DNA of 64,000 nt. It comes from Pelosinus fermentans DSM 17108 (GTDB lineage Bacteria > Bacillota > Negativicutes > DSM-13327). The notes below the pieces were generated by a model. It ran no database searches. It was not told where the DNA came from and saw only the letters and a program-made list of their open reading frames with translations. This document shows positions 1-64,000 of this stretch, in pieces. Position 1 is the stretch's first letter, and every line of letters begins with the position of its first letter. The DNA lies in the NCBI RefSeq assembly GCF_000271485.2, contig NZ_AKVN02000001.1:1678001-1742000 (forward strand), in the 5' to 3' direction. The translations under genes and the position numbers were made by a program.

Positions 1-1
1 T

Positions 2-724
2 TTAAGTAAGCATATGGCGAAGGAAGGATATGAGGTAGCTGTTGCAGACTTGATATATGAAAATGCACAAAAGGTTTCAGATGATATCAATGCTAGCGGT
101 GGTAAAGCAATTGCAGTAGGGGTGAATGCTTGTAGTGAAGATGAAGTAAAAGCAATGGTACAAAAGGTTGTAAAGGAATTAGGAAGAGTGGACTTATTAA
201 TATACAATGCAGGAATAGCCAAAAGCTGCAAGATTACTGAATTCGAATTACGAGAATTTAATCGAATTGTAGATGTTAATTTAAATGGATATTTTCTTTG
301 TGCTAGAGAAGTAGCGAAAGTAATGATAGATAGAAATATTAAAGGAGCTATTATTGAAATAAATTCTAAATCGGGTAAAACGGGAAGTAAATTTAACAGT
401 GGCTACTCAGCGGCAAAGTTTGCAGCTGTTGGTTTAACGCAAAGTTTAGCTTTAGATCTAGCGGATGATAATATAAGAGTCAATGCAATGATGCTTGGCA
501 ATCTTCTGGATTCAGATTTATTTGAAAGCTTGCTGCCCCAATATGCAGTTAAATTAGGAATACCAGAATCACGAGTAAAGCAAACATATATAGATAAGGT
601 GCCATTAAAGAGAGGATGCACTTTTGAAGATGTTGCAAATGTAGTTGCTTTTTATGCGTCAGAAAAAGCAAATTATTTAACAGGGCAATCTGTAAATATA
701 ACTGGTGGACAAGTAATGCACTGA
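2..724 (+). CDS. srlD: Sorbitol-6-phosphate 2-dehydrogenase, 5' end cut by window
   Basis: Short-chain dehydrogenase that oxidises sorbitol-6-phosphate to fructose-6-phosphate with NAD. The frame is open to the left window edge, and the first in-frame ATG (14) lies inside the protein: about 20-25 residues with the glycine-rich NAD loop are missing. Counting from that ATG, the catalytic Tyr131 and Lys135 (YSAAK) are present, with NAG at 65-67 and the C-terminal TGQSVNITGGQVMH stretch typical of SrlD/GutD. Long runs such as the NSKSGK-GSK-NSGYSAAKF block match E. coli SrlD as I remember it. It is followed by gutM and the sorbitol PTS genes, which supports substrate assignment. Very sure of family, sure of function. 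Confidence 0.93.
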   Translation, partial: LSKHMAKEGYEVAVADLIYENAQKVSDDINASGGKAIAVGVNACSEDEVKAMVQKVVKELGRVDLLIYNAGIAKSCKITEFELREFNRIVDVNLNGYFLCAREVAKVMIDRNIKGAIIEINSKSGKTGSKFNSGYSAAKFAAVGLTQSLALDLADDNIRVNAMMLGNLLDSDLFESLLPQYAVKLGIPESRVKQTYIDKVPLKRGCTFEDVANVVAFYASEKANYLTGQSVNITGGQVMH

Positions 725-824
725 GAGGATGTGTCAAAAAAACAAGTTAATTAGTAGTTAAAATAGCTGAACAGTAAGATAATAGTTAATGAAAGTAGGA
801 CTTGAGATTAAAGGGGGAAACTAT

Positions 825-1244
825 ATGCTGTGGTTTGTTCTTCTTGCTGCAGGGATGTGGATACTTCAAGGAGTACTTGGTTTTTGGCAATTGAGACATT
901 TTAATCAGCGATTTAAATTATTGAGAAAAGAAGGCAGAGTCGTTATTGGCAAGTCTAAAGGCCGTGTTACCGCTGGGGTTGTGCTGATGTTTTGTCTTGA
1001 TCAAGATTGCAATATTATCAGGGGCGAAAAAATGGAAGGGTTTTCAATTTTTGCTAGATTGAAGCCTTTTAATTGCTTCAATCATTTAAATTTATTAGCC
1101 CTTGAAGAAGGTAAATGTTACGGATTAGATAAATCAGCGAGCAAGGCAGTAATGAACGCTATTGAAAATTATAAGGCGTTTATTAATATAGCGAAATCTG
1201 GTATGGAGGTGGCTGGAACAGAAAATACAAGAATCACTGTGTAA
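825..1244 (+). CDS. gutM: Glucitol operon activator GutM
   Basis: Small GutM-family protein of 139 residues, which in enterobacteria activates the glucitol operon. It begins with one hydrophobic segment ([20 protein letters not shown]), so it is probably membrane-anchored, followed by the family pattern [22 protein letters not shown]. An upstream in-frame ATG at 789 exists but has no ribosome site; AAAGGGGG just before 825 decides the start. It lies between srlD and the PTS subunits in one direction. The molecular mechanism of GutM is poorly known; here it may act as an accessory factor for the PTS-dependent regulator rather than as a DNA binder (inference). Confidence 0.85.
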
Positions 1245-1278
1245 TGGCATTAAAAAAAATATTGAGAGAAGGTATCGT

Positions 1279-1848
1279 ATGGACATTTTCATTGTGTTGG
1301 CCAAAGGGTTTATCGGCATGTTTAATGAAGGTGGCAAGGTTTTTGTAAGTATGATAACTGGAATAATACCTACGTTAGTTATGTTGCTTGTAGCCATGAA
1401 TGCTCTAATTCGATTTGTCGGGCAAGAGAAAGTTGAAAAGCTCGCTCATTTGTGTGGTGGCAATCCTATATCTAGATATCTTATTTTACCAGTAATAGGA
1501 ACTTTTTTCTTTTGTAATCCAATGACTTTATCGTTAGGAAAGTTCTTGCCTGAAAAATATAAGCCCAGTTATTATGCTGCATCTTCTTTTTCTTGTCATA
1601 GTATGAATGGTTTATTTCCACATATAAATCCTGGAGAATTATTTGTTTTTCTTGGAATTGCGGCTGGGATAACTCAATTGGGTTTATCAACGGTTGATTT
1701 AGCAGTAAGATACTTTCTTGTTGGAGTTGTGACCAATTTCTTTAGAGGATGGATTACTGATTTTATTACCGCATATGTTGAAAAACAACAAGGCGTCAAG
1801 TTAAAAGCTGAAGTGAGTACTGTACAGTCGACTGGCTTCACGATTTAG
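1279..1848 (+). CDS. srlA: Sorbitol PTS permease IIC2 subunit
   Basis: EII-Gut type membrane subunit (189 residues) of the sorbitol phosphotransferase system, which moves sorbitol in and phosphorylates it. It shows several hydrophobic helices, with [20 protein letters not shown] near residues 25-45 and others at about 65-80, 110-130 and 140-160. The signature region [29 protein letters not shown] and the [20 protein letters not shown] block are highly typical of SrlA. The length matches the family. It starts 34 bases after gutM and is followed 16 bases later by srlE, so the genes are surely co-transcribed. Confidence 0.95.
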
Positions 1849-1864
1849 GAAGGGGGGATTGGAA

Positions 1865-2854
1865 ATGGCGAATTATAAATCAGTTATTATAACGGCAGGA
1901 CGAGGCGGCTTTGGTGGACCATTAGTGATTCAGCCTAATGATACCAAGAATAAGATTGTCAATATTACCGGTGGTGTCATTTCATCTGTTGCAGAAAAGA
2001 TAGCTGAAATGACAGGCTGCGCAGTGGTAGATGGATTTAAAATGAAAGTGCCTGATCCTGAAATTGCTTGTGTAGTCATCGATTGTGGAGGAACTTTACG
2101 ATGTGGAATATATCCTCAAAAAAGGATTCCAACAATTAACTTGATGCCGTCTGGCCCCAGTGGACCTTTGGCAGAACATATTACGGCAGATATTTATGTA
2201 TCTGATGTCAAAGAAGTAAATATAAATTTTAGCGATGGAACTATCCAGAATGCGATTTCTGAAGATAGTAGTGCTAAAAAGTCTAAGTATGATACCCAGA
2301 AGAAAATCAGCGAACAGACTACTGCTGGTGTTATGGCCAAAGTCGGAAAGGCTATGGGTGGTATAACTGCTACATTTTATCAAGCCGGCCGGGATGCTAT
2401 CAATACTGTCTTAAAAACTATATTGCCTTTTATGGCGTTTGTATGCATGTTAATTGGTGTTGTACTAAGTACGGGCATTGGTGATACTTTTGCTAAAGTA
2501 CTAATACCGTTAGCTGGAACCATCCAAGGGTTGGTTTTGCTGTCTGCAATATGTTCTTTTCCTTTCTTATCTCCATTTCTAGGGCCGGGTGCTGTAATTG
2601 CTCAAGTAATTGGGGTGCTGATTGGCGTTGAGATCGGTAAAGGCACGATTCCACCTCAATTGGCGCTGCCGGCGCTTTTTGCAATCAATTCCCAGGCCGC
2701 TTGCGATTTTATTCCAGTCGGTTTAGGATTGGCTGAAGCGGAAGCCGAAACAGTAGAAGTAGGTGTACCTTCTGTATTGTATTCGCGCTTTATTACTGGA
2801 CCTACGACAGTATTGGTTGCCTGGGCTGCTAGCTTTGGTCTCTACGCAAAATAA
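1865..2854 (+). CDS. srlE: Sorbitol PTS IIBC subunit
   Basis: IIB-IIC1 subunit of the sorbitol PTS (329 residues). The N-terminal IIB domain carries the phosphorylated cysteine in [14 protein letters not shown] (Cys74), and the C-terminal half is a membrane domain with the family block [17 protein letters not shown] and the [19 protein letters not shown] motif, very close to E. coli SrlE. An ORF can be read from a TTG at 1859, but the ATG at 1865 stands 7 bases after a GGGGGG ribosome site and is chosen. It receives phosphate from SrlB (IIA) encoded next. A hairpin with a T-run follows directly, before srlB. Confidence 0.95.
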
Positions 2855-2863
2855 AAAGTGAAG

Positions 2864-2898
2864 AAGCAATGGATGGATATAATTCCATTGCTTTTTTT
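2864..2898 (+). terminator. Hairpin terminator between srlE and srlB
   Basis: Ten-base arms AAGCAATGGA (2864-2873) and TCCATTGCTT (2884-2893) with a ten-base loop, followed by a run of seven T. It has the form of an intrinsic terminator but sits inside the operon, so it may act as a partial terminator that lowers srlB expression relative to srlE, or protect the 3' end of the upstream message. Confidence 0.75.
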
Positions 2899-2930
2899 AA
2901 TATTTAGGCGCTATTATGGAGGTGTAGTCT

Positions 2931-3293
2931 ATGAGAATTATATATAATACTATGGTTACTACTATTGGCGAACTTGTATCAGCATTTTACAAGGAGAAAC
3001 TGATCATTATTTTCAAAGATAATGCTCCGGAGGAATTGGCTGATTATTGCGTATTACATGCTGGCAATATGCTTTCGGATTGCGTTAAACAGGGCGATGT
3101 TTTAGTCATAGCTGGTCAAGAATATAGAATTGTATATGTAGGCGATGAAGTGCAAACCAACCTGCAAAATTTAGGGCATATAACCTTACGGTTTGATGGT
3201 ACTACGGAAGGACTAGGCGGAAGTGTATATCTTGAGGACAAGGCACTGCCTGTCATAAAAATTGGCGATACTATTTCTATATACAGAAAATAG
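2931..3293 (+). CDS. srlB: Sorbitol PTS IIA subunit
   Basis: Soluble IIA component of the sorbitol PTS (120 residues), which takes phosphate from HPr and passes it to the cysteine of SrlE. His43 in the DYCVLHAGNM segment is at the position of the phosphorylated histidine of E. coli SrlB, and the NLGHITLRFDG stretch is typical of the family. A strong GGAGGTG ribosome site precedes the ATG at 2931. It is the last gene of the sorbitol operon; the following 100 bases are a spacer before the promoter of the T-box unit. Confidence 0.93.
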   Translation: MRIIYNTMVTTIGELVSAFYKEKLIIIFKDNAPEELADYCVLHAGNMLSDCVKQGDVLVIAGQEYRIVYVGDEVQTNLQNLGHITLRFDGTTEGLGGSVYLEDKALPVIKIGDTISIYRK

Positions 3294-3394
3294 ACAGTTG
3301 GTATGCAATTAACATTTCATGGAATACAAAGGTATTTACTAGAAGAACAAGAAAAGTATAAGATTACGAAATTAACATAAATAATAAAAATATA

Positions 3395-3424
3395 TTGACA
3401 TTAGTAAAGGTAAAATGATAGAAT
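3395..3424 (+). promoter_or_regulatory. Sigma-A promoter of the T-box unit
   Basis: Perfect -35 box TTGACA (3395-3400), 18-base spacer, and -10 box TAGAAT (3419-3424). Transcription would start near 3431, just upstream of the T-box Stem I. Confidence 0.75.
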
Positions 3425-3437
3425 TCATTCCAAAGCA

Positions 3438-3690
3438 TAATGAAGAATAGTAATGACGGAATAAGTAAACCACTTGCAAATTTTCAGAGAGTCGGCATAC
3501 GGTGGAAGTCGACAATGAGCGGTGGAAGAAGATCCCTCCGGAACTGTGTTTCTGAACGTTAGTAAGAAATACCGGGTTAGCCACGTTATTTGGCTTAGGT
3601 TTGATAGAACTGAAGAGGCATTGTTGTGCAATAAAGGTGGTAACGCGGGTAATAACTCGTCCTTGGATATATTCAAGGGCGAGTTTTTTT
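3438..3690 (+). ncRNA. T-box riboswitch leader
   Basis: tRNA-sensing leader. Visible parts in order: Stem I with an AGTA S-turn (near 3463), AGAGAG and GGTGGAAG elements; a Stem III region with GTTAGTAAG, ACCGG and CGTTA; the T-box sequence AAAGGTGGTAACGCGGG (3633-3649), whose TGGT can pair with the ACCA end of an uncharged tRNA; and a terminator with arms AACTCGTCCTTG (3654-3665) and CAAGGGCGAGTT (3674-3685) and a T-run. The T-box can pair with the terminator 5' arm to form the antiterminator. I could not fix the specifier codon: the 3' side of the specifier loop (around 3525-3536) offers ATC (Ile), which suits a threonine dehydratase, but AAG also fits by position. Confidence 0.92.
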
Positions 3691-3717
3691 ATATTCAAAA
3701 TCATTTGGAGGTAACTT

Positions 3718-4962
3718 ATGTTGAAGCAAAATAATAGCATTTTTCATGTAGCTAATTCTCGTGTATCGATTGAAGATATTTATGCTGCAGAAAAAAAATT
3801 ACAAGGTATAATCAAAAAAACAGAGCTCATTGAAAGCCCAGTGTTTAGTAATGAGTGTGGAAATCTGGTATTCATTAAACCAGAGAACCTACAAGTTACA
3901 GGTGCATTCAAAATCCGCGGAGCCTTTAATAAGTTGAGTAAGTTAAGTGATGAGGAAAAAAGCAGGGGAGTCATCGCTTCCTCAGCGGGAAATCATGCCC
4001 AGGGGATTGGCTATGCAGCTCAATTACTAGGTATTAAGGCTACTGTTGTGATGCCTGCAACCACGCCCATTATTAAAGTGGAAGCTACAAGAAATTATGG
4101 AGCAAATGTTGTATTATACGGCGATAGTTATGATGAAGCTTATAAAAAAGCCAGAGAACTGGAGACCGAACATAACTATGTTTTCGTGCATCCCTTTGAT
4201 GATTTGGATGTAATTCTTGGTCAAGGTACAGTAGCTTTGGAAATTTTGAATCAATTAGAAGATGTTGACGAGATTTTAGTTCCTATAGGCGGAGGCGGTT
4301 TAGCAAGTGGCATTGCATTTGCGGCGAAAATGCTAAAGCCAAGTATCAGAATTATCGGAGTTGAGCCAGAAGGTGCATGCTGCATGAAAAAGTCTTTGGC
4401 TGAGAATCAAGTAATAGAGCTGGAGAGAGTGGATACCATAGCAGACGGTGCTGCTGTAAAAAGGGCAGGTACATTAACTTTCGAATTTATCAGAGAGTTT
4501 GTTGACGAAGTCATTGCTGTTTCTGATTTTGACATTGCAGAAGCAATACTGCTTTTAATCGAAAAGCATAAGCTGATTACGGAAGGAGCAGGGGCGCTGT
4601 CCTTGGCTGGTTTAAAGAAATTGTCTTCCAAGAATAAAAAAATCGTTTGTTTAGTCAGTGGCGGTAATATTGATATTTTAACGATTTCGGCTATCATTAA
4701 TAAGGCCTTAGTATTTAGAGGAAGGCTATTTTGTTTTACCATCAATTTACCCGACAAACCAGGAGAATTATTACATGTGGCAAAAATTATCTCTGAATTA
4801 AATGCAAACGTAATAAAACTGGATCATAATCAATCCAAAGTGATGGACAGCTTTAAGCAGGTTCAGCTGGAAGTTACTGTAGAGACAAATGGACATAGTC
4901 ATGTAGAGGAAATTGAAGCTGCTTTTCAGCGAAATAGCATTGAGATTCAAAAGATTTACTAA
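3718..4962 (+). CDS. ilvA: Threonine dehydratase with ACT domain
   Basis: PLP enzyme of 414 residues that deaminates threonine (and usually serine) to 2-oxobutyrate. The PLP lysine is Lys65 in TGAFKIRGA, the substrate motif SSAGNHAQG follows near residue 88, and the phosphate-binding loop GGGGLASG near 190. Residues about 335-414 form a C-terminal ACT domain (LPDKPGELLHVAKIISEL). The short form with a single ACT domain resembles the catabolic TdcB-like clostridial enzymes as much as biosynthetic IlvA, so the symbol is provisional. A GGAGG ribosome site precedes the ATG. T-box control argues for a link to an amino-acid level, most likely isoleucine or threonine. Confidence 0.88.
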   Translation: MLKQNNSIFHVANSRVSIEDIYAAEKKLQGIIKKTELIESPVFSNECGNLVFIKPENLQVTGAFKIRGAFNKLSKLSDEEKSRGVIASSAGNHAQGIGYAAQLLGIKATVVMPATTPIIKVEATRNYGANVVLYGDSYDEAYKKARELETEHNYVFVHPFDDLDVILGQGTVALEILNQLEDVDEILVPIGGGGLASGIAFAAKMLKPSIRIIGVEPEGACCMKKSLAENQVIELERVDTIADGAAVKRAGTLTFEFIREFVDEVIAVSDFDIAEAILLLIEKHKLITEGAGALSLAGLKKLSSKNKKIVCLVSGGNIDILTISAIINKALVFRGRLFCFTINLPDKPGELLHVAKIISELNANVIKLDHNQSKVMDSFKQVQLEVTVETNGHSHVEEIEAAFQRNSIEIQKIY

Positions 4963-5010
4963 TAGATTGCAATCTTTGACTGCAGTGAGAATATACAATG
5001 AGGTGAATGT

Positions 5011-5655
5011 ATGACTGTGAAAAAGTTATTTTGGAAAGATCCTTACTTAAAACAATGTACTGCAACGATAATGACTGTCGATGGTAATCGTATTACTCTT
5101 GACCAGACAATCGTGTTTGCTTTTTCTGGCGGCCAGGCATCGGATTCGGGGACCATTCATGGTTATGCTGTGTTAACAGCCCAAAAAGTTGCAAAAGAAA
5201 TTATTTATGAGATTGATGTATCCCATGATTTGCAAGTGGGACAGCAAGTGAATGTGGTTATTGACTGGGATAAACGTTATAGAATCATGAAACTTCATTT
5301 TGCCGCAGAAATTGTACTGGAGCTGATGGTTCAAAATTTTAATAATCCTAAAAAAATCGGCGCCAATATAATGGAAGAAAAAGCAAGAGTGGATTTTGAG
5401 TGGTGTGGAAATATTTCAGAGGTCTTGCCCTTATTGCAAAAGAAGATGGAGGAAATTATTAATTCCAATTCTCCCATTTTAAGTTGTTTTAGTGATGAAG
5501 AGCGGGAAATCAGATATTGGGAAATCAAAGGTTTTGGCAAAGTTCCTTGTGGCGGAACTCATATAAAAAATACTGGTGAAATAGGCGCTGTCTTGCTAAA
5601 AAGAGGAAAACGTCTTGGTGCTAATAAAGAAAGAATTGAGATCTATTTACGCTAA
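5011..5655 (+). CDS. AlaX-like tRNA editing domain protein
   Basis: Stand-alone relative of the alanyl-tRNA synthetase editing domain (214 residues), a family that removes wrong amino acids, usually serine, from tRNA-Ala. It has the FSGGQ version of the N-terminal GGGQ motif (residues 39-42) and the CGGTH zinc motif (Cys180, His184). The usual HxxxH is HFAAE here (His96, Glu100), so one zinc ligand is changed to Glu; this may mark a subfamily. It sits 48 bases after the threonine dehydratase in the same T-box unit. The substrate tRNA is unknown; a role connected with threonine or serine mischarging is an inference. Confidence 0.82.
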   Translation: MTVKKLFWKDPYLKQCTATIMTVDGNRITLDQTIVFAFSGGQASDSGTIHGYAVLTAQKVAKEIIYEIDVSHDLQVGQQVNVVIDWDKRYRIMKLHFAAEIVLELMVQNFNNPKKIGANIMEEKARVDFEWCGNISEVLPLLQKKMEEIINSNSPILSCFSDEEREIRYWEIKGFGKVPCGGTHIKNTGEIGAVLLKRGKRLGANKERIEIYLR

Positions 5656-5721
5656 ATTATGAAGAGTTAAAAATTAGGTATTGCCTATTATAATTCTTTA
5701 CCTTATAATGAAAGAAAAAAG

Positions 5722-5737
5722 TGTCAATTAACTGACA
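5722..5737 (+). promoter_or_regulatory. Palindrome, candidate binding site of the sigma-54 activator (copy 1)
   Basis: Inverted repeat TGTCA-ATTAAC-TGACA upstream of the activator gene. A near-identical copy (14 of 16 bases) overlaps the stop codon of the same activator at 7336, upstream of the sigma-54 promoter. Two copies flanking a sigma-54 activator suggest an enhancer-type upstream activating sequence. Confidence 0.55.
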
Positions 5738-5742
5738 CAAGC

Positions 5743-5793
5743 AAAGACGCTTGTACAGGGACTAATTTTAGTTCTGTATAGGGCGTCTTTTTT
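5743..5793 (+). terminator. Terminator after the T-box operon
   Basis: Outer arms AAAGACGC (5743-5750) and GCGTCTTT (5783-5790) with a nested TACAG/CTGTA pair inside, followed by a T-run to 5793. Confidence 0.75.
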
Positions 5794-5871
5794 GTTTAGC
5801 AAAGTTTATAGTAATCCTTCATAATGCAGAGAGTGAAAGTGTTTATTATATGATAAGGGAGGCGTGCTTTT

Positions 5872-7344
5872 ATGAATTCTCAGTATCCTTTGCCGATTGA
5901 GGAATTTCGCAGTTATCTTGAAGCAGACCAATCAGAAAAAGTAATAGAGAGTTTTCAGCAGCTTTTAACCTTATATGAATTGCAGCAGGCTAGGCTGGAA
6001 GCACTATTAGATACAGTTAATGAGGCGGTATGCATTATTGATGAATCAGATAAAGTAGTAGTGTGGAATCATCATGCTGAGCTTTTATATGGAATTGCCG
6101 CTGATGAAATTATTGGGCGTCCTATCGAAGGTTTCTTTTCCAATTTAATGCTAACTAAAGTGATGAAAGAACGCCGCACCGTGCATGAACAATACCACAC
6201 TCCTTGTCCTGATACTCATGTATTAATTAACGCAAGACCTGTGAAGTTATCTGGTCAGGTGATCGGCGGAGTTTGTGCGGAACGGGATATTACAGAAGTA
6301 GTGCAGCTAAATCAAAAACTATCCCAGACTCATCAGGAAGTACAAACCCTAAAACAAGAAATTGATAAAATTCATTCCCAGTCAGATTCCTTTTCGACGG
6401 TTTATGGTCATAGTGCCGCTATTCGCGAAGCGGTTAGTATTGCCAGGCGTGTTGCAGCAACGGCGGTTCCAGTATTACTGCGTGGAGAAAGCGGCACAGG
6501 AAAAGAATTATTTGCCCGTGCTATTCATGATGCCAGTCAATTTACGGGTCCCTTTATTGCTATAAACTGTGGAGCGATTTCTCCTAATCTATTTGAAAGT
6601 GAATTGTTTGGCTATCAGCCCGGTGCATTTACGGGAGCTGACCGCAAAGGAAAAGTGGGGTTATTAGAGCAAGCGAATGGAGGAACTCTCTTACTCGATG
6701 AGCTGGGAGATATGCCTAAAGACATGCAGGTAAAGCTACTAAGAGTTCTGCAGGATAAGAGTTTCTATCGTGTGGGCGGCAGCAAAGCGATTCATATTGA
6801 TGTTCGTATTATTGCTGCTACCCACCGCAATTTAGAAGAAATGATTAAGAACGGTGAATTTCGCGAGGATCTATATTATCGTTTGAATGTAGTGGCGGTA
6901 TCCCTGCCTTCATTGCGTGACAGGTTAGATGATATACCCGAATTAGTTCATAAGGGTGTTTTGCATTATGGCACAATTCATAATAAAAAAATCTCAAAAG
7001 TGAATCCTGCACTCATGGCATCTTTTATTCAATATCCATGGCCTGGAAATATTAGAGAGTTATTCAATGTATTAGAACGGCTGGTGATTTTAGCTGATAG
7101 TGACCAATTGGGGATCGATAACCTGCCAGCTACCTTCTGCCAATTGGATTTTCCTATGGAAAGTATAGATCCCTGTGCTATGGAAGGCAGTTTGTTGGAA
7201 AAAACGATAAGCCTAGAAAAAGAAGTGATTGCTAAAGTTTTGGCAGAATTCCATTTTAATAAAGCAGCTGCAGCAAAAAAACTCGGTATCCCTCGCAGCA
7301 CCTTATATTACAAAATGCAGAAGCTGGGACTAGAATGTCAATAA
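5872..7344 (+). CDS. PAS-containing sigma-54-dependent activator
   Basis: Enhancer-binding activator of 490 residues. Order: N-terminal region, PAS domain (about 42-145), coiled coil (145-170), AAA+ sigma-54 interaction domain (about 175-400), Fis-type helix-turn-helix (about 450-487). Walker A GESGTGKE (205-212), the sigma-54 contact loop GAFTGA (251-256) and Walker [12 protein letters not shown] (270-280) are intact. It resembles RocR-type regulators of amino-acid catabolism. A GGGAGG ribosome site precedes the ATG. It is flanked by two copies of a TGTCA palindrome and stands directly upstream of an operon with a textbook sigma-54 promoter, which it probably controls; the PAS domain may sense the substrate. 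Confidence 0.93.
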
Positions 7345-7351
7345 ACTGACG
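7336..7351 (+). promoter_or_regulatory. Candidate activator binding site (copy 2)
   Basis: TGTCA-ATAAAC-TGACG overlaps the stop codon of the activator and lies about 270 bases upstream of the -24/-12 promoter, a usual enhancer distance. It matches the copy at 5722 in 14 of 16 bases with the same spacing. Confidence 0.55.
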
Positions 7352-7414
7352 CTATCGTCGAATGGTAGATGAAAAATGTTGTTATAAAAGGTCATTATTA
7401 AAAATAGATACAGA

Positions 7415-7451
7415 AAAAAGTGCCGAAAAGAATATGATCGGCACTTTTTTC
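7415..7451 (+). terminator. Terminator of the activator gene
   Basis: Arms AAAAAGTGCCGA (7415-7426) and TCGGCACTTTTT (7438-7449) with an 11-base loop and a T-run. Confidence 0.85.
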
Positions 7452-7476
7452 TATACTAATAGGCTAGAATGATTGA

Positions 7477-7541
7477 CACAGAGAACACAGAAGGAGATTT
7501 TTAACCCTTATCTATGTTTTCTCTGTGTTCTCTGCGCCTCT
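7477..7541. repeat. Intergenic inverted-repeat element of CACAGAGAACACAG type
   Basis: Arms CAGAGAACACAGA (7479-7491) and TCTGTGTTCTCTG (7522-7534), followed by CGCCTCTGCGGTTC. I recognise wording of this kind (CTCTGTGTTCTCTG-C-CCTCTG-GGTTC) as a dispersed repeat found between genes in many bacteria; that memory is not verified here. It occurs once in this window, between the activator terminator and the sigma-54 promoter. Confidence 0.5.
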
Positions 7542-7607
7542 GCGGTTCGAAGCTGTAGTAGTGTTTTCTCTGTTTTCACTAAATTTATAATATAAAAAAT
7601 ATATAGT

Positions 7608-7622
7608 TGGCACGGTTATTGC
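7608..7622 (+). promoter_or_regulatory. Sigma-54 (-24/-12) promoter
   Basis: TGGCAC (7608-7613), five-base spacer, TTGC (7619-7622): a full match to the sigma-54 consensus, with the invariant GG and GC ten bases apart. It lies 30 bases before the first gene of the dehydrogenase operon. Confidence 0.9.
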
Positions 7623-7651
7623 ATTAGGAATAGGGCAGGAGGTGTTTAACT

Positions 7652-7957
7652 ATGAGAATTGTCAACCATCCAATACTGACATTTCCAAAACAAGATATGG
7701 TGACCTTCACATTGAATGGTCAAACGATAGAGGGAATAGCGGGAGAGCCAATTGCTGCTGCACTACATGCGGCTGATGTAAAGGTATTGCGTCATAGTCA
7801 TGGACGTCACCGTCCTCGTGGTCTTTTTTGTGCCATTGGCAACTGTTCATCTTGTTTGATGACAGTAGATAAAATTCCGAATGTACGGGTTTGTATTGAG
7901 CCCCTTCGCGCTGGTATGGTAGTAGAGACCCAAGAAGGGAAGGGGAAGATCGTATGA
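7652..7957 (+). CDS. Small [2Fe-2S] subunit of FAD-dependent amino-acid dehydrogenase
   Basis: Ferredoxin-like protein of 101 residues of the HcnA/SoxA-N-terminal type. Cys60, Cys65, Cys68 (CAIGNCSSC) and Cys81 can bind one [2Fe-2S] cluster. It probably passes electrons between the flavin subunits encoded downstream. The start codon follows a GGAGGTG ribosome site, and the stop overlaps the start of the next gene by four bases, showing tight translational coupling. In related systems (hydrogen cyanide synthase, octopine oxidase, D-hydroxyproline and archaeal proline dehydrogenases) such a subunit accompanies two FAD proteins. Confidence 0.86.
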   Translation: MRIVNHPILTFPKQDMVTFTLNGQTIEGIAGEPIAAALHAADVKVLRHSHGRHRPRGLFCAIGNCSSCLMTVDKIPNVRVCIEPLRAGMVVETQEGKGKIV

Positions 7958-9042
7958 TAACAACAGAGATCTTAATCATAGGAGCTGGTCCGGCTGGTTT
8001 AATGGCTGCCATTCATGCTGCAGAGGCTGGTGCAAAAGTACTGCTTGTCGAACGGGCAGATCGTTTGGGCGGGCAGTTAATAAAACAAACTCATAAATTT
8101 TTTGGTTCAAAAGCAGAATTTGCCGGAGAACGTGGAATGGATATAGCTGAAAAATTGATCAACTGGAGCTCAGATATTTCAGGTATCACCATATGGAAGA
8201 ACGCTGTAGTACTGGGAATCTATCCAGATGGCGTAGTTACGATTTCCCATGAAGGTGCTTTTTGCACAGTCAGTCCTAAAAAAATTATTATTGCAACGGG
8301 CGCTTCGGAAAAAACTATGGCTTTTCCTAATAATGATCTGCCAGGCATTTATGGCGCAGGGGCAGTCCAAACCTTAATGAATGTTCACGGAGTAATACCG
8401 GCAAAAAGGATACTCATGATTGGTGCTGGCAATATTGGTGTGATTGTAGCCTATCAATTACTGCAGGCGGGTGTTGAAGTTGCAGGCATTGTAGAAGCGG
8501 CACCCCAAGTTGGCGGTTATCGTGTTCATGCTGCTAAGCTGCAGCGTCATGGTGTACCCATTTATACATCTCATTCGATACAATCAGCCCATGGCGATTC
8601 CTGTTTGGAAGGTGTTACGATTTGCCGACTGGACGAACAATGGCAGCCGATTGAGGGAAGTGAACAATATATTGCTGTAGATGGGCTCTGTTTGGCGGTA
8701 GGATTAAGCCCCTTGACAGAACTGTTGTGGCAGGCGGGCTGTGAAATGAAGTTTGCAGCAGAATTAGGCGGTTATGTACCATTGCGTGATGCCAATATGA
8801 AAACAACTCATGAGAATATCTATGTAGCTGGTGATGTTTCAGGAGTCGAAGAAGCCTCAGCAGCTATGGTAGAAGGAAAATTGGCAGGCTTGTATGTTGC
8901 ATCTGTTTTAGGACATAAAAAAGATTCGTTTACAAAAGAGTTTCAGACTGCAAAATCACAACTGAGTGCCTTGCGCTCTGGTCCAGCAAGTGTGAAGATT
9001 TGTACGGGACTTAGCAAAGTTGTTTTAGAGGAGGTTGGATAA
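7954..9042 (+). CDS. FAD/NAD(P)-binding alpha subunit of amino-acid dehydrogenase complex
   Basis: Flavoprotein of 362 residues of the HcnB/OoxA type. An N-terminal FAD-binding motif (IIGAGPAGLMAAIHA, residues 6-20) and a second dinucleotide fold (MIGAGNIGVIVAYQL, around 153-167) define a pyridine-nucleotide-disulfide oxidoreductase fold; the C-terminal part has the FAD-contacting IYVAGDVSGVEEA motif. In the archaeal dye-linked proline dehydrogenase complexes the matching alpha subunit handles NADH or electron transfer while the beta subunit oxidises the amino acid. It overlaps the preceding gene by ATGA and ends one base before the next start. Confidence 0.88.
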   Translation: MITTEILIIGAGPAGLMAAIHAAEAGAKVLLVERADRLGGQLIKQTHKFFGSKAEFAGERGMDIAEKLINWSSDISGITIWKNAVVLGIYPDGVVTISHEGAFCTVSPKKIIIATGASEKTMAFPNNDLPGIYGAGAVQTLMNVHGVIPAKRILMIGAGNIGVIVAYQLLQAGVEVAGIVEAAPQVGGYRVHAAKLQRHGVPIYTSHSIQSAHGDSCLEGVTICRLDEQWQPIEGSEQYIAVDGLCLAVGLSPLTELLWQAGCEMKFAAELGGYVPLRDANMKTTHENIYVAGDVSGVEEASAAMVEGKLAGLYVASVLGHKKDSFTKEFQTAKSQLSALRSGPASVKICTGLSKVVLEEVG

Positions 9043-9043
9043 A

Positions 9044-9487
9044 ATGCCATCACAAGAACGTTTTGCGAAAGGTCCAATCGCTTTATTTGAATGTATGCAG
9101 CAAATCCCCTGTAATCCTTGTGCTGATGCTTGCCCACGGGGTGCCATTACCGTAAAAGAAATTAATGACTGTCCTTCTTTAAATGAAGAACTTTGCAATG
9201 GCTGTGGAGTGTGTATGACTCACTGCCCTGGGTTGTCTATCTTTGTTGTTGACTATACTTATGGAAAAGATGCGGCCTTAGTTAAAATTCCCTATGAATT
9301 TTCTCCTTTGCCGGAAGCGAAAACCGTTGTTGATGCTTTAAATCGACAAGGTCAATGTATCGGTACCGCCCAGGTCATTCGGGTGCAAACATCACCAAAT
9401 AAAACTAATATTATTTGGCTGTCTGTGCCCCGGGAATTAGCTATGGAGGTACGCAGCATTCACCTTAAGAAAGGAGAAACATCATGA
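9044..9487 (+). CDS. Ferredoxin-type [4Fe-4S] subunit
   Basis: Iron-sulfur protein of 147 residues. Cysteines 17, 23, 26, 30 and 51, 54, 57, 61 (CNPCADACP and CNGCGVCMTHCP) can hold two [4Fe-4S] clusters. The rest of the chain has no known domain. The ATG at 9044 with its GAGGAGG site is preferred to a TTG at 9035. Its place between the two flavin subunits suggests it carries electrons from the flavins to a downstream acceptor, possibly quinone or ferredoxin (inference). Confidence 0.85.
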   Translation: MPSQERFAKGPIALFECMQQIPCNPCADACPRGAITVKEINDCPSLNEELCNGCGVCMTHCPGLSIFVVDYTYGKDAALVKIPYEFSPLPEAKTVVDALNRQGQCIGTAQVIRVQTSPNKTNIIWLSVPRELAMEVRSIHLKKGETS

Positions 9488-9762
9488 ACCATAATGATAT
9501 TATTATCTGTCGTTGTGAAGATATAACCTTAGGGGAGATTAGAGAGCAGATTGCACAGGGAAAACATACTCTGGAAGAAATAAAAAGAGCTTGCCGTTCC
9601 GGAATGGGCCCTTGCCAAGGAAGAACTTGTGCTCCTCTTATTGTGAGTGAAATTGCCAAGGCCACAGGAAAGCCTGTCGCACAGATTCCTCTGCCTACGT
9701 TTCGTCCTTCTACCTCTCCCATTAAGATGGCTTCTTTGTTAGGAGGAGATCAACATGATTAA
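9484..9762 (+). CDS. BFD-like [2Fe-2S] subunit
   Basis: Protein of 92 residues with the bacterioferritin-associated-ferredoxin fold (Fer2_BFD). Cys9, Cys11, Cys44 and Cys49 (CRC and CQGRTC) form the cluster site; GMGPCQGRTC is characteristic of the C-terminal part of OoxA/HcnB-type proteins, here a separate chain. It overlaps both neighbours by a few bases. A split-off BFD subunit is known in the archaeal proline dehydrogenase complexes, supporting the same assembly here. Confidence 0.87.
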   Translation: MNHNDIIICRCEDITLGEIREQIAQGKHTLEEIKRACRSGMGPCQGRTCAPLIVSEIAKATGKPVAQIPLPTFRPSTSPIKMASLLGGDQHD

Positions 9763-10903
9763 GAATGCAGATGTTGTGGTAATTGGCGGCGGTGTCATCG
9801 GCTGTTCCACTGCCTATAACTTAGCTAAATTAGGTGCAGGTAAAGTAGTCGTATTAGAAAAGAATTATTTAGCCAGTGGTGCTACAGGGCGCTGCGGTGC
9901 AGGCATGCGAATGCAATGGGGCACAGAGACCAATTGTCTTTTGTCTCGTGAAAGTGTTAAGATGCTCTCCCATTTACCAGAATTGCTGAATGTGGATGTA
10001 GATATTGAATTTACCCAAAATGGTTATTTAATGCCCGCTTATTCGGAGAAAATGGCAGAACAATTTAAAAAGAATTTGGTACTGCAAAATTCTCTTAACA
10101 TTCCTGCACGTTGGGTGACGCCAGAGGAATCTTTGGAAATTGTCCCTTTTTTGAATACAAAAGGAATGTTTGGCGCTACCTATTGTGCAGAAGATGGCCA
10201 TTGTAATCCTTTTAAAGTAACAGAAGCTTATGCCCAAGCTGCTAAAAATTTAAATGTTGAGATTTATACTGATACGGAAGTGCAAGGCATTATAACGAAG
10301 AACGGTAAAATTATTTCCGTCCGCACCAATCAAGGCAATATTCAAACGGATACGGTTGTAAATGCGGCAGGAGGTTATGCAAAGACTGTCGGCCGTATGG
10401 TTGGCGTTGAACTTCCAATTTTTCCAGAACGTCATGAAATTTTGGTAACAGAACCTGTAGAACCTACTATGGGACCCATGGTTATGAGCTTTTATCACAA
10501 TTTGTATTGTCAGCAAAGTCCTCATGGCAGTTTTATTATGGGAATTGGTCATCCAAATGAACCGGAAAGTTATAATATAAAATCCAGTTGGCAGTTCTTA
10601 CGTGATATGGCTGAGCGGCTTGTGGAAATTCTGCCGCCTTTGGCAGGGCTAAATGTCGTTCGGCAATGGGCGGGATTATATGATATGTGTCCTGACCGCA
10701 CACCGATATTAGGCAGCAGTCCTGCGCTCAATCGTTTCTTCACTGCTGCAGGCTTTAGTGGTCATGGTTTCATGATTTCACCTATCACAGGTCAATTAAT
10801 GGCAGAGATGGTAGTGGGAAAACCTACGGCCTTTCCTATCCAAATGTTTGATGCTGGGCGGTTTGACCGCGGAGAGTTATTTATAGAGCCATCTGTTGTG
10901 TGA
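9755..10903 (+). CDS. FAD-dependent amino-acid dehydrogenase catalytic (beta) subunit
   Basis: D-amino-acid-oxidase/sarcosine-oxidase fold (DAO family), 382 residues. The FAD loop GGGVIGCSTAYNL is at residues 11-23, SGATGRCGAGMRMQWG at about 41-56, and the C-terminal AGFSGHGFMISPITGQLMAE is typical of sarcosine oxidase, HcnC, OoxB and the proline dehydrogenase beta subunit. It probably oxidises an imino acid or secondary amine. Because the operon ends with a glutamate-semialdehyde dehydrogenase, L-proline, D-proline or a hydroxyproline isomer is the best guess; sarcosine or an opine cannot be excluded. Confidence 0.85.
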   Translation: MIKNADVVVIGGGVIGCSTAYNLAKLGAGKVVVLEKNYLASGATGRCGAGMRMQWGTETNCLLSRESVKMLSHLPELLNVDVDIEFTQNGYLMPAYSEKMAEQFKKNLVLQNSLNIPARWVTPEESLEIVPFLNTKGMFGATYCAEDGHCNPFKVTEAYAQAAKNLNVEIYTDTEVQGIITKNGKIISVRTNQGNIQTDTVVNAAGGYAKTVGRMVGVELPIFPERHEILVTEPVEPTMGPMVMSFYHNLYCQQSPHGSFIMGIGHPNEPESYNIKSSWQFLRDMAERLVEILPPLAGLNVVRQWAGLYDMCPDRTPILGSSPALNRFFTAAGFSGHGFMISPITGQLMAEMVVGKPTAFPIQMFDAGRFDRGELFIEPSVV

Positions 10904-10950
10904 GCCAATATGTATCATTACATTAAAATATGAAAGTGAGGAATTTAAAA

Positions 10951-12498
10951 ATGATTACAGAATACAAAAATGAACCTTTTACTAACTTTGGTCTGCCAGA
11001 AAACAAAGCTGCTATGGAAAAGGCATTGGCTGGGGTGCAGTTGGAAAAAGCTTCTCATTACCCACTTGTTATCGGCGGAGAAACTGTTGATACAGAAGCG
11101 CGTATTACGTCGATTAATCCTTCCAACACATCTGAAATTGTTGGTACCGTTGCCCGGGCCAATATAGATTTAGCTGAAAAAGCAGTGCAGGCCGCCAATA
11201 AAGCATTTGCTTCATGGCAGTATGTAGACCCCGCAGAACGATCTTTGTATTTGTTTAAAGCTTCTGCTATTTTACGCCGGCGTAAATTTGAGTTTTCCGC
11301 TTGGTTAGTGGAAGAGGCAGGAAAAACATGGGCGGAAGCGGATGCCGATACTGCAGAAGCAATCGATTTTATGGAATACTATGCTCGCCAAATGGATAAG
11401 TATGCAAAAGGCATGGAAGTAATACCTTATCCTGGAGAACAGAATGAGTGTGCCTATATTCCTCTCGGTGTTGGTGTTGTAATTCCACCATGGAATTTTC
11501 CTTTAGCCATTTTAGCAGGAATGACAGCAGCAGCTATTGTAGCTGGTAATACGGTGATTATGAAGCCTGCAAGCTCAACGCCTGTAATTGCTGCTAAATT
11601 TATGCAGTTGTGGGAAGAAGTCTCTTTGCCTGCTGGTGTTGTGAATTATCTTCCCGGCAGCGGTGGAACGATTGGCGATTATTTGGTATCTCATGCTCAA
11701 GTGCGCTTTATTAATTTTACAGGTTCTAAAGAAGTCGGACTTCGCATTAACAAGTTAGCTGCTGATTTGTCCCCAGGGCAGAAATGGATTAAAAGAGTCG
11801 TAGCTGAAATGGGCGGTAAAGATTCTATTGTTGTAGACAGTGAAGCTGATCTTGAAGAAGCAGCAGCTGGAATTGTTGCATCTGCCTTTGGTTTTCAGGG
11901 ACAAAAATGTTCTGCCTGCTCTCGTGCTATTATCGTGAAAGATGTATATGATGCAGTACTGGCGAAGGTAGTAGAAAAGACGAAAGCACTTAAGATTGGT
12001 GCTGCCAGCAGCCCTGAAAGTAATATTGGTCCTGTAATCGATGAAAACTCTTATAAAAAGATTTTAAGCTATATCGAAATTGGTAAAACAGAAGGAAAAC
12101 TAGAGTGCGGTGGATCTACGGCTGGTGATCAAGGCTACTTTATTGCACCAACTGTATTTTCAGGGATTTCTCCCGAGGCCCGCATTTCCCAAGAAGAGAT
12201 ATTTGGGCCCGTGCTTGCGGTGATTCCTGCTGATGACTTTGACCATGCTCTTGCTATTGCCAATGGTACTGAATATGGCCTTACTGGCGCTGTGTATTCA
12301 AAGAGCCGTGCTAAACTGGAAAAGGCTCGCCGTGAATTTCATGTAGGCAATCTATATTTTAACCGTAAGTGCACAGGTGCTTTAGTCGGTGTTCATCCTT
12401 TTGGCGGTTTTAATTTGTCAGGTACAGACTCTAAAGCGGGCGGTGCTGACTATTTATTGCTCTTTTTACAAGCAAAATCGATTTGTGAAAAGTTATAA
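10951..12498 (+). CDS. rocA: L-glutamate gamma-semialdehyde (P5C) dehydrogenase
   Basis: Aldehyde dehydrogenase of 515 residues that makes glutamate from pyrroline-5-carboxylate/glutamate semialdehyde with NAD. The catalytic cysteine is Cys320 in GFQGQKCSACSRAI and the general-base Glu lies in VAEMGGKD; the N-terminal NEPF-NF start and the AGNTVIMKPAS-TPVIAA block are typical of RocA/PruA. GTGAGG stands correctly before ATG 10951, so the upstream in-frame ATG at 10930 is rejected. As the last gene of the sigma-54 operon it supplies the step after proline oxidation. The related use on 4-hydroxy-glutamate semialdehyde is possible if hydroxyproline is the substrate. Confidence 0.93.
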   Translation: MITEYKNEPFTNFGLPENKAAMEKALAGVQLEKASHYPLVIGGETVDTEARITSINPSNTSEIVGTVARANIDLAEKAVQAANKAFASWQYVDPAERSLYLFKASAILRRRKFEFSAWLVEEAGKTWAEADADTAEAIDFMEYYARQMDKYAKGMEVIPYPGEQNECAYIPLGVGVVIPPWNFPLAILAGMTAAAIVAGNTVIMKPASSTPVIAAKFMQLWEEVSLPAGVVNYLPGSGGTIGDYLVSHAQVRFINFTGSKEVGLRINKLAADLSPGQKWIKRVVAEMGGKDSIVVDSEADLEEAAAGIVASAFGFQGQKCSACSRAIIVKDVYDAVLAKVVEKTKALKIGAASSPESNIGPVIDENSYKKILSYIEIGKTEGKLECGGSTAGDQGYFIAPTVFSGISPEARISQEEIFGPVLAVIPADDFDHALAIANGTEYGLTGAVYSKSRAKLEKARREFHVGNLYFNRKCTGALVGVHPFGGFNLSGTDSKAGGADYLLLFLQAKSICEKL

Positions 12499-12628
12499 AT
12501 TAAAGTTTATTTATCGCTGTGCTAACTTCCAAGGTGAGTGTTAAGAGTAGTATTTGTTTTTACGAAATATTAAAAAAATGTACTGAAAATGTTTTAAAAA
12601 ATATAAAATGTTTTTTTAGAAAAAACAC

Positions 12629-12657
12629 TTGTCAAGTTGAGAAGCGCACGGTATAAT
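12629..12657 (+). promoter_or_regulatory. Sigma-A promoter of the binding-protein gene
   Basis: TTGTCA (12629-12634), 17-base spacer, TATAAT (12652-12657). The transcript would begin near 12664 and have a leader of about 175 bases that starts with a G-poor, A-rich stretch. Confidence 0.75.
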
Positions 12658-12706
12658 AAAAAACAAATATAACAAAAGCAAAACAAAAGAATAACAATAA
12701 AGCAAT

Positions 12707-12752
12707 GGTGCTTTAAATAAGGGAAGCTTTCTCTTATTTGAAGCGCCTTTTT
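12707..12752 (+). terminator. Strong hairpin with T-run inside the leader (possible attenuator)
   Basis: Arms from GGTGCTT-AAATAAG (from 12707) to CTTATTTGAAGCGCC (ending 12747), followed by TTTTT. It lies after the promoter at 12629 and 87 bases before the GTG start, so most transcripts would stop here unless the hairpin is prevented. It may alternatively end read-through from the upstream operon. Confidence 0.7.
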
Positions 12753-12838
12753 CGATATCTTTTTGGGGGTGGTAGGGAAGAAGGTAAGGGTATAGTATAA
12801 GAAACTTAGAAATAATACGATTATTAAGGGGGATTATT

Positions 12839-14008
12839 GTGTTTAAAAGAATGAATGCTAAATGGTTATCTTTATTCGTTGTTGCTATTTTAGTTGCTGG
12901 ACTAGTAGCTGGGTGTGGTGGAAGTGCTAGCAAAGACATTAAAATTGGTGTTGTGTATGAATTGACAGGAAATACTGCATCCTTTGGTACAGCTGCTGCC
13001 AATGGCGCGAAACTGGCATTTAAAGAAATCAATGCTAATGGTGGCGTTTTGGGCAAACAAATCCAAATCGCAGTTGCCGATAACAAAGGTGAACCATCTG
13101 AATCCTCTAATGCAATGACAAAAGTTATTTCTCAAGATAAAGTAATTGCTGTTACTGGTTTTACTACCAGCTCTAACGGTATTGCAGGTTCAACCGTTGC
13201 TGAAGCGAATAAAATCCCATTTGTCGCCGCTGCAACAACGAATCCTAAAGTAACCTTAGATGAGAATACTGGAAAAGTTAAAAACTATACCTTCCGCGTA
13301 TGTTTTATTGATCCTTTCCAAGGTACTGTAGGAGCAAATTTCGTATTAAACTCTCTTAAAGCTAAAAATGCTGCTGTCATGATTGATAACTCTAGCGATT
13401 ACAGCAAAGGCTTATCTAAATTCTTTAAAGATGCTTTTACTAAGGGCGGCGGTAGCATAGCTATCGAAGAAGCGTATTTACAAAATGACCAGGATTTCAA
13501 AACGCTGTTAACAAAAATTAAAGCTTCGAATCCAGATGTAATTTATGTGCCTGGCTATTACGGCGAAGTAGGAAAAATCATAAAACAGGCTCGTGAAATC
13601 GGTATCACCGTACCATTTGTTGGCGGCGATGGCTGGGATTCACCTAAACTGGCTGAAATCGGTGGACCAGATGCTCTTAATAATACGTACTTTACAAATC
13701 ACTATTCTGTAGAAGATAACAGTCCTAAATCAAAAGCATTCCTTGATGCTTTCCAAAAAGAATATGGTCAAGTGCCAGATGCAATGGCTGTTCTAGGTTA
13801 TGATGCAGCTTATGCTTTAGTAGATGCCATTAAACGGGCTAACAGCACGGATTCCGAAAAAATTCGTGAAGCACTTGCCAATACAAAAGATTTCCAAGGT
13901 GTAACTGGTTCCTTAACATTAAATGATACCCATGATGCAATCAAAAGCGCTGTAATTATTGAAATGAAAAATGGTAAACAAGTATATAAAGAAACTGTAA
14001 AACCTTAA
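12839..14008 (+). CDS. Branched-chain-amino-acid-type ABC binding lipoprotein, orphan
   Basis: LivJ/LivK-type periplasmic-binding protein of 389 residues. It opens with a lipoprotein signal ending at the lipobox before Cys26 (LVAGC), then a type I binding fold (IKIGVVYELTGNTASFG). The GTG start is chosen because AAGGGGG lies at the right distance and no better ATG fits. No permease or ATPase genes follow, so the transporter partners must be elsewhere or it acts in sensing. Position next to the proline-type operon makes an amino-acid ligand likely. It resembles the lipoprotein at 47191, a paralogue with its own context. Confidence 0.88.
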   Translation: MFKRMNAKWLSLFVVAILVAGLVAGCGGSASKDIKIGVVYELTGNTASFGTAAANGAKLAFKEINANGGVLGKQIQIAVADNKGEPSESSNAMTKVISQDKVIAVTGFTTSSNGIAGSTVAEANKIPFVAAATTNPKVTLDENTGKVKNYTFRVCFIDPFQGTVGANFVLNSLKAKNAAVMIDNSSDYSKGLSKFFKDAFTKGGGSIAIEEAYLQNDQDFKTLLTKIKASNPDVIYVPGYYGEVGKIIKQAREIGITVPFVGGDGWDSPKLAEIGGPDALNNTYFTNHYSVEDNSPKSKAFLDAFQKEYGQVPDAMAVLGYDAAYALVDAIKRANSTDSEKIREALANTKDFQGVTGSLTLNDTHDAIKSAVIIEMKNGKQVYKETVKP

Positions 14009-14022
14009 TAAGAATAATAAAG

Positions 14023-14058
14023 AAACTGCCAGGGATTTTATTCCCTGGCAGTTTCTTT
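14023..14058. terminator. Bidirectional terminator between binding protein and iolR-like gene
   Basis: Thirteen-base arms AAACTGCCAGGGA (14023-14035) and TCCCTGGCAGTTT (14042-14054). T-rich on the + side and A-rich upstream, so it can serve both converging genes. Confidence 0.85.
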
Positions 14059-14084
14059 GTTGTTCTTTTGCCATACATGCATTC

Positions 14085-14840
14085 CTAAGGAGCAATTAAT
14101 GTAATATGATTGCTCCTAAAGAAGTCCGTATATTCATCATCTGGTTTTTGATTAGTTACAAATACTTGTATATCTTTTAAGTCGTAATACGTTATTAACG
14201 ATACTTTACCGAGCTTCGTATCATCTGCCAATAGTATTTTTTTATCGCAGTGTTCTACAATATATTTTTTTATATCGTACTCAAGAGATGAGGAGTTTGT
14301 GATTCCTTTTGCAATTGAGATCCCTGTTGTAGCTAAAAAAGCTTTAGAAATATTATATTTTTTCAAGGAGCTTACTGCTCCTGAATCAACAAAAGAATTC
14401 GTTCTTCTAAACAGTGTTCCCCCTGTAGAAATCACATTTAAGTTCTGATACGGGAGAGATTTTAATATCACATGTAAATTATTGGTGACAATGGTTAGAT
14501 TCTTGACATCTGACAAGTAAGGTATCATATGCATCGTAGTTGTCCCAGAGTCGATATAAATGATATCCCCATCTTCAATTAATGTACTAGCAAGTTTTGC
14601 GATAATTAATTTGGCATCTTTGTTTTTGACTTCTCTGGATTCAAAGGGCTCAGTCGTTTTCTTGTCTGTTAAAATAATGCCGCCATAGACTTTTTTAATT
14701 TTGCCTTGAGACTCTAGCTGATTAATATCTCTTCTCATTGTGTTTTTGGAAACATTGAACACGCTGCAAAGCTCTTCAATGGAAGCTCGTTCTTTTTCAA
14801 GAATATAGTTTTGAAGTTCGTTAATTCTATCTTCTTTCAC
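14085..14840 (-). CDS. iolR: DeoR-family repressor, IolR-like
   Basis: DeoR-type regulator of 251 residues. The N-terminal helix-turn-helix (residues about 18-55, SIEELCSVFNVSKNTMRRDI) is followed by the sugar-phosphate-sensing domain with the DeoR signature IYIDSGTTTMHMIPYL near 95-110. It is transcribed away from iolA and the rest of the inositol operon, a usual place for IolR; the effector in Bacillus is 2-deoxy-5-keto-gluconate-6-phosphate. A second, similar protein is encoded at 32242. Repeated ACCATAAT motifs in the shared intergenic region may be its binding sites. Family certain; identity as the iol repressor is inferred from place and similarity. Confidence 0.87.
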   Translation of the reverse strand: MKEDRINELQNYILEKERASIEELCSVFNVSKNTMRRDINQLESQGKIKKVYGGIILTDKKTTEPFESREVKNKDAKLIIAKLASTLIEDGDIIYIDSGTTTMHMIPYLSDVKNLTIVTNNLHVILKSLPYQNLNVISTGGTLFRRTNSFVDSGAVSSLKKYNISKAFLATTGISIAKGITNSSSLEYDIKKYIVEHCDKKILLADDTKLGKVSLITYYDLKDIQVFVTNQKPDDEYTDFFRSNHITLIAP

Positions 14841-14904
14841 GTTATAAACTCCATTTCACATTAATTTGTCTTATATCGTATTAGCCCTCTTGAGGCTAAA
14901 TATA

Positions 14905-14934
14905 ACCATAATACTATTACCATGATACCATAAT
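14905..14934. promoter_or_regulatory. Triple ACCATRAT motif, candidate IolR operator
   Basis: ACCATAAT (14905-14912), ACCATGAT (14919-14926) and ACCATAAT (14927-14934) lie in the divergent region between iolR and iolA. ACCAAAAT at 15009 and ACCATAAT at 20842, both within TATAACCA, repeat the motif downstream of two iol promoters. The 353-base gap otherwise holds the promoter at 14976. Confidence 0.5.
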
Positions 14935-14975
14935 ATGATCAAATATGTAACTGAATTTTCTTGCAAAATTAAGAC

Positions 14976-15016
14976 TTGCATTAAAGTTATAGAATATACT
15001 ATAATATAACCAAAAT
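14976..15016 (+). promoter_or_regulatory. Promoter of iolA operon with overlapping repressor-type motif
   Basis: TTGCAT (14976-14981), 18-base spacer, TATAAT (15000-15005). TATAACCAAAAT follows directly, over the transcription start, where a repressor would block initiation. Confidence 0.6.
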
Positions 15017-15192
15017 ATAATAACAATATGACAAGTATTAAACAATAAGTAACAAAAAATTTCTAGAATGTAATCAAATAGAGGCAATATAAGGAGGGGA
15101 CAGGAAAGAAATTCGAAGATCGTGGTTAAAGATGAGGTTTTGTATTAGAAGTAAGGGATAAATGATTCCATATAAAAAGGAGAATGTTGATT

Positions 15193-16710
15193 ATGACAAT
15201 AGCAAAATTAAAGTATAGCGTAAATGGAGAATGGAAAGAATCGGCAACAGCTACCTATATGCCGATTACGGATTCGAATACAGGAAAAGTGATTGCCGAG
15301 GCGCCATGCTGCACCGTTGACGAAGTCAATCAAGCAGTTAGCGCAGCAAAAAATGCATTTCCTGCTTGGTCTTCGACACCTGTATCAGCAAGAGCTCAGC
15401 TTATGTTTAAGTATAAAGTCATTTTGGATGCCCACCTGGAGGAGCTAGCCTTGCTGGTAACTACGGAGTTAGGCAAGAATCTCAATGAAGCTCGCGGCGA
15501 TGTTTTAAAGGCTATTGAAGTGGTAGAGTTATCATGCTCTGCTCCTGTTATGATGCAAGGTGATTCGTTGATGAATGTTTCTCATGGTCATGACACGGTT
15601 ATGTATAGAGAACCTGTAGGTGTATTTGCTGGTATTGTGCCCTATAATTTCCCTGCGATGATTCCCTTTGGCTGGATGATTCCTCTCTGCATCGCTACAG
15701 GTAATACCTTTGTACTTAAAGCCGCCAGTCATGTTCCTCAAACCGCTGTAAGAATGTTGGAACTCTTAATTGAGGCAGGACTGCCTAAGGGTGTTGTCAA
15801 CTTGGTTACTTGCAGTCGAAAAGAAGCGGAAACGCTGCTGAAACATCCGGATGTTGCAGGTATTTGTTATGTTGGCTCCACTTCAGTAGGTCTTCATATT
15901 TATTCCACTGCGGCAGCTCATGGCAAGAGAGTCCAAGCTTTATGTGAAGCTAAAAATCATGCTTTAGTTCTTAAAGATGCTGCTTTAGAAATGGCTGCTA
16001 CAAGAGTTATTAACTCAGGTTTTGGCTGCGCAGGACAACGCTGTATGGCTCTGCCGGTGGTTTGTGTGGAAGAAGAAGTGGCCGATGAATTCGTTGCTCA
16101 TCTGGTAAGGCTTGCAAAAGAGCTTAAAGTAGGTCCGGCTTATGATCCTTCCTATGACTTAGGACCTGTTGTATCAGCTGAACAAAAACAAAGTATTGTA
16201 AATTGGATTCATAAAGGGGTTGAAGAAGGGGCCAAACTGATCTTAGATGGCAGAGATATTGTTGTTAAAGGCTATGAAGACGGTTTCTTTCTGGCACCAA
16301 CTATTTTTGACCATGTAAAACCAGGAATGACGATTGGCGATATTGAAATTTTTGGGCCTGTTGTATGTATTAAACGCGTAAAGAATTTTGAAGAAGGTCT
16401 TGCTGTAATGAATGCAAATCCATTTGCCAATGGTTCCTGCATTTTTACCCAGAGTGGCTATTATGCAAGAGAATTTGCAGCGAAAACCCATGGCGGCATG
16501 GTTGGAATTAATGTAGGTATTCCTGTTCCTCTTTCTGTATTCCCTTTTGCAGGGCATAAGAAATCTTTCTTTGGTGACTTGCATTGTATGGGCAAGGATG
16601 GTGTGGCTTTTTTCACGGAAGCTAAATGCGTAACTAGCCGGTGGTTTAATGAAGAAGATAAGAAACATACCAAAGTGGATACTTGGGAAGGTACTATGAC
16701 TCGTAAGTAA
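15193..16710 (+). CDS. iolA: Methylmalonate/malonate semialdehyde dehydrogenase (CoA-acylating)
   Basis: CoA-dependent aldehyde dehydrogenase of 505 residues that turns malonate semialdehyde into acetyl-CoA and CO2 (and methylmalonate semialdehyde into propionyl-CoA). The nucleophile is Cys284 in the family motif FGCAGQRCMAL, and PVGVFAGIVPYNFPAMIP and the NVGIPVPLSVFPFAGHK block identify IolA/MmsA. The ATG at 15193 is preferred to 15184, which would abut the AAAGGAG ribosome site. It is the first gene of the inositol operon and the last step of the pathway. Confidence 0.94.
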   Translation: MTIAKLKYSVNGEWKESATATYMPITDSNTGKVIAEAPCCTVDEVNQAVSAAKNAFPAWSSTPVSARAQLMFKYKVILDAHLEELALLVTTELGKNLNEARGDVLKAIEVVELSCSAPVMMQGDSLMNVSHGHDTVMYREPVGVFAGIVPYNFPAMIPFGWMIPLCIATGNTFVLKAASHVPQTAVRMLELLIEAGLPKGVVNLVTCSRKEAETLLKHPDVAGICYVGSTSVGLHIYSTAAAHGKRVQALCEAKNHALVLKDAALEMAATRVINSGFGCAGQRCMALPVVCVEEEVADEFVAHLVRLAKELKVGPAYDPSYDLGPVVSAEQKQSIVNWIHKGVEEGAKLILDGRDIVVKGYEDGFFLAPTIFDHVKPGMTIGDIEIFGPVVCIKRVKNFEEGLAVMNANPFANGSCIFTQSGYYAREFAAKTHGGMVGINVGIPVPLSVFPFAGHKKSFFGDLHCMGKDGVAFFTEAKCVTSRWFNEEDKKHTKVDTWEGTMTRK

Positions 16711-16743
16711 AGGAAAATAGCTGAATTTGAAAGGAGGCAAATA

Positions 16744-17589
16744 ATGTCTTTAGTTACATTGGATAATGCATTGAAAAACATTCGTGAAGAAAAATATGGA
16801 ATTGGTGCTTTTAATATAGCAAATATGGAAATGGTTATGGGAGCTATAAAAGCAGGGGAGGAATTAAATTCTCCCATTATTCTGCAAGTAGCAGAAGGGC
16901 GGCTGAGGTATTCTCCACTGCATCTTATTGGTCCTGTGATGGTAGAGGCGGCTAAGAAAGCTGCCATTCCCATTGTTGTGCATCTGGATCATGGTGCTAG
17001 TATGGACGTGATTGCCCAGGCGCTGCAGCTGGGATTTAGTTCGGTAATGTTTGATGGATCCGCTTATCCTTTGGAAAAAAATATTGAAATGACAAATAAA
17101 GTCAAGAGAATGGCTGCGGAATATGGTGCCTCTGTGGAAGCGGAAATCGGTAAAGTTGGCGGCAGTGAAGGGGATTATGAAAATGTGGAAGTGCTGATCA
17201 CTTCTGTTGCTGAAGCCAAAACATTTTATGACGAAACGCAAGTTGATGCATTAGCGGTAGCAATCGGAACAGCCCATGGGCATTACAAAGAACAGCCTAA
17301 ATTGCAGTTTAAACGGTTAGAGGAAATTGCTCAGGCGATCGATTGTCCTTTGGTCTTACACGGTGGCTCAGGGCTTACTCCTGATGATTTTAAAAATTGC
17401 ATACAGCATAAAATCAAAAAAGTGAATATTGCTACAGCATCTTTTGAAAATGTTGCTCAAAAAGTTAACCAATTGTCTAAGGGGTCGAAAGATATTACGT
17501 TCTTTCAATATCTTGATACTGTGCTTGACGCGACATATGAAAATGTTAAAAACCATATTTTGATTTTCGGCAGTCAAAATAAAGCATAA
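16744..17589 (+). CDS. iolJ: 5-dehydro-2-deoxy-phosphogluconate aldolase, class II
   Basis: Zinc-dependent class II aldolase of 281 residues in the fructose-bisphosphate aldolase family. HLDHGAS (about residue 80) and the AIGTAHGHY and LHGGSGL motifs carry the metal ligands and phosphate site. In the inositol pathway IolJ splits 2-deoxy-5-keto-gluconate-6-phosphate into dihydroxyacetone phosphate and malonate semialdehyde, the substrate of the preceding iolA. A GAAAGGAGG ribosome site precedes the start. By sequence alone it could be an FbaA-type or tagatose-bisphosphate aldolase; the operon decides for IolJ. Confidence 0.9.
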   Translation: MSLVTLDNALKNIREEKYGIGAFNIANMEMVMGAIKAGEELNSPIILQVAEGRLRYSPLHLIGPVMVEAAKKAAIPIVVHLDHGASMDVIAQALQLGFSSVMFDGSAYPLEKNIEMTNKVKRMAAEYGASVEAEIGKVGGSEGDYENVEVLITSVAEAKTFYDETQVDALAVAIGTAHGHYKEQPKLQFKRLEEIAQAIDCPLVLHGGSGLTPDDFKNCIQHKIKKVNIATASFENVAQKVNQLSKGSKDITFFQYLDTVLDATYENVKNHILIFGSQNKA

Positions 17590-17680
17590 AAATCCTTATC
17601 TTAAGTAAAGGTATTCATTCAAAGGTATTTGTGAAGTATTTGTAGTGAGTTTATAAAATTATAAAGTAAGGAGAACTCGT

Positions 17681-19084
17681 ATGAATAAGCCGGTACATTT
17701 AAATACAGAGGATTATATTGCTAGTTTAATTGTAAGAGCACGTCAAGCTCAAAATATCGCCAGTGGTTACAGCCAAAAAAAGGTAGATGAACTGGTTACT
17801 GCTATTGTATGGAATATTGTAAAAGATGGACCAGCGCAAGAGATTTCTCAAATGGCTGTTGATGAATCAAGAATGGGTAATTATGAGTCTAAATATGCCA
17901 AATTAATGACGAAATGCAAAGGTACCCTTCGAGATATGAAGGGAAAAAAATCCGTTGGCATTATAGAAGTAGATGAAGAAAAAGGGATTTTTAAGGTAGC
18001 CAAACCCGTAGGAGTCGTCGCAGGAATACTGCCATGTACCAATCCGGAAGCTACACCTGTAATCAAAGCCATTATGGCAATTAAGACAAGGAATGCGATC
18101 ATCCTTGCACCCCATCCCCGGACGAAAAAAACGAATACCCATATTGTGAATATCATACGAACTACACTGAAAAAATACAATGCTCCAGAGGATTTAGTCG
18201 TTGGCATTGAAGAACCGACTCTTGAATCAACAAACGAATTGATGAAACAATGTGATCTAGTTGTTGCAACAGGCGGTGGAGCATTAGTAAAGTCAGCTTA
18301 TTCATCGGGAACTCCAGCTTATGGCGTTGGACAAGGAAATTCGGTTGTTGTAGTAGACGAAACTGCTGATTTAAAGGATGCTGCAAATAAAGTGATGCGC
18401 AGTAAAACTTTTGATTTTGCTACGAGCTGCTCTACCGAAAATTCGCTGGTCATTCAGAAAAAGATATATGCTGAATTTATAGCATGCCTTAAAGCCGAAG
18501 GCGGTTATTTGCTTAGTCCGGAACAAAAAGCAAAACTGCAGCAAGCCATGTGGGTGGATCATCATTTAAATGCTAAGATTATTGCTCAGTCAGTGCAGAC
18601 AATTGCTAGTGTGGCCGGGATAAACATACCAGAGGATTGTAAATTTATCATGGTGGAAGAGAGTCAAATTGGTCCGGAAGCTCCTTTTTCTGGTGAAAAA
18701 TTATCTATGGTAGTAGCTTTATTTCAATATGATCATTTCCAAGAAGCAATTGATCATGTAAATGAGATTACCAACTACCACGGAAGAGGGCACTCGTGTG
18801 GAATTCATTCTTTTAATGAAGAACATATCAAGCAGCTGGCGCTAGCCACGAAGACCAGCAGGATTATGGTCCGCCAGCCTCAATGTCTGGCTAATAGCGG
18901 CGCATGGACGAATGGTATGCCAATGACGTTGACCTTAGGCTGCGGAACTTGGGGTGGAAATGCCTCATCCAGCAATATTACTTGGAAAGATCTGCTTAAT
19001 ATCACATGGGTTTCGTCCCCAATCGAGCATAATATGCCAACGGATGAAGAAATATTTGGTGAAATCATGCTTAAAAATAAATAA
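17681..19084 (+). CDS. CoA-acylating aldehyde dehydrogenase, EutE/sulfoacetaldehyde-dehydrogenase type
   Basis: Aldehyde dehydrogenase superfamily member of 467 residues, the size of CoA-acylating acetaldehyde dehydrogenases (EutE, AdhE N-domain, SauS). The catalytic Cys250 lies in FATSCSTENS, and PVGVVAGILPCTNPEATP and CTNP mark the acylating group. It would interconvert an aldehyde and an acyl-CoA with NAD(P)H. It is placed between iolJ and a CoA-transferase, so likely substrates are malonate semialdehyde, 3-hydroxypropionaldehyde or acetaldehyde. The true one cannot be read from the sequence. Confidence 0.82.
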   Translation: MNKPVHLNTEDYIASLIVRARQAQNIASGYSQKKVDELVTAIVWNIVKDGPAQEISQMAVDESRMGNYESKYAKLMTKCKGTLRDMKGKKSVGIIEVDEEKGIFKVAKPVGVVAGILPCTNPEATPVIKAIMAIKTRNAIILAPHPRTKKTNTHIVNIIRTTLKKYNAPEDLVVGIEEPTLESTNELMKQCDLVVATGGGALVKSAYSSGTPAYGVGQGNSVVVVDETADLKDAANKVMRSKTFDFATSCSTENSLVIQKKIYAEFIACLKAEGGYLLSPEQKAKLQQAMWVDHHLNAKIIAQSVQTIASVAGINIPEDCKFIMVEESQIGPEAPFSGEKLSMVVALFQYDHFQEAIDHVNEITNYHGRGHSCGIHSFNEEHIKQLALATKTSRIMVRQPQCLANSGAWTNGMPMTLTLGCGTWGGNASSSNITWKDLLNITWVSSPIEHNMPTDEEIFGEIMLKNK

Positions 19085-19135
19085 AATTTGTTGCTTTGGT
19101 TTGGTGTAAAATTACGATAGGAAAAGGGGTGTGTT

Positions 19136-20707
19136 ATGGTCAAGATCGTTACTGCGGCAGAAGCGGCTAATCTTATTGAAGATGCTGCTACGATTGCTAC
19201 GAGTGGTTTTGTTGGTAGTGCAAATCCTGAGGCACTAACGACTGCGTTGGAAGAACGATTTCTAAGAGACGGTAGGCCATGTAATTTAACGCTTGTGTAT
19301 TGTGCGGGGCAAGGGGATGGGAAGGATTGCGGAGCCAATCATTTCGGTCACGAAAATATGGTAAAAAGAGTAGTTGGCGGACATTTTAAGACGGCTCCAA
19401 AACTCAGTCAATTAGCTGTTGATGAAAAAATTGAGGCTTATAATTTTCCTCAGGGGACGCTTACCCAGTGGTTTCGTAATGTAGCCGGCAAGAAGCCGGG
19501 TGTTATTACGAAAGTTGGCTTGAATACCTTTGTTGACCCAAGGATTGAGGGTGGAAAAATTAACAAAAAGACCACACAAGATCTTGTAGAAGTGATTGAG
19601 TTAGGTAATGAGGAATGGCTGTGGTATAAACCTTTTCCAATCGATGTTGCTTTTATTCGTGGCACTACGGCCGATGAAAATGGGAATATTTCCATTGAAA
19701 AGGAGTGTGTCTCCCTAGAGCTATTATCCATTGCCCAAGCTGCCAGAAATTCTGGAGGAATTGTCATTGTACAGGTAGAACGTATCGTTAAGTCTGGCAG
19801 CTTGCATCCCATGAATGTAAAAGTTCCAGGGATTGTAGTTGACTATATTGTAGTAGCAGAGCAGGCGAATCATAAGCAGACATTTTCGGAAATCTATAAT
19901 CCTGCTTATTCAGGAGAAATGAATATATCAGCTTTGTCAGATAGCTGTGCAATGCGACTAGACGAACGAAAAGTGATTGCCCGTCGTGCTGCGATGGAAT
20001 TGATTCCGAATGCAATTGTTAACCTTGGTATTGGTGTTCCTGAAGGGGTCGCAATCGTGGCAAATGAAGAGGGGCTGGGAGACATGATGACTCTTACCGT
20101 TGAAGCAGGCCCGGTAGGCGGGATCCCTGCTGGCAATCTAAACTTTGGAGCTTCCAGTAACCCGGAAGCGATATTGGATCAGCCTTATCAATTTGACTTC
20201 TATGATGGCGGTGGCTTGGATTTAGCTTTTCTGGGGTTAGCAGAAACGGATAAGCATGGAAATATTAATGTAAGTAAGTTTAAAGGCTGTCTAGCTGGCT
20301 GTGGTGGTTTTATTAACATTACTCAGAATACAAAAGAAGTCATCTTTCTTGGTACCTTTATGGCAGGAGGTTTAAAGGTCGAAGTTGCAGATGGCAAATT
20401 ACATATCATTACAGAAGGGCGAAATAAAAAGTTCTTGGATCATGTTGAACAGATTACATTTAGTGGAAAATATGCTTGGGAAAGTAAGCAATCAATTCTC
20501 TATATTACTGAGCGGGCAGTATTTCGTCTAACTCCTGATGGTATGGTTTTAATTGAAATTGCTCCGGGAGTCGAGCTTGAGAAAGATGTATTAGCACATA
20601 TGGATTTTGAACCGATTATAGCTCGGGATCTTAAAACCATGGATCCTCGGATTTTCAGAGAAGAAAAGATGGGACTCGGTGGGATGTTGTCAAAATGTAC
20701 AAAGTAA
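19136..20707 (+). CDS. Acyl-CoA:acetate/propionate CoA-transferase, YdiF/Pct type
   Basis: Fused two-domain CoA-transferase of 523 residues. The family glutamate that forms the CoA thioester is Glu323 in TVEAGPVGGIPAG, and the N-terminal half has the SGFVGSANPEALTTALEERF start. It moves CoA between short-chain acids, such as acetate, propionate, lactate or 3-hydroxypropionate. The neighbouring Fe-alcohol dehydrogenase and acylating dehydrogenase suggest 3-hydroxypropionate or a similar acid derived from malonate semialdehyde. AAAAGGGG precedes the ATG. Confidence 0.87.
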   Translation: MVKIVTAAEAANLIEDAATIATSGFVGSANPEALTTALEERFLRDGRPCNLTLVYCAGQGDGKDCGANHFGHENMVKRVVGGHFKTAPKLSQLAVDEKIEAYNFPQGTLTQWFRNVAGKKPGVITKVGLNTFVDPRIEGGKINKKTTQDLVEVIELGNEEWLWYKPFPIDVAFIRGTTADENGNISIEKECVSLELLSIAQAARNSGGIVIVQVERIVKSGSLHPMNVKVPGIVVDYIVVAEQANHKQTFSEIYNPAYSGEMNISALSDSCAMRLDERKVIARRAAMELIPNAIVNLGIGVPEGVAIVANEEGLGDMMTLTVEAGPVGGIPAGNLNFGASSNPEAILDQPYQFDFYDGGGLDLAFLGLAETDKHGNINVSKFKGCLAGCGGFINITQNTKEVIFLGTFMAGGLKVEVADGKLHIITEGRNKKFLDHVEQITFSGKYAWESKQSILYITERAVFRLTPDGMVLIEIAPGVELEKDVLAHMDFEPIIARDLKTMDPRIFREEKMGLGGMLSKCTK

Positions 20708-20778
20708 GCTCTTATTGAGATGTTAATTACTGAAAATTTATAATGTTAAAATATTTTAAAAAGAGTGATAATTTAATA

Positions 20779-20849
20779 TTGCAATTACTCTTTAAATATA
20801 CTAGAATGTAACTATAAAATAATAATCAACATCTTAATATAACCATAAT
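20779..20849 (+). promoter_or_regulatory. Second iol promoter with repressor-type motif
   Basis: TTGCAA (20779-20784), 17-base spacer, TAGAAT (20802-20807). ACCATAAT at 20842-20849 inside ATATAACCATAAT repeats the motif of the iolR-iolA region. A weak AAAGAGT/ACTCTTT hairpin (20760-20793) overlaps it. Confidence 0.5.
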
Positions 20850-20896
20850 GTTATCAAAATATACAAAAAATGCGTGTACAAAAAAGGATGATGATT

Positions 20897-22051
20897 ATGT
20901 CGAATGTATTTTTAATTCCAGGAACTATTATTTCGGGGAATGAGGCATTAGAGAAATCTGGTTCTTATTTGAAGAAATCTGGAAATAAAGCTCTTATCGT
21001 TACTGATAAAATAATGGTGAGCATTGGAAATGTTCAAAAATTAATCAATTTATTAGAAAAACAAAAGATCGGATATGAATTGTTTGCAGAAATCAATAGT
21101 GAGCCTACCGATAAAATGGTTTATCAAGGGGTTAAAACGTATAAAGAAACGAATTGTGATTTTCTGATCGCTATAGGCGGAGGCAGTCCGATTGATACGA
21201 TGAAAGCAATTGGTGCCATGCTGACAAATCCAGGAACATTAGCCGACTATATGGGAAAAGAAATCACTACTCTGCCACCTACGTTAATTGCCATACCAAC
21301 AACGGCTGGAACTGGTTCAGAGGCGACACAATTCACCATCATATCAGATACACAAACTGAGGTGAAAATGCTGCTAAAAGGAGCACCATTATTACCAGCA
21401 GTGGCGATTGTAGATCCAGAGTTAACCCTTACCTCACCGCCCAACGTTACGGCAGCGACTGGTATTGATGCTTTAACTCATGCCATAGAAGCATATACAT
21501 CTAAGAAATCCCAGCCAATGTCAGATACTTTTGCAGTGTCAGCAGTTAAAAGGGTTTTTAAAAATTTGTTAACAGCATATAAAGATGGCAAGGACATTGA
21601 AGCAAGAAAAGAAATGTCCATAGCAGCACTTGAAGCTGGTATTGCTTTTAATAACTCTTCCGTAACAATTGTCCATGGAATGAGCAGGCCCATAGGAGCA
21701 CTTTTTCATGTGCCTCACGGTCTATCAAATGCAATGCTGCTTTCTGAATGCTTAAAATTTGCTTTGGGTGGAACTCCGGAACGGTTTTGTGATTTAGCGA
21801 GAGCAACGGGAATTTATGAAAACAATATGAGTGACTTGCAAGGCGGGCAAGCCTTTATAAAAGAAGTAGAAAAATTATGCGCTCAATTGCAGGTTAGCAC
21901 GCTGGAACAGTTTGGCGTAGATAAGAAAAAATTCTTTGATCAGTTAGATAAGATGGCAGAAGATGCCTTAAAGAGCGGCAGCCCGCAAAATACAATAAAA
22001 AACGTTGAAAAAGAAGACATAATCAATATTTACAAAGCTCTATGGAAGTAA
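20897..22051 (+). CDS. Iron-containing alcohol dehydrogenase
   Basis: Group III (Fe-dependent) NAD(P) alcohol dehydrogenase of 384 residues. GGGSPIDTMKA (about 88-98) binds the nucleotide; metal ligands lie in DALTHAIEAY and HVPHGLSNAM. Several in-frame ATGs precede, but AAAGGA stands right for 20897. In this setting it could reduce malonate semialdehyde to 3-hydroxypropionate or an aldehyde to alcohol, disposing of electrons in fermentation. Its own promoter appears to start the iolCBED unit. 1,3-Propanediol or lactaldehyde activity remains possible. Confidence 0.86.
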   Translation: MSNVFLIPGTIISGNEALEKSGSYLKKSGNKALIVTDKIMVSIGNVQKLINLLEKQKIGYELFAEINSEPTDKMVYQGVKTYKETNCDFLIAIGGGSPIDTMKAIGAMLTNPGTLADYMGKEITTLPPTLIAIPTTAGTGSEATQFTIISDTQTEVKMLLKGAPLLPAVAIVDPELTLTSPPNVTAATGIDALTHAIEAYTSKKSQPMSDTFAVSAVKRVFKNLLTAYKDGKDIEARKEMSIAALEAGIAFNNSSVTIVHGMSRPIGALFHVPHGLSNAMLLSECLKFALGGTPERFCDLARATGIYENNMSDLQGGQAFIKEVEKLCAQLQVSTLEQFGVDKKKFFDQLDKMAEDALKSGSPQNTIKNVEKEDIINIYKALWK

Positions 22052-22113
22052 ATTGATAAAAGTTAAATGTTGAAAGAACTAAATCAAATACAAAGCAAAA
22101 AAAGGAGGATAAA

Positions 22114-23130
22114 ATGAAACATCTTGAATTTGATAACAGCCGAAAGTTTGACATTGTACCTATTGGGAGAGCCGCAATTGATTTTAATCCTGTGGATATA
22201 AATAGAACCCTTGCCGAAAGTACAACTTTTAAAAAGTACCTAGGCGGATCGCCAGCTAATATAGCAGTCGGTTTAGCTAGATTAGGTAAAAAAGTAGGAT
22301 TCATAGGAAAAGTATCAAAAGATCGATTTGGTGAATTTATTATTGATTATTTTAATAAAGAAGGAATCGATACATCACAAATTTATAAGGCGGAGAATGG
22401 TGAATCACTAGGTCTTACTTTCACGGAAATATTGAGTCCTACGGAAAGCAGCATTCTAATGTATCGCAATGACATTGCTGATTTAAGTTTAGCAGTAGAA
22501 GAAATTGATGAAGAGTATATAAAAAATGTGAAAGCAATTGTTGTATCCGGAACTGCATTGGCAAAAAGCCCTTCCAGGGAAGCCGTATTAAAGGCTTTGG
22601 AATATGCGAAGAAACACAACACAGTGGTTATTTTTGATGTTGATTATCGTGCATATTCATGGCTGAATAAAGATGAGATTGCCATTTATTATTCTATCGT
22701 TGGTAAGAGCAGTGATTTAATTATAGGATCAAGAGAAGAGTTTGATCTGATGCAAGGACTGATGACCAAAGAGAGCAGTGATGAAGAGACTGCGAAACGA
22801 TGGCTTGCATATGGAAATAAAATTGTCGTGATTAAGCATGGAAAAGATGGTTCAACTGCATACACGACAGATGGAAAAAAATATAATATTAAACCATTTC
22901 CCGTTAAACTTCTTAAGTCTTTTGGAGGAGGCGACGCTTATGCATCAGCCTTTATCTATGGACTGTTGGAAGGTTGGGACATGATTGACTGTTTAGAATT
23001 TGGCAGTGCTTCAGCTGCTATGTTAGTAGCTAGTCATAGTTGTTCCGAAGCAATGCCAACGGTTGAGGAAGTAACAGAATTTATAAGAAAGAGCAAAGAG
23101 GAACATGGAGAGATGGTAGCAAGAATATAG
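22114..23130 (+). CDS. iolC: 5-dehydro-2-deoxygluconokinase
   Basis: PfkB-family sugar kinase of 338 residues that phosphorylates 2-deoxy-5-keto-gluconate to the substrate of IolJ. The N-terminal GRAAIDFNP and GGSPANIAVGLARLG motifs and the C-terminal catalytic FGGGDAYASAFIYGLL (Asp near residue 275) are intact, and KYLGGSPANIAV is typical of IolC. AAAGGAGG is ideally placed. iolB follows after 12 bases. Confidence 0.93.
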   Translation: MKHLEFDNSRKFDIVPIGRAAIDFNPVDINRTLAESTTFKKYLGGSPANIAVGLARLGKKVGFIGKVSKDRFGEFIIDYFNKEGIDTSQIYKAENGESLGLTFTEILSPTESSILMYRNDIADLSLAVEEIDEEYIKNVKAIVVSGTALAKSPSREAVLKALEYAKKHNTVVIFDVDYRAYSWLNKDEIAIYYSIVGKSSDLIIGSREEFDLMQGLMTKESSDEETAKRWLAYGNKIVVIKHGKDGSTAYTTDGKKYNIKPFPVKLLKSFGGGDAYASAFIYGLLEGWDMIDCLEFGSASAAMLVASHSCSEAMPTVEEVTEFIRKSKEEHGEMVARI

Positions 23131-23142
23131 GAGGATAACATT

Positions 23143-23931
23143 ATGATTCACAATATCGGTGAGTTAAAATATGGCTTAAATTCATTATGTGAAGTCAATG
23201 GAAAAAATAAAGAAATGCTAATGGATATCAGCATTGTAAAGCTCGATAAAGATTCCCATGAATCCTATTATCAGCAGCATAAAGAAATTGCTATTTTGCT
23301 GCTAGATGGCAAGATCAAGATAAAATGGTCTGCTAGACAAGAAGTGATTGAAAGAAGATCGGTATTTGACGAAGATCCTTGGTGTTTGCATGTTCCAAAA
23401 GAGACAGCGGTTACTGTAGAATTTTTAGAGGCAAGTGAAATACTCGTTCAATGTACTGAAAATGAGAATAGTTTTGCAGCTAAGCTATACAGTCCTGCTG
23501 ACTGTCAAAGTGATATTTTTGGTGAAGGCGTTTGGAATGATGTTGCAAGAAGAGTCGTTAGGACCGTATTTGATTATCGTAATGCCCCTTACTCCAATAT
23601 GGTTATGGGCGAAGTAATAACCTATCCCGGTAAGTGGTCGAGTTACCCTCCTCATCATCATCCACAGCCAGAAGTGTATTACTACAGATTCAATAAACCA
23701 CAGGGATTTGGTTTATGTCTAGTCGGTGAAGATGCTTATAAAATACAAGATAATAGCTTTTTAGCAATACCGGGAGGCTTAGTCCACCCCCAAGCATCTG
23801 CTCCAGGCTATGCGATGTATTATTGCTGGATGATCAGGCATTTGGAGAATAATCCATGGACTGATCGAATTGATGATGAAAAGCATACATGGTTACTAGA
23901 TAAAAATGTGAAAATATGGCCGGACAAATAA
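23143..23931 (+). CDS. iolB: 5-deoxy-glucuronate isomerase
   Basis: Cupin-fold isomerase of 262 residues turning 5-deoxy-glucuronate into 2-deoxy-5-keto-gluconate. The metal motif YPPHHHPQPEVYYYRF (about 167-182) and the SSYPPH context are diagnostic of IolB, and the length is as usual. AGGAGG precedes the ATG. It lies between the kinase iolC and the dehydratase iolE, in pathway neighbours. Confidence 0.94.
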   Translation: MIHNIGELKYGLNSLCEVNGKNKEMLMDISIVKLDKDSHESYYQQHKEIAILLLDGKIKIKWSARQEVIERRSVFDEDPWCLHVPKETAVTVEFLEASEILVQCTENENSFAAKLYSPADCQSDIFGEGVWNDVARRVVRTVFDYRNAPYSNMVMGEVITYPGKWSSYPPHHHPQPEVYYYRFNKPQGFGLCLVGEDAYKIQDNSFLAIPGGLVHPQASAPGYAMYYCWMIRHLENNPWTDRIDDEKHTWLLDKNVKIWPDK

Positions 23932-24018
23932 GAAAAATAATAATCTGGGACCAATATTTGCAATACTTGAAAAGATCTGAATGCCAAGGGGAATCAATTG
24001 TGAAGTAGGAGGAAGGGT

Positions 24019-24915
24019 ATGTTTAATAAGGAAACAGTGAAATTAGGAATTGCGCCCATTGCTTGGACAAATGATGATATGCCGGATCTGGGGAAAGAAA
24101 ATACTTTTGAACAATGTATAAGCGAAATGGCTCTTGCTGGTTTTACTGGTTCAGAAGTAGGTTGTAAATATCCCAAAGATGTAAATGTTTTGAAAAAGGC
24201 CCTTAATTTAAGAGAATTACAAATAGCAAGTGCTTGGTTTAGTGCCTTTTTGACAACAAAGCCATATGAAGACACGGCAAAAGAATTCATTTTACATAGA
24301 GATTTTCTGCATGCCATGGGAGCTAAAGTCATTGTAGTATCGGAACAAGGTCATAGTATACAAGGAAAGCTGGATATTCCAATATTCACAGGAAAATATA
24401 ATTTAAATGATGAAGAGTGGCAGAAATTTGCAGAGGGCTTAAACAAATTAGGTGCTTTAGCAAAAGAAAAAGATATGAAATTGGTTTATCATCATCATAT
24501 GGGAACTGTAGTTCAGACTACGGAAGAAATAGACCGACTTATGAATATGACAGATGAAAACTTGGTGTATCTATTATTTGACTCAGGACATCTAGCGTAT
24601 TCAGGGGAAGATTTTATTTCCATATTAAAAAAATATGTTAACAGAATTAAGCATGTTCATTTAAAAGATGTGCGTCCAGAAATGCGAGAGAAAGTTAGAA
24701 AAGAAAACTTAAGTTTCCTTCAAGGGGTTAGAGCAGGTGCATTTACAGTGCCAGGAGATGGATGCATCGATTTTGGGCCAATCTTTACGATTTTGTCTGA
24801 AAATAAGTATGAAGGATGGCTGTTGGTAGAGGCAGAGCAGGATCCGGCACAAGCAAATGCTTTTGAATATGCGCAAAAGGCTAGAAACTATATCAAAGAA
24901 AAAATAGGGTTTTAA
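24019..24915 (+). CDS. iolE: Inosose (2-keto-myo-inositol) dehydratase
   Basis: TIM-barrel enzyme of 298 residues, which removes water from 2-keto-inositol to give the cyclohexanedione used by IolD. The N-terminal [17 protein letters not shown] is a hallmark of IolE; metal ligands are expected in YHHHMGT (His near 157), FDSGHL and [10 protein letters not shown]. Length agrees with the family. It is followed closely by iolD. Confidence 0.94.
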
Positions 24916-24980
24916 AAAATCCATAGGGTAGATGATTTCGTCATTCAAAGGTAATGAATAATGATAGGCGAGGTGGCATT

Positions 24981-26918
24981 ATGAAAAAAATACGGCTTAC
25001 AGTTGCTCAAGCACTTATAAAATTCCTTAATAATCAATACGTTGAATTTGATGGTGTGGAAAGGAAATTTGTCAAAGGTATCTTCACCATTTTTGGTCAC
25101 GGTAATGTAATCGGATTAGGACAGGCATTAGAGCAGGATGCAGGTGATCTAATCGTTCATCAGGGGCGGAATGAACAAGGGATGGCGCATGCAGCTATCG
25201 GATTTGCCAAACAAAAGTTTAGAAAACAAATATATGCTTGTACATCATCGGTAGGACCAGGGGCCGCCAATATGATAACAGCAGCAGCGACTGCAACCGC
25301 CAACAGAATTCCTGTATTATTCTTGCCAGGTGATGTATATGCCACCCGGCAGCCAGACCCTGTTTTACAGCAAATCGAACAATTTCATGATTTTTCAATT
25401 AGCACAAATGATGCTTTTAAAGCAGTAAGTAAATACTGGGATCGAATTTCTCGCCCGGAGCAACTCATGACTGCCTGCATTAATGCAATGAGAGTATTAA
25501 CAGATCCGGCAGACACTGGAGCAGTGACAATCGCTCTGCCTCAGGATGTGCAAGGAGAAGCTTATGATTATCCAGAGTATTTCTTTCAAAAGAGAGTTCA
25601 CCGAATCGAAAGAAGGCCTGCAACGAAAGAAATGATTCAAGATGCAGTTGCCCTTATTTCGAAGAAAAAGAAACCCATTCTAATATGCGGCGGTGGAGTA
25701 AAATACGCAGAAGCGGCAGCCGTATTTAAGCTCTTTGCTGAGAAGTTCAATATTCCTTTTGGAGAAACACAAGCTGGCAAAGGTGCAATCGTCTGGGATC
25801 ATGAGTTAAATCTTGGCGGAATCGGTGAAACAGGCAGTCTGGCAGCAAACACAATTGCGAAAGAAACAGATCTTGTCATTGGTGTAGGTACGCGGTATAC
25901 AGACTTTACAACCTCTTCGAAATGGATATTCCAGAATCCAGAGGTAGACTATTTAAATATAAATGTAGCTGCTTTTGATGCTTATAAATTGGATGGTGTA
26001 AAAGTGGTCGCTGATGCAAAGGCTGCTTTGGAAGCATTAACGGAAGAATTAGAAAAAATAGACTATCAATCAGCCTATGAAACTCAGATAAAAGATGCTA
26101 AAGATAAATTGAAGGCAGAAGTAGATCGAGTATATGCAGTGGAATATACAGGTGAAGGTTTTGTTCCTGAAATTGATGATCATCTTGACCGTGCCGTTTT
26201 AGAAGAGTTTAAAAAGGTAACTGGTTCCTGCTTAACCCAGTCAAGAGTCTTAGGCGTATTGAATGAACTGCTCGGTGAGACTGATATTATCGTTGGCGCA
26301 TCAGGAAGCTTGCCGGGAGATCTGCAGCGAGTTTGGCGGGCAAAAGGAACAAATACCTACCATATGGAATATGGATTTTCCTGCATGGGATATGAAGTAA
26401 ATGCAAGCCTGGGTGTGAAATTGGCTGCACCAGATCAGGAAGTATATACATTTGTTGGTGATGGTTCCTATATGATGCTGCATTCTGAATTACCGACTTC
26501 TATTCAGGAAAGAAAAAAGATCAATGTGATACTATTGGATAATATGACATTTGGTTGTATCAACAATGTACAAATGGAACATGGAATGGGAAGCTTCGGT
26601 ACTGAATTTAGATTTAGAGACAAAGCAAGCGGCAAGTTAGATGGCGGATTTGTGCCTATTGACTTTGCTATGAATGCAGCTTCTTATGGATGCAAGACGT
26701 ATACCGTTAAAACAGTAGATGAACTGAAGGCTGCAGTCATTGATTCGAAAAAGCAAACTGTTTCTACGCTGATTGATATAAAAGTGCTGCCTAAAACCAT
26801 GGTGCATAAATACAATTCATGGTGGCGAGTTGGTGTTGCGGAGGTTTCTACCAGCGAAAAGATTCAGGAAGTGTATAAAACAATAAGAAAGAATATTGAT
26901 CAGGCTCGGGAGTATTAA
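24981..26918 (+). CDS. iolD: Trihydroxycyclohexane-dione hydrolase, thiamine-diphosphate enzyme
   Basis: Ring-opening enzyme of 645 residues that makes 5-deoxy-glucuronate. It has the acetolactate-synthase-like fold: N-terminal domain with [13 protein letters not shown] (the Glu that activates thiamine), central domain, and the C-terminal thiamine-diphosphate motif starting GDG (493-495). ATG 24981 follows GAGGTGG and is chosen over 24954. After it comes a 350-base gap and a possible terminator at 26959, so it closes the first inositol operon. Confidence 0.94.
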
Positions 26919-26958
26919 CATCAGTTAAATAAATATCCACAAGCAGTAAGTCATAAAT

Positions 26959-26987
26959 AATGATCATTGTTCGAATCGATCATTTTT
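26959..26987 (+). terminator. Weak terminator after iolD
   Basis: Seven-base arms AATGATC (26959-26965) and GATCATT (26978-26984) with a run of five T. Short stem, so only a candidate. Confidence 0.4.
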
Positions 26988-27043
26988 AAATGAATAACTC
27001 AAATAATTGTAGAAAATTGTGAATCTTATTTTATGGCTTACGT

Positions 27044-27072
27044 TTGCTTGTATCTAATCTCTATAGGATAAT
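27044..27072 (+). promoter_or_regulatory. Promoter of the sugar symporter gene
   Basis: TTGCTT (27044-27049), 17-base spacer, GATAAT (27067-27072). A near palindrome ATGAAACCG/CGGTTCAT (27071-27093) overlaps the start of transcription. Confidence 0.5.
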
Positions 27073-27110
27073 GAAACCGAATTTACGGTTCATTATTAAA
27101 AAATGCCCTC

Positions 27111-27128
27111 AACGTGCCCGGGCACTTT
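27111..27128. promoter_or_regulatory. LacI-type operator, site 1
   Basis: AACGTGCCCGGGCACTTT, a palindrome centred on CG, about 30 bases after the expected transcription start of the symporter gene. It shares the core with the sites at 28850 and 31269. Confidence 0.65.
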
Positions 27129-27268
27129 AATTTTACGAATATTTCATTTAATTATTATTTTTAGAATTATCACAACGGCTATGAAGGCATAGAAAAATGA
27201 AATAATTTTGTATTTAATGGAAATCATCCGTTGAATAAATAGTGAAAATGGATAGGGAGGAAAGTAGT

Positions 27269-28762
27269 ATGAATGGACAGGTAAGTACAGCTTCCGGAAC
27301 CGAGACAGCGGCATCCAAGGAACCGAACTCATCAATGAATGGAAACCAACGTACCCCCAAGTCATTTTTAAAAAGGATTACATTTATATCAACATTTGGA
27401 GGACTGCTTTTTGGGTATGATACGGGTGTTATTAATGGAGCATTGCCGTATATGTCTCAAGCTGATCAATTAAACCTAAACGCATATACAGAAGGTTTGG
27501 TTGCCAGTTCACTTCTGTTTGGAGCTGCACTAGGAGCTGTGGCAGGGGGCTTTTTTTCCGATAAGAATGGTCGTCGAAAGAATATTCTTTCTTTAGCAGT
27601 AATATTCTTTATTGCTGCACTTGGATGTACTTTTGCCCCCAGTGTACCCATCATGGTTGGATTTCGGTTTTTGCTTGGCTTAGCTGTAGGGGGAGCCTCT
27701 GTTACGGTACCCACCTATTTAGCTGAAATGTCTCCTTCGGAGAATCGGGGCCGCATGGTTACTCAAAATGAATTGATGATTGTTACAGGGCAGCTTTTAG
27801 CTTTCGTTTTTAATGCCATTATCGGCGTTACATTAGGTCATGAAGCTCATGTTTGGCGTTATATGTTAGTTATTGCTTCGATCCCCGCTGTGGTCTTATG
27901 GTTTGGCATGCTTGTAATGCCGGAAAGTCCTCGTTGGCTTGCATCAAAGGGCAGAATTGGAGATGCATTACGCGTTCTTCAGCAAGTACGTGAAGAAAAT
28001 AGAGCTCAAGCTGAATTGAATGAAATTCAAGAGACACTTGCAGAAGAAGCCGAACTCAAAAAAGCGACTTATAAAGATTTGACAATTCCTTGGGTGCGTC
28101 GAATCGTATTCTTAGGGGTTGGTATTAGTGTTGTTCAGCAAATTACAGGGGTTAACTCCATTATGTATTATGGAACGGAGATTTTAAGAAATGCCGGATT
28201 TAGCACAGAGGCAGCCTTAATTGGTAATATTGCAAATGGTGTCATTTCGGTAGTGGCTACGATTGTAGGAATTTGGCTGCTGGGGAAAGTGGGGCGTCGT
28301 CCTATGTTGTTGGTCGGGCAAATCGGAACTACTACAGCATTACTGCTGATTGGAATCTTTTCATTAACCATGCAAGGATCTGCAATGCTTCCATTTATTG
28401 TACTTTCATTAACGGTAACCTTTTTAGCGTTTCAGCAAGGTGCCATTTCACCAGTGACATGGCTTATGCTCTCCGAAATATTTCCATTGCGCTTACGGGG
28501 ACTTGGAATGGGTGTATCCGTATTCTGTTTATGGGTTATTAATTTCTTAATTGGTTTGAGTTTTCCTGTATTATTAGCAAAGTTGGGATTATCCACAACC
28601 TTCTTCGTATTTGTGGCTTTAGGGCTTATTGCAATAACATTTGTAAATAAATATGTACCAGAAACAAAAGATCGTACTCTTGAACAACTTGAGTGTGATT
28701 TCCGTAATTTTGATAAGCCAAAAAATAAGGTTGTTCAAGCATCGATTATCGATTGTGATTAA
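27269..28762 (+). CDS. iolT: Sugar-proton symporter, myo-inositol transporter type
   Basis: Major-facilitator sugar porter of 497 residues with about 12 membrane helices. The family marks are FGGLLFGYDTGVINGAL at the first helix, GRRKN and RFLLGLAVGGASVTVP, the PESPRWL motif before the central loop, QQITGVNSIMYY in helix 7 and PETKDRTLEQLE at the end. It resembles B. subtilis IolT. GGGAGGA decides ATG 27269 over the upstream GTG. Located just before iolG and a LacI repressor, it most likely takes up myo-inositol; xylose or other sugar transport by a close relative is not excluded. Confidence 0.88.
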   Translation: MNGQVSTASGTETAASKEPNSSMNGNQRTPKSFLKRITFISTFGGLLFGYDTGVINGALPYMSQADQLNLNAYTEGLVASSLLFGAALGAVAGGFFSDKNGRRKNILSLAVIFFIAALGCTFAPSVPIMVGFRFLLGLAVGGASVTVPTYLAEMSPSENRGRMVTQNELMIVTGQLLAFVFNAIIGVTLGHEAHVWRYMLVIASIPAVVLWFGMLVMPESPRWLASKGRIGDALRVLQQVREENRAQAELNEIQETLAEEAELKKATYKDLTIPWVRRIVFLGVGISVVQQITGVNSIMYYGTEILRNAGFSTEAALIGNIANGVISVVATIVGIWLLGKVGRRPMLLVGQIGTTTALLLIGIFSLTMQGSAMLPFIVLSLTVTFLAFQQGAISPVTWLMLSEIFPLRLRGLGMGVSVFCLWVINFLIGLSFPVLLAKLGLSTTFFVFVALGLIAITFVNKYVPETKDRTLEQLECDFRNFDKPKNKVVQASIIDCD

Positions 28763-28811
28763 CTATCTGACTAACGGCTATTATCTGAACGTTTTAAATT
28801 ATACGAATAGA

Positions 28812-28840
28812 TTGACAACAGATATAGCCTGTCGTATACT
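28812..28840 (+). promoter_or_regulatory. Strong promoter of iolG
   Basis: TTGACA (28812-28817), 17-base spacer, TATACT (28835-28840), almost consensus. The operator palindrome begins within its -10 box. Confidence 0.8.
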
Positions 28841-28878
28841 TATACCATCAACGTGCCCGAGCACGTTGATGGTATAAG
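28839..28878. promoter_or_regulatory. LacI-type operator, site 2 (40-base palindrome)
   Basis: Forty-base palindrome with arms of 19 bases perfect to the centre; core AACGTGCCCGAGCACGTT at 28850-28867. It covers the transcription start, so repressor bound here would block the promoter. No T-run follows, so it is not a terminator. Confidence 0.75.
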
Positions 28879-28967
28879 CAACAATTTGAATTGACGGTTC
28901 ACATGGGAATGCAGTTATAAATAACATCATTAAAAATGAAAAGGTTTATGCAGAAGTTACTCTGTAA

Positions 28968-30023
<1,056 letters not shown>

Positions 30024-30209
30024 TGAGACATAGTTTTAGGGCAAGGACCTGAGACACTAGCCAGAATAAAAAAAGAATTATTATAAATTAAGGTGGTTGT
30101 TAAAAGCTTCGTGCATTATCGAAATCGCATAGTAATCAACGTCTCATGGACTTATTTTTGATTGAAATTTCCAAAGAAAAATCATATAATTCATGTGAGG
30201 TGGAAGTTT

Positions 30210-31229
30210 ATGCGAGTCACGATTAAATCGGTAGCGGAAGCTGCCAATGTTTCAAGAGGTACAGTAGATAAAGTGCTAAATGACAGACTTGGTGTAAGTG
30301 ATGAAGTAAGAGAACGTGTTAGAAGTGTAGCCAAGGAACTCGGCTATACCGTAAACTTAGTTGGCAAAGCCCTGGCCTTTCAAAAAAATCCAATAAAAAT
30401 CGGAGTCATTATTTTAAATAAAAAAGATGAGCTATTTCATGAGATTTATGAGGGGATTATGCTGGCTCATGATGAATGGAAAGATTCAGGCATTATCATA
30501 GAGTGCTGTGTAATGCAGAAGGTTGATGTAAATGAGCAAATAAATTATATAAAAGAGCTGGAACAGAAGAATATTCGAGCCCTTGCATTATCTCCTCTAG
30601 ATGAAGAAGCAGTAACGAATGAATTAAATAGACTTGCCGAGAAAGATATAAAAATTGTAACCTTTAATACGGACGTTCCTGGTATCAACAAAATGTGTTT
30701 TATTGGACAGGATTTGAAAAAAGGCGGGCGTGTGGCCGGGCAGTTAATGGGAGATTTATTGCCTGCTGGCGGAGAGGTAGCAATCATAACAGGAACTGCT
30801 AAAATTAGGGGATTAGGGGAACGAAAAGCAGGTTTCGAAGAGATTATTTCCGCAGAATATCCTGCCATAAAAATCGTTGATACGATAGAGCTTGCCAATG
30901 ATAAAGCTTCCTATGCAGACACAGTAGAACTTTTTGCAGCACATCCGAATCTCAATGGGATTTTTATAACTGGCAGAGGAATCGAAGGCGTTGGCAGAGC
31001 CATTCAGAAGCTCAATAAAAAGAATGTGAAATTTATATGTTTTGACTTGCTTCCTGAAACCATTCAGCTAATAAACGATAAAACAATCGATTTTACGATA
31101 ACACAAGAGCCATTGATGCAAGGATATTTACCCATTAAGATTCTCTTTGAATATTTTTTCCTTAATAAAATGCCAGAAAAAGAATATTTGTACACCAAAC
31201 TTGAGATTAAAATTAGAGAAAATATTTGA
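30210..31229 (+). CDS. LacI-family repressor of the inositol module
   Basis: LacI/GalR-type regulator of 339 residues: helix-turn-helix at 3-25 (TIKSVAEAANVSRGTVDKVL), hinge at about 45-60, then a periplasmic-binding-type sensor domain. The start at 30210 follows GTGAGGTGG. It lies between iolG and iolI, and three copies of a CG-centred palindrome of LacI form are found downstream of the promoters of iolT, iolG and iolI, so it probably represses these genes. It has the role of IolQ reported for Geobacillus, but I cannot claim orthology. Confidence 0.87.
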   Translation: MRVTIKSVAEAANVSRGTVDKVLNDRLGVSDEVRERVRSVAKELGYTVNLVGKALAFQKNPIKIGVIILNKKDELFHEIYEGIMLAHDEWKDSGIIIECCVMQKVDVNEQINYIKELEQKNIRALALSPLDEEAVTNELNRLAEKDIKIVTFNTDVPGINKMCFIGQDLKKGGRVAGQLMGDLLPAGGEVAIITGTAKIRGLGERKAGFEEIISAEYPAIKIVDTIELANDKASYADTVELFAAHPNLNGIFITGRGIEGVGRAIQKLNKKNVKFICFDLLPETIQLINDKTIDFTITQEPLMQGYLPIKILFEYFFLNKMPEKEYLYTKLEIKIRENI

Positions 31230-31253
31230 AAATTATTTTAGACTTTGTATATT
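31226..31253 (+). promoter_or_regulatory. Promoter of iolI
   Basis: TTGAAA (31226-31231), 16-base spacer, TATATT (31248-31253), overlapping the end of the LacI gene; followed directly by operator site 3. Confidence 0.45.
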
Positions 31254-31268
31254 AAAAATTTACCCTAA

Positions 31269-31286
31269 AAAGAGCCCGAGCACGTT
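31269..31286. promoter_or_regulatory. LacI-type operator, site 3
   Basis: AAAGAGCCCGAGCACGTT; the right half and CG centre agree with sites 1 and 2, the left half has two changes. It lies just after the expected transcription start of iolI. Confidence 0.6.
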
Positions 31287-31329
31287 TGATTCAAAGGCAA
31301 AAAATAGCTATATTTAGGAGGAGAAAAGA

Positions 31330-32163
31330 ATGAAATTGTGTTTTAACCAAGCGACCACCATGGTAAAGTCATCACTGGAATTAGATTTACAATTCTGTGA
31401 AAAACATGGTTACGATCTAATTGAAATCAGAACCATGGATAAATTAAAGGATTATCTAAAAAATCATAGCATTGAAGATCTGGCAAATTATTTCAAGACA
31501 CATAAGATTAAACCATATGCATTTAATGCCTTAGTATTCTTTAATAATCGAGATGAAGCAGGCTATAAAGAAATAAAAGAAGAATTGCAGTACATGTGTA
31601 AAGTCGGACAAAAAATTGGCTGCCCCAATATCGTTGTGGTTCCTCTTGTAGGTACCGACAAATTCACTTACGCACAAATCAAAGAAAGTTCTGTAAAAGT
31701 CTTACATGAATTAGCAGATATTGCTGAAAAATATAGCATCCGGCTTGCTATTGAATTCGTAGGGCATCCTCAATGTACGATCAATACTTTTGGTCAAGCC
31801 TATGACATTGTGCAGGCTGTAAATCGAAATAACGTGGGTCTGGTCTTAGATTGTTTCCATTTTCATGCAATGGGCTCAAGAATGGAAGATCTTAAAAAGG
31901 CTGATGGATCAAAAATCTTTATATTACACATTGATGATACCGAGGATTTTCCGATTGGCATCCTAACGGATGTTGATAGAGTGTGGCCAGGTGAAGGTGC
32001 AATCGACCTTAAAGGTATATTGACTACTTTGAAGGAAATCGGTTATAAAGAAGATATGGTATCTGTAGAATTATTCAGACCGGAATATTATGAGCTTGAG
32101 GTAGAAGAAGCAATAAAAATTGCCAAAGAGAAAACGTTAGCGGTTGTAGGGAAATATTTTTGA
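31330..32163 (+). CDS. iolI: Inosose isomerase
   Basis: TIM-barrel isomerase of 277 residues, in Bacillus shown to interconvert 2-keto-inositol stereoisomers. The whole chain follows B. subtilis IolI: MKLCFNQATT start, YDLIEIRTMDKL, NALVFFNNRDE, EFVGHPQCTINTF, LDCFHFHAMGSRME and HIDDTEDFPIG. Metal ligands are in EFVGHPQC (Glu), LDCFHFH and HIDD. GAGGAGAAAAG precedes the ATG. It allows use of other inositol isomers by feeding them to IolE. Confidence 0.94.
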   Translation: MKLCFNQATTMVKSSLELDLQFCEKHGYDLIEIRTMDKLKDYLKNHSIEDLANYFKTHKIKPYAFNALVFFNNRDEAGYKEIKEELQYMCKVGQKIGCPNIVVVPLVGTDKFTYAQIKESSVKVLHELADIAEKYSIRLAIEFVGHPQCTINTFGQAYDIVQAVNRNNVGLVLDCFHFHAMGSRMEDLKKADGSKIFILHIDDTEDFPIGILTDVDRVWPGEGAIDLKGILTTLKEIGYKEDMVSVELFRPEYYELEVEEAIKIAKEKTLAVVGKYF

Positions 32164-32190
32164 TAGTAAATAGAGCCTAGTGTGAAATAT

Positions 32191-32240
32191 AAAGGTACCC
32201 GATCTTGTTGAGATGAGACTTAACAAGATCGGGTACTTTT
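32191..32240. terminator. Bidirectional terminator between iolI and the second deoR
   Basis: Arms 32191-32209 and 32222-32239 pair over about 18 bases (core ACCCGATCTTGTT/AACAAGATCGGGT) with one bulged base and T/A-rich flanks on both strands. Confidence 0.85.
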
Positions 32241-32241
32241 A

Positions 32242-33006
32242 TCAAGGTGTTAAGAGGGTAATATTATTTGCCGCAAAAAAATCTACATATTCATTGGGGG
32301 GAAGTGTATTGGTGATAAAATAATTAAAGTCTTCAAGCTTACCATAGGTCATTAAGGATGCGACGTTTATTTTGGTGCAGTCGACTAATAAAGCAGTTGT
32401 TGTGCTATTTTCAATTAAATAGCGCTTAATTTCAGTTTCAAGAGGAGATATATTTGTTACACCTTTTGTCAACGAGATACCTGTTGAAGCTAAAAATGCT
32501 TTTTCGATATTGTAATTTCTAAGAGATGTTGTTACTCCAGTACCAGTGAGGGAATTAGTTCCTCGATAAAGCACCCCGCCGGTAGAAATTACATTCAAGT
32601 TCGGATATGGAATAGAAGCAATGATAGCGTGTAAATTGGACGTGATAATCGTTATATTTTGTTTATTGGCCAAGAAAGGAATCATATGTATCGTCGTGGT
32701 TCCAGAATCAATAAAAATAACATCATCGTCATCTACTAAATCACTTGCGAGTTTTGCAATCTGACTTTTTTCTGCCTGGTATTTTATCTCCCGGGATTCG
32801 AATGGTTCGCGAGATTCAACACCATTTTTCTGATTGATGGTAATACCGCCATATACTTTTTTTATGGCACCCTTTTTCGCCAATTCGCTGATATCCCTTC
32901 GAATTGTATTTTTCGAAACTTTAAAGACATCACATAGTCGATCTAAGGAAACATGCTCTAATTGACGCGTATACTTTTCGATTTCGCTAATTCGATTGAT
33001 TTTCAA
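32242..33006 (-). CDS. DeoR-family repressor, second IolR-like paralogue
   Basis: DeoR regulator of 254 residues, clearly a paralogue of the protein encoded at 14085 (same order of motifs: VSKNTIRRDISEL, KKVYGGITIN, EPFESREIKYQAEK, IFIDSGTTTIHMIPFL, NVISTGGVLYRGTNSLTG). It is divergent to the second iolG and the ABC transporter and probably controls that unit. An inverted repeat ACAATCATAT-N7-ATATGATTGT lies in the 580-base region between. The effector is presumably an inositol breakdown product. Confidence 0.86.
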   Translation of the reverse strand: MKINRISEIEKYTRQLEHVSLDRLCDVFKVSKNTIRRDISELAKKGAIKKVYGGITINQKNGVESREPFESREIKYQAEKSQIAKLASDLVDDDDVIFIDSGTTTIHMIPFLANKQNITIITSNLHAIIASIPYPNLNVISTGGVLYRGTNSLTGTGVTTSLRNYNIEKAFLASTGISLTKGVTNISPLETEIKRYLIENSTTTALLVDCTKINVASLMTYGKLEDFNYFITNTLPPNEYVDFFAANNITLLTP

Positions 33007-33252
33007 TTTCGTACCTCACATTACGTATTCTTTTAATATTATATGCAATTGTAACACATTATACAAGTTCAATTATAAAGAGATGAGTAAGTTATGATTA
33101 TATATTATAATAAATAGTTGTAATCTTTTTAGTTATTAGCTTATAGAGAAAGATGCCGCCTAGATTATATCTTAACAATTCCTGTAGGAAATCCTTATAT
33201 ATTAATAAGTATATTCAATTGAATAAATATTTGCAATATTAAGAAATGTGTA

Positions 33253-33281
33253 TTGACAAAGATTAAAATCTATAGTAATTT
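33253..33281 (+). promoter_or_regulatory. Promoter candidate of second iolG
   Basis: TTGACA (33253-33258), 17-base spacer, TAATTT (33276-33281) with a weak -10. The 580-base gap 33007-33586 is very AT-rich and otherwise holds only the inverted repeat at 33326; I see no further gene in it. Confidence 0.45.
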
Positions 33282-33325
33282 GAGTATGAGTTGGTTAATA
33301 ATTTACCAATTGATATCAAGATATA

Positions 33326-33352
33326 ACAATCATATGAACATTATATGATTGT
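33326..33352. promoter_or_regulatory. Inverted repeat, candidate operator of second DeoR protein
   Basis: Ten-base arms ACAATCATAT (33326-33335) and ATATGATTGT (33343-33352), perfect, seven bases apart, between the divergent deoR and iolG genes. Confidence 0.5.
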
Positions 33353-33586
33353 AATTTGATAAAGTATATGTAATATCCGTTTTATCTTTCGGTTAAGACA
33401 ATAAATCGTGTATATTTTAAAGTATATAATAATTTGATAGGGCAATGGCTAGAATCCAATAGGTGTGCCGGGTTTGAAGTATCACAAAATTCGAAATTAA
33501 TATAGCTTATACTGCCAATAAACGTTTGGTGGATATAAAGCAATATTAAGATAAAAAACTGTGAAATATGGAAAGGTGGCATTATT

Positions 33587-34612
33587 ATGTTAAAAATCGG
33601 TATTATTGGAGCAGGCAGAATTGGCAAGGTACATGCAGAAAGTATTACTAAATATGTTAAAGGAGCAGAAGTAATATTCATTGCTGATCCATTTTTGGAT
33701 GAGGCTACAAAACAATGGTCCACATCATTAGGAATTCAGCATACAAGCAAAGACTATCATGATATTTTAACAAACCCAGAAATTGATGCTGTGTTGATTT
33801 GCTCATCAACGGATACCCATTCACAAATTTCTTTAGAAGCGATTAAAGCTGGTAAACATGTATTCTGTGAAAAACCTGTTGATCATGATGTAAACAAAAT
33901 TAAAGAAGTACTTAAGGCAGTGAAAAATGCTGGTACTAAATATCAAGTTGGCTTTAACCGACGATTTGATCATAATTTTAAAGCAGTCAAAGAAGCAGTC
34001 GATGCGGGAAAGATTGGTAGGCAGCATATCATTAAAATTACTTCAAGAGATCCAGAGGCACCACCTATTAGCTATGTTAAAATCTCAGGCGGCATGTTTT
34101 TGGATATGACAATTCATGATTTTGATATGGTAAGATATCTTTCCGGCAGCGAAGTGGTAGAAGTGTATGTAATGGGAGGGGTATTAGTAGATCCCGAGAT
34201 TGGCGCAGCAGGTGATATTGATACAGCCATCATCACCATGAAACTTAAAAATGGTGCAATGGCGGTTATTGATAACTCGAGACGTGCGGTGTATGGCTAT
34301 GACCAACGTGCCGAAGTATTTGGCTCCGAAGGTGCTGTTGCAGTTGGTAATGATAAATCTTCTACAGCGGTCCTTAGTACAAAAGAAGGTGTTGTATCTG
34401 AAAAACCGTTATACTTTTTCCTGGAAAGATATATGCAGGCATATACCAGTGAAATTCAGGAATTTGTTGCTGCAATCGTAAATAATACCGATGTGCCAGT
34501 GAATATTACAGATGGTTTAGAGCCTGTGATTATTGGGCTGGCTGCTAAAAAATCTTTGGATGAAAATCGGCCTGTTACAACAGCCGAAATCAAAAATATC
34601 TTTGGTTTATAA
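33587..34612 (+). CDS. iolG2: Inositol 2-dehydrogenase, second copy (non-Bacillus type)
   Basis: Gfo/Idh/MocA oxidoreductase of 341 residues with IGAGRIGKVHAES at the NAD fold and CEKPVDHDVNKI at the active site. KYQVGFNRRFDHNF and SGGMFLDMTIHDFDMVRYLSG are typical of inositol dehydrogenases from proteobacteria and actinobacteria, clearly different from the copy at 29010. It starts the unit with the sugar ABC transporter, so it may serve a different inositol isomer, for example scyllo- or chiro-inositol (inference). Confidence 0.9.
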   Translation: MLKIGIIGAGRIGKVHAESITKYVKGAEVIFIADPFLDEATKQWSTSLGIQHTSKDYHDILTNPEIDAVLICSSTDTHSQISLEAIKAGKHVFCEKPVDHDVNKIKEVLKAVKNAGTKYQVGFNRRFDHNFKAVKEAVDAGKIGRQHIIKITSRDPEAPPISYVKISGGMFLDMTIHDFDMVRYLSGSEVVEVYVMGGVLVDPEIGAAGDIDTAIITMKLKNGAMAVIDNSRRAVYGYDQRAEVFGSEGAVAVGNDKSSTAVLSTKEGVVSEKPLYFFLERYMQAYTSEIQEFVAAIVNNTDVPVNITDGLEPVIIGLAAKKSLDENRPVTTAEIKNIFGL

Positions 34613-34715
34613 AACCCTTATCTTGTTAGGTTAAAAAATGAAAGTATCTACAGGAACGGCTGATATGAAATATGTTACTGCTATAAAAGCATTCGATGTA
34701 TCGGGAGGTTTATGT

Positions 34716-36233
34716 ATGAGTGAATACTTTTTAAGTCTCAAAGGGATATGTAAAAGATTTCCTGGTGTAAACGCCTTAACAGATGTCAGTTTGGATATTA
34801 AAAATGGTGAAATTCATGCTCTTTGCGGTGAGAACGGAGCAGGGAAATCCACGTTTATTAAAATACTAACAGGTGTATATCAAAGCAATGATGGTGAGAT
34901 GCTCTGTGAGGGCAAGATCGTTCGATTTAATAATACGAAAGAGTCATTTTCTTTAGGGATTACAGCAATTTATCAGGAATTAAGCATATTGCCCAACCTG
35001 ACAGTTACAGAAAACATTTTTCTAGGTCGAGAGTTACGCACTTCAGGATTTGGCTTATTAGATTACCGTAAAATGAATCATTTGGCAAAGACGGCTTTAC
35101 TGGAGCTGGGAATTGACATTGATGTAACTAAGACGGCTAGTGAATATACAATGGGATATCAACAGATGATTGAAATTGCTCGTGCGTTAATTGCCAATGT
35201 GAAGCTTATTATTATGGATGAACCAACATCCAGTCTGTCTGGTCGTGAAGTTGATGTTCTGTTGAAAAATATACATAAGCTAAAAGAAAAGGGCATTGCA
35301 GTTATTTATATTTCCCACCGATTAGAAGAAGTACTGGCCATAGCTGATCGTATTACAGTGATCCGGGATGGCTGTAAAATTGGAACGATGGAAAGAAGTG
35401 AAGCGGATGAAGAAAAAATTATTCGTTTAATGGTAGGACGCACTCTGGAGGAAAAATTCCCTAGACACCAAGCTCAAAAAGGTGATATTGCTTTAAGGGT
35501 TAGAAATCTAAATCAAAGAGGCAGACTAAAAGACATCTCCTTTGACTTGCATAAAGGAGAAGTGATTGGCTTTGCGGGATTGGTTGGCGCAGGGCGCACC
35601 GAATTGGCAAGAGCCATTTTTGGCGCAGACAAGATTGATGGCGGAATAATCGAAATATTTGGAAAAGAAGTTAAAATTAACAGCCCAAAGGATGCCATTC
35701 ATCATGGTATGGCTTTTCTTACAGAAGACCGTAAGGGGCAAGGACTAATTCTTATGCATGATATTATTGTTAATTCCACTTTAACGGGTCTGAAGAAATT
35801 TTGCAAGTTTGGATACTTTATCGATCAAAAAATGGTAGTTGCTGAAGTTGATGAGATGATGCGTGAGCTGCAAATTCACCCTGCTATTCCAAAGATGACG
35901 ACTCGTTTGTTATCGGGCGGTAATCAGCAGAAGGTAGTCATTGCTAAATGGTTGTGCTCAAAGGCAAAAATATTTATTTTTGATGAACCGACCCGTGGTA
36001 TTGATGTGGGTGCCAAGGTTGAGGTTTATAATCTCATCAATCGTCTGGTTAATGAAGGAGCGGCGGTGATTGTCATTTCTTCTGAATTACCCGAGGTTAT
36101 GGGAATTAGCGATCGTATTCTAGTGATGAACAGTGGGAAGATAACAGGTGAATTTTCTTGTTTAGAAGTTACACCAGAGGAAATTTTAAAAGCTGCTACA
36201 GGAGGTATTAATCATGAATACAAGCACGCCTGA
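34716..36233 (+). CDS. Sugar ABC transporter, double ATPase subunit
   Basis: ATPase of the ribose/inositol class (RbsA/MglA type), 505 residues with two ABC domains. The first has Walker A GENGAGKST (about 39-47) and Walker B IIMDEPTSSLSG; the second has a degenerate P-loop (FAGLVGAGRTEL), the SGGNQQKVVIAKWL signature and FDEPTRGIDVG. CGGGAGG stands before ATG 34716, so the earlier ATG 34638 is rejected. The downstream permease overlaps by 20 bases. Confidence 0.92.
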   Translation: MSEYFLSLKGICKRFPGVNALTDVSLDIKNGEIHALCGENGAGKSTFIKILTGVYQSNDGEMLCEGKIVRFNNTKESFSLGITAIYQELSILPNLTVTENIFLGRELRTSGFGLLDYRKMNHLAKTALLELGIDIDVTKTASEYTMGYQQMIEIARALIANVKLIIMDEPTSSLSGREVDVLLKNIHKLKEKGIAVIYISHRLEEVLAIADRITVIRDGCKIGTMERSEADEEKIIRLMVGRTLEEKFPRHQAQKGDIALRVRNLNQRGRLKDISFDLHKGEVIGFAGLVGAGRTELARAIFGADKIDGGIIEIFGKEVKINSPKDAIHHGMAFLTEDRKGQGLILMHDIIVNSTLTGLKKFCKFGYFIDQKMVVAEVDEMMRELQIHPAIPKMTTRLLSGGNQQKVVIAKWLCSKAKIFIFDEPTRGIDVGAKVEVYNLINRLVNEGAAVIVISSELPEVMGISDRILVMNSGKITGEFSCLEVTPEEILKAATGGINHEYKHA

Positions 36234-37215
36234 AGTTCAAGGTCATGGGGGTACCCAAAAAACACAATTTCGTCAGCTGATAAAAAAAATGGGGTCGCTA
36301 ATTGGGTTAATTGGTTTATCACTGATATTGACCTTTGCATCCCCTTACTTTTTAACAATGGATAACATTATGAATGTTGCCAGGCAATCAGCAATAAATA
36401 GTCTTATTGCGATTGGCATGTTATTAGCGATTTTAACAGCTGGAATTGATTTATCAGTCGGCTCGATTTTAGCGTTGAGTACCGTTATGATGGGGATTGT
36501 TGTCGTAAAGATGGGAATGTCTCCTATTATCGGAGTGGCTGTATGTTTGGGGATTGGTTTACTACTTGGGTGGCTTAATGGAATGATGCTAACTAAAATG
36601 TCTCTGCCCCATCCTTTTATCTCTACATTAGGAACGATGAATGTTGCTCGGGGATTAGCCTTAATCGTAACAGCGGCTTCACCTATTTCGAATTTTCCCA
36701 CGTCGATACAATTTCTGGGAGCCGCTTTTATCGGTCCGATTCCAGTTAGTTTTATCTTGGTTTTAGTTGTGTATGCTGCATTTCACGTTTTTCTTAATTA
36801 CACTACAGTTGGACGTTATATTTATGCGGTAGGCGGCAATCCGGAAGCGACACGTTTGTCAGGGATTAGTATTGACAGGGTTTTAATCATTGTATATACC
36901 ATTAGCGGTCTAATGGCAGCTCTAGGTGGACTGGTTCTTGTCGGACGAGTCAATTCGGCATACCCTTTAGCAGGATTAGGGTATGAATTTGATGCCATTG
37001 CAGCATGTATTATTGGCGGTGCCAGTTTTATGGGAGGTGAAGGTACTGTTTGGGGAACGTTAATTGGTTCCATGATCATGGCAGTATTACGAAACGGTTT
37101 GAATCTTTTGAGTGTTTCCGCTGAAATGCAGACAGTAGCCATTGGTATTGTTATTATTCTTGCAGTATATATAGATGTGCTGCGGCATAAAGCGGCTGCA
37201 AGGGTTAAAGCCTGA
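36214..37215 (+). CDS. Sugar ABC transporter permease
   Basis: RbsC-type permease of 333 residues with about 8-10 membrane helices. Family motifs: NIMNVARQSAINSLIAIGM, TAGIDLSVGSILALS, GLLLGWLNGMM, and near the end GYEFDAIAACIIGGASFMGGEGTVWGT. AGGAGG stands before the ATG inside the end of the ATPase gene, indicating coupled translation. It forms the membrane pore of the importer with the ATPase before and the binding protein after it. Confidence 0.93.
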   Translation: MNTSTPEVQGHGGTQKTQFRQLIKKMGSLIGLIGLSLILTFASPYFLTMDNIMNVARQSAINSLIAIGMLLAILTAGIDLSVGSILALSTVMMGIVVVKMGMSPIIGVAVCLGIGLLLGWLNGMMLTKMSLPHPFISTLGTMNVARGLALIVTAASPISNFPTSIQFLGAAFIGPIPVSFILVLVVYAAFHVFLNYTTVGRYIYAVGGNPEATRLSGISIDRVLIIVYTISGLMAALGGLVLVGRVNSAYPLAGLGYEFDAIAACIIGGASFMGGEGTVWGTLIGSMIMAVLRNGLNLLSVSAEMQTVAIGIVIILAVYIDVLRHKAAARVKA

Positions 37216-37327
37216 AGATAAGAGATGTACAGGCTGACGATACCATGTTGAGGAGGTGAAAAGAAGAAGGAAAATTGTACTGTTCACTAACATTCTGGAA
37301 CTATAAATTGAGAAAAGAGGGGTTAGA

Positions 37328-38272
37328 ATGAAAAAAAACATGTCTTTGTTGGCAGCATTGTTTTTGATGGTCGCTCTCATAGTTACTGGTTGTGGTAGTA
37401 CCCAAACCCAAACGCAAAAAGAACCCGAAAAAATAAAAATTGGGGTTGTAGTAAAAGCCTTAAATAGTGATTTTTGGAAAACAGTAGAAGCTGGAGCGAA
37501 AGCAGCAGGCGAAAAATACGGTGTTGAAGTAAAAGTTCTTGGTCCTAATACAGAGACAGACGTGACGGGGCAGATTTCCTTGATTGAAGATCAAGTTACG
37601 AGGAAAGTAAGTGCATTAGTCGTAGCTCCTTCACAAGCTGCTAGTGCAATCCCTGTTTTTAATCGCGCTAAAGAAGCTAAAATCCCTGTAATCCTTGCTG
37701 ATACGGATGTAGCATGGGATGATAAAGTTTCCTTTGTCGGTACTGGTAACTTTAATGCTGGCAAGCTGGCAGGGGAGTATTTTGGGAAAAAACTTCCTAA
37801 GGGATCGAAAATCGTTATTTTGCGTGGAGCCCTAGGTGATCCTACTCATGACGAACGTGTTAACGGTTGCATCGAAGGGTTAAAATCTGTAGGTTTGGAA
37901 GTGGCTGTAACCCAGCCTGCTAATAGCGAACGTGCCATGGCAGTAACCGTAATTGAAAATATTCTGCAAAGTAAGCAAGAATTTGCAGGTGTTTTTACCA
38001 CTAATGATGAGATGGGGCTAGGAGCAGCCAAAGCCTTAGAAGATGCTGGCAAGAAAATGATTGTCGTTGGCTTTGATGGTTCGCCTGATTCATTGGCTGC
38101 TATTAGTGCTGGAAAACTGGATGCTTTTGTTGCACAAAATCCCTATAATATAGGCTTTAAAAGTGTTGAAGCGGCTGTTAAAGTCGTTAAAGGTGAAGCC
38201 ATTGAAAAACGAATAGATACTGGTACGGAAATTGTCAATGCAGAAAATGTTAACGAAAAAGTAAAGAAATAA
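37328..38272 (+). CDS. Sugar ABC transporter binding lipoprotein
   Basis: RbsB-type periplasmic-binding protein of 314 residues. A signal peptide ends at a lipobox before Cys22 (IVTGC). The fold begins KIKIGVVVKALNSDFWKTVEAGAKAAG and contains DEMGLGAAKALEDAGKKMIVVGFDG, usual in this group. With the ATPase and permease it makes a complete importer; location beside iolG2 points to inositol or a related polyol as ligand. It could also take ribose-like sugars. Confidence 0.91.
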   Translation: MKKNMSLLAALFLMVALIVTGCGSTQTQTQKEPEKIKIGVVVKALNSDFWKTVEAGAKAAGEKYGVEVKVLGPNTETDVTGQISLIEDQVTRKVSALVVAPSQAASAIPVFNRAKEAKIPVILADTDVAWDDKVSFVGTGNFNAGKLAGEYFGKKLPKGSKIVILRGALGDPTHDERVNGCIEGLKSVGLEVAVTQPANSERAMAVTVIENILQSKQEFAGVFTTNDEMGLGAAKALEDAGKKMIVVGFDGSPDSLAAISAGKLDAFVAQNPYNIGFKSVEAAVKVVKGEAIEKRIDTGTEIVNAENVNEKVKK

Positions 38273-38317
38273 AAAAGTTATCAGGTAAATAAAAATTTAA
38301 GAAAAACTAGGAAATCC

Positions 38318-38390
38318 TTTACAAGCGCATGCATAATGCTAGTCAGGATTTTATTAAGTGAATATTTTACATAATGCATGTGCTTGTAAA
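38318..38390. repeat. Long inverted repeat between binding protein and TIM-barrel gene
   Basis: Arms of 21 bases, TTTACAAGCGCATGCATAATG (first 20 bases TTTACAAGCGCATGCATAAT, 38318-38337) and its near reverse complement ending 38390, 19 of 21 matching, with a 31-base spacer. There is no T-run, so it may be a pair of operator sites or an mRNA hairpin. Confidence 0.5.
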
Positions 38391-38467
38391 AAGTAACAGC
38401 TGTTTTATATTTAGATAGTATTCAATGTTTGTATTGCGAAAATTGATACTGCAGGGCTATAAAACCT

Positions 38468-39268
38468 ATGATTGGATGTGTTGTAATTATGAAAAAGTCA
38501 GCATGTATTGAAATGATGTTTACGGAAGTTCCATTTGAAGAAAGATTTTTATTGGCAAAAGAAGCGGGGTTCCAATATATTGAATTTTGGTCATGGAAAG
38601 ATAAAGATATAGAAAAGATAAAATTATTATGTGAGAAATATGACTTGAAAATTGCCAGTTTTTCAGGCGATCAGGATTTTTCGATGGTCCATCAAGAGGA
38701 GAATGAAGCTTATATTAATTTTGTTATGGAATCAATAAAAACTGCTATATTTCTTGACTGTAAGTACCTTGTACTGCATTCTAACGCTTTGGGAGAAGGC
38801 GGAAAAGTAGTCAATGCTTTTGATGAAATAAATGGAAATGAAAAATTCGCTAATATGGTACATGTTTTAAGCAGATTAGCTCCGATTGCGGAAAAACATG
38901 AGATTACGTTGGTATTAGAAGCATTGAACACGCACGTAGATCATGTGAACAATTTTTTAGCATATACAAAGGATGCTGCGGCATTAATTGCGATGGTTAA
39001 TTCAAAGTACATAAAGATTTTGTATGATGTTTACCATATGCAAGTTAATGAAGGGAATATCATTGATTCCATAACGCGATATATAAAATTAATTGGTTAT
39101 ATACATGTAGCCGATGTTCCAGGCAGAAATGAGCCTGGCACTGGAGAAATAAATTATAAGAATGTAATGGAGCGCTTAAGACAGCTTAATTATGATGGTA
39201 TTGTGGGTTTCGAACTTTTCCCCTCACGAACTTCTATGAAAGTGGCCGGAGAATTACTAGCGCTTTAA
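38468..39268 (+). CDS. Hydroxypyruvate-isomerase-like TIM-barrel protein
   Basis: Sugar-isomerase/endonuclease IV fold of the Hyi type, 266 residues. The segment ILYDVYHMQVNEGN and the VADVPGRNEPGTGEINY motif with FELFPS are the Hyi signature; metal ligands are expected at Glu in VLEALN, Asp in YDVYH and His in YIHVADV. ATG 38489 (MKKSACIEMMF) fits the family start better than 38468 but neither has a good ribosome site. Following the inositol importer, it may isomerise a keto-sugar; IolH-like use is possible. Confidence 0.8.
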   Translation: MIGCVVIMKKSACIEMMFTEVPFEERFLLAKEAGFQYIEFWSWKDKDIEKIKLLCEKYDLKIASFSGDQDFSMVHQEENEAYINFVMESIKTAIFLDCKYLVLHSNALGEGGKVVNAFDEINGNEKFANMVHVLSRLAPIAEKHEITLVLEALNTHVDHVNNFLAYTKDAAALIAMVNSKYIKILYDVYHMQVNEGNIIDSITRYIKLIGYIHVADVPGRNEPGTGEINYKNVMERLRQLNYDGIVGFELFPSRTSMKVAGELLAL

Positions 39269-39345
39269 GCTTTATAGTGTGTATATTGGTTCTACAATAG
39301 GCCATTTCTCTAATGTCAGCTTTAAAAGACTAGGAGTGAGGAAAA

Positions 39346-41130
39346 ATGAATTTCTCTAATTTTTGCAAACAGAAAATTAGACTTCCACGTTTTTATGATA
39401 CAAAAAAATGGCAATATAATCGTTTTCCTATTGGGAGAAAGTTATATTTAGGATTTGGAATAATCGTTAGTCTTATCGTTGCACTGCTGGGATATACATA
39501 TCATAATTTTTCTGTTGAGTCGAAGAGTGTCGTTGCTAATATCCATACCTATGAGGCTTTGAATGAGACAAGTGCTATTATGGTTAACTTGGTGGATATG
39601 GAGACGGGAGTGCGAGGTTTTATTTTAACTGGTAAAGAGGAATTTTTGCATCCTTATAAAAGCGGAAAAGAAGCCTATCAAGAGCATATTAGTAAACTTA
39701 AAGAGTTGACAACGAGTTCCACCCAGTTAGAACGTCTGCGCTTTTTGCAGGAAAAAACGCAGAATTGGGAAGCGAGAGAATTAACACCATTGCTTTTTAT
39801 GAAAAATCAGGCGGGTAATGAACACGTCAAAATGGATACGATGATGCGTCACATCCAAACTGGGTTTGGTAAAAACGATATGGATGAAATTCGCAAAACT
39901 CTTATGGAATTTGATAATGAGAAGCGAAAGAATTTAGAAAATCGATCTCATGAATTGCAAGTGCTGGAAGAGTTCACACGGAAAGCTATGATTGTTGGCG
40001 GAGTGGCGTCTATTGTTGCCGGAGTATTATTTGCTTTGGTTATTACGGGCGCAATCACGAGACCTGTTAACATATTGGATCGTGAACTTCACAAACTGGT
40101 TTTAAATGGTGGTGACTTAACACAGATTATTCACGTGGATAGTAAAGATGAAATTGGCGATCTTGCTCAGACGATTAATAAGTTTTTAGCTGATATACGT
40201 CAGATTATGATACAAGTATTGGCAAGTTCTGAAAATGTGGCAGCATCAGCTGAGCAATTAACAGCAAGCTCTCATCAATCCGCACAGGCTGCAAATCAAG
40301 TTGTTGCTGTTATTAGTAATATTGCTGACGGTGCTAAAAACCAAACAAAGGAAGTAAATGCTGTATCTGCTGTTATTGAACAGATGTCAGCTAAAATCAA
40401 AGAAGTTGCAACTCATTCTGATGAAGTAGCGACTATTTCAGATAAAACTTCAATTGCAGCGCAAAATGGCGGACAAGCCATTGAGAAAGCAATTCAGCAG
40501 ATGGCTAGTATTGATGAAACCGTAATGCATTCTTCAAAGGCTGTATCTAAGCTTGGCGAAAGTTCCAAGGAAATTGGTGAAATTGTCGCTACTATTTCAG
40601 GTATTGCAGGTCAAACGAATCTACTTGCTTTGAATGCGGCTATTGAAGCAGCCAGGGCGGGAGAGCAAGGGAAAGGTTTTGCTGTAGTAGCAGAAGAGGT
40701 TCGTAAGCTTGCGAATCAATCGGAAGAAGCTGCTAAGAAAATTAAAAGCTTGATTGATGAAATTAAAGTAGATGCAGATAACGCTGTAATTGCCATGAAT
40801 AATGGTACCGAGGAAGCTAAGAATGGTATACACGTAGTTAATTCAGCTGGAGTGGCATTTAGAGAAATTATTACACTTGTTGCAGATGTTTCTAGCCAAA
40901 TTCGGGATATTTCATCTTCCATCCAGCAAATGGCTTTGGGGAGTCAACAAATTGTATCTTCGGTACATGGAATACAGATGCTCAGCATAGAAGCTGAGGA
41001 TTACACTGAAACGGTATCAGCAGCGAGTGAGGAACAGTCTGCTTCTATGGAGGAAATCGCAGTATCTAGTCAGGCATTGGCAAATTTATCAGAACAGTTA
41101 ATTAACGCAGTGAATAAGTTTAGTGTTTAG
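39346..41130 (+). CDS. Methyl-accepting chemotaxis protein with CHASE3-like sensor
   Basis: Chemoreceptor of 594 residues. First membrane helix about 33-51, an extracellular helical domain of CHASE3 type ([23 protein letters not shown]), second helix about 213-233, HAMP (about 235-290), and the signalling domain with the kinase-contact tip [17 protein letters not shown] near 420-440. The C-terminus lacks a CheR tether pentapeptide. A GTGAGG ribosome site precedes the start. It stands alone, before a strong terminator. Ligand unknown. Confidence 0.9.
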
Positions 41131-41190
41131 CAGTAGATGTCTAGTTTCTTGAGACAAACGATTAGCAAATAGATCTAATTTACACATGCT

Positions 41191-41252
41191 AAAATACTTA
41201 AAAGCAATACGTAACATTTTACGATGTTACGTATTGCTTTTAAGTATTTTTT
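41191..41252. terminator. Very long perfect hairpin terminator
   Basis: Perfect 27-base arms (41191-41217 and 41224-41250) with a 6-base loop and T-run on both strands. Core AAAAGCAATACGTAACAT. Ends the chemoreceptor gene. Confidence 0.9.
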
Positions 41253-41329
41253 GATGGCAATATTGATTTAATAATGGAATTTTGGTCAAAAATGTGATAC
41301 ATTGTTAGAAAATCAAAAGGAGGAGAACC

Positions 41330-42418
41330 ATGGAAAAAAATGAAATTCATGTTATGTATGGCACGGATTCCCGGAAAATGACTTATGAAATGCTTGAGAA
41401 CATTCAGCTTATAAAAGACTTGAATGCAAAGATGCATATTGGCATAAAGCCAAATTTGGTTGTCGCAAAACCTGCCAATGAAGGAGCAACAACTTCACCT
41501 TTGATAGTGGAAGGCGTGATTCAGTATTTGCAAAATCATGGGTGTATGAACATTAGCATCATGGAAGGTTCCTGGGTAGGGGATAATACGAAACGGGCCT
41601 TTAAGGTTTGCGGCTATGAAGATCTTGCAAGAAAATATAATGTACCTCTTTATGACTTAAAAGAGGACTCTTCGGTCATACGGAAAGTGGGAGATTTAGA
41701 ATTAAATGTTTGTCAAAAGCCACTGCAAGTTGATTTTTTAATCAATATTCCAGTATTAAAAGCCCACTGCCAGACACTAATGACTTGTGCATTAAAAAAT
41801 TTAAAGGGATGTATTCCTGATAAGGAAAAGAGACGGTTTCATGCTTTGGGCCTTACGAAGCCAATTGGATATTTAGCAAAAGCGATTCCCATGGGATTAA
41901 TTATTGTTGATGGTATGGCCGGCGATCTTACCTTTGAAGAAGGGGGGAACCCTGTGCAGATGGATCGTATTCTGCTTGGAAAAGATCCTGTATTGATGGA
42001 TACTTATGCAGCATCCTTATTAGGGTACACAAAAGAGGAGATCGAATATATTGAGGTAGCTGAGAGCATGGGGGTAGGTTCCGGCAATCTTTCTGCAGCA
42101 AAAATACAAGAGTATAATGTAGGGCTTAAGAAAAGCAGTGCAGTTAAACCGTCTAATAAGGTACGGTATTTGACAAAGAAAGTAATAGCCGAAAGTGCCT
42201 GTTCAGCTTGTTATGGCAGTTTGGTTCATGCACTGCAGCGCTTGGATGATAAAGATATGTTAAAAAAGATCAAGCAGACGATTTACATTGGACAGGACTT
42301 TCAAGGCAAGGAACTGCAGGGGATTGGTATTGGCCGCTGTACGAATAAATGCACACGATATGTAGTAGGCTGTCCTCCCACCGCAGCTGATATTATAAAA
42401 GTATTGGAGTCTGTCTAA
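41330..42418 (+). CDS. DUF362 protein
   Basis: DUF362 family protein of 362 residues, function not established. The family block KPNLVVAKPANEGATTSPLIVEGV lies near the N-terminus; LINIPVLKAHCQTLMTCALKNLKG and DGMAGDLTFEEGG follow. The C-terminal 80 residues have cysteines (ACSACYGS, GRCTNKCTRYVVGCPP) but no ferredoxin domain, so a metal site there is possible. Same direction as the FadR-type gene that follows. No substrate can be proposed. Confidence 0.82.
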   Translation: MEKNEIHVMYGTDSRKMTYEMLENIQLIKDLNAKMHIGIKPNLVVAKPANEGATTSPLIVEGVIQYLQNHGCMNISIMEGSWVGDNTKRAFKVCGYEDLARKYNVPLYDLKEDSSVIRKVGDLELNVCQKPLQVDFLINIPVLKAHCQTLMTCALKNLKGCIPDKEKRRFHALGLTKPIGYLAKAIPMGLIIVDGMAGDLTFEEGGNPVQMDRILLGKDPVLMDTYAASLLGYTKEEIEYIEVAESMGVGSGNLSAAKIQEYNVGLKKSSAVKPSNKVRYLTKKVIAESACSACYGSLVHALQRLDDKDMLKKIKQTIYIGQDFQGKELQGIGIGRCTNKCTRYVVGCPPTAADIIKVLESV

Positions 42419-42591
42419 TTACTGATTGCAATTGTCATTAATTGTAAATTTAAAAGAGAATTCATAAAAAGAGATAATTACATAAATTATTATTAGTTGT
42501 TAAGCAGGATTTTCAATTTTTAATGCGAATAACCAATACAAGTGGTAGGATGACCGTGTTATCTTATAAATCGAAATCAGGAGGGGCTGTT

Positions 42592-43290
42592 CTGAAATTT
42601 CAATCTGTAAAACAAACGAAAACCTATGCTGAAATTGTTGGGCAAATCAGCAAGCTTATTGAACAAGGCGAACTAGAGCCAGGTGAACGCCTTCCTTCCG
42701 AAAGAACATTGTCTTCAGCCTTGAATATTGGACGGCAATCTCTTAGAGAAGCACTCAGTGTCTTAGAAGCAATCGGTTTATTAGAGGTAAGACATGGTAT
42801 CGGGACTTTTGTAAGACAGGATGCAGTATCAAATTTGACGACAATTCCTAAAGAGGATGAAAGTTTGATGAATCCTTTTGAATTATTGGAAGCAAGACGA
42901 GTAATCGAAGTAGAGTTAGTTAGCCTTGCGGCAAAGAGGGCTACAGAGCAAGAGATTGAAGAAATGGAAAAGGCTTTGGAAGCTTTAAAAAATAATCTGG
43001 ATGAAGGGCAGCATGCTTTTGAGCTGGACCGGAAAGTTCACTTGGCATTTGCACGAGGTGCAAAGAATGAAATATTATATCGCACAATGCTTGAGATAAC
43101 CAATCAAATGAGTAAGCATTTGTGGACAATTATGAAAGAGAAAAGTTTAGAAGTTTTAGGACGCGGCGAGAAATACCATAAAGAACATGAAAAAATTTTT
43201 AATGCTATAAAAAGCAGAGATTCAAAAATGGCTACACATGCAATGCTTGAACACCTCAAGAATATAGAACGTGCTTTTTTACAAAGATAA
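42592..43290 (+). CDS. FadR/GntR-family regulator with probable CTG start
   Basis: GntR regulator of the FadR/FCD group, 233 residues. Winged helix (about 12-70: LPSERTLSSALNIGRQSLREAL) and an all-helical C-terminal effector domain with metal-ligand type motifs (DRKVHLAFARGA, KYHKEHEKIFNAI). The frame is open from 42523 with ATG 42550, but the strong AGGAGGGG site (42579-42586) points to CTG 42592, giving a protein start normal for the family. It probably controls the downstream TIM-barrel/dehydrogenase/glycerate kinase genes and responds to an organic acid. Confidence 0.85.
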   Translation: MKFQSVKQTKTYAEIVGQISKLIEQGELEPGERLPSERTLSSALNIGRQSLREALSVLEAIGLLEVRHGIGTFVRQDAVSNLTTIPKEDESLMNPFELLEARRVIEVELVSLAAKRATEQEIEEMEKALEALKNNLDEGQHAFELDRKVHLAFARGAKNEILYRTMLEITNQMSKHLWTIMKEKSLEVLGRGEKYHKEHEKIFNAIKSRDSKMATHAMLEHLKNIERAFLQR

Positions 43291-43361
43291 TGTAGGTAGA
43301 ACAGTCGAGATGGAATGACTGTTCATTATCTTTGAAAGAGTTTAAGATTATTTTTTTGTGT

Positions 43362-43380
43362 TAGGTGGTACGATCACCTA
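43362..43380. promoter_or_regulatory. Palindrome, candidate FadR-type operator
   Basis: TAGGTG-GTACGAT-CACCTA, containing TGGT-ACG-ATCA, close to the TGGTnnnACCA pattern of FadR-group operators. It lies after the regulator gene and upstream of the gene at 43571. Confidence 0.5.
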
Positions 43381-43481
43381 GACAGTTGATTATCAAAAAA
43401 GTATCTAGATGGTGAAAATACTGCAGTTCTTTTGATTTACTGTTTTAAATACAGTATTAGTTGGTATATTGCCGTGTATTT

Positions 43482-43513
43482 CTTTCTAGGAATGTTCTTT
43501 GATTCCTAGAAAG
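43482..43513. repeat. Perfect inverted repeat before the TIM-barrel gene
   Basis: Twelve-base arms CTTTCTAGGAAT (43482-43493) and ATTCCTAGAAAG (43502-43513), eight-base loop; 58 bases before the next start. Operator or leader hairpin; no T-run. Confidence 0.5.
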
Positions 43514-43570
43514 TTACAAAATATTTTATTCATAGGTATATCGTAAAAATGAAATGGGAGGTATTTACAA

Positions 43571-44482
43571 ATGATTGAATCTATGAAAAAATACATGCAA
43601 GTCGGAATCGTAAATTTTATGGCCTATCCTGCGACGATAAAGGGGGAAGGTCCTATCTTGGAAGCAGCTAAGAAAATTGCAGCAGATGATTATTTTGATG
43701 CCATTGAACTGACCTGGATAAAAGACAAAGACATCCGCAGACAAGTGGCACAAGTCGTTAAAACCGCTGGCTTAACAGTAGGCTATGGCTGCCAGCCAAG
43801 GCATCTGACAACAGGCTTAAACATTAACTCCCTGGATGAAAAAGTACGTATAGAAGCCCTGGCTTCCTTAAAAGAAGGTGTGGACGAAGCCTATGAATTA
43901 GGCGCTGTAGGTTGTGCCTTTCTTTCGGGAAAATATGAAGAAGCCAAAAAAGAAGAAGCCTTTGCGGCCCTCGTAAAATCAACCAAAGAACTATGTGCCT
44001 ATGCCAAAGCAAAAGGAAATCTAAAAATTATTCTCGAAGTATTTGATTATGACTTTGACAAAAAATCCTTAATCGGCCCTGCTGCTCTTGCCAAACGTTT
44101 TGCCCAAGAAATTCGAGCTGAATATGATAACTTTGGGCTCATGGTAGACCTAAGTCATATTGCCCAATTACATGAAACCGTTGAAGAAGCCATACTGCCA
44201 ATTAAAGACTATATTGTTCACGCTCACATAGCCAATTGCGTGGTTGAAAACCCATCCATGGAAGGCTATGGAGACTTACATCCCCGCTTTGGTTTTCCCA
44301 ATGGTGTTATCGGTGTAGACGAAATCGTCCACTTCTTGCGCGTACTCATGGACATCGGCTTTATCAGTGAAGAAAATCGTCCCATTGTAAGCTTCGAAGT
44401 AAAACCCTGGGGGGATGAAGACCCAGACCTGGTAGTTGCCAATGCAAAACGAGCTTTAAACCTAGCCTGGGCTAAACTATAA
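43571..44482 (+). CDS. Sugar-isomerase-type TIM-barrel protein
   Basis: Xylose-isomerase-like TIM-barrel protein of 303 residues. Expected metal ligands lie in ILEVFDYDFDKK (Glu), LMVDLSHIAQLH (Asp, His), YIVHAHIANC (His) and SFEVKPWG (Glu). No exact function is recognised. The next genes encode a 2-hydroxyacid dehydrogenase and a glycerate kinase, so it may make hydroxypyruvate or a related keto-acid. Codons end in C more often than in neighbouring genes, a change that continues through the next gene. Confidence 0.8.
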   Translation: MIESMKKYMQVGIVNFMAYPATIKGEGPILEAAKKIAADDYFDAIELTWIKDKDIRRQVAQVVKTAGLTVGYGCQPRHLTTGLNINSLDEKVRIEALASLKEGVDEAYELGAVGCAFLSGKYEEAKKEEAFAALVKSTKELCAYAKAKGNLKIILEVFDYDFDKKSLIGPAALAKRFAQEIRAEYDNFGLMVDLSHIAQLHETVEEAILPIKDYIVHAHIANCVVENPSMEGYGDLHPRFGFPNGVIGVDEIVHFLRVLMDIGFISEENRPIVSFEVKPWGDEDPDLVVANAKRALNLAWAKL

Positions 44483-44497
44483 AGTCTCATTTAGGAC

Positions 44498-44570
44498 GGC
44501 AAAGGATGAGCATAACTAACGCTTCGCCGTTTTACTTAACCTACGCTTTTAGTTATGCTCATCCTTTGCC
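44498..44570. repeat. Inverted repeat with perfect 22-base arms
   Basis: Arms 44498-44519 and 44549-44570 are perfect reverse complements (start GGCAAAGGATGAGCATAAC), with a 29-base loop. Located between the TIM-barrel and dehydrogenase genes. There is no T-run after it, so it may stabilise or regulate the message. Confidence 0.6.
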
Positions 44571-44642
44571 TGTTTACTGTTTACAGCTATATATGGTTGT
44601 TTTTCGAGAATATACTATAAAAAAATGGAGGAAGATCCTATT

Positions 44643-45602
44643 ATGAAAATCGTTGTATTAGATGGCTATACCCTAAATCCTGGTGACTTAAGCTGGGATG
44701 GTCTAAAAGCACTCGGTGAAGTGGTGGTCTATGACAGAACACCAGCTGACAAAACCATTGAAAGAATTGGGGACGCCCAGATCGTTTTCACCAACAAAAC
44801 CGTTATTGATCAAAAAGTCTTTGCTGCCTGCCCGAATATCAAATTTATCGGCGTATTGGCAACGGGTTACAACGTGGTAGATGTGGAAACTGCCAAAACA
44901 AAAAGCATACCCGTAGCCAATATTCCAACCTATGGCACCACTGCCGTATCGCAAATTACCATTGCTTTGCTGCTGGAAGTATGCCATCACATTGGAGAAC
45001 ACAGCCGAAGTGTACTAAAAGGTGACTGGACCAATTGCCCAGACTGGTGCTACTGGAACTATCCGCTCATCGAACTTGCCGGTAAAACACTGGGTATTAT
45101 CGGATTCGGCAGAATTGGTCAGGCAACCGCGAAGATTGCTCAAGCGTTGGGAATGAAGGTATTAGCCTTTGACTCCTATGAAATTGAAGAATTAAAAAGC
45201 GATACCCTGCAGTATGCAAGTCTTGATGAACTATTGGCAAACTCCGATGTCATTTCCCTGCACTGCCCGCTGTTTGACAGCACCAAAGGCATTGTGAACA
45301 AAACGAATATTGCCAAAATGAAAGATGGAGTTATCATTATCAATACCTCCCGGGGTCCTTTGATTGTGGAAGAAGACCTGGCAGAAGCGTTAAACAGCGG
45401 CAAAGTATATGGAGCGGCATTGGATGTTGTTTCCTCTGAACCGATTAAAGCAGACAATCCATTACTCACTGCAAAGAACTGCATTATTACGCCTCATATT
45501 GCCTGGGCACCAAAAGAATCCAGATCCAGACTGATGGATATTGCAGTGGATAATCTAACAAAATTCTTGGCAAATACACCGGTGAATATTGTGAATCAGT
45601 AA
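44643..45602 (+). CDS. D-2-hydroxyacid dehydrogenase (hydroxypyruvate/glyoxylate reductase type)
   Basis: NAD-dependent D-2-hydroxyacid dehydrogenase of 319 residues. Rossmann motif GKTLGIIGFGRIGQATAKIA (about 146-165), the catalytic Arg in IINTSRGPLIVEE and the Glu-His pair with His in CIITPHIAWAPKES. It resembles glycerate dehydrogenase/hydroxypyruvate reductase (MKIVVLDGYTLNPGDLSWDGL start). GGAGGAA precedes ATG 44643. Likely reduces hydroxypyruvate or glyoxylate to glycerate or glycolate, ahead of the glycerate kinase. Confidence 0.9.
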   Translation: MKIVVLDGYTLNPGDLSWDGLKALGEVVVYDRTPADKTIERIGDAQIVFTNKTVIDQKVFAACPNIKFIGVLATGYNVVDVETAKTKSIPVANIPTYGTTAVSQITIALLLEVCHHIGEHSRSVLKGDWTNCPDWCYWNYPLIELAGKTLGIIGFGRIGQATAKIAQALGMKVLAFDSYEIEELKSDTLQYASLDELLANSDVISLHCPLFDSTKGIVNKTNIAKMKDGVIIINTSRGPLIVEEDLAEALNSGKVYGAALDVVSSEPIKADNPLLTAKNCIITPHIAWAPKESRSRLMDIAVDNLTKFLANTPVNIVNQ

Positions 45603-45783
45603 GAGTTGCTAGATAAAATACATTGGCTGTGTAGAAGGTTTTATTTCACTAGAGATAATAGTAAACATAGATTAATAATTGGTAAAATGATAAAATAATA
45701 AGAATAAGAGTATGAGAATGATTTCATACTCTTATTTACATGGAGTATCATAGATATCTAGATTGATAAAGGATGTGATGGAT

Positions 45784-46941
45784 ATGCGTATTGTCGTGGC
45801 CCCCGATTCATTTAAAGGAAGCGCGTCAGCTGTAGCTGTAGCAAATGCTATGGAGGCAGGAATATTATCCGTTTTCTCAGATGCCGAGGTAATTAAAGTA
45901 CCAATAGCGGATGGAGGAGAAGGTACAATTGAAGCTCTTGTTGTAGCTACTGGTGGACAAATCATTACAGAAACTGTCCTTGGACCATTAGGAAATCCGC
46001 TGGAGGCTCATTGGGGGATACTTGGCGATGGGGAAACCGCTGTCATTGAGATGGCAGCTGCGTCAGGATTGCCTTTGGTACCCCAGGACAAGCGCAATCC
46101 TCGCATCACTACTACTTATGGTACAGGTGAATTAATAAAGGCGGCTCTTGATCGAGGAATTCGCAAATTAATCATTGGAATAGGCGGCAGTGCAACGAAT
46201 GATGGCGGAATGGGAATGGCTTGTGCTTTAGGAGCAAAATTTCTGGATGCTGTTGGCAACTCCCTGCCTAGTGGAGGAGCGGCATTACAGCAGTTAACAA
46301 AGATTGATGTGAGTCAAATGGATGTACGTTTAGCAGAAACGACAGTAGTCGTTGCCTGTGATGTTGATAATCCTTTATGCGGACCCCGGGGAGCATCGGC
46401 TGTTTATGGTCCGCAAAAAGGTGCTACGATAGAAATGATTGCTGAGTTAGATGCGGCATTAGCAAAATTTGCTGCGATTGCTAAGCAGGTTATAGGAAAA
46501 GATGTGGCCCAATATCCAGGGGCAGGAGCTGCCGGCGGTCTTGGAGCCGGCTTACTGCTTTTTACCAATGCAAAGTTATTGCCTGGTGTTGAGATTATAC
46601 TTGAGGCGGTACGCTTTTCTGATATTGCCAGAGAAGCGGATGTTATCATTACTGGTGAAGGTTGCACTGATTTTCAAACTGCTTGCGGGAAAGCTCCAGT
46701 AGGTGTAGCGCGCATTGCTAAAGCGCACGATGTTCCTACTTTTTGTTTATCCGGTAGTTTAGGTAAAGGATCTGAAGAAGTATATTCCAGTGGGATTAGT
46801 GGTTTAATGAGTATTATTCCTTCGCCAATGAATTTAGCTGACTGCATGACAAATGCTCCTGAATTGATAGAAGCAGCAGCAGAACGATTATGCCGCATTA
46901 TAAAAACGAGCATGGAGCTGGGGATAAACGTAAAGAAATAA
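45784..46941 (+). CDS. glxK: Glycerate kinase
   Basis: Glycerate kinase of the GarK/GlxK family, 386 residues. Start MRIVVAPDSFKGSASA and the PIADGGEGTIEALV, IGIGGSATNDGGMGMA and PGAGAAGGLGAGL motifs are diagnostic. TTG 45763 and ATG 45778 are possible in-frame starts; 45784 is chosen for its family-like beginning. It phosphorylates glycerate to 2-phosphoglycerate, which completes a short route with the hydroxyacid dehydrogenase before it. A clear terminator follows. Confidence 0.94.
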   Translation: MRIVVAPDSFKGSASAVAVANAMEAGILSVFSDAEVIKVPIADGGEGTIEALVVATGGQIITETVLGPLGNPLEAHWGILGDGETAVIEMAAASGLPLVPQDKRNPRITTTYGTGELIKAALDRGIRKLIIGIGGSATNDGGMGMACALGAKFLDAVGNSLPSGGAALQQLTKIDVSQMDVRLAETTVVVACDVDNPLCGPRGASAVYGPQKGATIEMIAELDAALAKFAAIAKQVIGKDVAQYPGAGAAGGLGAGLLLFTNAKLLPGVEIILEAVRFSDIAREADVIITGEGCTDFQTACGKAPVGVARIAKAHDVPTFCLSGSLGKGSEEVYSSGISGLMSIIPSPMNLADCMTNAPELIEAAAERLCRIIKTSMELGINVKK

Positions 46942-46949
46942 GAAAGAGA

Positions 46950-46992
46950 GTAAAGCTCATATCCCAACATGGGATATGAGCTTTACTTTCTT
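46950..46992 (+). terminator. Terminator after glycerate kinase
   Basis: Sixteen-base perfect arms GTAAAGCTCATATCCC (46950-46965) and GGGATATGAGCTTTAC (46971-46986) with a five-base loop and TTTCTTTT. Confidence 0.9.
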
Positions 46993-47190
46993 TTGTGGTC
47001 TTCTCAGTTGTAAAAAAATGAGAAAATAGAGTAGAAGTATAATGCTTAAAGAACAAGTATTTTCTAATAATAAACAAAAAATTGACAAATTTAGCAAGGA
47101 ATTAAGACGATCCTTGTGGAACCAAGTCATATATATTTTTTGTTGATCGTGTAAATGATTGGCAGTGACTAATGGATAGGAAAGGAGTTA

Positions 47191-48342
47191 ATGGCCATGG
47201 GCAGCAGGCTAATTGCTAGTATTTTTATTATAGGATTTGTTTGGCTTGGCAGCGGGTGCAGCAGTAATACGATTGGGCAGCAGAGTAAGACGGATGACAT
47301 TATCATTGCCAGTGCCAATCCCATGACCGGCAACTCTAAAGAGTTTGGCAGCATGAAAGTAAAAGCCATTCAATTAGCTTTAGAGGAAGCAAATGCAGCT
47401 GGCGGCATTCAAGGCAGAAACATTACATTATTGGTGGAGGATGATGCCAGTTCACCAAAAGAAGCTCATAATTTGGCAGGAAAAATAGTAGCAGACCAAG
47501 CTGTAGTAGCAGTGCTTGGTCACTGGAACAGCGCTAGTACCATGGCAGCTAGAAACGTATATAATGGTGCAGGAATTCCTGTAATTACCGATTCGGTAAA
47601 TAAAACGATTACAGATGGTACAACACCCTATATGTTTAGAATCATTCCAACAGATAAGGCAGAAGCAGAAGGCCTGGGAGAATATTCTTTTTATCAGCTA
47701 GGCTTAAAGAAAATGGCGATTATTTACGTCAATAATGATTACGGCAAGGGAATGAAGGATTATTTTCGTGAGAAGCTGCAGCGCATTGGCGGTGAAATTA
47801 CAGCCATTGAAATCTTTTCGGAAGGACGAACTACTGATTTTTCTTCTGAATTGTATAAAATAAAGTATTCAAAACCCGATGGAATTTTTATAGCGGGATA
47901 TTCTTCGGAAGCAGCATTTGTTGTTCGTCAAGCGAGAGAGATCGGGATAGACCTTCCAATCATCGGTACAGATGGAATTAGCTCAGAAGAATTTATCTTG
48001 CTAGGTAAAGAAGCGGTGGAAGGCGTACGTTTTAATGGTTTTTTTTATAATGGCATACAGGAGAATGGATCTGAAGAATTCATAAAACGTTTTCAGGATC
48101 GCTATCATAAAGAACCTGACAGTTATGCAGCCTTGGCTTACGATTCAGCTCAATTGTTGATTCAGGCGATGAAAAAGAGTGGTGCCAGCCGTGAGGGGAT
48201 TTATGATTATCTTAGTAAGGTGGAAGATTTTCCTGGTGTTACAGGGCGTATTACTTTTGATCAGCATCATGATGTGAACAGAAAAATGATGATCTTGACG
48301 ATTCGAAATGGAAAGATTATCAAGGATGATATACAGCCTTAA
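47191..48342 (+). CDS. LivK-type binding lipoprotein linked to two-component system
   Basis: Type I periplasmic-binding lipoprotein of 383 residues (branched-chain amino-acid class). Signal peptide with lipobox before the Cys in GSGCSSN (Cys27). DIIIASANPMTGNSKEFGSMK opens the fold, and YDYLSKVEDFPGVTGRITFD is common to the group. No ABC permease or ATPase is near; instead a histidine kinase starts 32 bases downstream, so it may be the ligand-binding receptor part of the sensor. ATG 47197 is an alternative start with better ribosome-site spacing. Confidence 0.87.
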   Translation: MAMGSRLIASIFIIGFVWLGSGCSSNTIGQQSKTDDIIIASANPMTGNSKEFGSMKVKAIQLALEEANAAGGIQGRNITLLVEDDASSPKEAHNLAGKIVADQAVVAVLGHWNSASTMAARNVYNGAGIPVITDSVNKTITDGTTPYMFRIIPTDKAEAEGLGEYSFYQLGLKKMAIIYVNNDYGKGMKDYFREKLQRIGGEITAIEIFSEGRTTDFSSELYKIKYSKPDGIFIAGYSSEAAFVVRQAREIGIDLPIIGTDGISSEEFILLGKEAVEGVRFNGFFYNGIQENGSEEFIKRFQDRYHKEPDSYAALAYDSAQLLIQAMKKSGASREGIYDYLSKVEDFPGVTGRITFDQHHDVNRKMMILTIRNGKIIKDDIQP

Positions 48343-48374
48343 AGGAGCCGATCTTGAAGGGGAGGATCCATAGC

Positions 48375-50753
48375 ATGAAGATTCGTTCTCAGCTGCTTTT
48401 AGTAATGGTGGTATCATTATTCCTGATGACTTCACTCGTTACTGGTGTACAGATGTATACTGCTTACATCCAAGAGAAAGAAAGTATGCAGGGAATTCTA
48501 CAAAATCAGGCTACGCAATTTAGTAACCAAGTGGAAATGTGGTTTACTCTTATAAAACAAGGCGGTCACCTTTTTGTAAGTGAATATTTTGTTCAAAATG
48601 CAACTCAGCAAGAAATGCAAAAGCTTTTGGGAAATATGCATAATGAACTAAATGCTTTTGATGATCTTATTGTAGTAAAGGCAAATGGAGAAATCACTAA
48701 TATCTATCCTCATAATCCCAGTGCAATTGGAAAAAGTTTGGCGGGTTACAGTTACTTCCAAGATACCATTACATCGAGAACCTCCCAAATTAGTAAGTTG
48801 TTGATTAGTCCTACGACTGGGAAACCTGTCATTGTCATTACCCAGCCGATCATAAAAGAGAATGGGGAGTTAACAGGGGTATTATTACAAAATATTAAGT
48901 TGGATGTATTACAGGACATAAGTGAAGATGCAAAGATTGGTCAAACAAGTCAAACACTTGTTTTTACTTCCGATGGAAAAGTAATTGTACCGCAGCATAT
49001 TGAACCTGCGGGGCATATTTCCTATGTTCCAAGTGAGCTTACTGATTTATTTAAAAAAGATTTGCGCAGTATAAGCCAGTTTACTAGAAATAATACAGAG
49101 ATAGTTTTGGCTGCCACTAATCGTGTAAAAACTCCAGGCTGGGGCATTGCTGTTACTATTACAGAAAAAGAAGTATTACAAGGTTTCTATGATAGTATTA
49201 AATATGGCATAGTCACCTTCTGTATTATCTTTTTGTTGCTTTCTTTGGTTTCTCTCTTGATTTTCAATACGTTATTTCGTTCGATTACTACGGTAACAAA
49301 ACATTTTACAAGTATGAATGAGGGGAATTTTGTTTCTGCAAAAATCAGTGAAGAGATCATTCGCTCTGCTCCTCAAGAATTGCAAGAATTATGTACAACT
49401 TTCAATACCATGTCACAGACGATTCAAAAGAATATGGATGTAATACAGAAAACAAACAAAGAACTGATGGTCAGCGAAGAGCGCTGGCAGCTGGCCTTGC
49501 AGGGGAACAATGAGGGGATTTGGGATTGGGATATAAAAACTGACAAAACTTTCTTTTCTGCCAGAGTGATGCAAATGTTTGGATATGATGATGCAGAAGT
49601 TTTTAAAAGTATGGAGGAATGGCGAAAGAGAATCCATCCAAATGATTCTGAAAGGATTGAGCAGTGTCTGCAGGATTATCTTGGAAAAAAAACAGACTTT
49701 TTTCGTGGGGAATATCGTTTTTGCTGCAAGGATCATAGCTTTAAATGGGCATTTGTCAGCGGGCAGGCAGTCTGGGATGAACAGTGTATGCCATTGCGGG
49801 TTGTTGGCTCGATCAGTGATATTACGCAGCGTAAAATAGCTGAGGAAGCACTGCTCCAAGCCCATGAGCAGCTAGAGATCAAGGTAGAACAACGAACTAA
49901 AGATTTGCTGGCGATGAACGAAGAATTACAAGGCGTAAATAAAGAATTACAGTATACTTTGGAGAACTTGCAACAAACTCAGACACAGCTAGTGCATGCG
50001 GAGAAGATGGCTTCTCTTGGCAGTTTAGTTGCAGGGATTGCCCATGAAATTAATACGCCAGTAGGAGTGGGGGTAACGGCTACTTCTCATTTACAAAAGG
50101 TAACGAAGGACTTTGTTGATTTATACGCTGCTGGCGATCTAAAGCGTCGAGACTTATCAAATTATTTAGCCGATTCCGAAGAAGCCTTATCCATTATTTT
50201 TTCTAATTTAGAACGGGCATCCCAATTAATTCGTAGTTTTAAACAAGTTTCTGCAGATCAATCGAGTGAAGCCAGACGTGTTTTTAATATTAAACAATAT
50301 TTGAACGAAATATTATTAAGTTTACACCCAAAAATTAAGCGAACGCAGCATAAAATTATCGTTCAATGTGATGAAACTTTACAAATTGATAGTTTTCCAG
50401 GAGCCTTTGGACAAATTATCACCAATTTAATTATGAATTCTTTAATCCATGCCTATGATCCTGATCAAGGAGGAAGGCTTACCATTACTATTTTGGAAGA
50501 TGCAAACATCATATCTCTGATTTATTCTGATGACGGAAAGGGCATGAGCAAAGAAGTGGCATCGCAAATCTTTAATCCTTTTTTTACCACAAATCGAGGC
50601 ATGGGTGGAACTGGTTTAGGATTATATATTTTATATAACCTTGTAAAACAACAGTTTAATGGAACGATTGAATGTGAGAGTCAATTGGGAAAAGGAACGA
50701 AATTTATAATTAACATTCCAGCTGAGAGGAGGGTACGTAATGGCAAAGAATGA
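48375..50753 (+). CDS. Hybrid-free sensor histidine kinase: dCache-HAMP-PAS-HisKA
   Basis: Membrane sensor kinase of 792 residues. First helix about 8-28; extracellular dCache-type domain to about 275; second helix about 276-298; HAMP; PAS (about 375-495, WQLALQGNNEGIWDWDIKTD) with a PAC motif; coiled coil; H-box with phospho-accepting His557 (GIAHEINTPVG); ATPase domain with MNSLIHAYDPDQGG (N-box), DDGKGM and GGTGLGLYI. ATG 48375 after GGGGAGGA is chosen. It overlaps the response-regulator gene by 14 bases, so they form a pair. Confidence 0.92.
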   Translation: MKIRSQLLLVMVVSLFLMTSLVTGVQMYTAYIQEKESMQGILQNQATQFSNQVEMWFTLIKQGGHLFVSEYFVQNATQQEMQKLLGNMHNELNAFDDLIVVKANGEITNIYPHNPSAIGKSLAGYSYFQDTITSRTSQISKLLISPTTGKPVIVITQPIIKENGELTGVLLQNIKLDVLQDISEDAKIGQTSQTLVFTSDGKVIVPQHIEPAGHISYVPSELTDLFKKDLRSISQFTRNNTEIVLAATNRVKTPGWGIAVTITEKEVLQGFYDSIKYGIVTFCIIFLLLSLVSLLIFNTLFRSITTVTKHFTSMNEGNFVSAKISEEIIRSAPQELQELCTTFNTMSQTIQKNMDVIQKTNKELMVSEERWQLALQGNNEGIWDWDIKTDKTFFSARVMQMFGYDDAEVFKSMEEWRKRIHPNDSERIEQCLQDYLGKKTDFFRGEYRFCCKDHSFKWAFVSGQAVWDEQCMPLRVVGSISDITQRKIAEEALLQAHEQLEIKVEQRTKDLLAMNEELQGVNKELQYTLENLQQTQTQLVHAEKMASLGSLVAGIAHEINTPVGVGVTATSHLQKVTKDFVDLYAAGDLKRRDLSNYLADSEEALSIIFSNLERASQLIRSFKQVSADQSSEARRVFNIKQYLNEILLSLHPKIKRTQHKIIVQCDETLQIDSFPGAFGQIITNLIMNSLIHAYDPDQGGRLTITILEDANIISLIYSDDGKGMSKEVASQIFNPFFTTNRGMGGTGLGLYILYNLVKQQFNGTIECESQLGKGTKFIINIPAERRVRNGKE

Positions 50754-52305
50754 TGATGAACTATTATTTGAAAAATGGGAGGAGGAACTTCCCGTATCAG
50801 AAAGTGAGTTTTCACCTATTCATAGGGGGAAATGGAAGGTCTTAATTGTTGATGATGAAGAAGAAGTTCACCATGTAACCAAATTGGCACTTCGCCGCTT
50901 TACTTTTGATGCTAAGGCAATAGAGTTTATCAGTGCTTATTCAGCAAGTGAAGGGCGAGGTTTATTAGTGGAGAATCCGGATATAGCTGTGATATTGCTG
51001 GACGTGGTCATGGAGGAAGAAAATTCAGGCTTGCAGTTGGCTCGCTATATTCGCAATGAATTACAGAATCGTTTAGTTAGGATCATTCTGCGGACTGGTC
51101 AGCCTGGTCAGGCTCCGGAACATGATGTGGTAGTAGAATATGATATTAATGATTATAAGGAAAAAACAGAGCTAACATCGCAAAAGCTGCATACTACCTT
51201 AGTAACAACCCTGCGTTCTTTTCGGGATTTGAGTATTATTGATATGAATCGCCGCAGTTTAAAGCAAATCATTGATTCATCAGCTACTATTTTTCAGCTT
51301 CAATCGATGACAAAATTTGCTTCGGCGGTATTATCACAGCTGGTGACGATTCTGCACCTGAATCCTAATGCATTGTATTGTCATGCATCTGCCTTTGCCG
51401 CAACAAAAGAAGGAATAGATGATTTTTGTATACTGGCGGCAACTGGTACCTATGAAAAGTTGATTGGTACTAAGTTGCAGAAAGATATAGAAACGAAAGT
51501 AGGACAAGATATTGAAGCAACTTTTCAGCAAAAGAAAAGTTTGTATTTTCCGGATCGTTTTGTAATTTACTTTTGCAGTAAACAAGGTTCAGAAAATGTA
51601 ATCTACTTAGATGGTGTCGCTTCTTTAAGTATTTGGGATAAGGATTTAATTGAGGTTTTTTGCACCAATGTATCTATTGCTTTCGACAATATTTATTTAA
51701 ATGAAGAGGTAGAAGATGCACAAAAGGAAATTCTCTTTACATTAGGAGAGATTGCTGAAGCACGCTCTCAGGAAACAGGATGTCATGTGAAAAGAGTTGC
51801 TGAAATTGCAAAATTATTAGCATTAGCTTATGGCCTTTCTCCTGAAGAAGCAGAAAATTTGCGTTTAGCTGCTCCGATTCATGATGTCGGTAAGTTGGCA
51901 ATTCCAGATGCGATTTTAAATAAACCAGGTAAACTGACTCCTGATGAATTTACCATTATGAAAAGGCATTCTCCTGTAGGCTATGAAATGTTAAAAAGAT
52001 CAAAGCGTTCCATATTAAAAAGCGGAGCCCTTATCGCTCATGAGCATCATGAGCGATATGATGGCAGCGGATATCCACGAGGACTGGCAGGGGAAGAAAT
52101 CCATATTTATGGTAGAATTGTTGCATTGGCAGATGTTTTTGATGCCTTGAGGAGTGAGCGGATTTATAAAAAGGCTTGGCCATTAGATGAGATACTGCAT
52201 TATATTGCCAAAGAGCGGGGAGCTCATTTTGATCCTAAACTAGTGGACCTTTTTATGAATAAGTTGGATGCAATCTTGCAAATTTGTGAAAAATTCCCGG
52301 ATTAA
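50740..52305 (+). CDS. Response regulator with DUF3369 and HD-GYP domain
   Basis: Output protein of 521 residues. Receiver domain (about 30-155) with the acidic pair at 37-38, phosphorylated Asp88 (VILLDVVM); then a DUF3369 sensory domain (about 170-325); then an HD-GYP phosphodiesterase (about 330-500) with HD at 381-382 (HDVGKLAIP) and the GYP motif (DGSGYPRG) near 442. It probably breaks down cyclic di-GMP on signal from the kinase encoded just before. The kinase stop lies inside its first codons. Confidence 0.93.
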   Translation: MAKNDDELLFEKWEEELPVSESEFSPIHRGKWKVLIVDDEEEVHHVTKLALRRFTFDAKAIEFISAYSASEGRGLLVENPDIAVILLDVVMEEENSGLQLARYIRNELQNRLVRIILRTGQPGQAPEHDVVVEYDINDYKEKTELTSQKLHTTLVTTLRSFRDLSIIDMNRRSLKQIIDSSATIFQLQSMTKFASAVLSQLVTILHLNPNALYCHASAFAATKEGIDDFCILAATGTYEKLIGTKLQKDIETKVGQDIEATFQQKKSLYFPDRFVIYFCSKQGSENVIYLDGVASLSIWDKDLIEVFCTNVSIAFDNIYLNEEVEDAQKEILFTLGEIAEARSQETGCHVKRVAEIAKLLALAYGLSPEEAENLRLAAPIHDVGKLAIPDAILNKPGKLTPDEFTIMKRHSPVGYEMLKRSKRSILKSGALIAHEHHERYDGSGYPRGLAGEEIHIYGRIVALADVFDALRSERIYKKAWPLDEILHYIAKERGAHFDPKLVDLFMNKLDAILQICEKFPD

Positions 52306-52513
52306 TAAAGAACTAATGAAAACTATCTTGACATTTTAAGCTATAATCCTTTGTTTTTTATAAATTAAATAATAAATAATGGAAGGTATTTGAAAAATAA
52401 ATGGCGAATTTTATCAAATAAACCTGGTATATCAGAGAACAGAGAAAATAGATACATTGTTAGTAAGTATTAATAAAAAACGATATTTTATCAAAATGGG
52501 GAGGTAAAAAGTA

Positions 52514-52924
52514 ATGTACTCTTTTTCCTCACTTGCAGAATTTGCGATTCTGCGGGATTCAATAAAAAGAGAATTGGTTCAAACGTGTGAAGAGGACGCC
52601 CTTCGTCTATTTATTGCCATCAATGAAGGGGTTAATAATGCAATTTTTCACGGTAATAAGGAAGATAATACTAAAAAGGTACAGATTATTATAGAAAGAT
52701 CACCAGAAGATGTACAAATTATTATTCGCGATGAAGGTGACGGGTTCGTAAAGACGAAAAAAACTGCTGGCATGGAATTATGGGATGAAAATGGGCGAGG
52801 CCTTGATTTAATAGGTCTTTATGTAGATTCTTGTTGGTGGAACACCAAAGGAAATGAGATTACCTTAGTAAAAAAAATTAATCCTGCCTATTGTAAACCT
52901 TTTAGAACTTATACCAGTTTATAA
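52514..52924 (+). CDS. RsbW-like anti-sigma/partner-switching ATPase
   Basis: HATPase_c_2 protein of 136 residues, the serine-kinase type of anti-sigma factors and their relatives. N-box INEGVNNAIFHGNK (about 36-49), G1 box RDEGDGF, and GRGLDLIG near 97. It is encoded before a STAS protein and a PP2C phosphatase, the standard three-part switch in which the kinase phosphorylates the STAS serine. GGGAGG precedes the ATG. No sigma factor is nearby. Confidence 0.88.
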   Translation: MYSFSSLAEFAILRDSIKRELVQTCEEDALRLFIAINEGVNNAIFHGNKEDNTKKVQIIIERSPEDVQIIIRDEGDGFVKTKKTAGMELWDENGRGLDLIGLYVDSCWWNTKGNEITLVKKINPAYCKPFRTYTSL

Positions 52925-52959
52925 GATGAGGAAATTGAACATGGAGAGGGGATACACAA

Positions 52960-53265
52960 TTGGAGATTACTACAAATATTAGTGAAAAAGAAGTGATTGT
53001 AACCTTATCTGGAAGTATGTATGTGGAGGACGCTGCCGTATTACGAGAAAAGCTGATGGGTTTCATAGAATCTGGATATAAACAATTTATCATCAAACTG
53101 CACAATGTAGATTATATTGATAGTTCAGGTCTTGGTGTACTTGTCGCGATACAAAAGAAGGTGCTGCCGAAAGAAGGGCATGTAACCTTAACAGGTGCCA
53201 AAGGTGTCGTAAAGGAATTATTTGAATTAACAAGATTAAACAAGGTATTTACGATGCAAGCATAG
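52960..53265 (+). CDS. STAS-domain anti-sigma-factor antagonist
   Basis: STAS protein of 101 residues, whose phosphorylatable Ser (Ser55 or 56) lies in YIDSSGLGVLVAIQKK, exactly as in SpoIIAA/RsbV. TTG is the start codon, placed 8 bases after GAGAGGGG; no in-frame ATG is near. It should be phosphorylated by the protein at 52514 and dephosphorylated by the phosphatase at 53281. Confidence 0.9.
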   Translation: MEITTNISEKEVIVTLSGSMYVEDAAVLREKLMGFIESGYKQFIIKLHNVDYIDSSGLGVLVAIQKKVLPKEGHVTLTGAKGVVKELFELTRLNKVFTMQA

Positions 53266-53280
53266 TAAGGAGTTAAGTAG

Positions 53281-54333
53281 ATGAGTGTTTCACAGGGGAT
53301 TTTTAGCGGTATGTGTGATTATTGCCAGCGTTTTGATCTGTTTAACATGATCAATGATGCACTGCTATTAATCGATTTTGAAGATGGAAAAATATTATTT
53401 ATGAATCAAAAGGCACTGACGCTGTATCAATATACCCAAGAAGAATTTTTGACCTTGTTCGCGGATGATATAGCAAACAGTTCAATGAGAACATTGCGAG
53501 AAAATATGGAGTTAGCTAAGACGCATAAAGAGGGGTATATTTTTACTACCAACCATATTAAAAAAGATGGAACTATTTTTAAAGTAGAAGTAAGTGCCCG
53601 TTATATGAAGTTACATGGAACTCCTGTTTTTGCTGCTGTTATAAGAAACCTTACCTTTGATGGAAAAATGCGGGAAGAAATTCAAATGGCTGGTAAAGTG
53701 CAGCATAGAATGCTGCCACGAGATTTAGAAAATGAATTATTTCGTATCCGATCGGTTTATCAGCCTCATCATTATGTGAGTGGAGACTTATATGATTTTG
53801 TTTATGAAGAAAAATCTCAATTGCTGTTTGGCATTATGATTGATGTTATGGGGCATAGTGTTGCAGCTGCACTGCAGACGAGTATCCTAAAATATCTTTT
53901 TTTAAAAGCGATTAAGAAGAACATTACAATAAATGACAGACTGGCATGGATTAATAAAGAAGTGATGCCCTTTTTTAAAGGGGGACAATTCGCCGGTGTA
54001 TTTTTATTTGAGTTTGATTTCATGTGCAATACTCTCACCTATGCAGCGGGAGGAATTAATCATTTTATCATCTTAAAAGAGCAAGGACCACACATTATAA
54101 AAACCCCCGGACTTTTCTTAGGGATTAATGAAGATGAGGTCTATGATCAGGGAAGTTATCATTTTACATCCGGTGAGAGTTTTCTATTTTTAACAGATGG
54201 TTTGTTTGAGAGAATTGTCCAGCCTATGGATCATGAGCTGGATTTTTGGAGTATTCACGAATTGTCCAAAAAAATTCTTAACAGTGGTGAATGCAAGGAT
54301 GATGCTTCAGGTGTGGGAATTTTAATTCGCTAA
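53281..54333 (+). CDS. PAS-linked PP2C (SpoIIE/RsbU-type) serine phosphatase
   Basis: Phosphatase of 350 residues. An N-terminal PAS domain (about 15-130, INDALLLIDFEDGKILFMNQ) joins a SpoIIE/RsbU-type PP2C domain (about 140-350) with the motif VSGDLYDF (metal-binding Asp), MIDVMGHSVAAAL and FLTDGLFE and the late DDASGVGIL. It has no membrane helices. The signal sensed by PAS would switch the STAS protein on by dephosphorylation. Confidence 0.9.
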   Translation: MSVSQGIFSGMCDYCQRFDLFNMINDALLLIDFEDGKILFMNQKALTLYQYTQEEFLTLFADDIANSSMRTLRENMELAKTHKEGYIFTTNHIKKDGTIFKVEVSARYMKLHGTPVFAAVIRNLTFDGKMREEIQMAGKVQHRMLPRDLENELFRIRSVYQPHHYVSGDLYDFVYEEKSQLLFGIMIDVMGHSVAAALQTSILKYLFLKAIKKNITINDRLAWINKEVMPFFKGGQFAGVFLFEFDFMCNTLTYAAGGINHFIILKEQGPHIIKTPGLFLGINEDEVYDQGSYHFTSGESFLFLTDGLFERIVQPMDHELDFWSIHELSKKILNSGECKDDASGVGILIR

Positions 54334-54418
54334 AAAAGGTTTTATAAAATGACTATTTCAAGATTGGTCAAATCTTTTCATAGTTGAAAAAATAATGATC
54401 AAAGGTGATGAGTTTAAA

Positions 54419-56149
54419 ATGAAAATAAAATTAAAGATAGGTGCCAAAATTGCTGTTAGTTTTGCAATTGTAATTGTCTTGATTTTTATTATGGCAATTA
54501 ATTCATTTATTTCATTAAATGATGCAAAAAATGATTTGGAAAACATCAATCAGGCAAATGTCCGCATGGCGATTGCTGATGCCATTACGATTCAATATAA
54601 AATCACTGTATCTGACCTTCGTGCGTATGCCGCCTATGGAGACGATATCTATTTAAATCGAATTAATAATGATTTTGAAAAGGTTATACAGCTGGAGAAC
54701 GATTTTTTGGCACTTGCCAGACCTGAGAAAAAGCAGGAATTTCAAGCTGTAATTGATGAAACGATGAAGTATAAAAATACAATTATAGCAGAGTTTGTGC
54801 CACTTGCTAAAGAGTATAATCTACTAATTGCAGCAGGTGATTACAGTAAAGCACAAGAAACCAAAGTAAAATTGGCAGACTTCGCAAAGCGGGTCGCACC
54901 TCAATCCCAGGCAATTGAAGAGGCACTGGACGGATTTGCTCAAAGTAATGTTGAAGTGGCAAATGGTTCTATAAAAGAAAGCATAAGTTCCAATAATACT
55001 GTAATTATTACTTCTGGAATCATCAGTTTTGTGGTGCTAGTGTTGGGCATCATTATTGCAATTACCTTAACGAATATGATTCGCAGACCTGTTGTCAAGC
55101 TCACTGAAATTGCGCATCAATATGCAAATGGTGATTTGCGCAGCCAAGTTGAAGTTGCCAGTTCCGATGAAATTGGTGAATTGTCAGCTTCTCTGCAGGA
55201 AATGCATAAAAACTTCGTGGAAATGATTACGAATATTCGATCTGCCTCAGGGCAATTAGCGAGTGCGTCAGAGGAAATGGCGACATCGACGGAAGAGGTA
55301 ACTTCTTCTAGTGAAGATGTATCTAAAAATATGCAGCACTTAGCGCAAGAAGCAGATTTAGGCAATCAATCCATGCTGGAAGCATCTCAAGCATTAGTAG
55401 AGTTATCCAGTCTCATTCAAATTGCAAAATCAAAATCGGAAAATACCATTACAAATTCCGAGAATACATTGCATGCAGCAGAAGAAGGGCGAGAAAGAGT
55501 TACTGAATCAGTGAAAAAAATGGATAATATTAAAGAGCAAACGCAAAATTCCAGTCAAGTCATTGAAGAACTTAACACCTATTCACAGCAAATTTCACAA
55601 ATTACAAATACCATTACCAACTTGGCTAAGCAGACCAATCTTTTAGCTCTTAATGCGGCGATTGAAGCTGCCCGGGCGGGGGAACATGGACGAGGCTTCG
55701 CCGTTGTTGCCGAAGAAGTACGTAAATTGGCAGAACAATCGGATCAAGGTGCTCAAGAGATTACGTCCTTAGTAAAGATGGTCACTGAAAAAACAAACCT
55801 TGCAGTGACAGCCATGGCTCAAAATGCTGTTGAGGTAGATTCTGGTGTTTCGACTGTTAATGAAGCGGGAGGCGCTTTGGATAGTATTTTGCAGGCTGTG
55901 AAGCAAACCGTGACAGAAACAAAAGATATCGGTGATGTAACTTCTTCGGAAGTTGCAAGTTCCGAGCAAATCGTAAAATTAATTAATGGTCTTGCAACGA
56001 TGATAGAAAGTGTTGCAGCTCATGGTGAAGAAATTGCAGCCTCTTCTGAGCAGCAGTCAGCGGCTATGCAGACTGTAGCAGCTAGTGCGGAAGAAACAAG
56101 CGCTATGGCTCATCAGTTAAGAACTTCTGTGGAGAAGTTTAAACTATAA
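54419..56149 (+). CDS. Methyl-accepting chemotaxis protein with four-helix sensor
   Basis: Chemoreceptor of 576 residues. First membrane helix about 9-30, periplasmic four-helix-bundle type domain to about 190, second helix about 195-220, HAMP (about 222-275), and signalling domain with the tip [19 protein letters not shown] near 401-420. ATG 54419 after AAAGGTG is preferred to 54395. It directly follows the partner-switching genes; whether it is linked to them in function is unknown. Confidence 0.9.
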
Positions 56150-56208
56150 AAGAAATGGCGAGAGTGGTTCCAATTAAAAGAGAATAGTAAGAAGATCTTG
56201 TCGATGAT

Positions 56209-56241
56209 AAAACAGTCTGGCAAGGTCTTTTACTGTTTTTT
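56209..56241 (+). terminator. Terminator candidate after second chemoreceptor
   Basis: AAACAGT (56209-56215) pairs with ACTGTTT (56232-56238), followed by TTT; an AAGATCTTG/CAAGGTCTT pair (56192-56229) overlaps as an alternative stem. Confidence 0.5.
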
Positions 56242-56330
56242 AATGCTTTACACAAAATCAAGGATAGGAAAGAAGGGATCTCGGAAATAATGTCCTTAGA
56301 TGATATAAATATATAGTTGGAGGATCATGA

Positions 56331-57515
56331 ATGGTAACAATATATAGTATATTAGTCATCGTTATGCTAGCCATATTCTGGGTGAATTGGCGTTTACTAA
56401 CTCAATGGTTTCTTAATGGAAATTTTTCTAGTAAAAATTATATGTATTGGCTTGTAACGGGACTTGCTTGGTTCTTTATTAACTATAATTGGTGGTTCCA
56501 GCCAGATGCTGCTTTTTTCTATCGATGGATAACCCCGGTTGTTGATTTTGCTTACGTTTGGATTATCAGCGGAGTTGTTTTGCTTTGCTTTTTTCCTGTA
56601 TTATTTGCCATAAGACGGTTGCTAAATCTTACGAATGTTAAAAAAGAAACTGGTAAGATGGATGTCAGTCGTCGTACATTTTTGCAAAGTGTACTTTATG
56701 CTGCACCTGTATTATCCTTAGGAATAAGTGCTAAAGGCGTATATTCAGCAGAAAAGGAAATGGTAATCGAGCATGTAGTGCTGCCTTTTGAAGGACTTTC
56801 TCAAGAGTTAGCAGGGTTTAAAATAGCACAAATTAGTGATACCCATTTAGGACCATTTTTTAGTTTGGAACGATTGGATGAAGTATTGCAACTGATTATA
56901 AAAGAAAAACCAAACATGGTAGTGATAACAGGAGATCTAATTGATGATTTGAATTTACTTGACGCAGCAGTAATAAAACTTAGCGAGTTCTGCTCCTTAA
57001 TACCCTATGGTGTTTATTTCTGCTGGGGTAATCACGAATATTTTCGGGACATTAATCGGATTAGCAGAGCTTTGCACAATAGTCCGATCCATGTTCTGAG
57101 AAATGGTAATATTCCGGTTCAGGTAGGAGGAACGACTGTATATATATTAGGTGTTGATTATCCTTGGCCAAAAGATCTTGGAGAAAAGGAACGAACACGG
57201 CAACAATTTATGGCAAAGGCTGAACAGAATATACCGAAAGATGCTTTTAAAGTATTATTGGCACATCATCCCGATTTTTTGTTTAATGCTTTTGCATCCC
57301 AAATACCACTTACTCTATCAGGGCATACCCATGGAGGACAAGTTAATATCTTAGGAAAGTCCTTACTGCCGGTAAGTTATCATTATATGCGTGGGCTTTA
57401 TCAGGAAAATCATTCCTATGGATATGTTAGTCCAGGGACAGGACAATGGATACCCTTTCGTCTTGGTTGTCCACCTGAAATTAGTGTATTTACTTTAACA
57501 GTTAAGAATCCGTAA
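56331..57515 (+). CDS. Membrane metallophosphoesterase
   Basis: Calcineurin-like phosphoesterase of 394 residues of the YaeI/YkuE type. Two or three N-terminal membrane helices (about 5-22, 38-55, 70-100) lead to SRRTFLQ at 113-119, a twin-arginine-like motif followed by a hydrophobic stretch (YAAPVLSLGISA). The catalytic domain has DTH (170-172), GDLIDD, GNHE (233-236), HHPD and GHTHGGQ (from 331), so all five metal motifs are intact. The likely substrate is a phosphodiester outside the membrane, such as a lipid or UDP-sugar; this is unknown. Confidence 0.87.
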   Translation: MVTIYSILVIVMLAIFWVNWRLLTQWFLNGNFSSKNYMYWLVTGLAWFFINYNWWFQPDAAFFYRWITPVVDFAYVWIISGVVLLCFFPVLFAIRRLLNLTNVKKETGKMDVSRRTFLQSVLYAAPVLSLGISAKGVYSAEKEMVIEHVVLPFEGLSQELAGFKIAQISDTHLGPFFSLERLDEVLQLIIKEKPNMVVITGDLIDDLNLLDAAVIKLSEFCSLIPYGVYFCWGNHEYFRDINRISRALHNSPIHVLRNGNIPVQVGGTTVYILGVDYPWPKDLGEKERTRQQFMAKAEQNIPKDAFKVLLAHHPDFLFNAFASQIPLTLSGHTHGGQVNILGKSLLPVSYHYMRGLYQENHSYGYVSPGTGQWIPFRLGCPPEISVFTLTVKNP

Positions 57516-57520
57516 TGGCA

Positions 57521-57576
57521 TAATGATAAACAGGCTTTGCTTTTATACTGAAAAGAGCAAAGCCTGTTTATCATTA
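57521..57576. terminator. Bidirectional terminator between phosphoesterase and hemerythrin gene
   Basis: Arms of about 20 bases (AATGATAAACAGGCTTTGCT from 57522, and AGCAAAGCCTGTTTATCATT ending 57575). Serves two converging genes. Confidence 0.75.
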
Positions 57577-57595
57577 TATGTTATTCGCTGTTTCT

Positions 57596-58009
57596 TTATA
57601 GAACTACTAACGGATATAATTCTGTATTTTCCTTATCCACGCGCCTTTGAAGGGCTGTGAAGACTTTTTGCGATTCAATAAGAAAGGCCGCCGGATTAGC
57701 AGAAATTTTATTTGTAGTGGCAAAGTTGTTTTTAAATTCTTCAAATACTTGGGCTAAGCCGCCCATTTCTGTGTAAAATTTTTGACTGATGTTTTTAATG
57801 TTAAGATTATTGTGATTCATTAAAGACGGATATAAAAATTTGTCTTCACTTATGGCATGAATTTTAAGTTTTCCTGATAATTGATTTAGCAGTAATGCAA
57901 TAGCAGCCGCATTAGCTTTTACCTGTTCTTCTGATCTATGTATGGATATTTTCCCCATTAAAACGAAAAAATCCTGATGTTGTCTTTCTAAATTTCCTGT
58001 ATCAATCAT
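57596..58009 (-). CDS. Hemerythrin-like HHE-domain protein
   Basis: Four-helix HHE-type protein of 137 residues. His11 (ERQHQDFF) and His52/Glu56 (KIHAISEDKFLYP) match metal ligands; the last expected His is replaced by Arg (RRVDKENTELYP), so only part of the di-iron site is conserved. Only family membership can be claimed; such proteins act in oxygen or nitric-oxide handling or regulation. It is divergent from the helicase gene. Confidence 0.75.
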   Translation of the reverse strand: MIDTGNLERQHQDFFVLMGKISIHRSEEQVKANAAAIALLLNQLSGKLKIHAISEDKFLYPSLMNHNNLNIKNISQKFYTEMGGLAQVFEEFKNNFATTNKISANPAAFLIESQKVFTALQRRVDKENTELYPLVVL

Positions 58010-58215
58010 GGTACATCCTCCATATCATTCTTTTTCACTTCTTATATTGTAAGTATAGAGCAAAGCATGTATAGATACTGTGATGCTTGTCACAATAATA
58101 GAATTGAATCTAATTCTTCTTTATCTTTTGACGAATCCTTTTAAGCGTCGTACAATATAAGGATATAGCATGTGATTAAAGGCCATTACATAGCATGTAT
58201 TATTAGGAGGTAAAT

Positions 58216-59970
58216 GTGGTATATAATCCAACAAATCCAATGATTGTTCAAGGCGATTTTTCTGTATTGCTGGAAGCATATCATCCCGATTTTGAAATCG
58301 TTCGCAGCGGATTGTCTGCGTTTGCAGATTTAGAAAAAAGTCCTGAACATATCCATACATATCGTATTACTCCTTTATCTTTATGGAATGCTGCAGCTAC
58401 GGGTCAGACAGCGGCTCAGGTGCTTGAATTTTTATTAACGTATGTGAAATTCCCTTTGCCGAATAATGTGTGTCGTGACATTGAAGGCTACATGAGTCGT
58501 TATGGTCTGGTAAAACTAATGGCATATCCACCAATGATCGCAGAACATGAAGCCGATGAGCTTACTGTGCCTGGAGAATTTTTATATCTTTACTCCCAGG
58601 ATATTCCTACAATTATGACCATTGCTGGACATAAAGAGACAAAGGCTATCTTTACTGCAAAATTAGATGAACACACCTTGGTTATTCCAGCAGGAAAACG
58701 AGGGATTATAAAACAGCTTTTGGTAAAAATCGGTTATCCCATTGAGGATTTGGCCGGTTATGTTGATGGTGAAAAGTTAGCAATAGCATTACGGCATACG
58801 GATCTAGCAGGACGAGAATTTTTCCTGCGGGATTATCAGAGGCAGGCTGTGGATCTTTTTTATGATGGCGGTCGAGAGACGGGTGGATCAGGAGTCTTGG
58901 TTTTACCTTGCGGTGCAGGAAAAACGATCATTGGCATCGGCGCAATGGAAAAGGTTGGAATGAATACACTGATTTTAACAACCTCAACCAGCGCTGTACA
59001 TCAATGGATGCGAGAAATTGTGGAGAAAACAGATTTGCCTGCAGAAATAGTAGGCGAATATTCTGGAGATAGAAAGGATATCTGCCCAGTAACAGTTACC
59101 ACGTATCAAATGGTAACCTATCGCCCTGTTAAAAATGGTCCCTTTCCTCACTTTGAAATTTTTAATGCCCGGGCTTGGGGATTGGTTATTTATGATGAAG
59201 TACATACTTTGCCAGCCCCTGTTTTTCAAGTTACAGCTGAATTGCAGGCAAAACGCAGATTAGGTTTAACAGCTACCTTAGTAAGAGAAGATGGTAAGGA
59301 AGCTGATGTCTTTACCTTGATTGGTCCCAAAAAGCTTGATGTTCCATGGACTGAAATGGAGAGCGCCGGTTGGATTGCTACAGCAGTCTGTACAGAAGTA
59401 CGTGTGCCCATGGATTTTTCTCTGCGTATGGAGTGTGCCCAAGTTCCAGAACGAATAGCCTATCGCATGGAAGCGGAAAATACTTCTAAGTTAAAGGCTA
59501 TCGAATATATCTTGCATAAACATGCTGGAGAAGGTATATTGATTATTGGTCAATATATAAAGCAGTTAGAAGGGATTGCCGAGTATTTTGGATTTCCCCT
59601 CATCACTGGCAAGATGCCAACAGTAAAACGTGATGAGTTGTATGAAGCATTTCGCAATCGAAAAATTCCAGTACTGATTGTATCAAAAGTAGCTAATTTC
59701 GCCATTGATCTGCCGGATGCCGCAGTAGGTGTGCAGGTTTCTGGAGCTTTTGGCTCTCGCCAGGAAGAGGCTCAGCGCTTGGGCAGAATCTTGCGGCCTA
59801 AAGATGATGGTCGATCGGCTTATTTTTATAGTGTAGTCTCTAAGGATTCTCGGGAACAGGAATTTGCTCACCATCGTCAATTATTTTTAACAGAGCAGGG
59901 ATACCAGTATCAAATTTTGGATTTTGATGAAACATTGGCAAGGGAAGGAATGGGGAATTTTGCCAAATAA
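58216..59970 (+). CDS. XPB/Rad25-type DNA helicase
   Basis: Superfamily 2 helicase of 584 residues of the XPB type. The N-terminal ~190 residues hold the XPB damage-recognition-like domain (with a helicase_C_3-like part); ATPase motifs are VLPCGAGKTIIG (Walker A), YDEVHTLPA (Walker B, DEVH), GLTATL (motif III) and QRLGRILRP (motif VI). GTG 58216 follows TAGGAGG and is the start. A partner protein overlaps its end. Bacterial XPBs unwind DNA in vitro and may repair DNA; the cell role is uncertain. Confidence 0.9.
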   Translation: MVYNPTNPMIVQGDFSVLLEAYHPDFEIVRSGLSAFADLEKSPEHIHTYRITPLSLWNAAATGQTAAQVLEFLLTYVKFPLPNNVCRDIEGYMSRYGLVKLMAYPPMIAEHEADELTVPGEFLYLYSQDIPTIMTIAGHKETKAIFTAKLDEHTLVIPAGKRGIIKQLLVKIGYPIEDLAGYVDGEKLAIALRHTDLAGREFFLRDYQRQAVDLFYDGGRETGGSGVLVLPCGAGKTIIGIGAMEKVGMNTLILTTSTSAVHQWMREIVEKTDLPAEIVGEYSGDRKDICPVTVTTYQMVTYRPVKNGPFPHFEIFNARAWGLVIYDEVHTLPAPVFQVTAELQAKRRLGLTATLVREDGKEADVFTLIGPKKLDVPWTEMESAGWIATAVCTEVRVPMDFSLRMECAQVPERIAYRMEAENTSKLKAIEYILHKHAGEGILIIGQYIKQLEGIAEYFGFPLITGKMPTVKRDELYEAFRNRKIPVLIVSKVANFAIDLPDAAVGVQVSGAFGSRQEEAQRLGRILRPKDDGRSAYFYSVVSKDSREQEFAHHRQLFLTEQGYQYQILDFDETLAREGMGNFAK

Positions 59971-61732
59971 AAAATTATCCTTACGTTTGGATCATGCATA
60001 TACCTTAGAAGAAATCTATGCATTGAATAAAACAGCCTTAAATAAAATGTGTTGGTTATTTGATGTAAGCGGCTGGGTGGGTAATGTTCCTAAATTACTA
60101 CGTGAGGCTATCTTCCATATCCCACGATTTGCAGGTGTATATCATGAATTGAGAGAAGAAGAGCAAAGTATAATGGCTTTTCTATGTGAATTCGCTGGCA
60201 AGCCAGTCGCTATAAATCAAATATATGAAAAGTATTCTTCGACAGTGCCTGTGAAAAAAATTGATGCTGCAGTTACCGACTTGCTGCAAAAGGGATGGCT
60301 GCTAGAAGGGCAGATGCCTCAGTCTCTGTTAGCTATACCCGACTTTAAGAAAACACTTGATAAAATGTCTGCATTTTATTATTTCTTAGAAGCGCAGCTT
60401 CCGGCCACGCATTCTGCAATTGATAGCGGAGGACAGTCTCTTGCGGATTTGATTGAGCTATCCGCATTTTTGTATATAGAAAAACCAAAACTTACTGTGA
60501 AAAAGTTCATGGCAAAATCCGTATTGCGTCGTTTAATGTCACGCTTAAGCTCTGCAGCAGCTGACGAATGGGAAGAAGCCGCTGATGAAAATTTATATAC
60601 GAATATGACACGTATGCTTTTAGGGATTTTACAGGAGATGGGAGCCTTAAAGGTTGTAGTTGATAAAGGTGACTATTGCTATTATCAATTAAATGGGGAA
60701 AAATGGGATGATTTCATTTTTTCGCCGGCATCCCATCGCTTACTCTATATTTTGAGCTGGCAAATCTCTCGTATTCAATATCATAAGGGAGGGAGTCTTC
60801 CTTTTATTGCTAATTTATTAAAATATGCAGCCAAGGTAAACGGAACATGGTTAACTGGCGCGTCTTTAATGATGAAAAGCATTACAGATGAATCTTCGGT
60901 GCTTTTTCATGATAAAGATCCTTTTAGCAGTGAAGAGTGGTTAGAGGCAGTTGTATTAGAGCCATTTATGTATTGTGGATTATTTGAAAAGACTACGGCC
61001 GAACTGCCAACTCAATGGCTGATGGAAGGGAAAATGCCGCGAAATTTCTGGCGATTGACTCCTTTGGGGTTAGCTTTGGCCGAGTGGCTGGCAGAAGAGA
61101 AAGACCCAGGTAAGGCTATTAGCCAAATGGTTAAAATCGATTTGTATCATAAAGATACGGAAGTCATTTTTGCACTTTTATTTGATAAATGGCGGCAGGT
61201 TTTACCCATTGAACTGGAGCAGCAGCTGATCATTCAGCCAGATCTTTCCTTTTTCGTTCCGAAAAATGTAAGTCCTTATGTGGTGTGGATGTTATCGGTT
61301 TTTGCTGAGACTCAGGTTCAGGATTATGTATATCAAGGAGAATTTACTCGCAGCAGCGTACTTCGCGCGTTAAAAGGAGGAGCTTCAGTTGATGATTTAT
61401 TTGCGCTGATTGCTGATCATAGTAAAGTACCTCCCGCGGAGAATGTGTTGTGTACACTACAGCAGTGGGCCACGGCTTATGATAAAACCTTATTTTCCAG
61501 AGCAATGATATTGGCTTGTGATACTCCCGAAATGGCGACGGAGATTCTTGCGCAAAGCAAATTATCCAATTGGGTGATTGGTTTGGTTGGTCCCCAGGTT
61601 TTACTGATAAAGCCAGATGGAGAAGGGGCTATTCGTAAATGGCTAGAAAAGAAAAATTGGGTACCAAGACCTGGAGTCACTGCAGGAGAAGGGTTATATA
61701 CCTGGTTAACAGCAGGAAAAAACGAAAAGTAA
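59960..61732 (+). CDS. Helicase-associated protein, partner of XPB
   Basis: Protein of about 590 residues with a helicase_C_3 type (XPB/Ssl2-like) domain in its C-terminal half (LEQQLIIQPDLSFFVP, VLRALKGGASVDDLFALI, WVIGLVGPQVLLIK). The N-terminal ~350 residues look like winged-helix repeats. The start is uncertain: TTG 59960 follows GGGGA; TTG 59924 or ATG 59927 upstream lack ribosome sites. It overlaps the helicase stop, so co-translation is likely. Many actinobacteria have the same pair; function unknown. Confidence 0.78.
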   Translation: MPNKKLSLRLDHAYTLEEIYALNKTALNKMCWLFDVSGWVGNVPKLLREAIFHIPRFAGVYHELREEEQSIMAFLCEFAGKPVAINQIYEKYSSTVPVKKIDAAVTDLLQKGWLLEGQMPQSLLAIPDFKKTLDKMSAFYYFLEAQLPATHSAIDSGGQSLADLIELSAFLYIEKPKLTVKKFMAKSVLRRLMSRLSSAAADEWEEAADENLYTNMTRMLLGILQEMGALKVVVDKGDYCYYQLNGEKWDDFIFSPASHRLLYILSWQISRIQYHKGGSLPFIANLLKYAAKVNGTWLTGASLMMKSITDESSVLFHDKDPFSSEEWLEAVVLEPFMYCGLFEKTTAELPTQWLMEGKMPRNFWRLTPLGLALAEWLAEEKDPGKAISQMVKIDLYHKDTEVIFALLFDKWRQVLPIELEQQLIIQPDLSFFVPKNVSPYVVWMLSVFAETQVQDYVYQGEFTRSSVLRALKGGASVDDLFALIADHSKVPPAENVLCTLQQWATAYDKTLFSRAMILACDTPEMATEILAQSKLSNWVIGLVGPQVLLIKPDGEGAIRKWLEKKNWVPRPGVTAGEGLYTWLTAGKNEK

Positions 61733-61787
61733 TTGGATTTGTGCTATAATATAGGTATAAAATTCTAGATGATAGGGTGAATGAAAT

Positions 61788-62108
61788 ATGGCGAAAATAC
61801 CAAAAAATTTAAGTGACACAGCTATGTTTGGTGATTACAAAGAGAATCTAACTTTTGAAAATGAAAATTATGCAGAAGAAACAGCAGCTCCTCAGCCTGT
61901 AAAGGGAATACAAAAAGATAATAAGAATTATGAAAGTGAGTTTTTTACGCCAGAGTTGCAGGAAAAGGTAGGAAAAGCATTACTGGAGTTAAAAGTTAAA
62001 CTATATAAGGAAGGCATTGTTGATTTTGATGTTAAGGTAACAACCCAGGACAAGCAAATCATATTAACAGGCGTTCCTAGTAAAGCGGAAAAGAAAAAAG
62101 CCAAATAA
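61788..62108 (+). CDS. Small conserved-looking protein of unknown function
   Basis: Unrecognised protein of 106 residues: charged N-terminus (TAMFGDYKENLTFENENYAEE), then a part with ELKVKLYKEGIVDFDVKVT and a lysine-rich tail (SKAEKKKAK). No signal peptide or membrane helix. A ribosome site AGGGTG precedes the ATG, and it lies 11 bases before the HD hydrolase gene, so the two are probably co-expressed. Real gene likely by coding context; no function proposed. Confidence 0.7.
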   Translation: MAKIPKNLSDTAMFGDYKENLTFENENYAEETAAPQPVKGIQKDNKNYESEFFTPELQEKVGKALLELKVKLYKEGIVDFDVKVTTQDKQIILTGVPSKAEKKKAK

Positions 62109-62119
62109 GCGGAGGTCCC

Positions 62120-62914
62120 ATGAAGGAACATGCTTTTTTATTTCTTAAAAACTGGTTTCATGGTTATGTTGAGGGTTTTTATTCTACTGATGAGCAGTTG
62201 CAATTTCACATTCGATTAAAAGAAGAGCATACGATGCGAGTATTGGAAAATGCAGTGAGAATTGGTACATGGTTAACTTGTTCTTTTGAACAGATGCAGC
62301 ACATCAAAATTGCTGCTTTACTTCATGATATTGGAAGATTTCAGCAATATCAGACGTATAGAACCTTTAATGATGTAATGTCTGTGAATCATGCTCAGCT
62401 AGGATTGGACGTATTGCAGGAAACGGGCAGTCTGCAGGCTGCAGGACTAAGTGATCAAGAAAAGAGGATTGTGAAAAATGCTGTACTATACCATAATCGG
62501 CGTCAGTTGCCAATCGGTGAAAATGAAGAGTGGCTAATTCCTGCAAAGATTATTCGTGATGCCGATAAGATAGACATCTTTTCCATGTTAATCACGAAAG
62601 ATAAGGATAATAAGATCCCTCTGCCCCAGGAGTTAGGAAATGCTGATGTGTATTCAGCAAAGATCGTTGAGGATATACTACAGGGGAAATTAGTGGAGTA
62701 TCCAGACATTAAGACAGGAAATGATTTAATGCTTTTTCGTTTGTCTTGGATATATGATATCTACTTTTCCTATTCTTTTTCCTATATGGTAGAGCAAGGG
62801 TACATTGATAAGCTGATTGCTGCTCTGCCTGCTCGAGAGGAGATTGCGTGTGTGCATCAGTGTTTACGGCAGTATGCCAGAGAGCATGCTATTTCAAAGA
62901 ATGATTTTGATTAG
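62120..62914 (+). CDS. HD-domain phosphohydrolase
   Basis: HD-superfamily hydrolase of 264 residues. Metal motif pieces are HTMRVLENAVRIG (His33-type), AALLHDIGRFQQYQTYRTF (HD pair near 72) and IIRDADKIDIFSML (Asp near 153). Such enzymes hydrolyse nucleotides or phosphate esters; substrate unknown. AGCGGAGG precedes the start. No GYP motif, so not a cyclic-di-GMP phosphodiesterase of the HD-GYP type. Confidence 0.85.
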   Translation: MKEHAFLFLKNWFHGYVEGFYSTDEQLQFHIRLKEEHTMRVLENAVRIGTWLTCSFEQMQHIKIAALLHDIGRFQQYQTYRTFNDVMSVNHAQLGLDVLQETGSLQAAGLSDQEKRIVKNAVLYHNRRQLPIGENEEWLIPAKIIRDADKIDIFSMLITKDKDNKIPLPQELGNADVYSAKIVEDILQGKLVEYPDIKTGNDLMLFRLSWIYDIYFSYSFSYMVEQGYIDKLIAALPAREEIACVHQCLRQYAREHAISKNDFD

Positions 62915-62955
62915 CAATCAGAAACCAAGGAGTAAGAAGTAGGAGTGAGGGGAAG

Positions 62956-63483
62956 ATGCAGGAAACGTTAGAATTGCCTGAAGGTACGTTTTTTATTCGG
63001 ATTGCTTCGCTAAGTGATATTGAGCAAATTACGGAAATTTATAATCAAGGCATACAAGATCGAATTGCTACATTAGAAACCAATACAAAAAGTGTTGAAG
63101 AAATGGCAGAATGGCTGAGAAGCAGGAGTTCCAGACATAAAGTATTAGTAATAGAAGATACAGAGAATAAGATAAAAGGCTGGGCTTCGCTCAATGTTTT
63201 TAATGCCAGAGAATGTTATCGGGGTGTTGCTGACTTATCCATTTATATTAAAAGAGAAGAACGGAATAAGGGGTTTGGCAAACATTTATTATTGGCCTTA
63301 ATTCAAGTGGCGAAAAAGGAAGATTTTTATAAGATGGTGCTGACTACGTTGGCTGTTAATCGTACAGGCCATAAACTCTACCATTCTCTTGGTTTTACAA
63401 AGGTTGGTACTTACGTAAAACAAGGAATGTTAGATGGAAAATGGATTGATGTACACGTTATGGAAAAATTTTTATTAGAATAA
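62956..63483 (+). CDS. GNAT N-acetyltransferase
   Basis: Acetyl-CoA-dependent acetyltransferase of 175 residues, of the phosphinothricin/amine acetyltransferase branch. The acetyl-CoA loop is in YIKREERNKGFGKHLL (about 95-110), and VNRTGHKLYHSLGFTKVG (about 134-151) is the usual C-terminal part. AGTGAGG precedes ATG 62956. The exact amine substrate cannot be told. Confidence 0.88.
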   Translation: MQETLELPEGTFFIRIASLSDIEQITEIYNQGIQDRIATLETNTKSVEEMAEWLRSRSSRHKVLVIEDTENKIKGWASLNVFNARECYRGVADLSIYIKREERNKGFGKHLLLALIQVAKKEDFYKMVLTTLAVNRTGHKLYHSLGFTKVGTYVKQGMLDGKWIDVHVMEKFLLE

Positions 63484-63497
63484 ATACTGGCATTTTC

Positions 63498-63526
63498 ACA
63501 ACTGTCTTTATAGACTGTTGTTTTTT
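63498..63526 (+). terminator. Terminator after acetyltransferase
   Basis: ACAACTGTCT (63498-63507) and AGACTGTTGT (63512-63521) pair with one mismatch, followed by six T. Confidence 0.7.
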
Positions 63527-63685
63527 ATTGTGTCTATACGATATATGATGTAAATAACTTGAATATAAATTGTTACTGCCAGAGGGGGGAGTATTTCCCG
63601 GCAATACTTTTCTTGCTATGCAAGCTTAGCTATGGGGTGATAAGAGGATATGACCGGCACTTTTTAAAAGAAAGAAGATGAGAAA
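63527..63685. other. Structured intergenic stretch before the Nudix gene
   Basis: No gene is seen. It holds small hairpins such as AGTATT/AATACT and CTTGC/GCAAG and a G-run (GGGGGG), which might form a leader. I could not match it to a known riboswitch class. Confidence 0.3.
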
Positions 63686-64000
63686 ATGTATACAACCACA
63701 CTCTGTTTTTTGCTTAAAAAAGATAAAATTTTACTGGGGATGAAAAAAACAGGTTTTGGTCAAGGAAAATATAATGGATTTGGTGGTAAAATTAAAGAGG
63801 GTGAAACAGTATTGCAAGCAACTGTACGGGAGCTGGAAGAAGAAAGTGGTATACAGGTGGAGGAGAAGCAATTGGAATACGCAGGTAAACTGGATTTCAT
63901 TTTTCCTGCAAGCCCTCAGCTGCGGCATGATGTACATATCTTTCAAGTGCGTATCTGGCAGGGGGAACCAGTAGAAACGGAAGAAATGAAACCTCAATGG
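63686..64000 (+). CDS. Nudix hydrolase, 3' end cut by window
   Basis: Open frame of 105 codons to the window edge, beginning MYTTTLCFLLKKDKILLG. The Nudix box is GGKIKEGETVLQATVRELEE and continues EESGI, from residue about 32, and matches the consensus with Gly, Arg-Glu and Glu-Glu in place. The set fits an MTH1/MutT-like 8-oxo-dGTP diphosphatase (LLGMKKTGFGQGKYNGFGGK), a likely nucleotide-cleaning enzyme. The C-terminal ~50 residues are outside the window. Confidence 0.88.
   Translation, partial: MYTTTLCFLLKKDKILLGMKKTGFGQGKYNGFGGKIKEGETVLQATVRELEEESGIQVEEKQLEYAGKLDFIFPASPQLRHDVHIFQVRIWQGEPVETEEMKPQW

Follow-up and report, generated by a model that had tools for sequence, protein, structure and literature searches.

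What does a T-box leader gain by standing before both a threonine dehydratase gene and a gene for a free-standing AlaX-like editing protein, and which tRNA does it sense? We analysed this arrangement in a stretch of 64 kb (the window) from the Pelosinus fermentans genome (5.03 Mb in two contigs; G000), alongside the other genomes of the genus (eight in all, the window's included; among the relatives are P. fermentans UBA6563, JBW45 and P. propionicus DSM 13327). An earlier note on this DNA had described a complete T-box leader ahead of the dehydratase and AlaX-like pair, a description that the searches below confirm, and had seen in the pair an unusual logic in which degradation of threonine and serine is coupled to tRNA editing under tRNA control.

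The features from 3395 to about 5795 form an apparent single transcription unit, in which a promoter-like site, the T-box leader, ilvA, the alaX-like gene and a terminator-like hairpin follow one another (Table 1). The promoter-like site ranks top of the 10 such sites in a consensus scan, but because these are not more frequent than in shuffled sequences (10 versus 9.3), the site by itself is weak proof. The two genes are separated by 48 bases, and a terminator scan of this gap found no terminator-like site. The hairpin at the end of the unit is absent from the output of a simple terminator scan; it also lies behind ilvA in G009, a genus genome that has no alaX.

Table 1. Features of the ilvA-alaX unit, numbered from the first base of the window.
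Feature	Position	Strand	Basis
Sigma-70-type promoter-like site, TTGACA-18-TAGAAT, TG before -10	3395..3424	+	Consensus scan, 11/12
T-box leader RNA, RF00230	3444..3667	+	113.8 bits, full model
AGTA, 5' side of specifier-loop motif	3464..3467	+	Aligned to model AGUA
GAA, 3' side of specifier-loop motif	3528..3530	+	Aligned to model GAA
Specifier ATC (Ile)	3532..3534	+	Rfam column is the cognate codon in 9/9 synthetase-gene leaders; ATC in 8/8 genus leaders
TGGT, bulge of the antiterminator; expected partner of ACCA in an A73 tRNA	3638..3641	+	Model alignment; tRNA-Ile(GAU) ends A-CCA
Intrinsic terminator, 14 pairs, CTCGTCCTT common to antiterminator	3654..3685	+	Model alignment, terminator scan
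ilvA, threonine ammonia-lyase, one C-terminal ACT-like domain, 414 aa	3718..4962	+	TIGR01127 459 bits; PALP 290.5 bits; ACT 20.3 bits (cut-off 27)
AlaX-M-like protein, HFAAE subfamily, 214 aa	5011..5655	+	Domain search, homologues, predicted fold
HFAAE, residues 96-100, replacing HxxxH	5296..5310	+	24/24 close homologues
CGGTH, residues 180-184, remaining two ligand positions	5548..5562	+	Invariant across 10 rows of structure alignment
Hairpin with T-run, probable end of ilvA-alaX unit	5743..5795 (about)	+	Fold of 5700-5800, z -4.7

The leader aligns to all 219 positions of the RF00230 model (cmscan, against a gathering score of 93) and is the sole Rfam match above a gathering score in the window. 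It contains a terminator and an antiterminator with a common strand as well as a UGGN bulge, and an orthologous leader scores above the gathering score in all eight genus genomes. We calibrated the specifier column against the other T-boxes of the same genome. Of 202 first-look candidates, 150 were scored; the count of 22 T-boxes (threshold E 0.01), of which 17 exceed the gathering score, is therefore a lower bound. The column was read in 20 of the 21 other T-boxes (L054 fell outside the alignment), with downstream genes named by HMM. In every one of the nine synthetase-gene leaders it holds the cognate codon: tyrS UAC, valS GUA, leuS CUC, ileS AUC, a second ileS AUC, glyQ GGC, pheS UUC, thrS ACC and cysS UGC. 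The cysS start lies 712 bases downstream of its leader, and both ileS frames, truncated by the locus ends, score 616.7 and 586.4 against a cut-off of 621.4. Leaders of biosynthetic genes agree with this calibration (leuA CUC, ilvB AUC, a TrpD-type protein (PF00591) UGG and a SerA-type protein UCC). The leader of an IlvD-type protein has GUC (valine), as does that of a branched-chain permease.

In the window's leader the same column reads AUC, in the context GAA-G-AUC-C-CUC, and as far as sequence can settle the matter this is an isoleucine specifier. AUC is kept in all eight genus ilvA leaders while the surrounding bases vary (C or A after AUC), and the ileS leader has GAAGAUCACUC (GAA-G-AUC-A-CUC) at this place, letter for letter the string that stands before ilvA in G006 and G008. 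One stem pair beside the specifier loop, present in the seven other genus leaders, is missing from the window's leader (A.C). Both copies of tRNA-Ile(GAU) that were found end in A-CCA, so their discriminator, A73, suits the UGGU bulge. The RNA switch appears to sense uncharged tRNA-Ile. The earlier note had left ATC and AAG as specifier candidates and had called for a covariance-model alignment; that alignment upholds ATC and removes AAG. GAU (Asp), GAA (Glu) and AAG (Lys) do overlap or adjoin AUC in a purine-rich stretch, as a specifier in another register would demand, but the nine synthetase-gene leaders set the register and the bases flanking AUC vary in the genus where AUC itself is constant. 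The Lys, Asp and Glu registers were excluded by this in-genome calibration, and we consider such a reading very improbable.

The first gene encodes a threonine ammonia-lyase of the single-ACT type, its TIGR01127 score exceeding the cut-off of 378.75, although its ACT domain falls below the Pfam cut-off. A second IlvA paralogue in the genome (G000:C1:728945, 45% identical) has no T-box within 1.5 kb, and no T-box was found within 1.5 kb upstream of ilvA in two genomes of the same family, G001 and G002, where the gene is 80% and 79% identical to the window's. The T-box that does occur in locus L066 lies downstream, before leuA. No protein matched above the cut-off of TIGR00977, the single model of citramalate synthase that was tried (best 248 versus 450 bits), which suggests that isoleucine is probably made through the conversion of threonine to 2-oxobutyrate. 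With an isoleucine T-box before ilvA, the unit reads as plain biosynthetic control, in which isoleucine governs ilvA. Breakdown of threonine and serine as the logic of the unit finds no support, and we reject it on account of the isoleucine specifier; the A73 match of tRNA-Ile(GAU) and the TIGR00977 result also count against it, and the tRNA control that had seemed unusual turns out to be of an ordinary kind. Leaders with AUC also precede ilvB and two ileS genes in this genome, and ilvA (COG1171) is entered as T-box-regulated in a published table of Bacillota tandem riboswitches (PMC12452182). The window's unit differs from such isoleucine T-box control in its second gene, which encodes an editing protein.

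The product of this second gene carries a tRNA_SAD domain (PF07973; 39.1 bits versus a Pfam cut-off of 24) and matches PF01411 only at E 0.001; the INS/tRNA_edit domain, PF04073, is not among its Pfam matches. By phmmer it matches the AlaX-M of P. horikoshii (2e1b) at 2.9e-31. The AlphaFold model (pLDDT 92.1) has the AlaX-M fold, with P. furiosus AlaX-M (9iuw) as the best structural match by Foldseek and VIA-align (Z 27.0, 1.6 A, 209 residues). Against 2e1b the model gives Z 25.6, level with archaeal AlaRS (25.6-25.8), and the ThrRS entries score lower (13.2-15.5); the rows of the structure alignment include four AlaRS editing domains, which may bias the model towards the AlaRS fold. Two marks of AlaX-M are missing. 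The protein reaches 158.4 bits with the NCBI AlaX-M model NF040865, short of its cut-off of 300, and it keeps three of the four residues of the HxxxH and CxxxH motifs, which coordinate the metal in AlaX proteins. H96, C180 and H184 are conserved, whereas the second His position, where the four AlaRS rows carry His, is E100. Neither the three conserved ligands nor GGQ vary across the six rows of the homologue alignment. Glu is a usual zinc ligand, and an H/E/C/H metal site is probable. The protein thus has a predicted AlaX-M fold and perhaps AlaX-M chemistry too. Four frames in the genome match the SAD domain: the window's protein, a 640-residue frame that is ThrRS (T-box L055), an 886-residue frame that is probably AlaRS, and an AlaX-like frame of 423 residues.

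The earlier note had pointed to HFAAE in place of HxxxH as a trait of this protein. The observation is correct, but it applies to a whole family: HFAAE occurs in 24 of 24 close homologues, the window's included (13/13 in one set and 11/11 in a second). This count leaves out L004, L014-L016, L100, L103 and L105, which are copies of counted genomes or of G004 and nearly identical to the window, and it includes the HFAAE of three broken or partial members (L102, L106 and L107) that were kept outside the tree. The tree places the 21 full-length members in a single clade, apart from the three rows of the outgroup (support 98/95). We use only this split between family and outgroup, since 13 of the 21 inner branches are unresolved, the bootstrap had not converged and very long branches lead to the outgroup. 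The window's copy compared with five other genus copies gives dN/dS of 0.09-0.17, with dS above 2 in two of the five pairs; a sixth pair, with Gottfriedia, yielded no dS. These values show purifying selection on the Pelosinus copies. Together, the constancy of HFAAE, the single clade and the low dN/dS indicate that the change from His to Glu is old and has been kept by the family, and is not peculiar to the window's copy. All 21 full-length members have FSGGQ or FNGGQ; the open frame of L106 has YGGQ, not FSGGQ. The three broken members, in which the gene is split over two frames (3 of 18 homes outside the genus), suggest that some lineages may do without the gene, unless the splits are sequencing errors.

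The HFAAE family has hosts in the window's class, in the order that includes a Gottfriedia genome (G301), in the family to which a Sporolactobacillus genome (G300) belongs, and in an unplaced bin of 0.8 Mb. In the class, 11 of 300 genomes have the gene, and eight of the 11 belong to the window's own family; the figures are 10 of 299 for the Gottfriedia order and five of 26 for the Sporolactobacillus family. Within Pelosinus, it stands directly after ilvA in seven of the eight genomes. The exception, G009 (an 85% complete genome), has no alaX between ilvA and the hairpin, on one contig, and no copy was found elsewhere in it; its ilvA is followed by the same hairpin and regulator gene as in its relatives. 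We infer that G009 has lost alaX, since G006 and G008, whose ilvA is more divergent (87% versus 92%), carry it; the ilvA unit can evidently manage without it. The 18 homes outside the genus (L010-L013, L017-L019, L031-L034 and 11 more loci) have neither ilvA (tblastn, 1e-5) nor an Rfam T-box in the fetched flanks, which cover at least about 1.5 kb per side, and none of them has an alaX with its own T-box at the gathering score. The link between alaX and isoleucine therefore looks like a trait of the genus Pelosinus only. In the flank of one such home (L097) there is a Bacillaceae-1 RNA. An upstream gene of about 159 residues is common to the Gottfriedia-type group, and no neighbouring gene common to the HFAAE groups was seen. 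A YbaK-type gene adjoins alaX in Sporolactobacillus (L017; TIGR00011, 61 bits versus a cut-off of 153); an editing cluster of the two was considered and rejected, as the frames inspected in L101 and L104 include no YbaK-type gene.

The restriction of the link to one genus makes a passenger origin a serious rival, in which a mobile editing gene with no functional tie to isoleucine was inserted between ilvA and its terminator in the Pelosinus ancestor and is carried along under the T-box. The patchy spread of the gene, the 18 homes without ilvA or T-box and the missing alaX of G009 are all as expected on this account, as is the identity of the window's copy, which is higher with Gottfriedia (62%) and Sporolactobacillus (60%) than with G001 of its own family (58%). 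However, the gene has stayed behind ilvA in seven of eight genus genomes although the proteins diverge by up to one third, and its dN/dS is low. We take this origin to be quite possible while leaning against it; it is also compatible with a deacylase function. The loss of a canonical ligand could, on the other hand, mean a dead or repurposed site, and the HFAAE protein would then be a relic or a binding protein whose metal site no longer works. Replacement of the second His in all 24 members and the three members read in two frames would fit, but the constancy of the other three ligand positions and GGQ, the signs of purifying selection and the suitability of Glu for zinc make it improbable that the protein is not a deacylase.

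A bolder proposal concerns the substrate. 2-Oxobutyrate is transaminated to 2-aminobutyrate (Abu), and because IlvA makes this precursor, Abu-tRNA suggests itself: the HFAAE protein would guard against Abu, or a relative derived from 2-oxobutyrate, through deacylation of Abu-tRNA at times of IlvA induction and isoleucine shortage. The pairing of alaX with ilvA under isoleucine control speaks for this proposal, but the pairing is not found elsewhere, and PF04073 already has four matches in the genome. Three are free-standing to judge by frame length, about 165 residues each, and the fourth, in a frame of 576 residues, is probably ProRS. IleRS and ValRS, moreover, edit Abu themselves. Abu is reported to be mischarged by IleRS, ValRS, LeuRS and ProRS (PMC11295145). 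Abu-tRNA-Ile is described as efficiently hydrolysed by IleRS, which misactivates Abu up to 20-fold less frequently than the tolerable error (PMC9023258). We find the proposal doubtful. ProXp-x, an Abu-tRNA deacylase and trans-editor of a different fold family (PMC11295145), would offer a parallel if the Abu idea holds, since it too is free-standing and acts against a product of the 2-oxobutyrate branch; it differs in having the INS superfamily fold and a tested substrate, whereas the HFAAE protein is known here from sequence and model. In its widest form the idea makes the HFAAE proteins a new substrate class, AlaX-fold deacylases with an H/E/C/H site that clear Abu from tRNA and that in Pelosinus are co-transcribed with the enzyme creating the hazard and gated by the tRNA-Ile at risk; this we think unlikely to be right.

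The reading that we prefer, and consider probable, is that an isoleucine T-box drives ilvA together with a free-standing deacylase of the AlaX-M fold with a probable H/E/C/H site. From the computed leader, specifier, gene order, conservation and predicted fold, we infer a response to tRNA-Ile, co-transcription, metal binding, deacylation and the likely substrate. Isoleucine shortage would leave tRNA-Ile uncharged; judging by the anatomy of the leader, the uncharged tRNA would bridge the AUC specifier and the UGGU bulge and stabilise the antiterminator. Read-through into ilvA would then supply 2-oxobutyrate from threonine for isoleucine synthesis, and transcription would continue into the alaX-like gene on the same transcript. 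Its product, with Glu for the second His zinc ligand, would most likely act in trans to strip a small misattached amino acid from tRNA: serine, glycine, threonine, alanine or 2-aminobutyrate. The best reading of the HFAAE protein is thus as a variant aminoacyl-tRNA deacylase, putatively with an H/E/C/H metal site, made under isoleucine shortage.

The T-box part is of a known kind, and the unusual element is the AlaX-like gene. The protein resembles AlaX-M (2e1b and 9iuw) in length, in a predicted fold superimposing over 209-211 residues at 1.6 A, in CxxxH and in GGQ. It differs in having HFAAE for HxxxH, in about 30% identity with a score below the AlaX-M cut-off and, across the full-length family, in FSGGQ or FNGGQ where AlaX-M has TGGGQ. 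Ser and Gly on tRNA-Ala are given as the usual AlaX substrates (PMC11295145). Among titles and abstract openings, a search of the open-licence literature on AlaX found no mention or assay of the HFAAE subfamily, and those found by literature search do not name an ilvA and editing-protein pair under a T-box.

On the sequence evidence the sensed tRNA is tRNA-Ile, and an apparent oddity becomes ordinary isoleucine control. What stands out is an AlaX subfamily that is conserved and has a changed metal site; the proofreader, and not the logic of the switch, is the part worth testing. If its substrate is indeed an amino acid that arises as a by-product of flux through IlvA, then one tRNA-sensing switch would govern both a biosynthetic enzyme and the partner that corrects the resulting errors.

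The second isoleucyl-tRNA synthetase gene of P. fermentans has an AUC (Ile) T-box of its own, and two isoleucyl-tRNA synthetase genes of this genome therefore stand behind Ile T-boxes. The second enzyme, a fragment that ends at the edge of the fetched locus, matches the MupA and MupB models with 566 and 563 bits, far below the cut-offs of 1900, and in this fragment the MupA/MupB match nearly equals that to the ileS model. Another AUC T-box precedes a permease that is possibly a transporter of a branched-chain precursor or product.

Features around the ilvA–alaX unit, elsewhere in the P. fermentans genome (G000) and in other hosts
Feature	Location	Basis	Remark
Sorbitol/glucitol PTS cluster directly 5′ of T-box	window 14-3293	HMM for part, eye for rest	
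PrdR-like sigma-54 regulator, then sarcosine-oxidase-like FAD proteins and L-glutamate-semialdehyde dehydrogenase	window 5872-12498	HMM	
AUC T-box, second isoleucyl-tRNA synthetase gene	G000:C1:2830021-2830240 (L048)	T-box search, specifier alignment	
AUC T-box, sodium/bile-acid-symporter family permease (PF01758)	G000:C1:4719516-4719770 (L046)	specifier alignment, HMM	
CUC (Leu) T-box between ilvA orthologue and leuA-like frame	L066 (G002:C295) 563-790 (−)		same-family genome
YbaK-family tRNA-editing gene 3′ of HFAAE gene	L017 5744-6223	TIGR00011	Sporolactobacillus putidus

Upstream of the ilvA T-box, HMMs recognised sorbitol-6-phosphate dehydrogenase, GutM and IIA of the PTS; by eye only, the two frames between these genes look like membrane components. 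The downstream genes look like a cluster for proline or hydroxyproline oxidation: the dehydrogenase scores 832.8 bits (cut-off 648), the PrdR-like regulator 564.6 bits (below its cut-off of 795) and the FAD proteins far below cut-off.

Among genes of the HFAAE subfamily in other hosts, three (L102, L106 and L107) change reading frame within their tblastn matches, as a frameshifted gene would. The YbaK-family neighbour in S. putidus reaches 61 bits, below cut-off.

The ilvA orthologue of G002, which lacks a T-box of its own, directly precedes the Leu T-box and leuA-like frame; control of ilvA thus differs between neighbouring genera.
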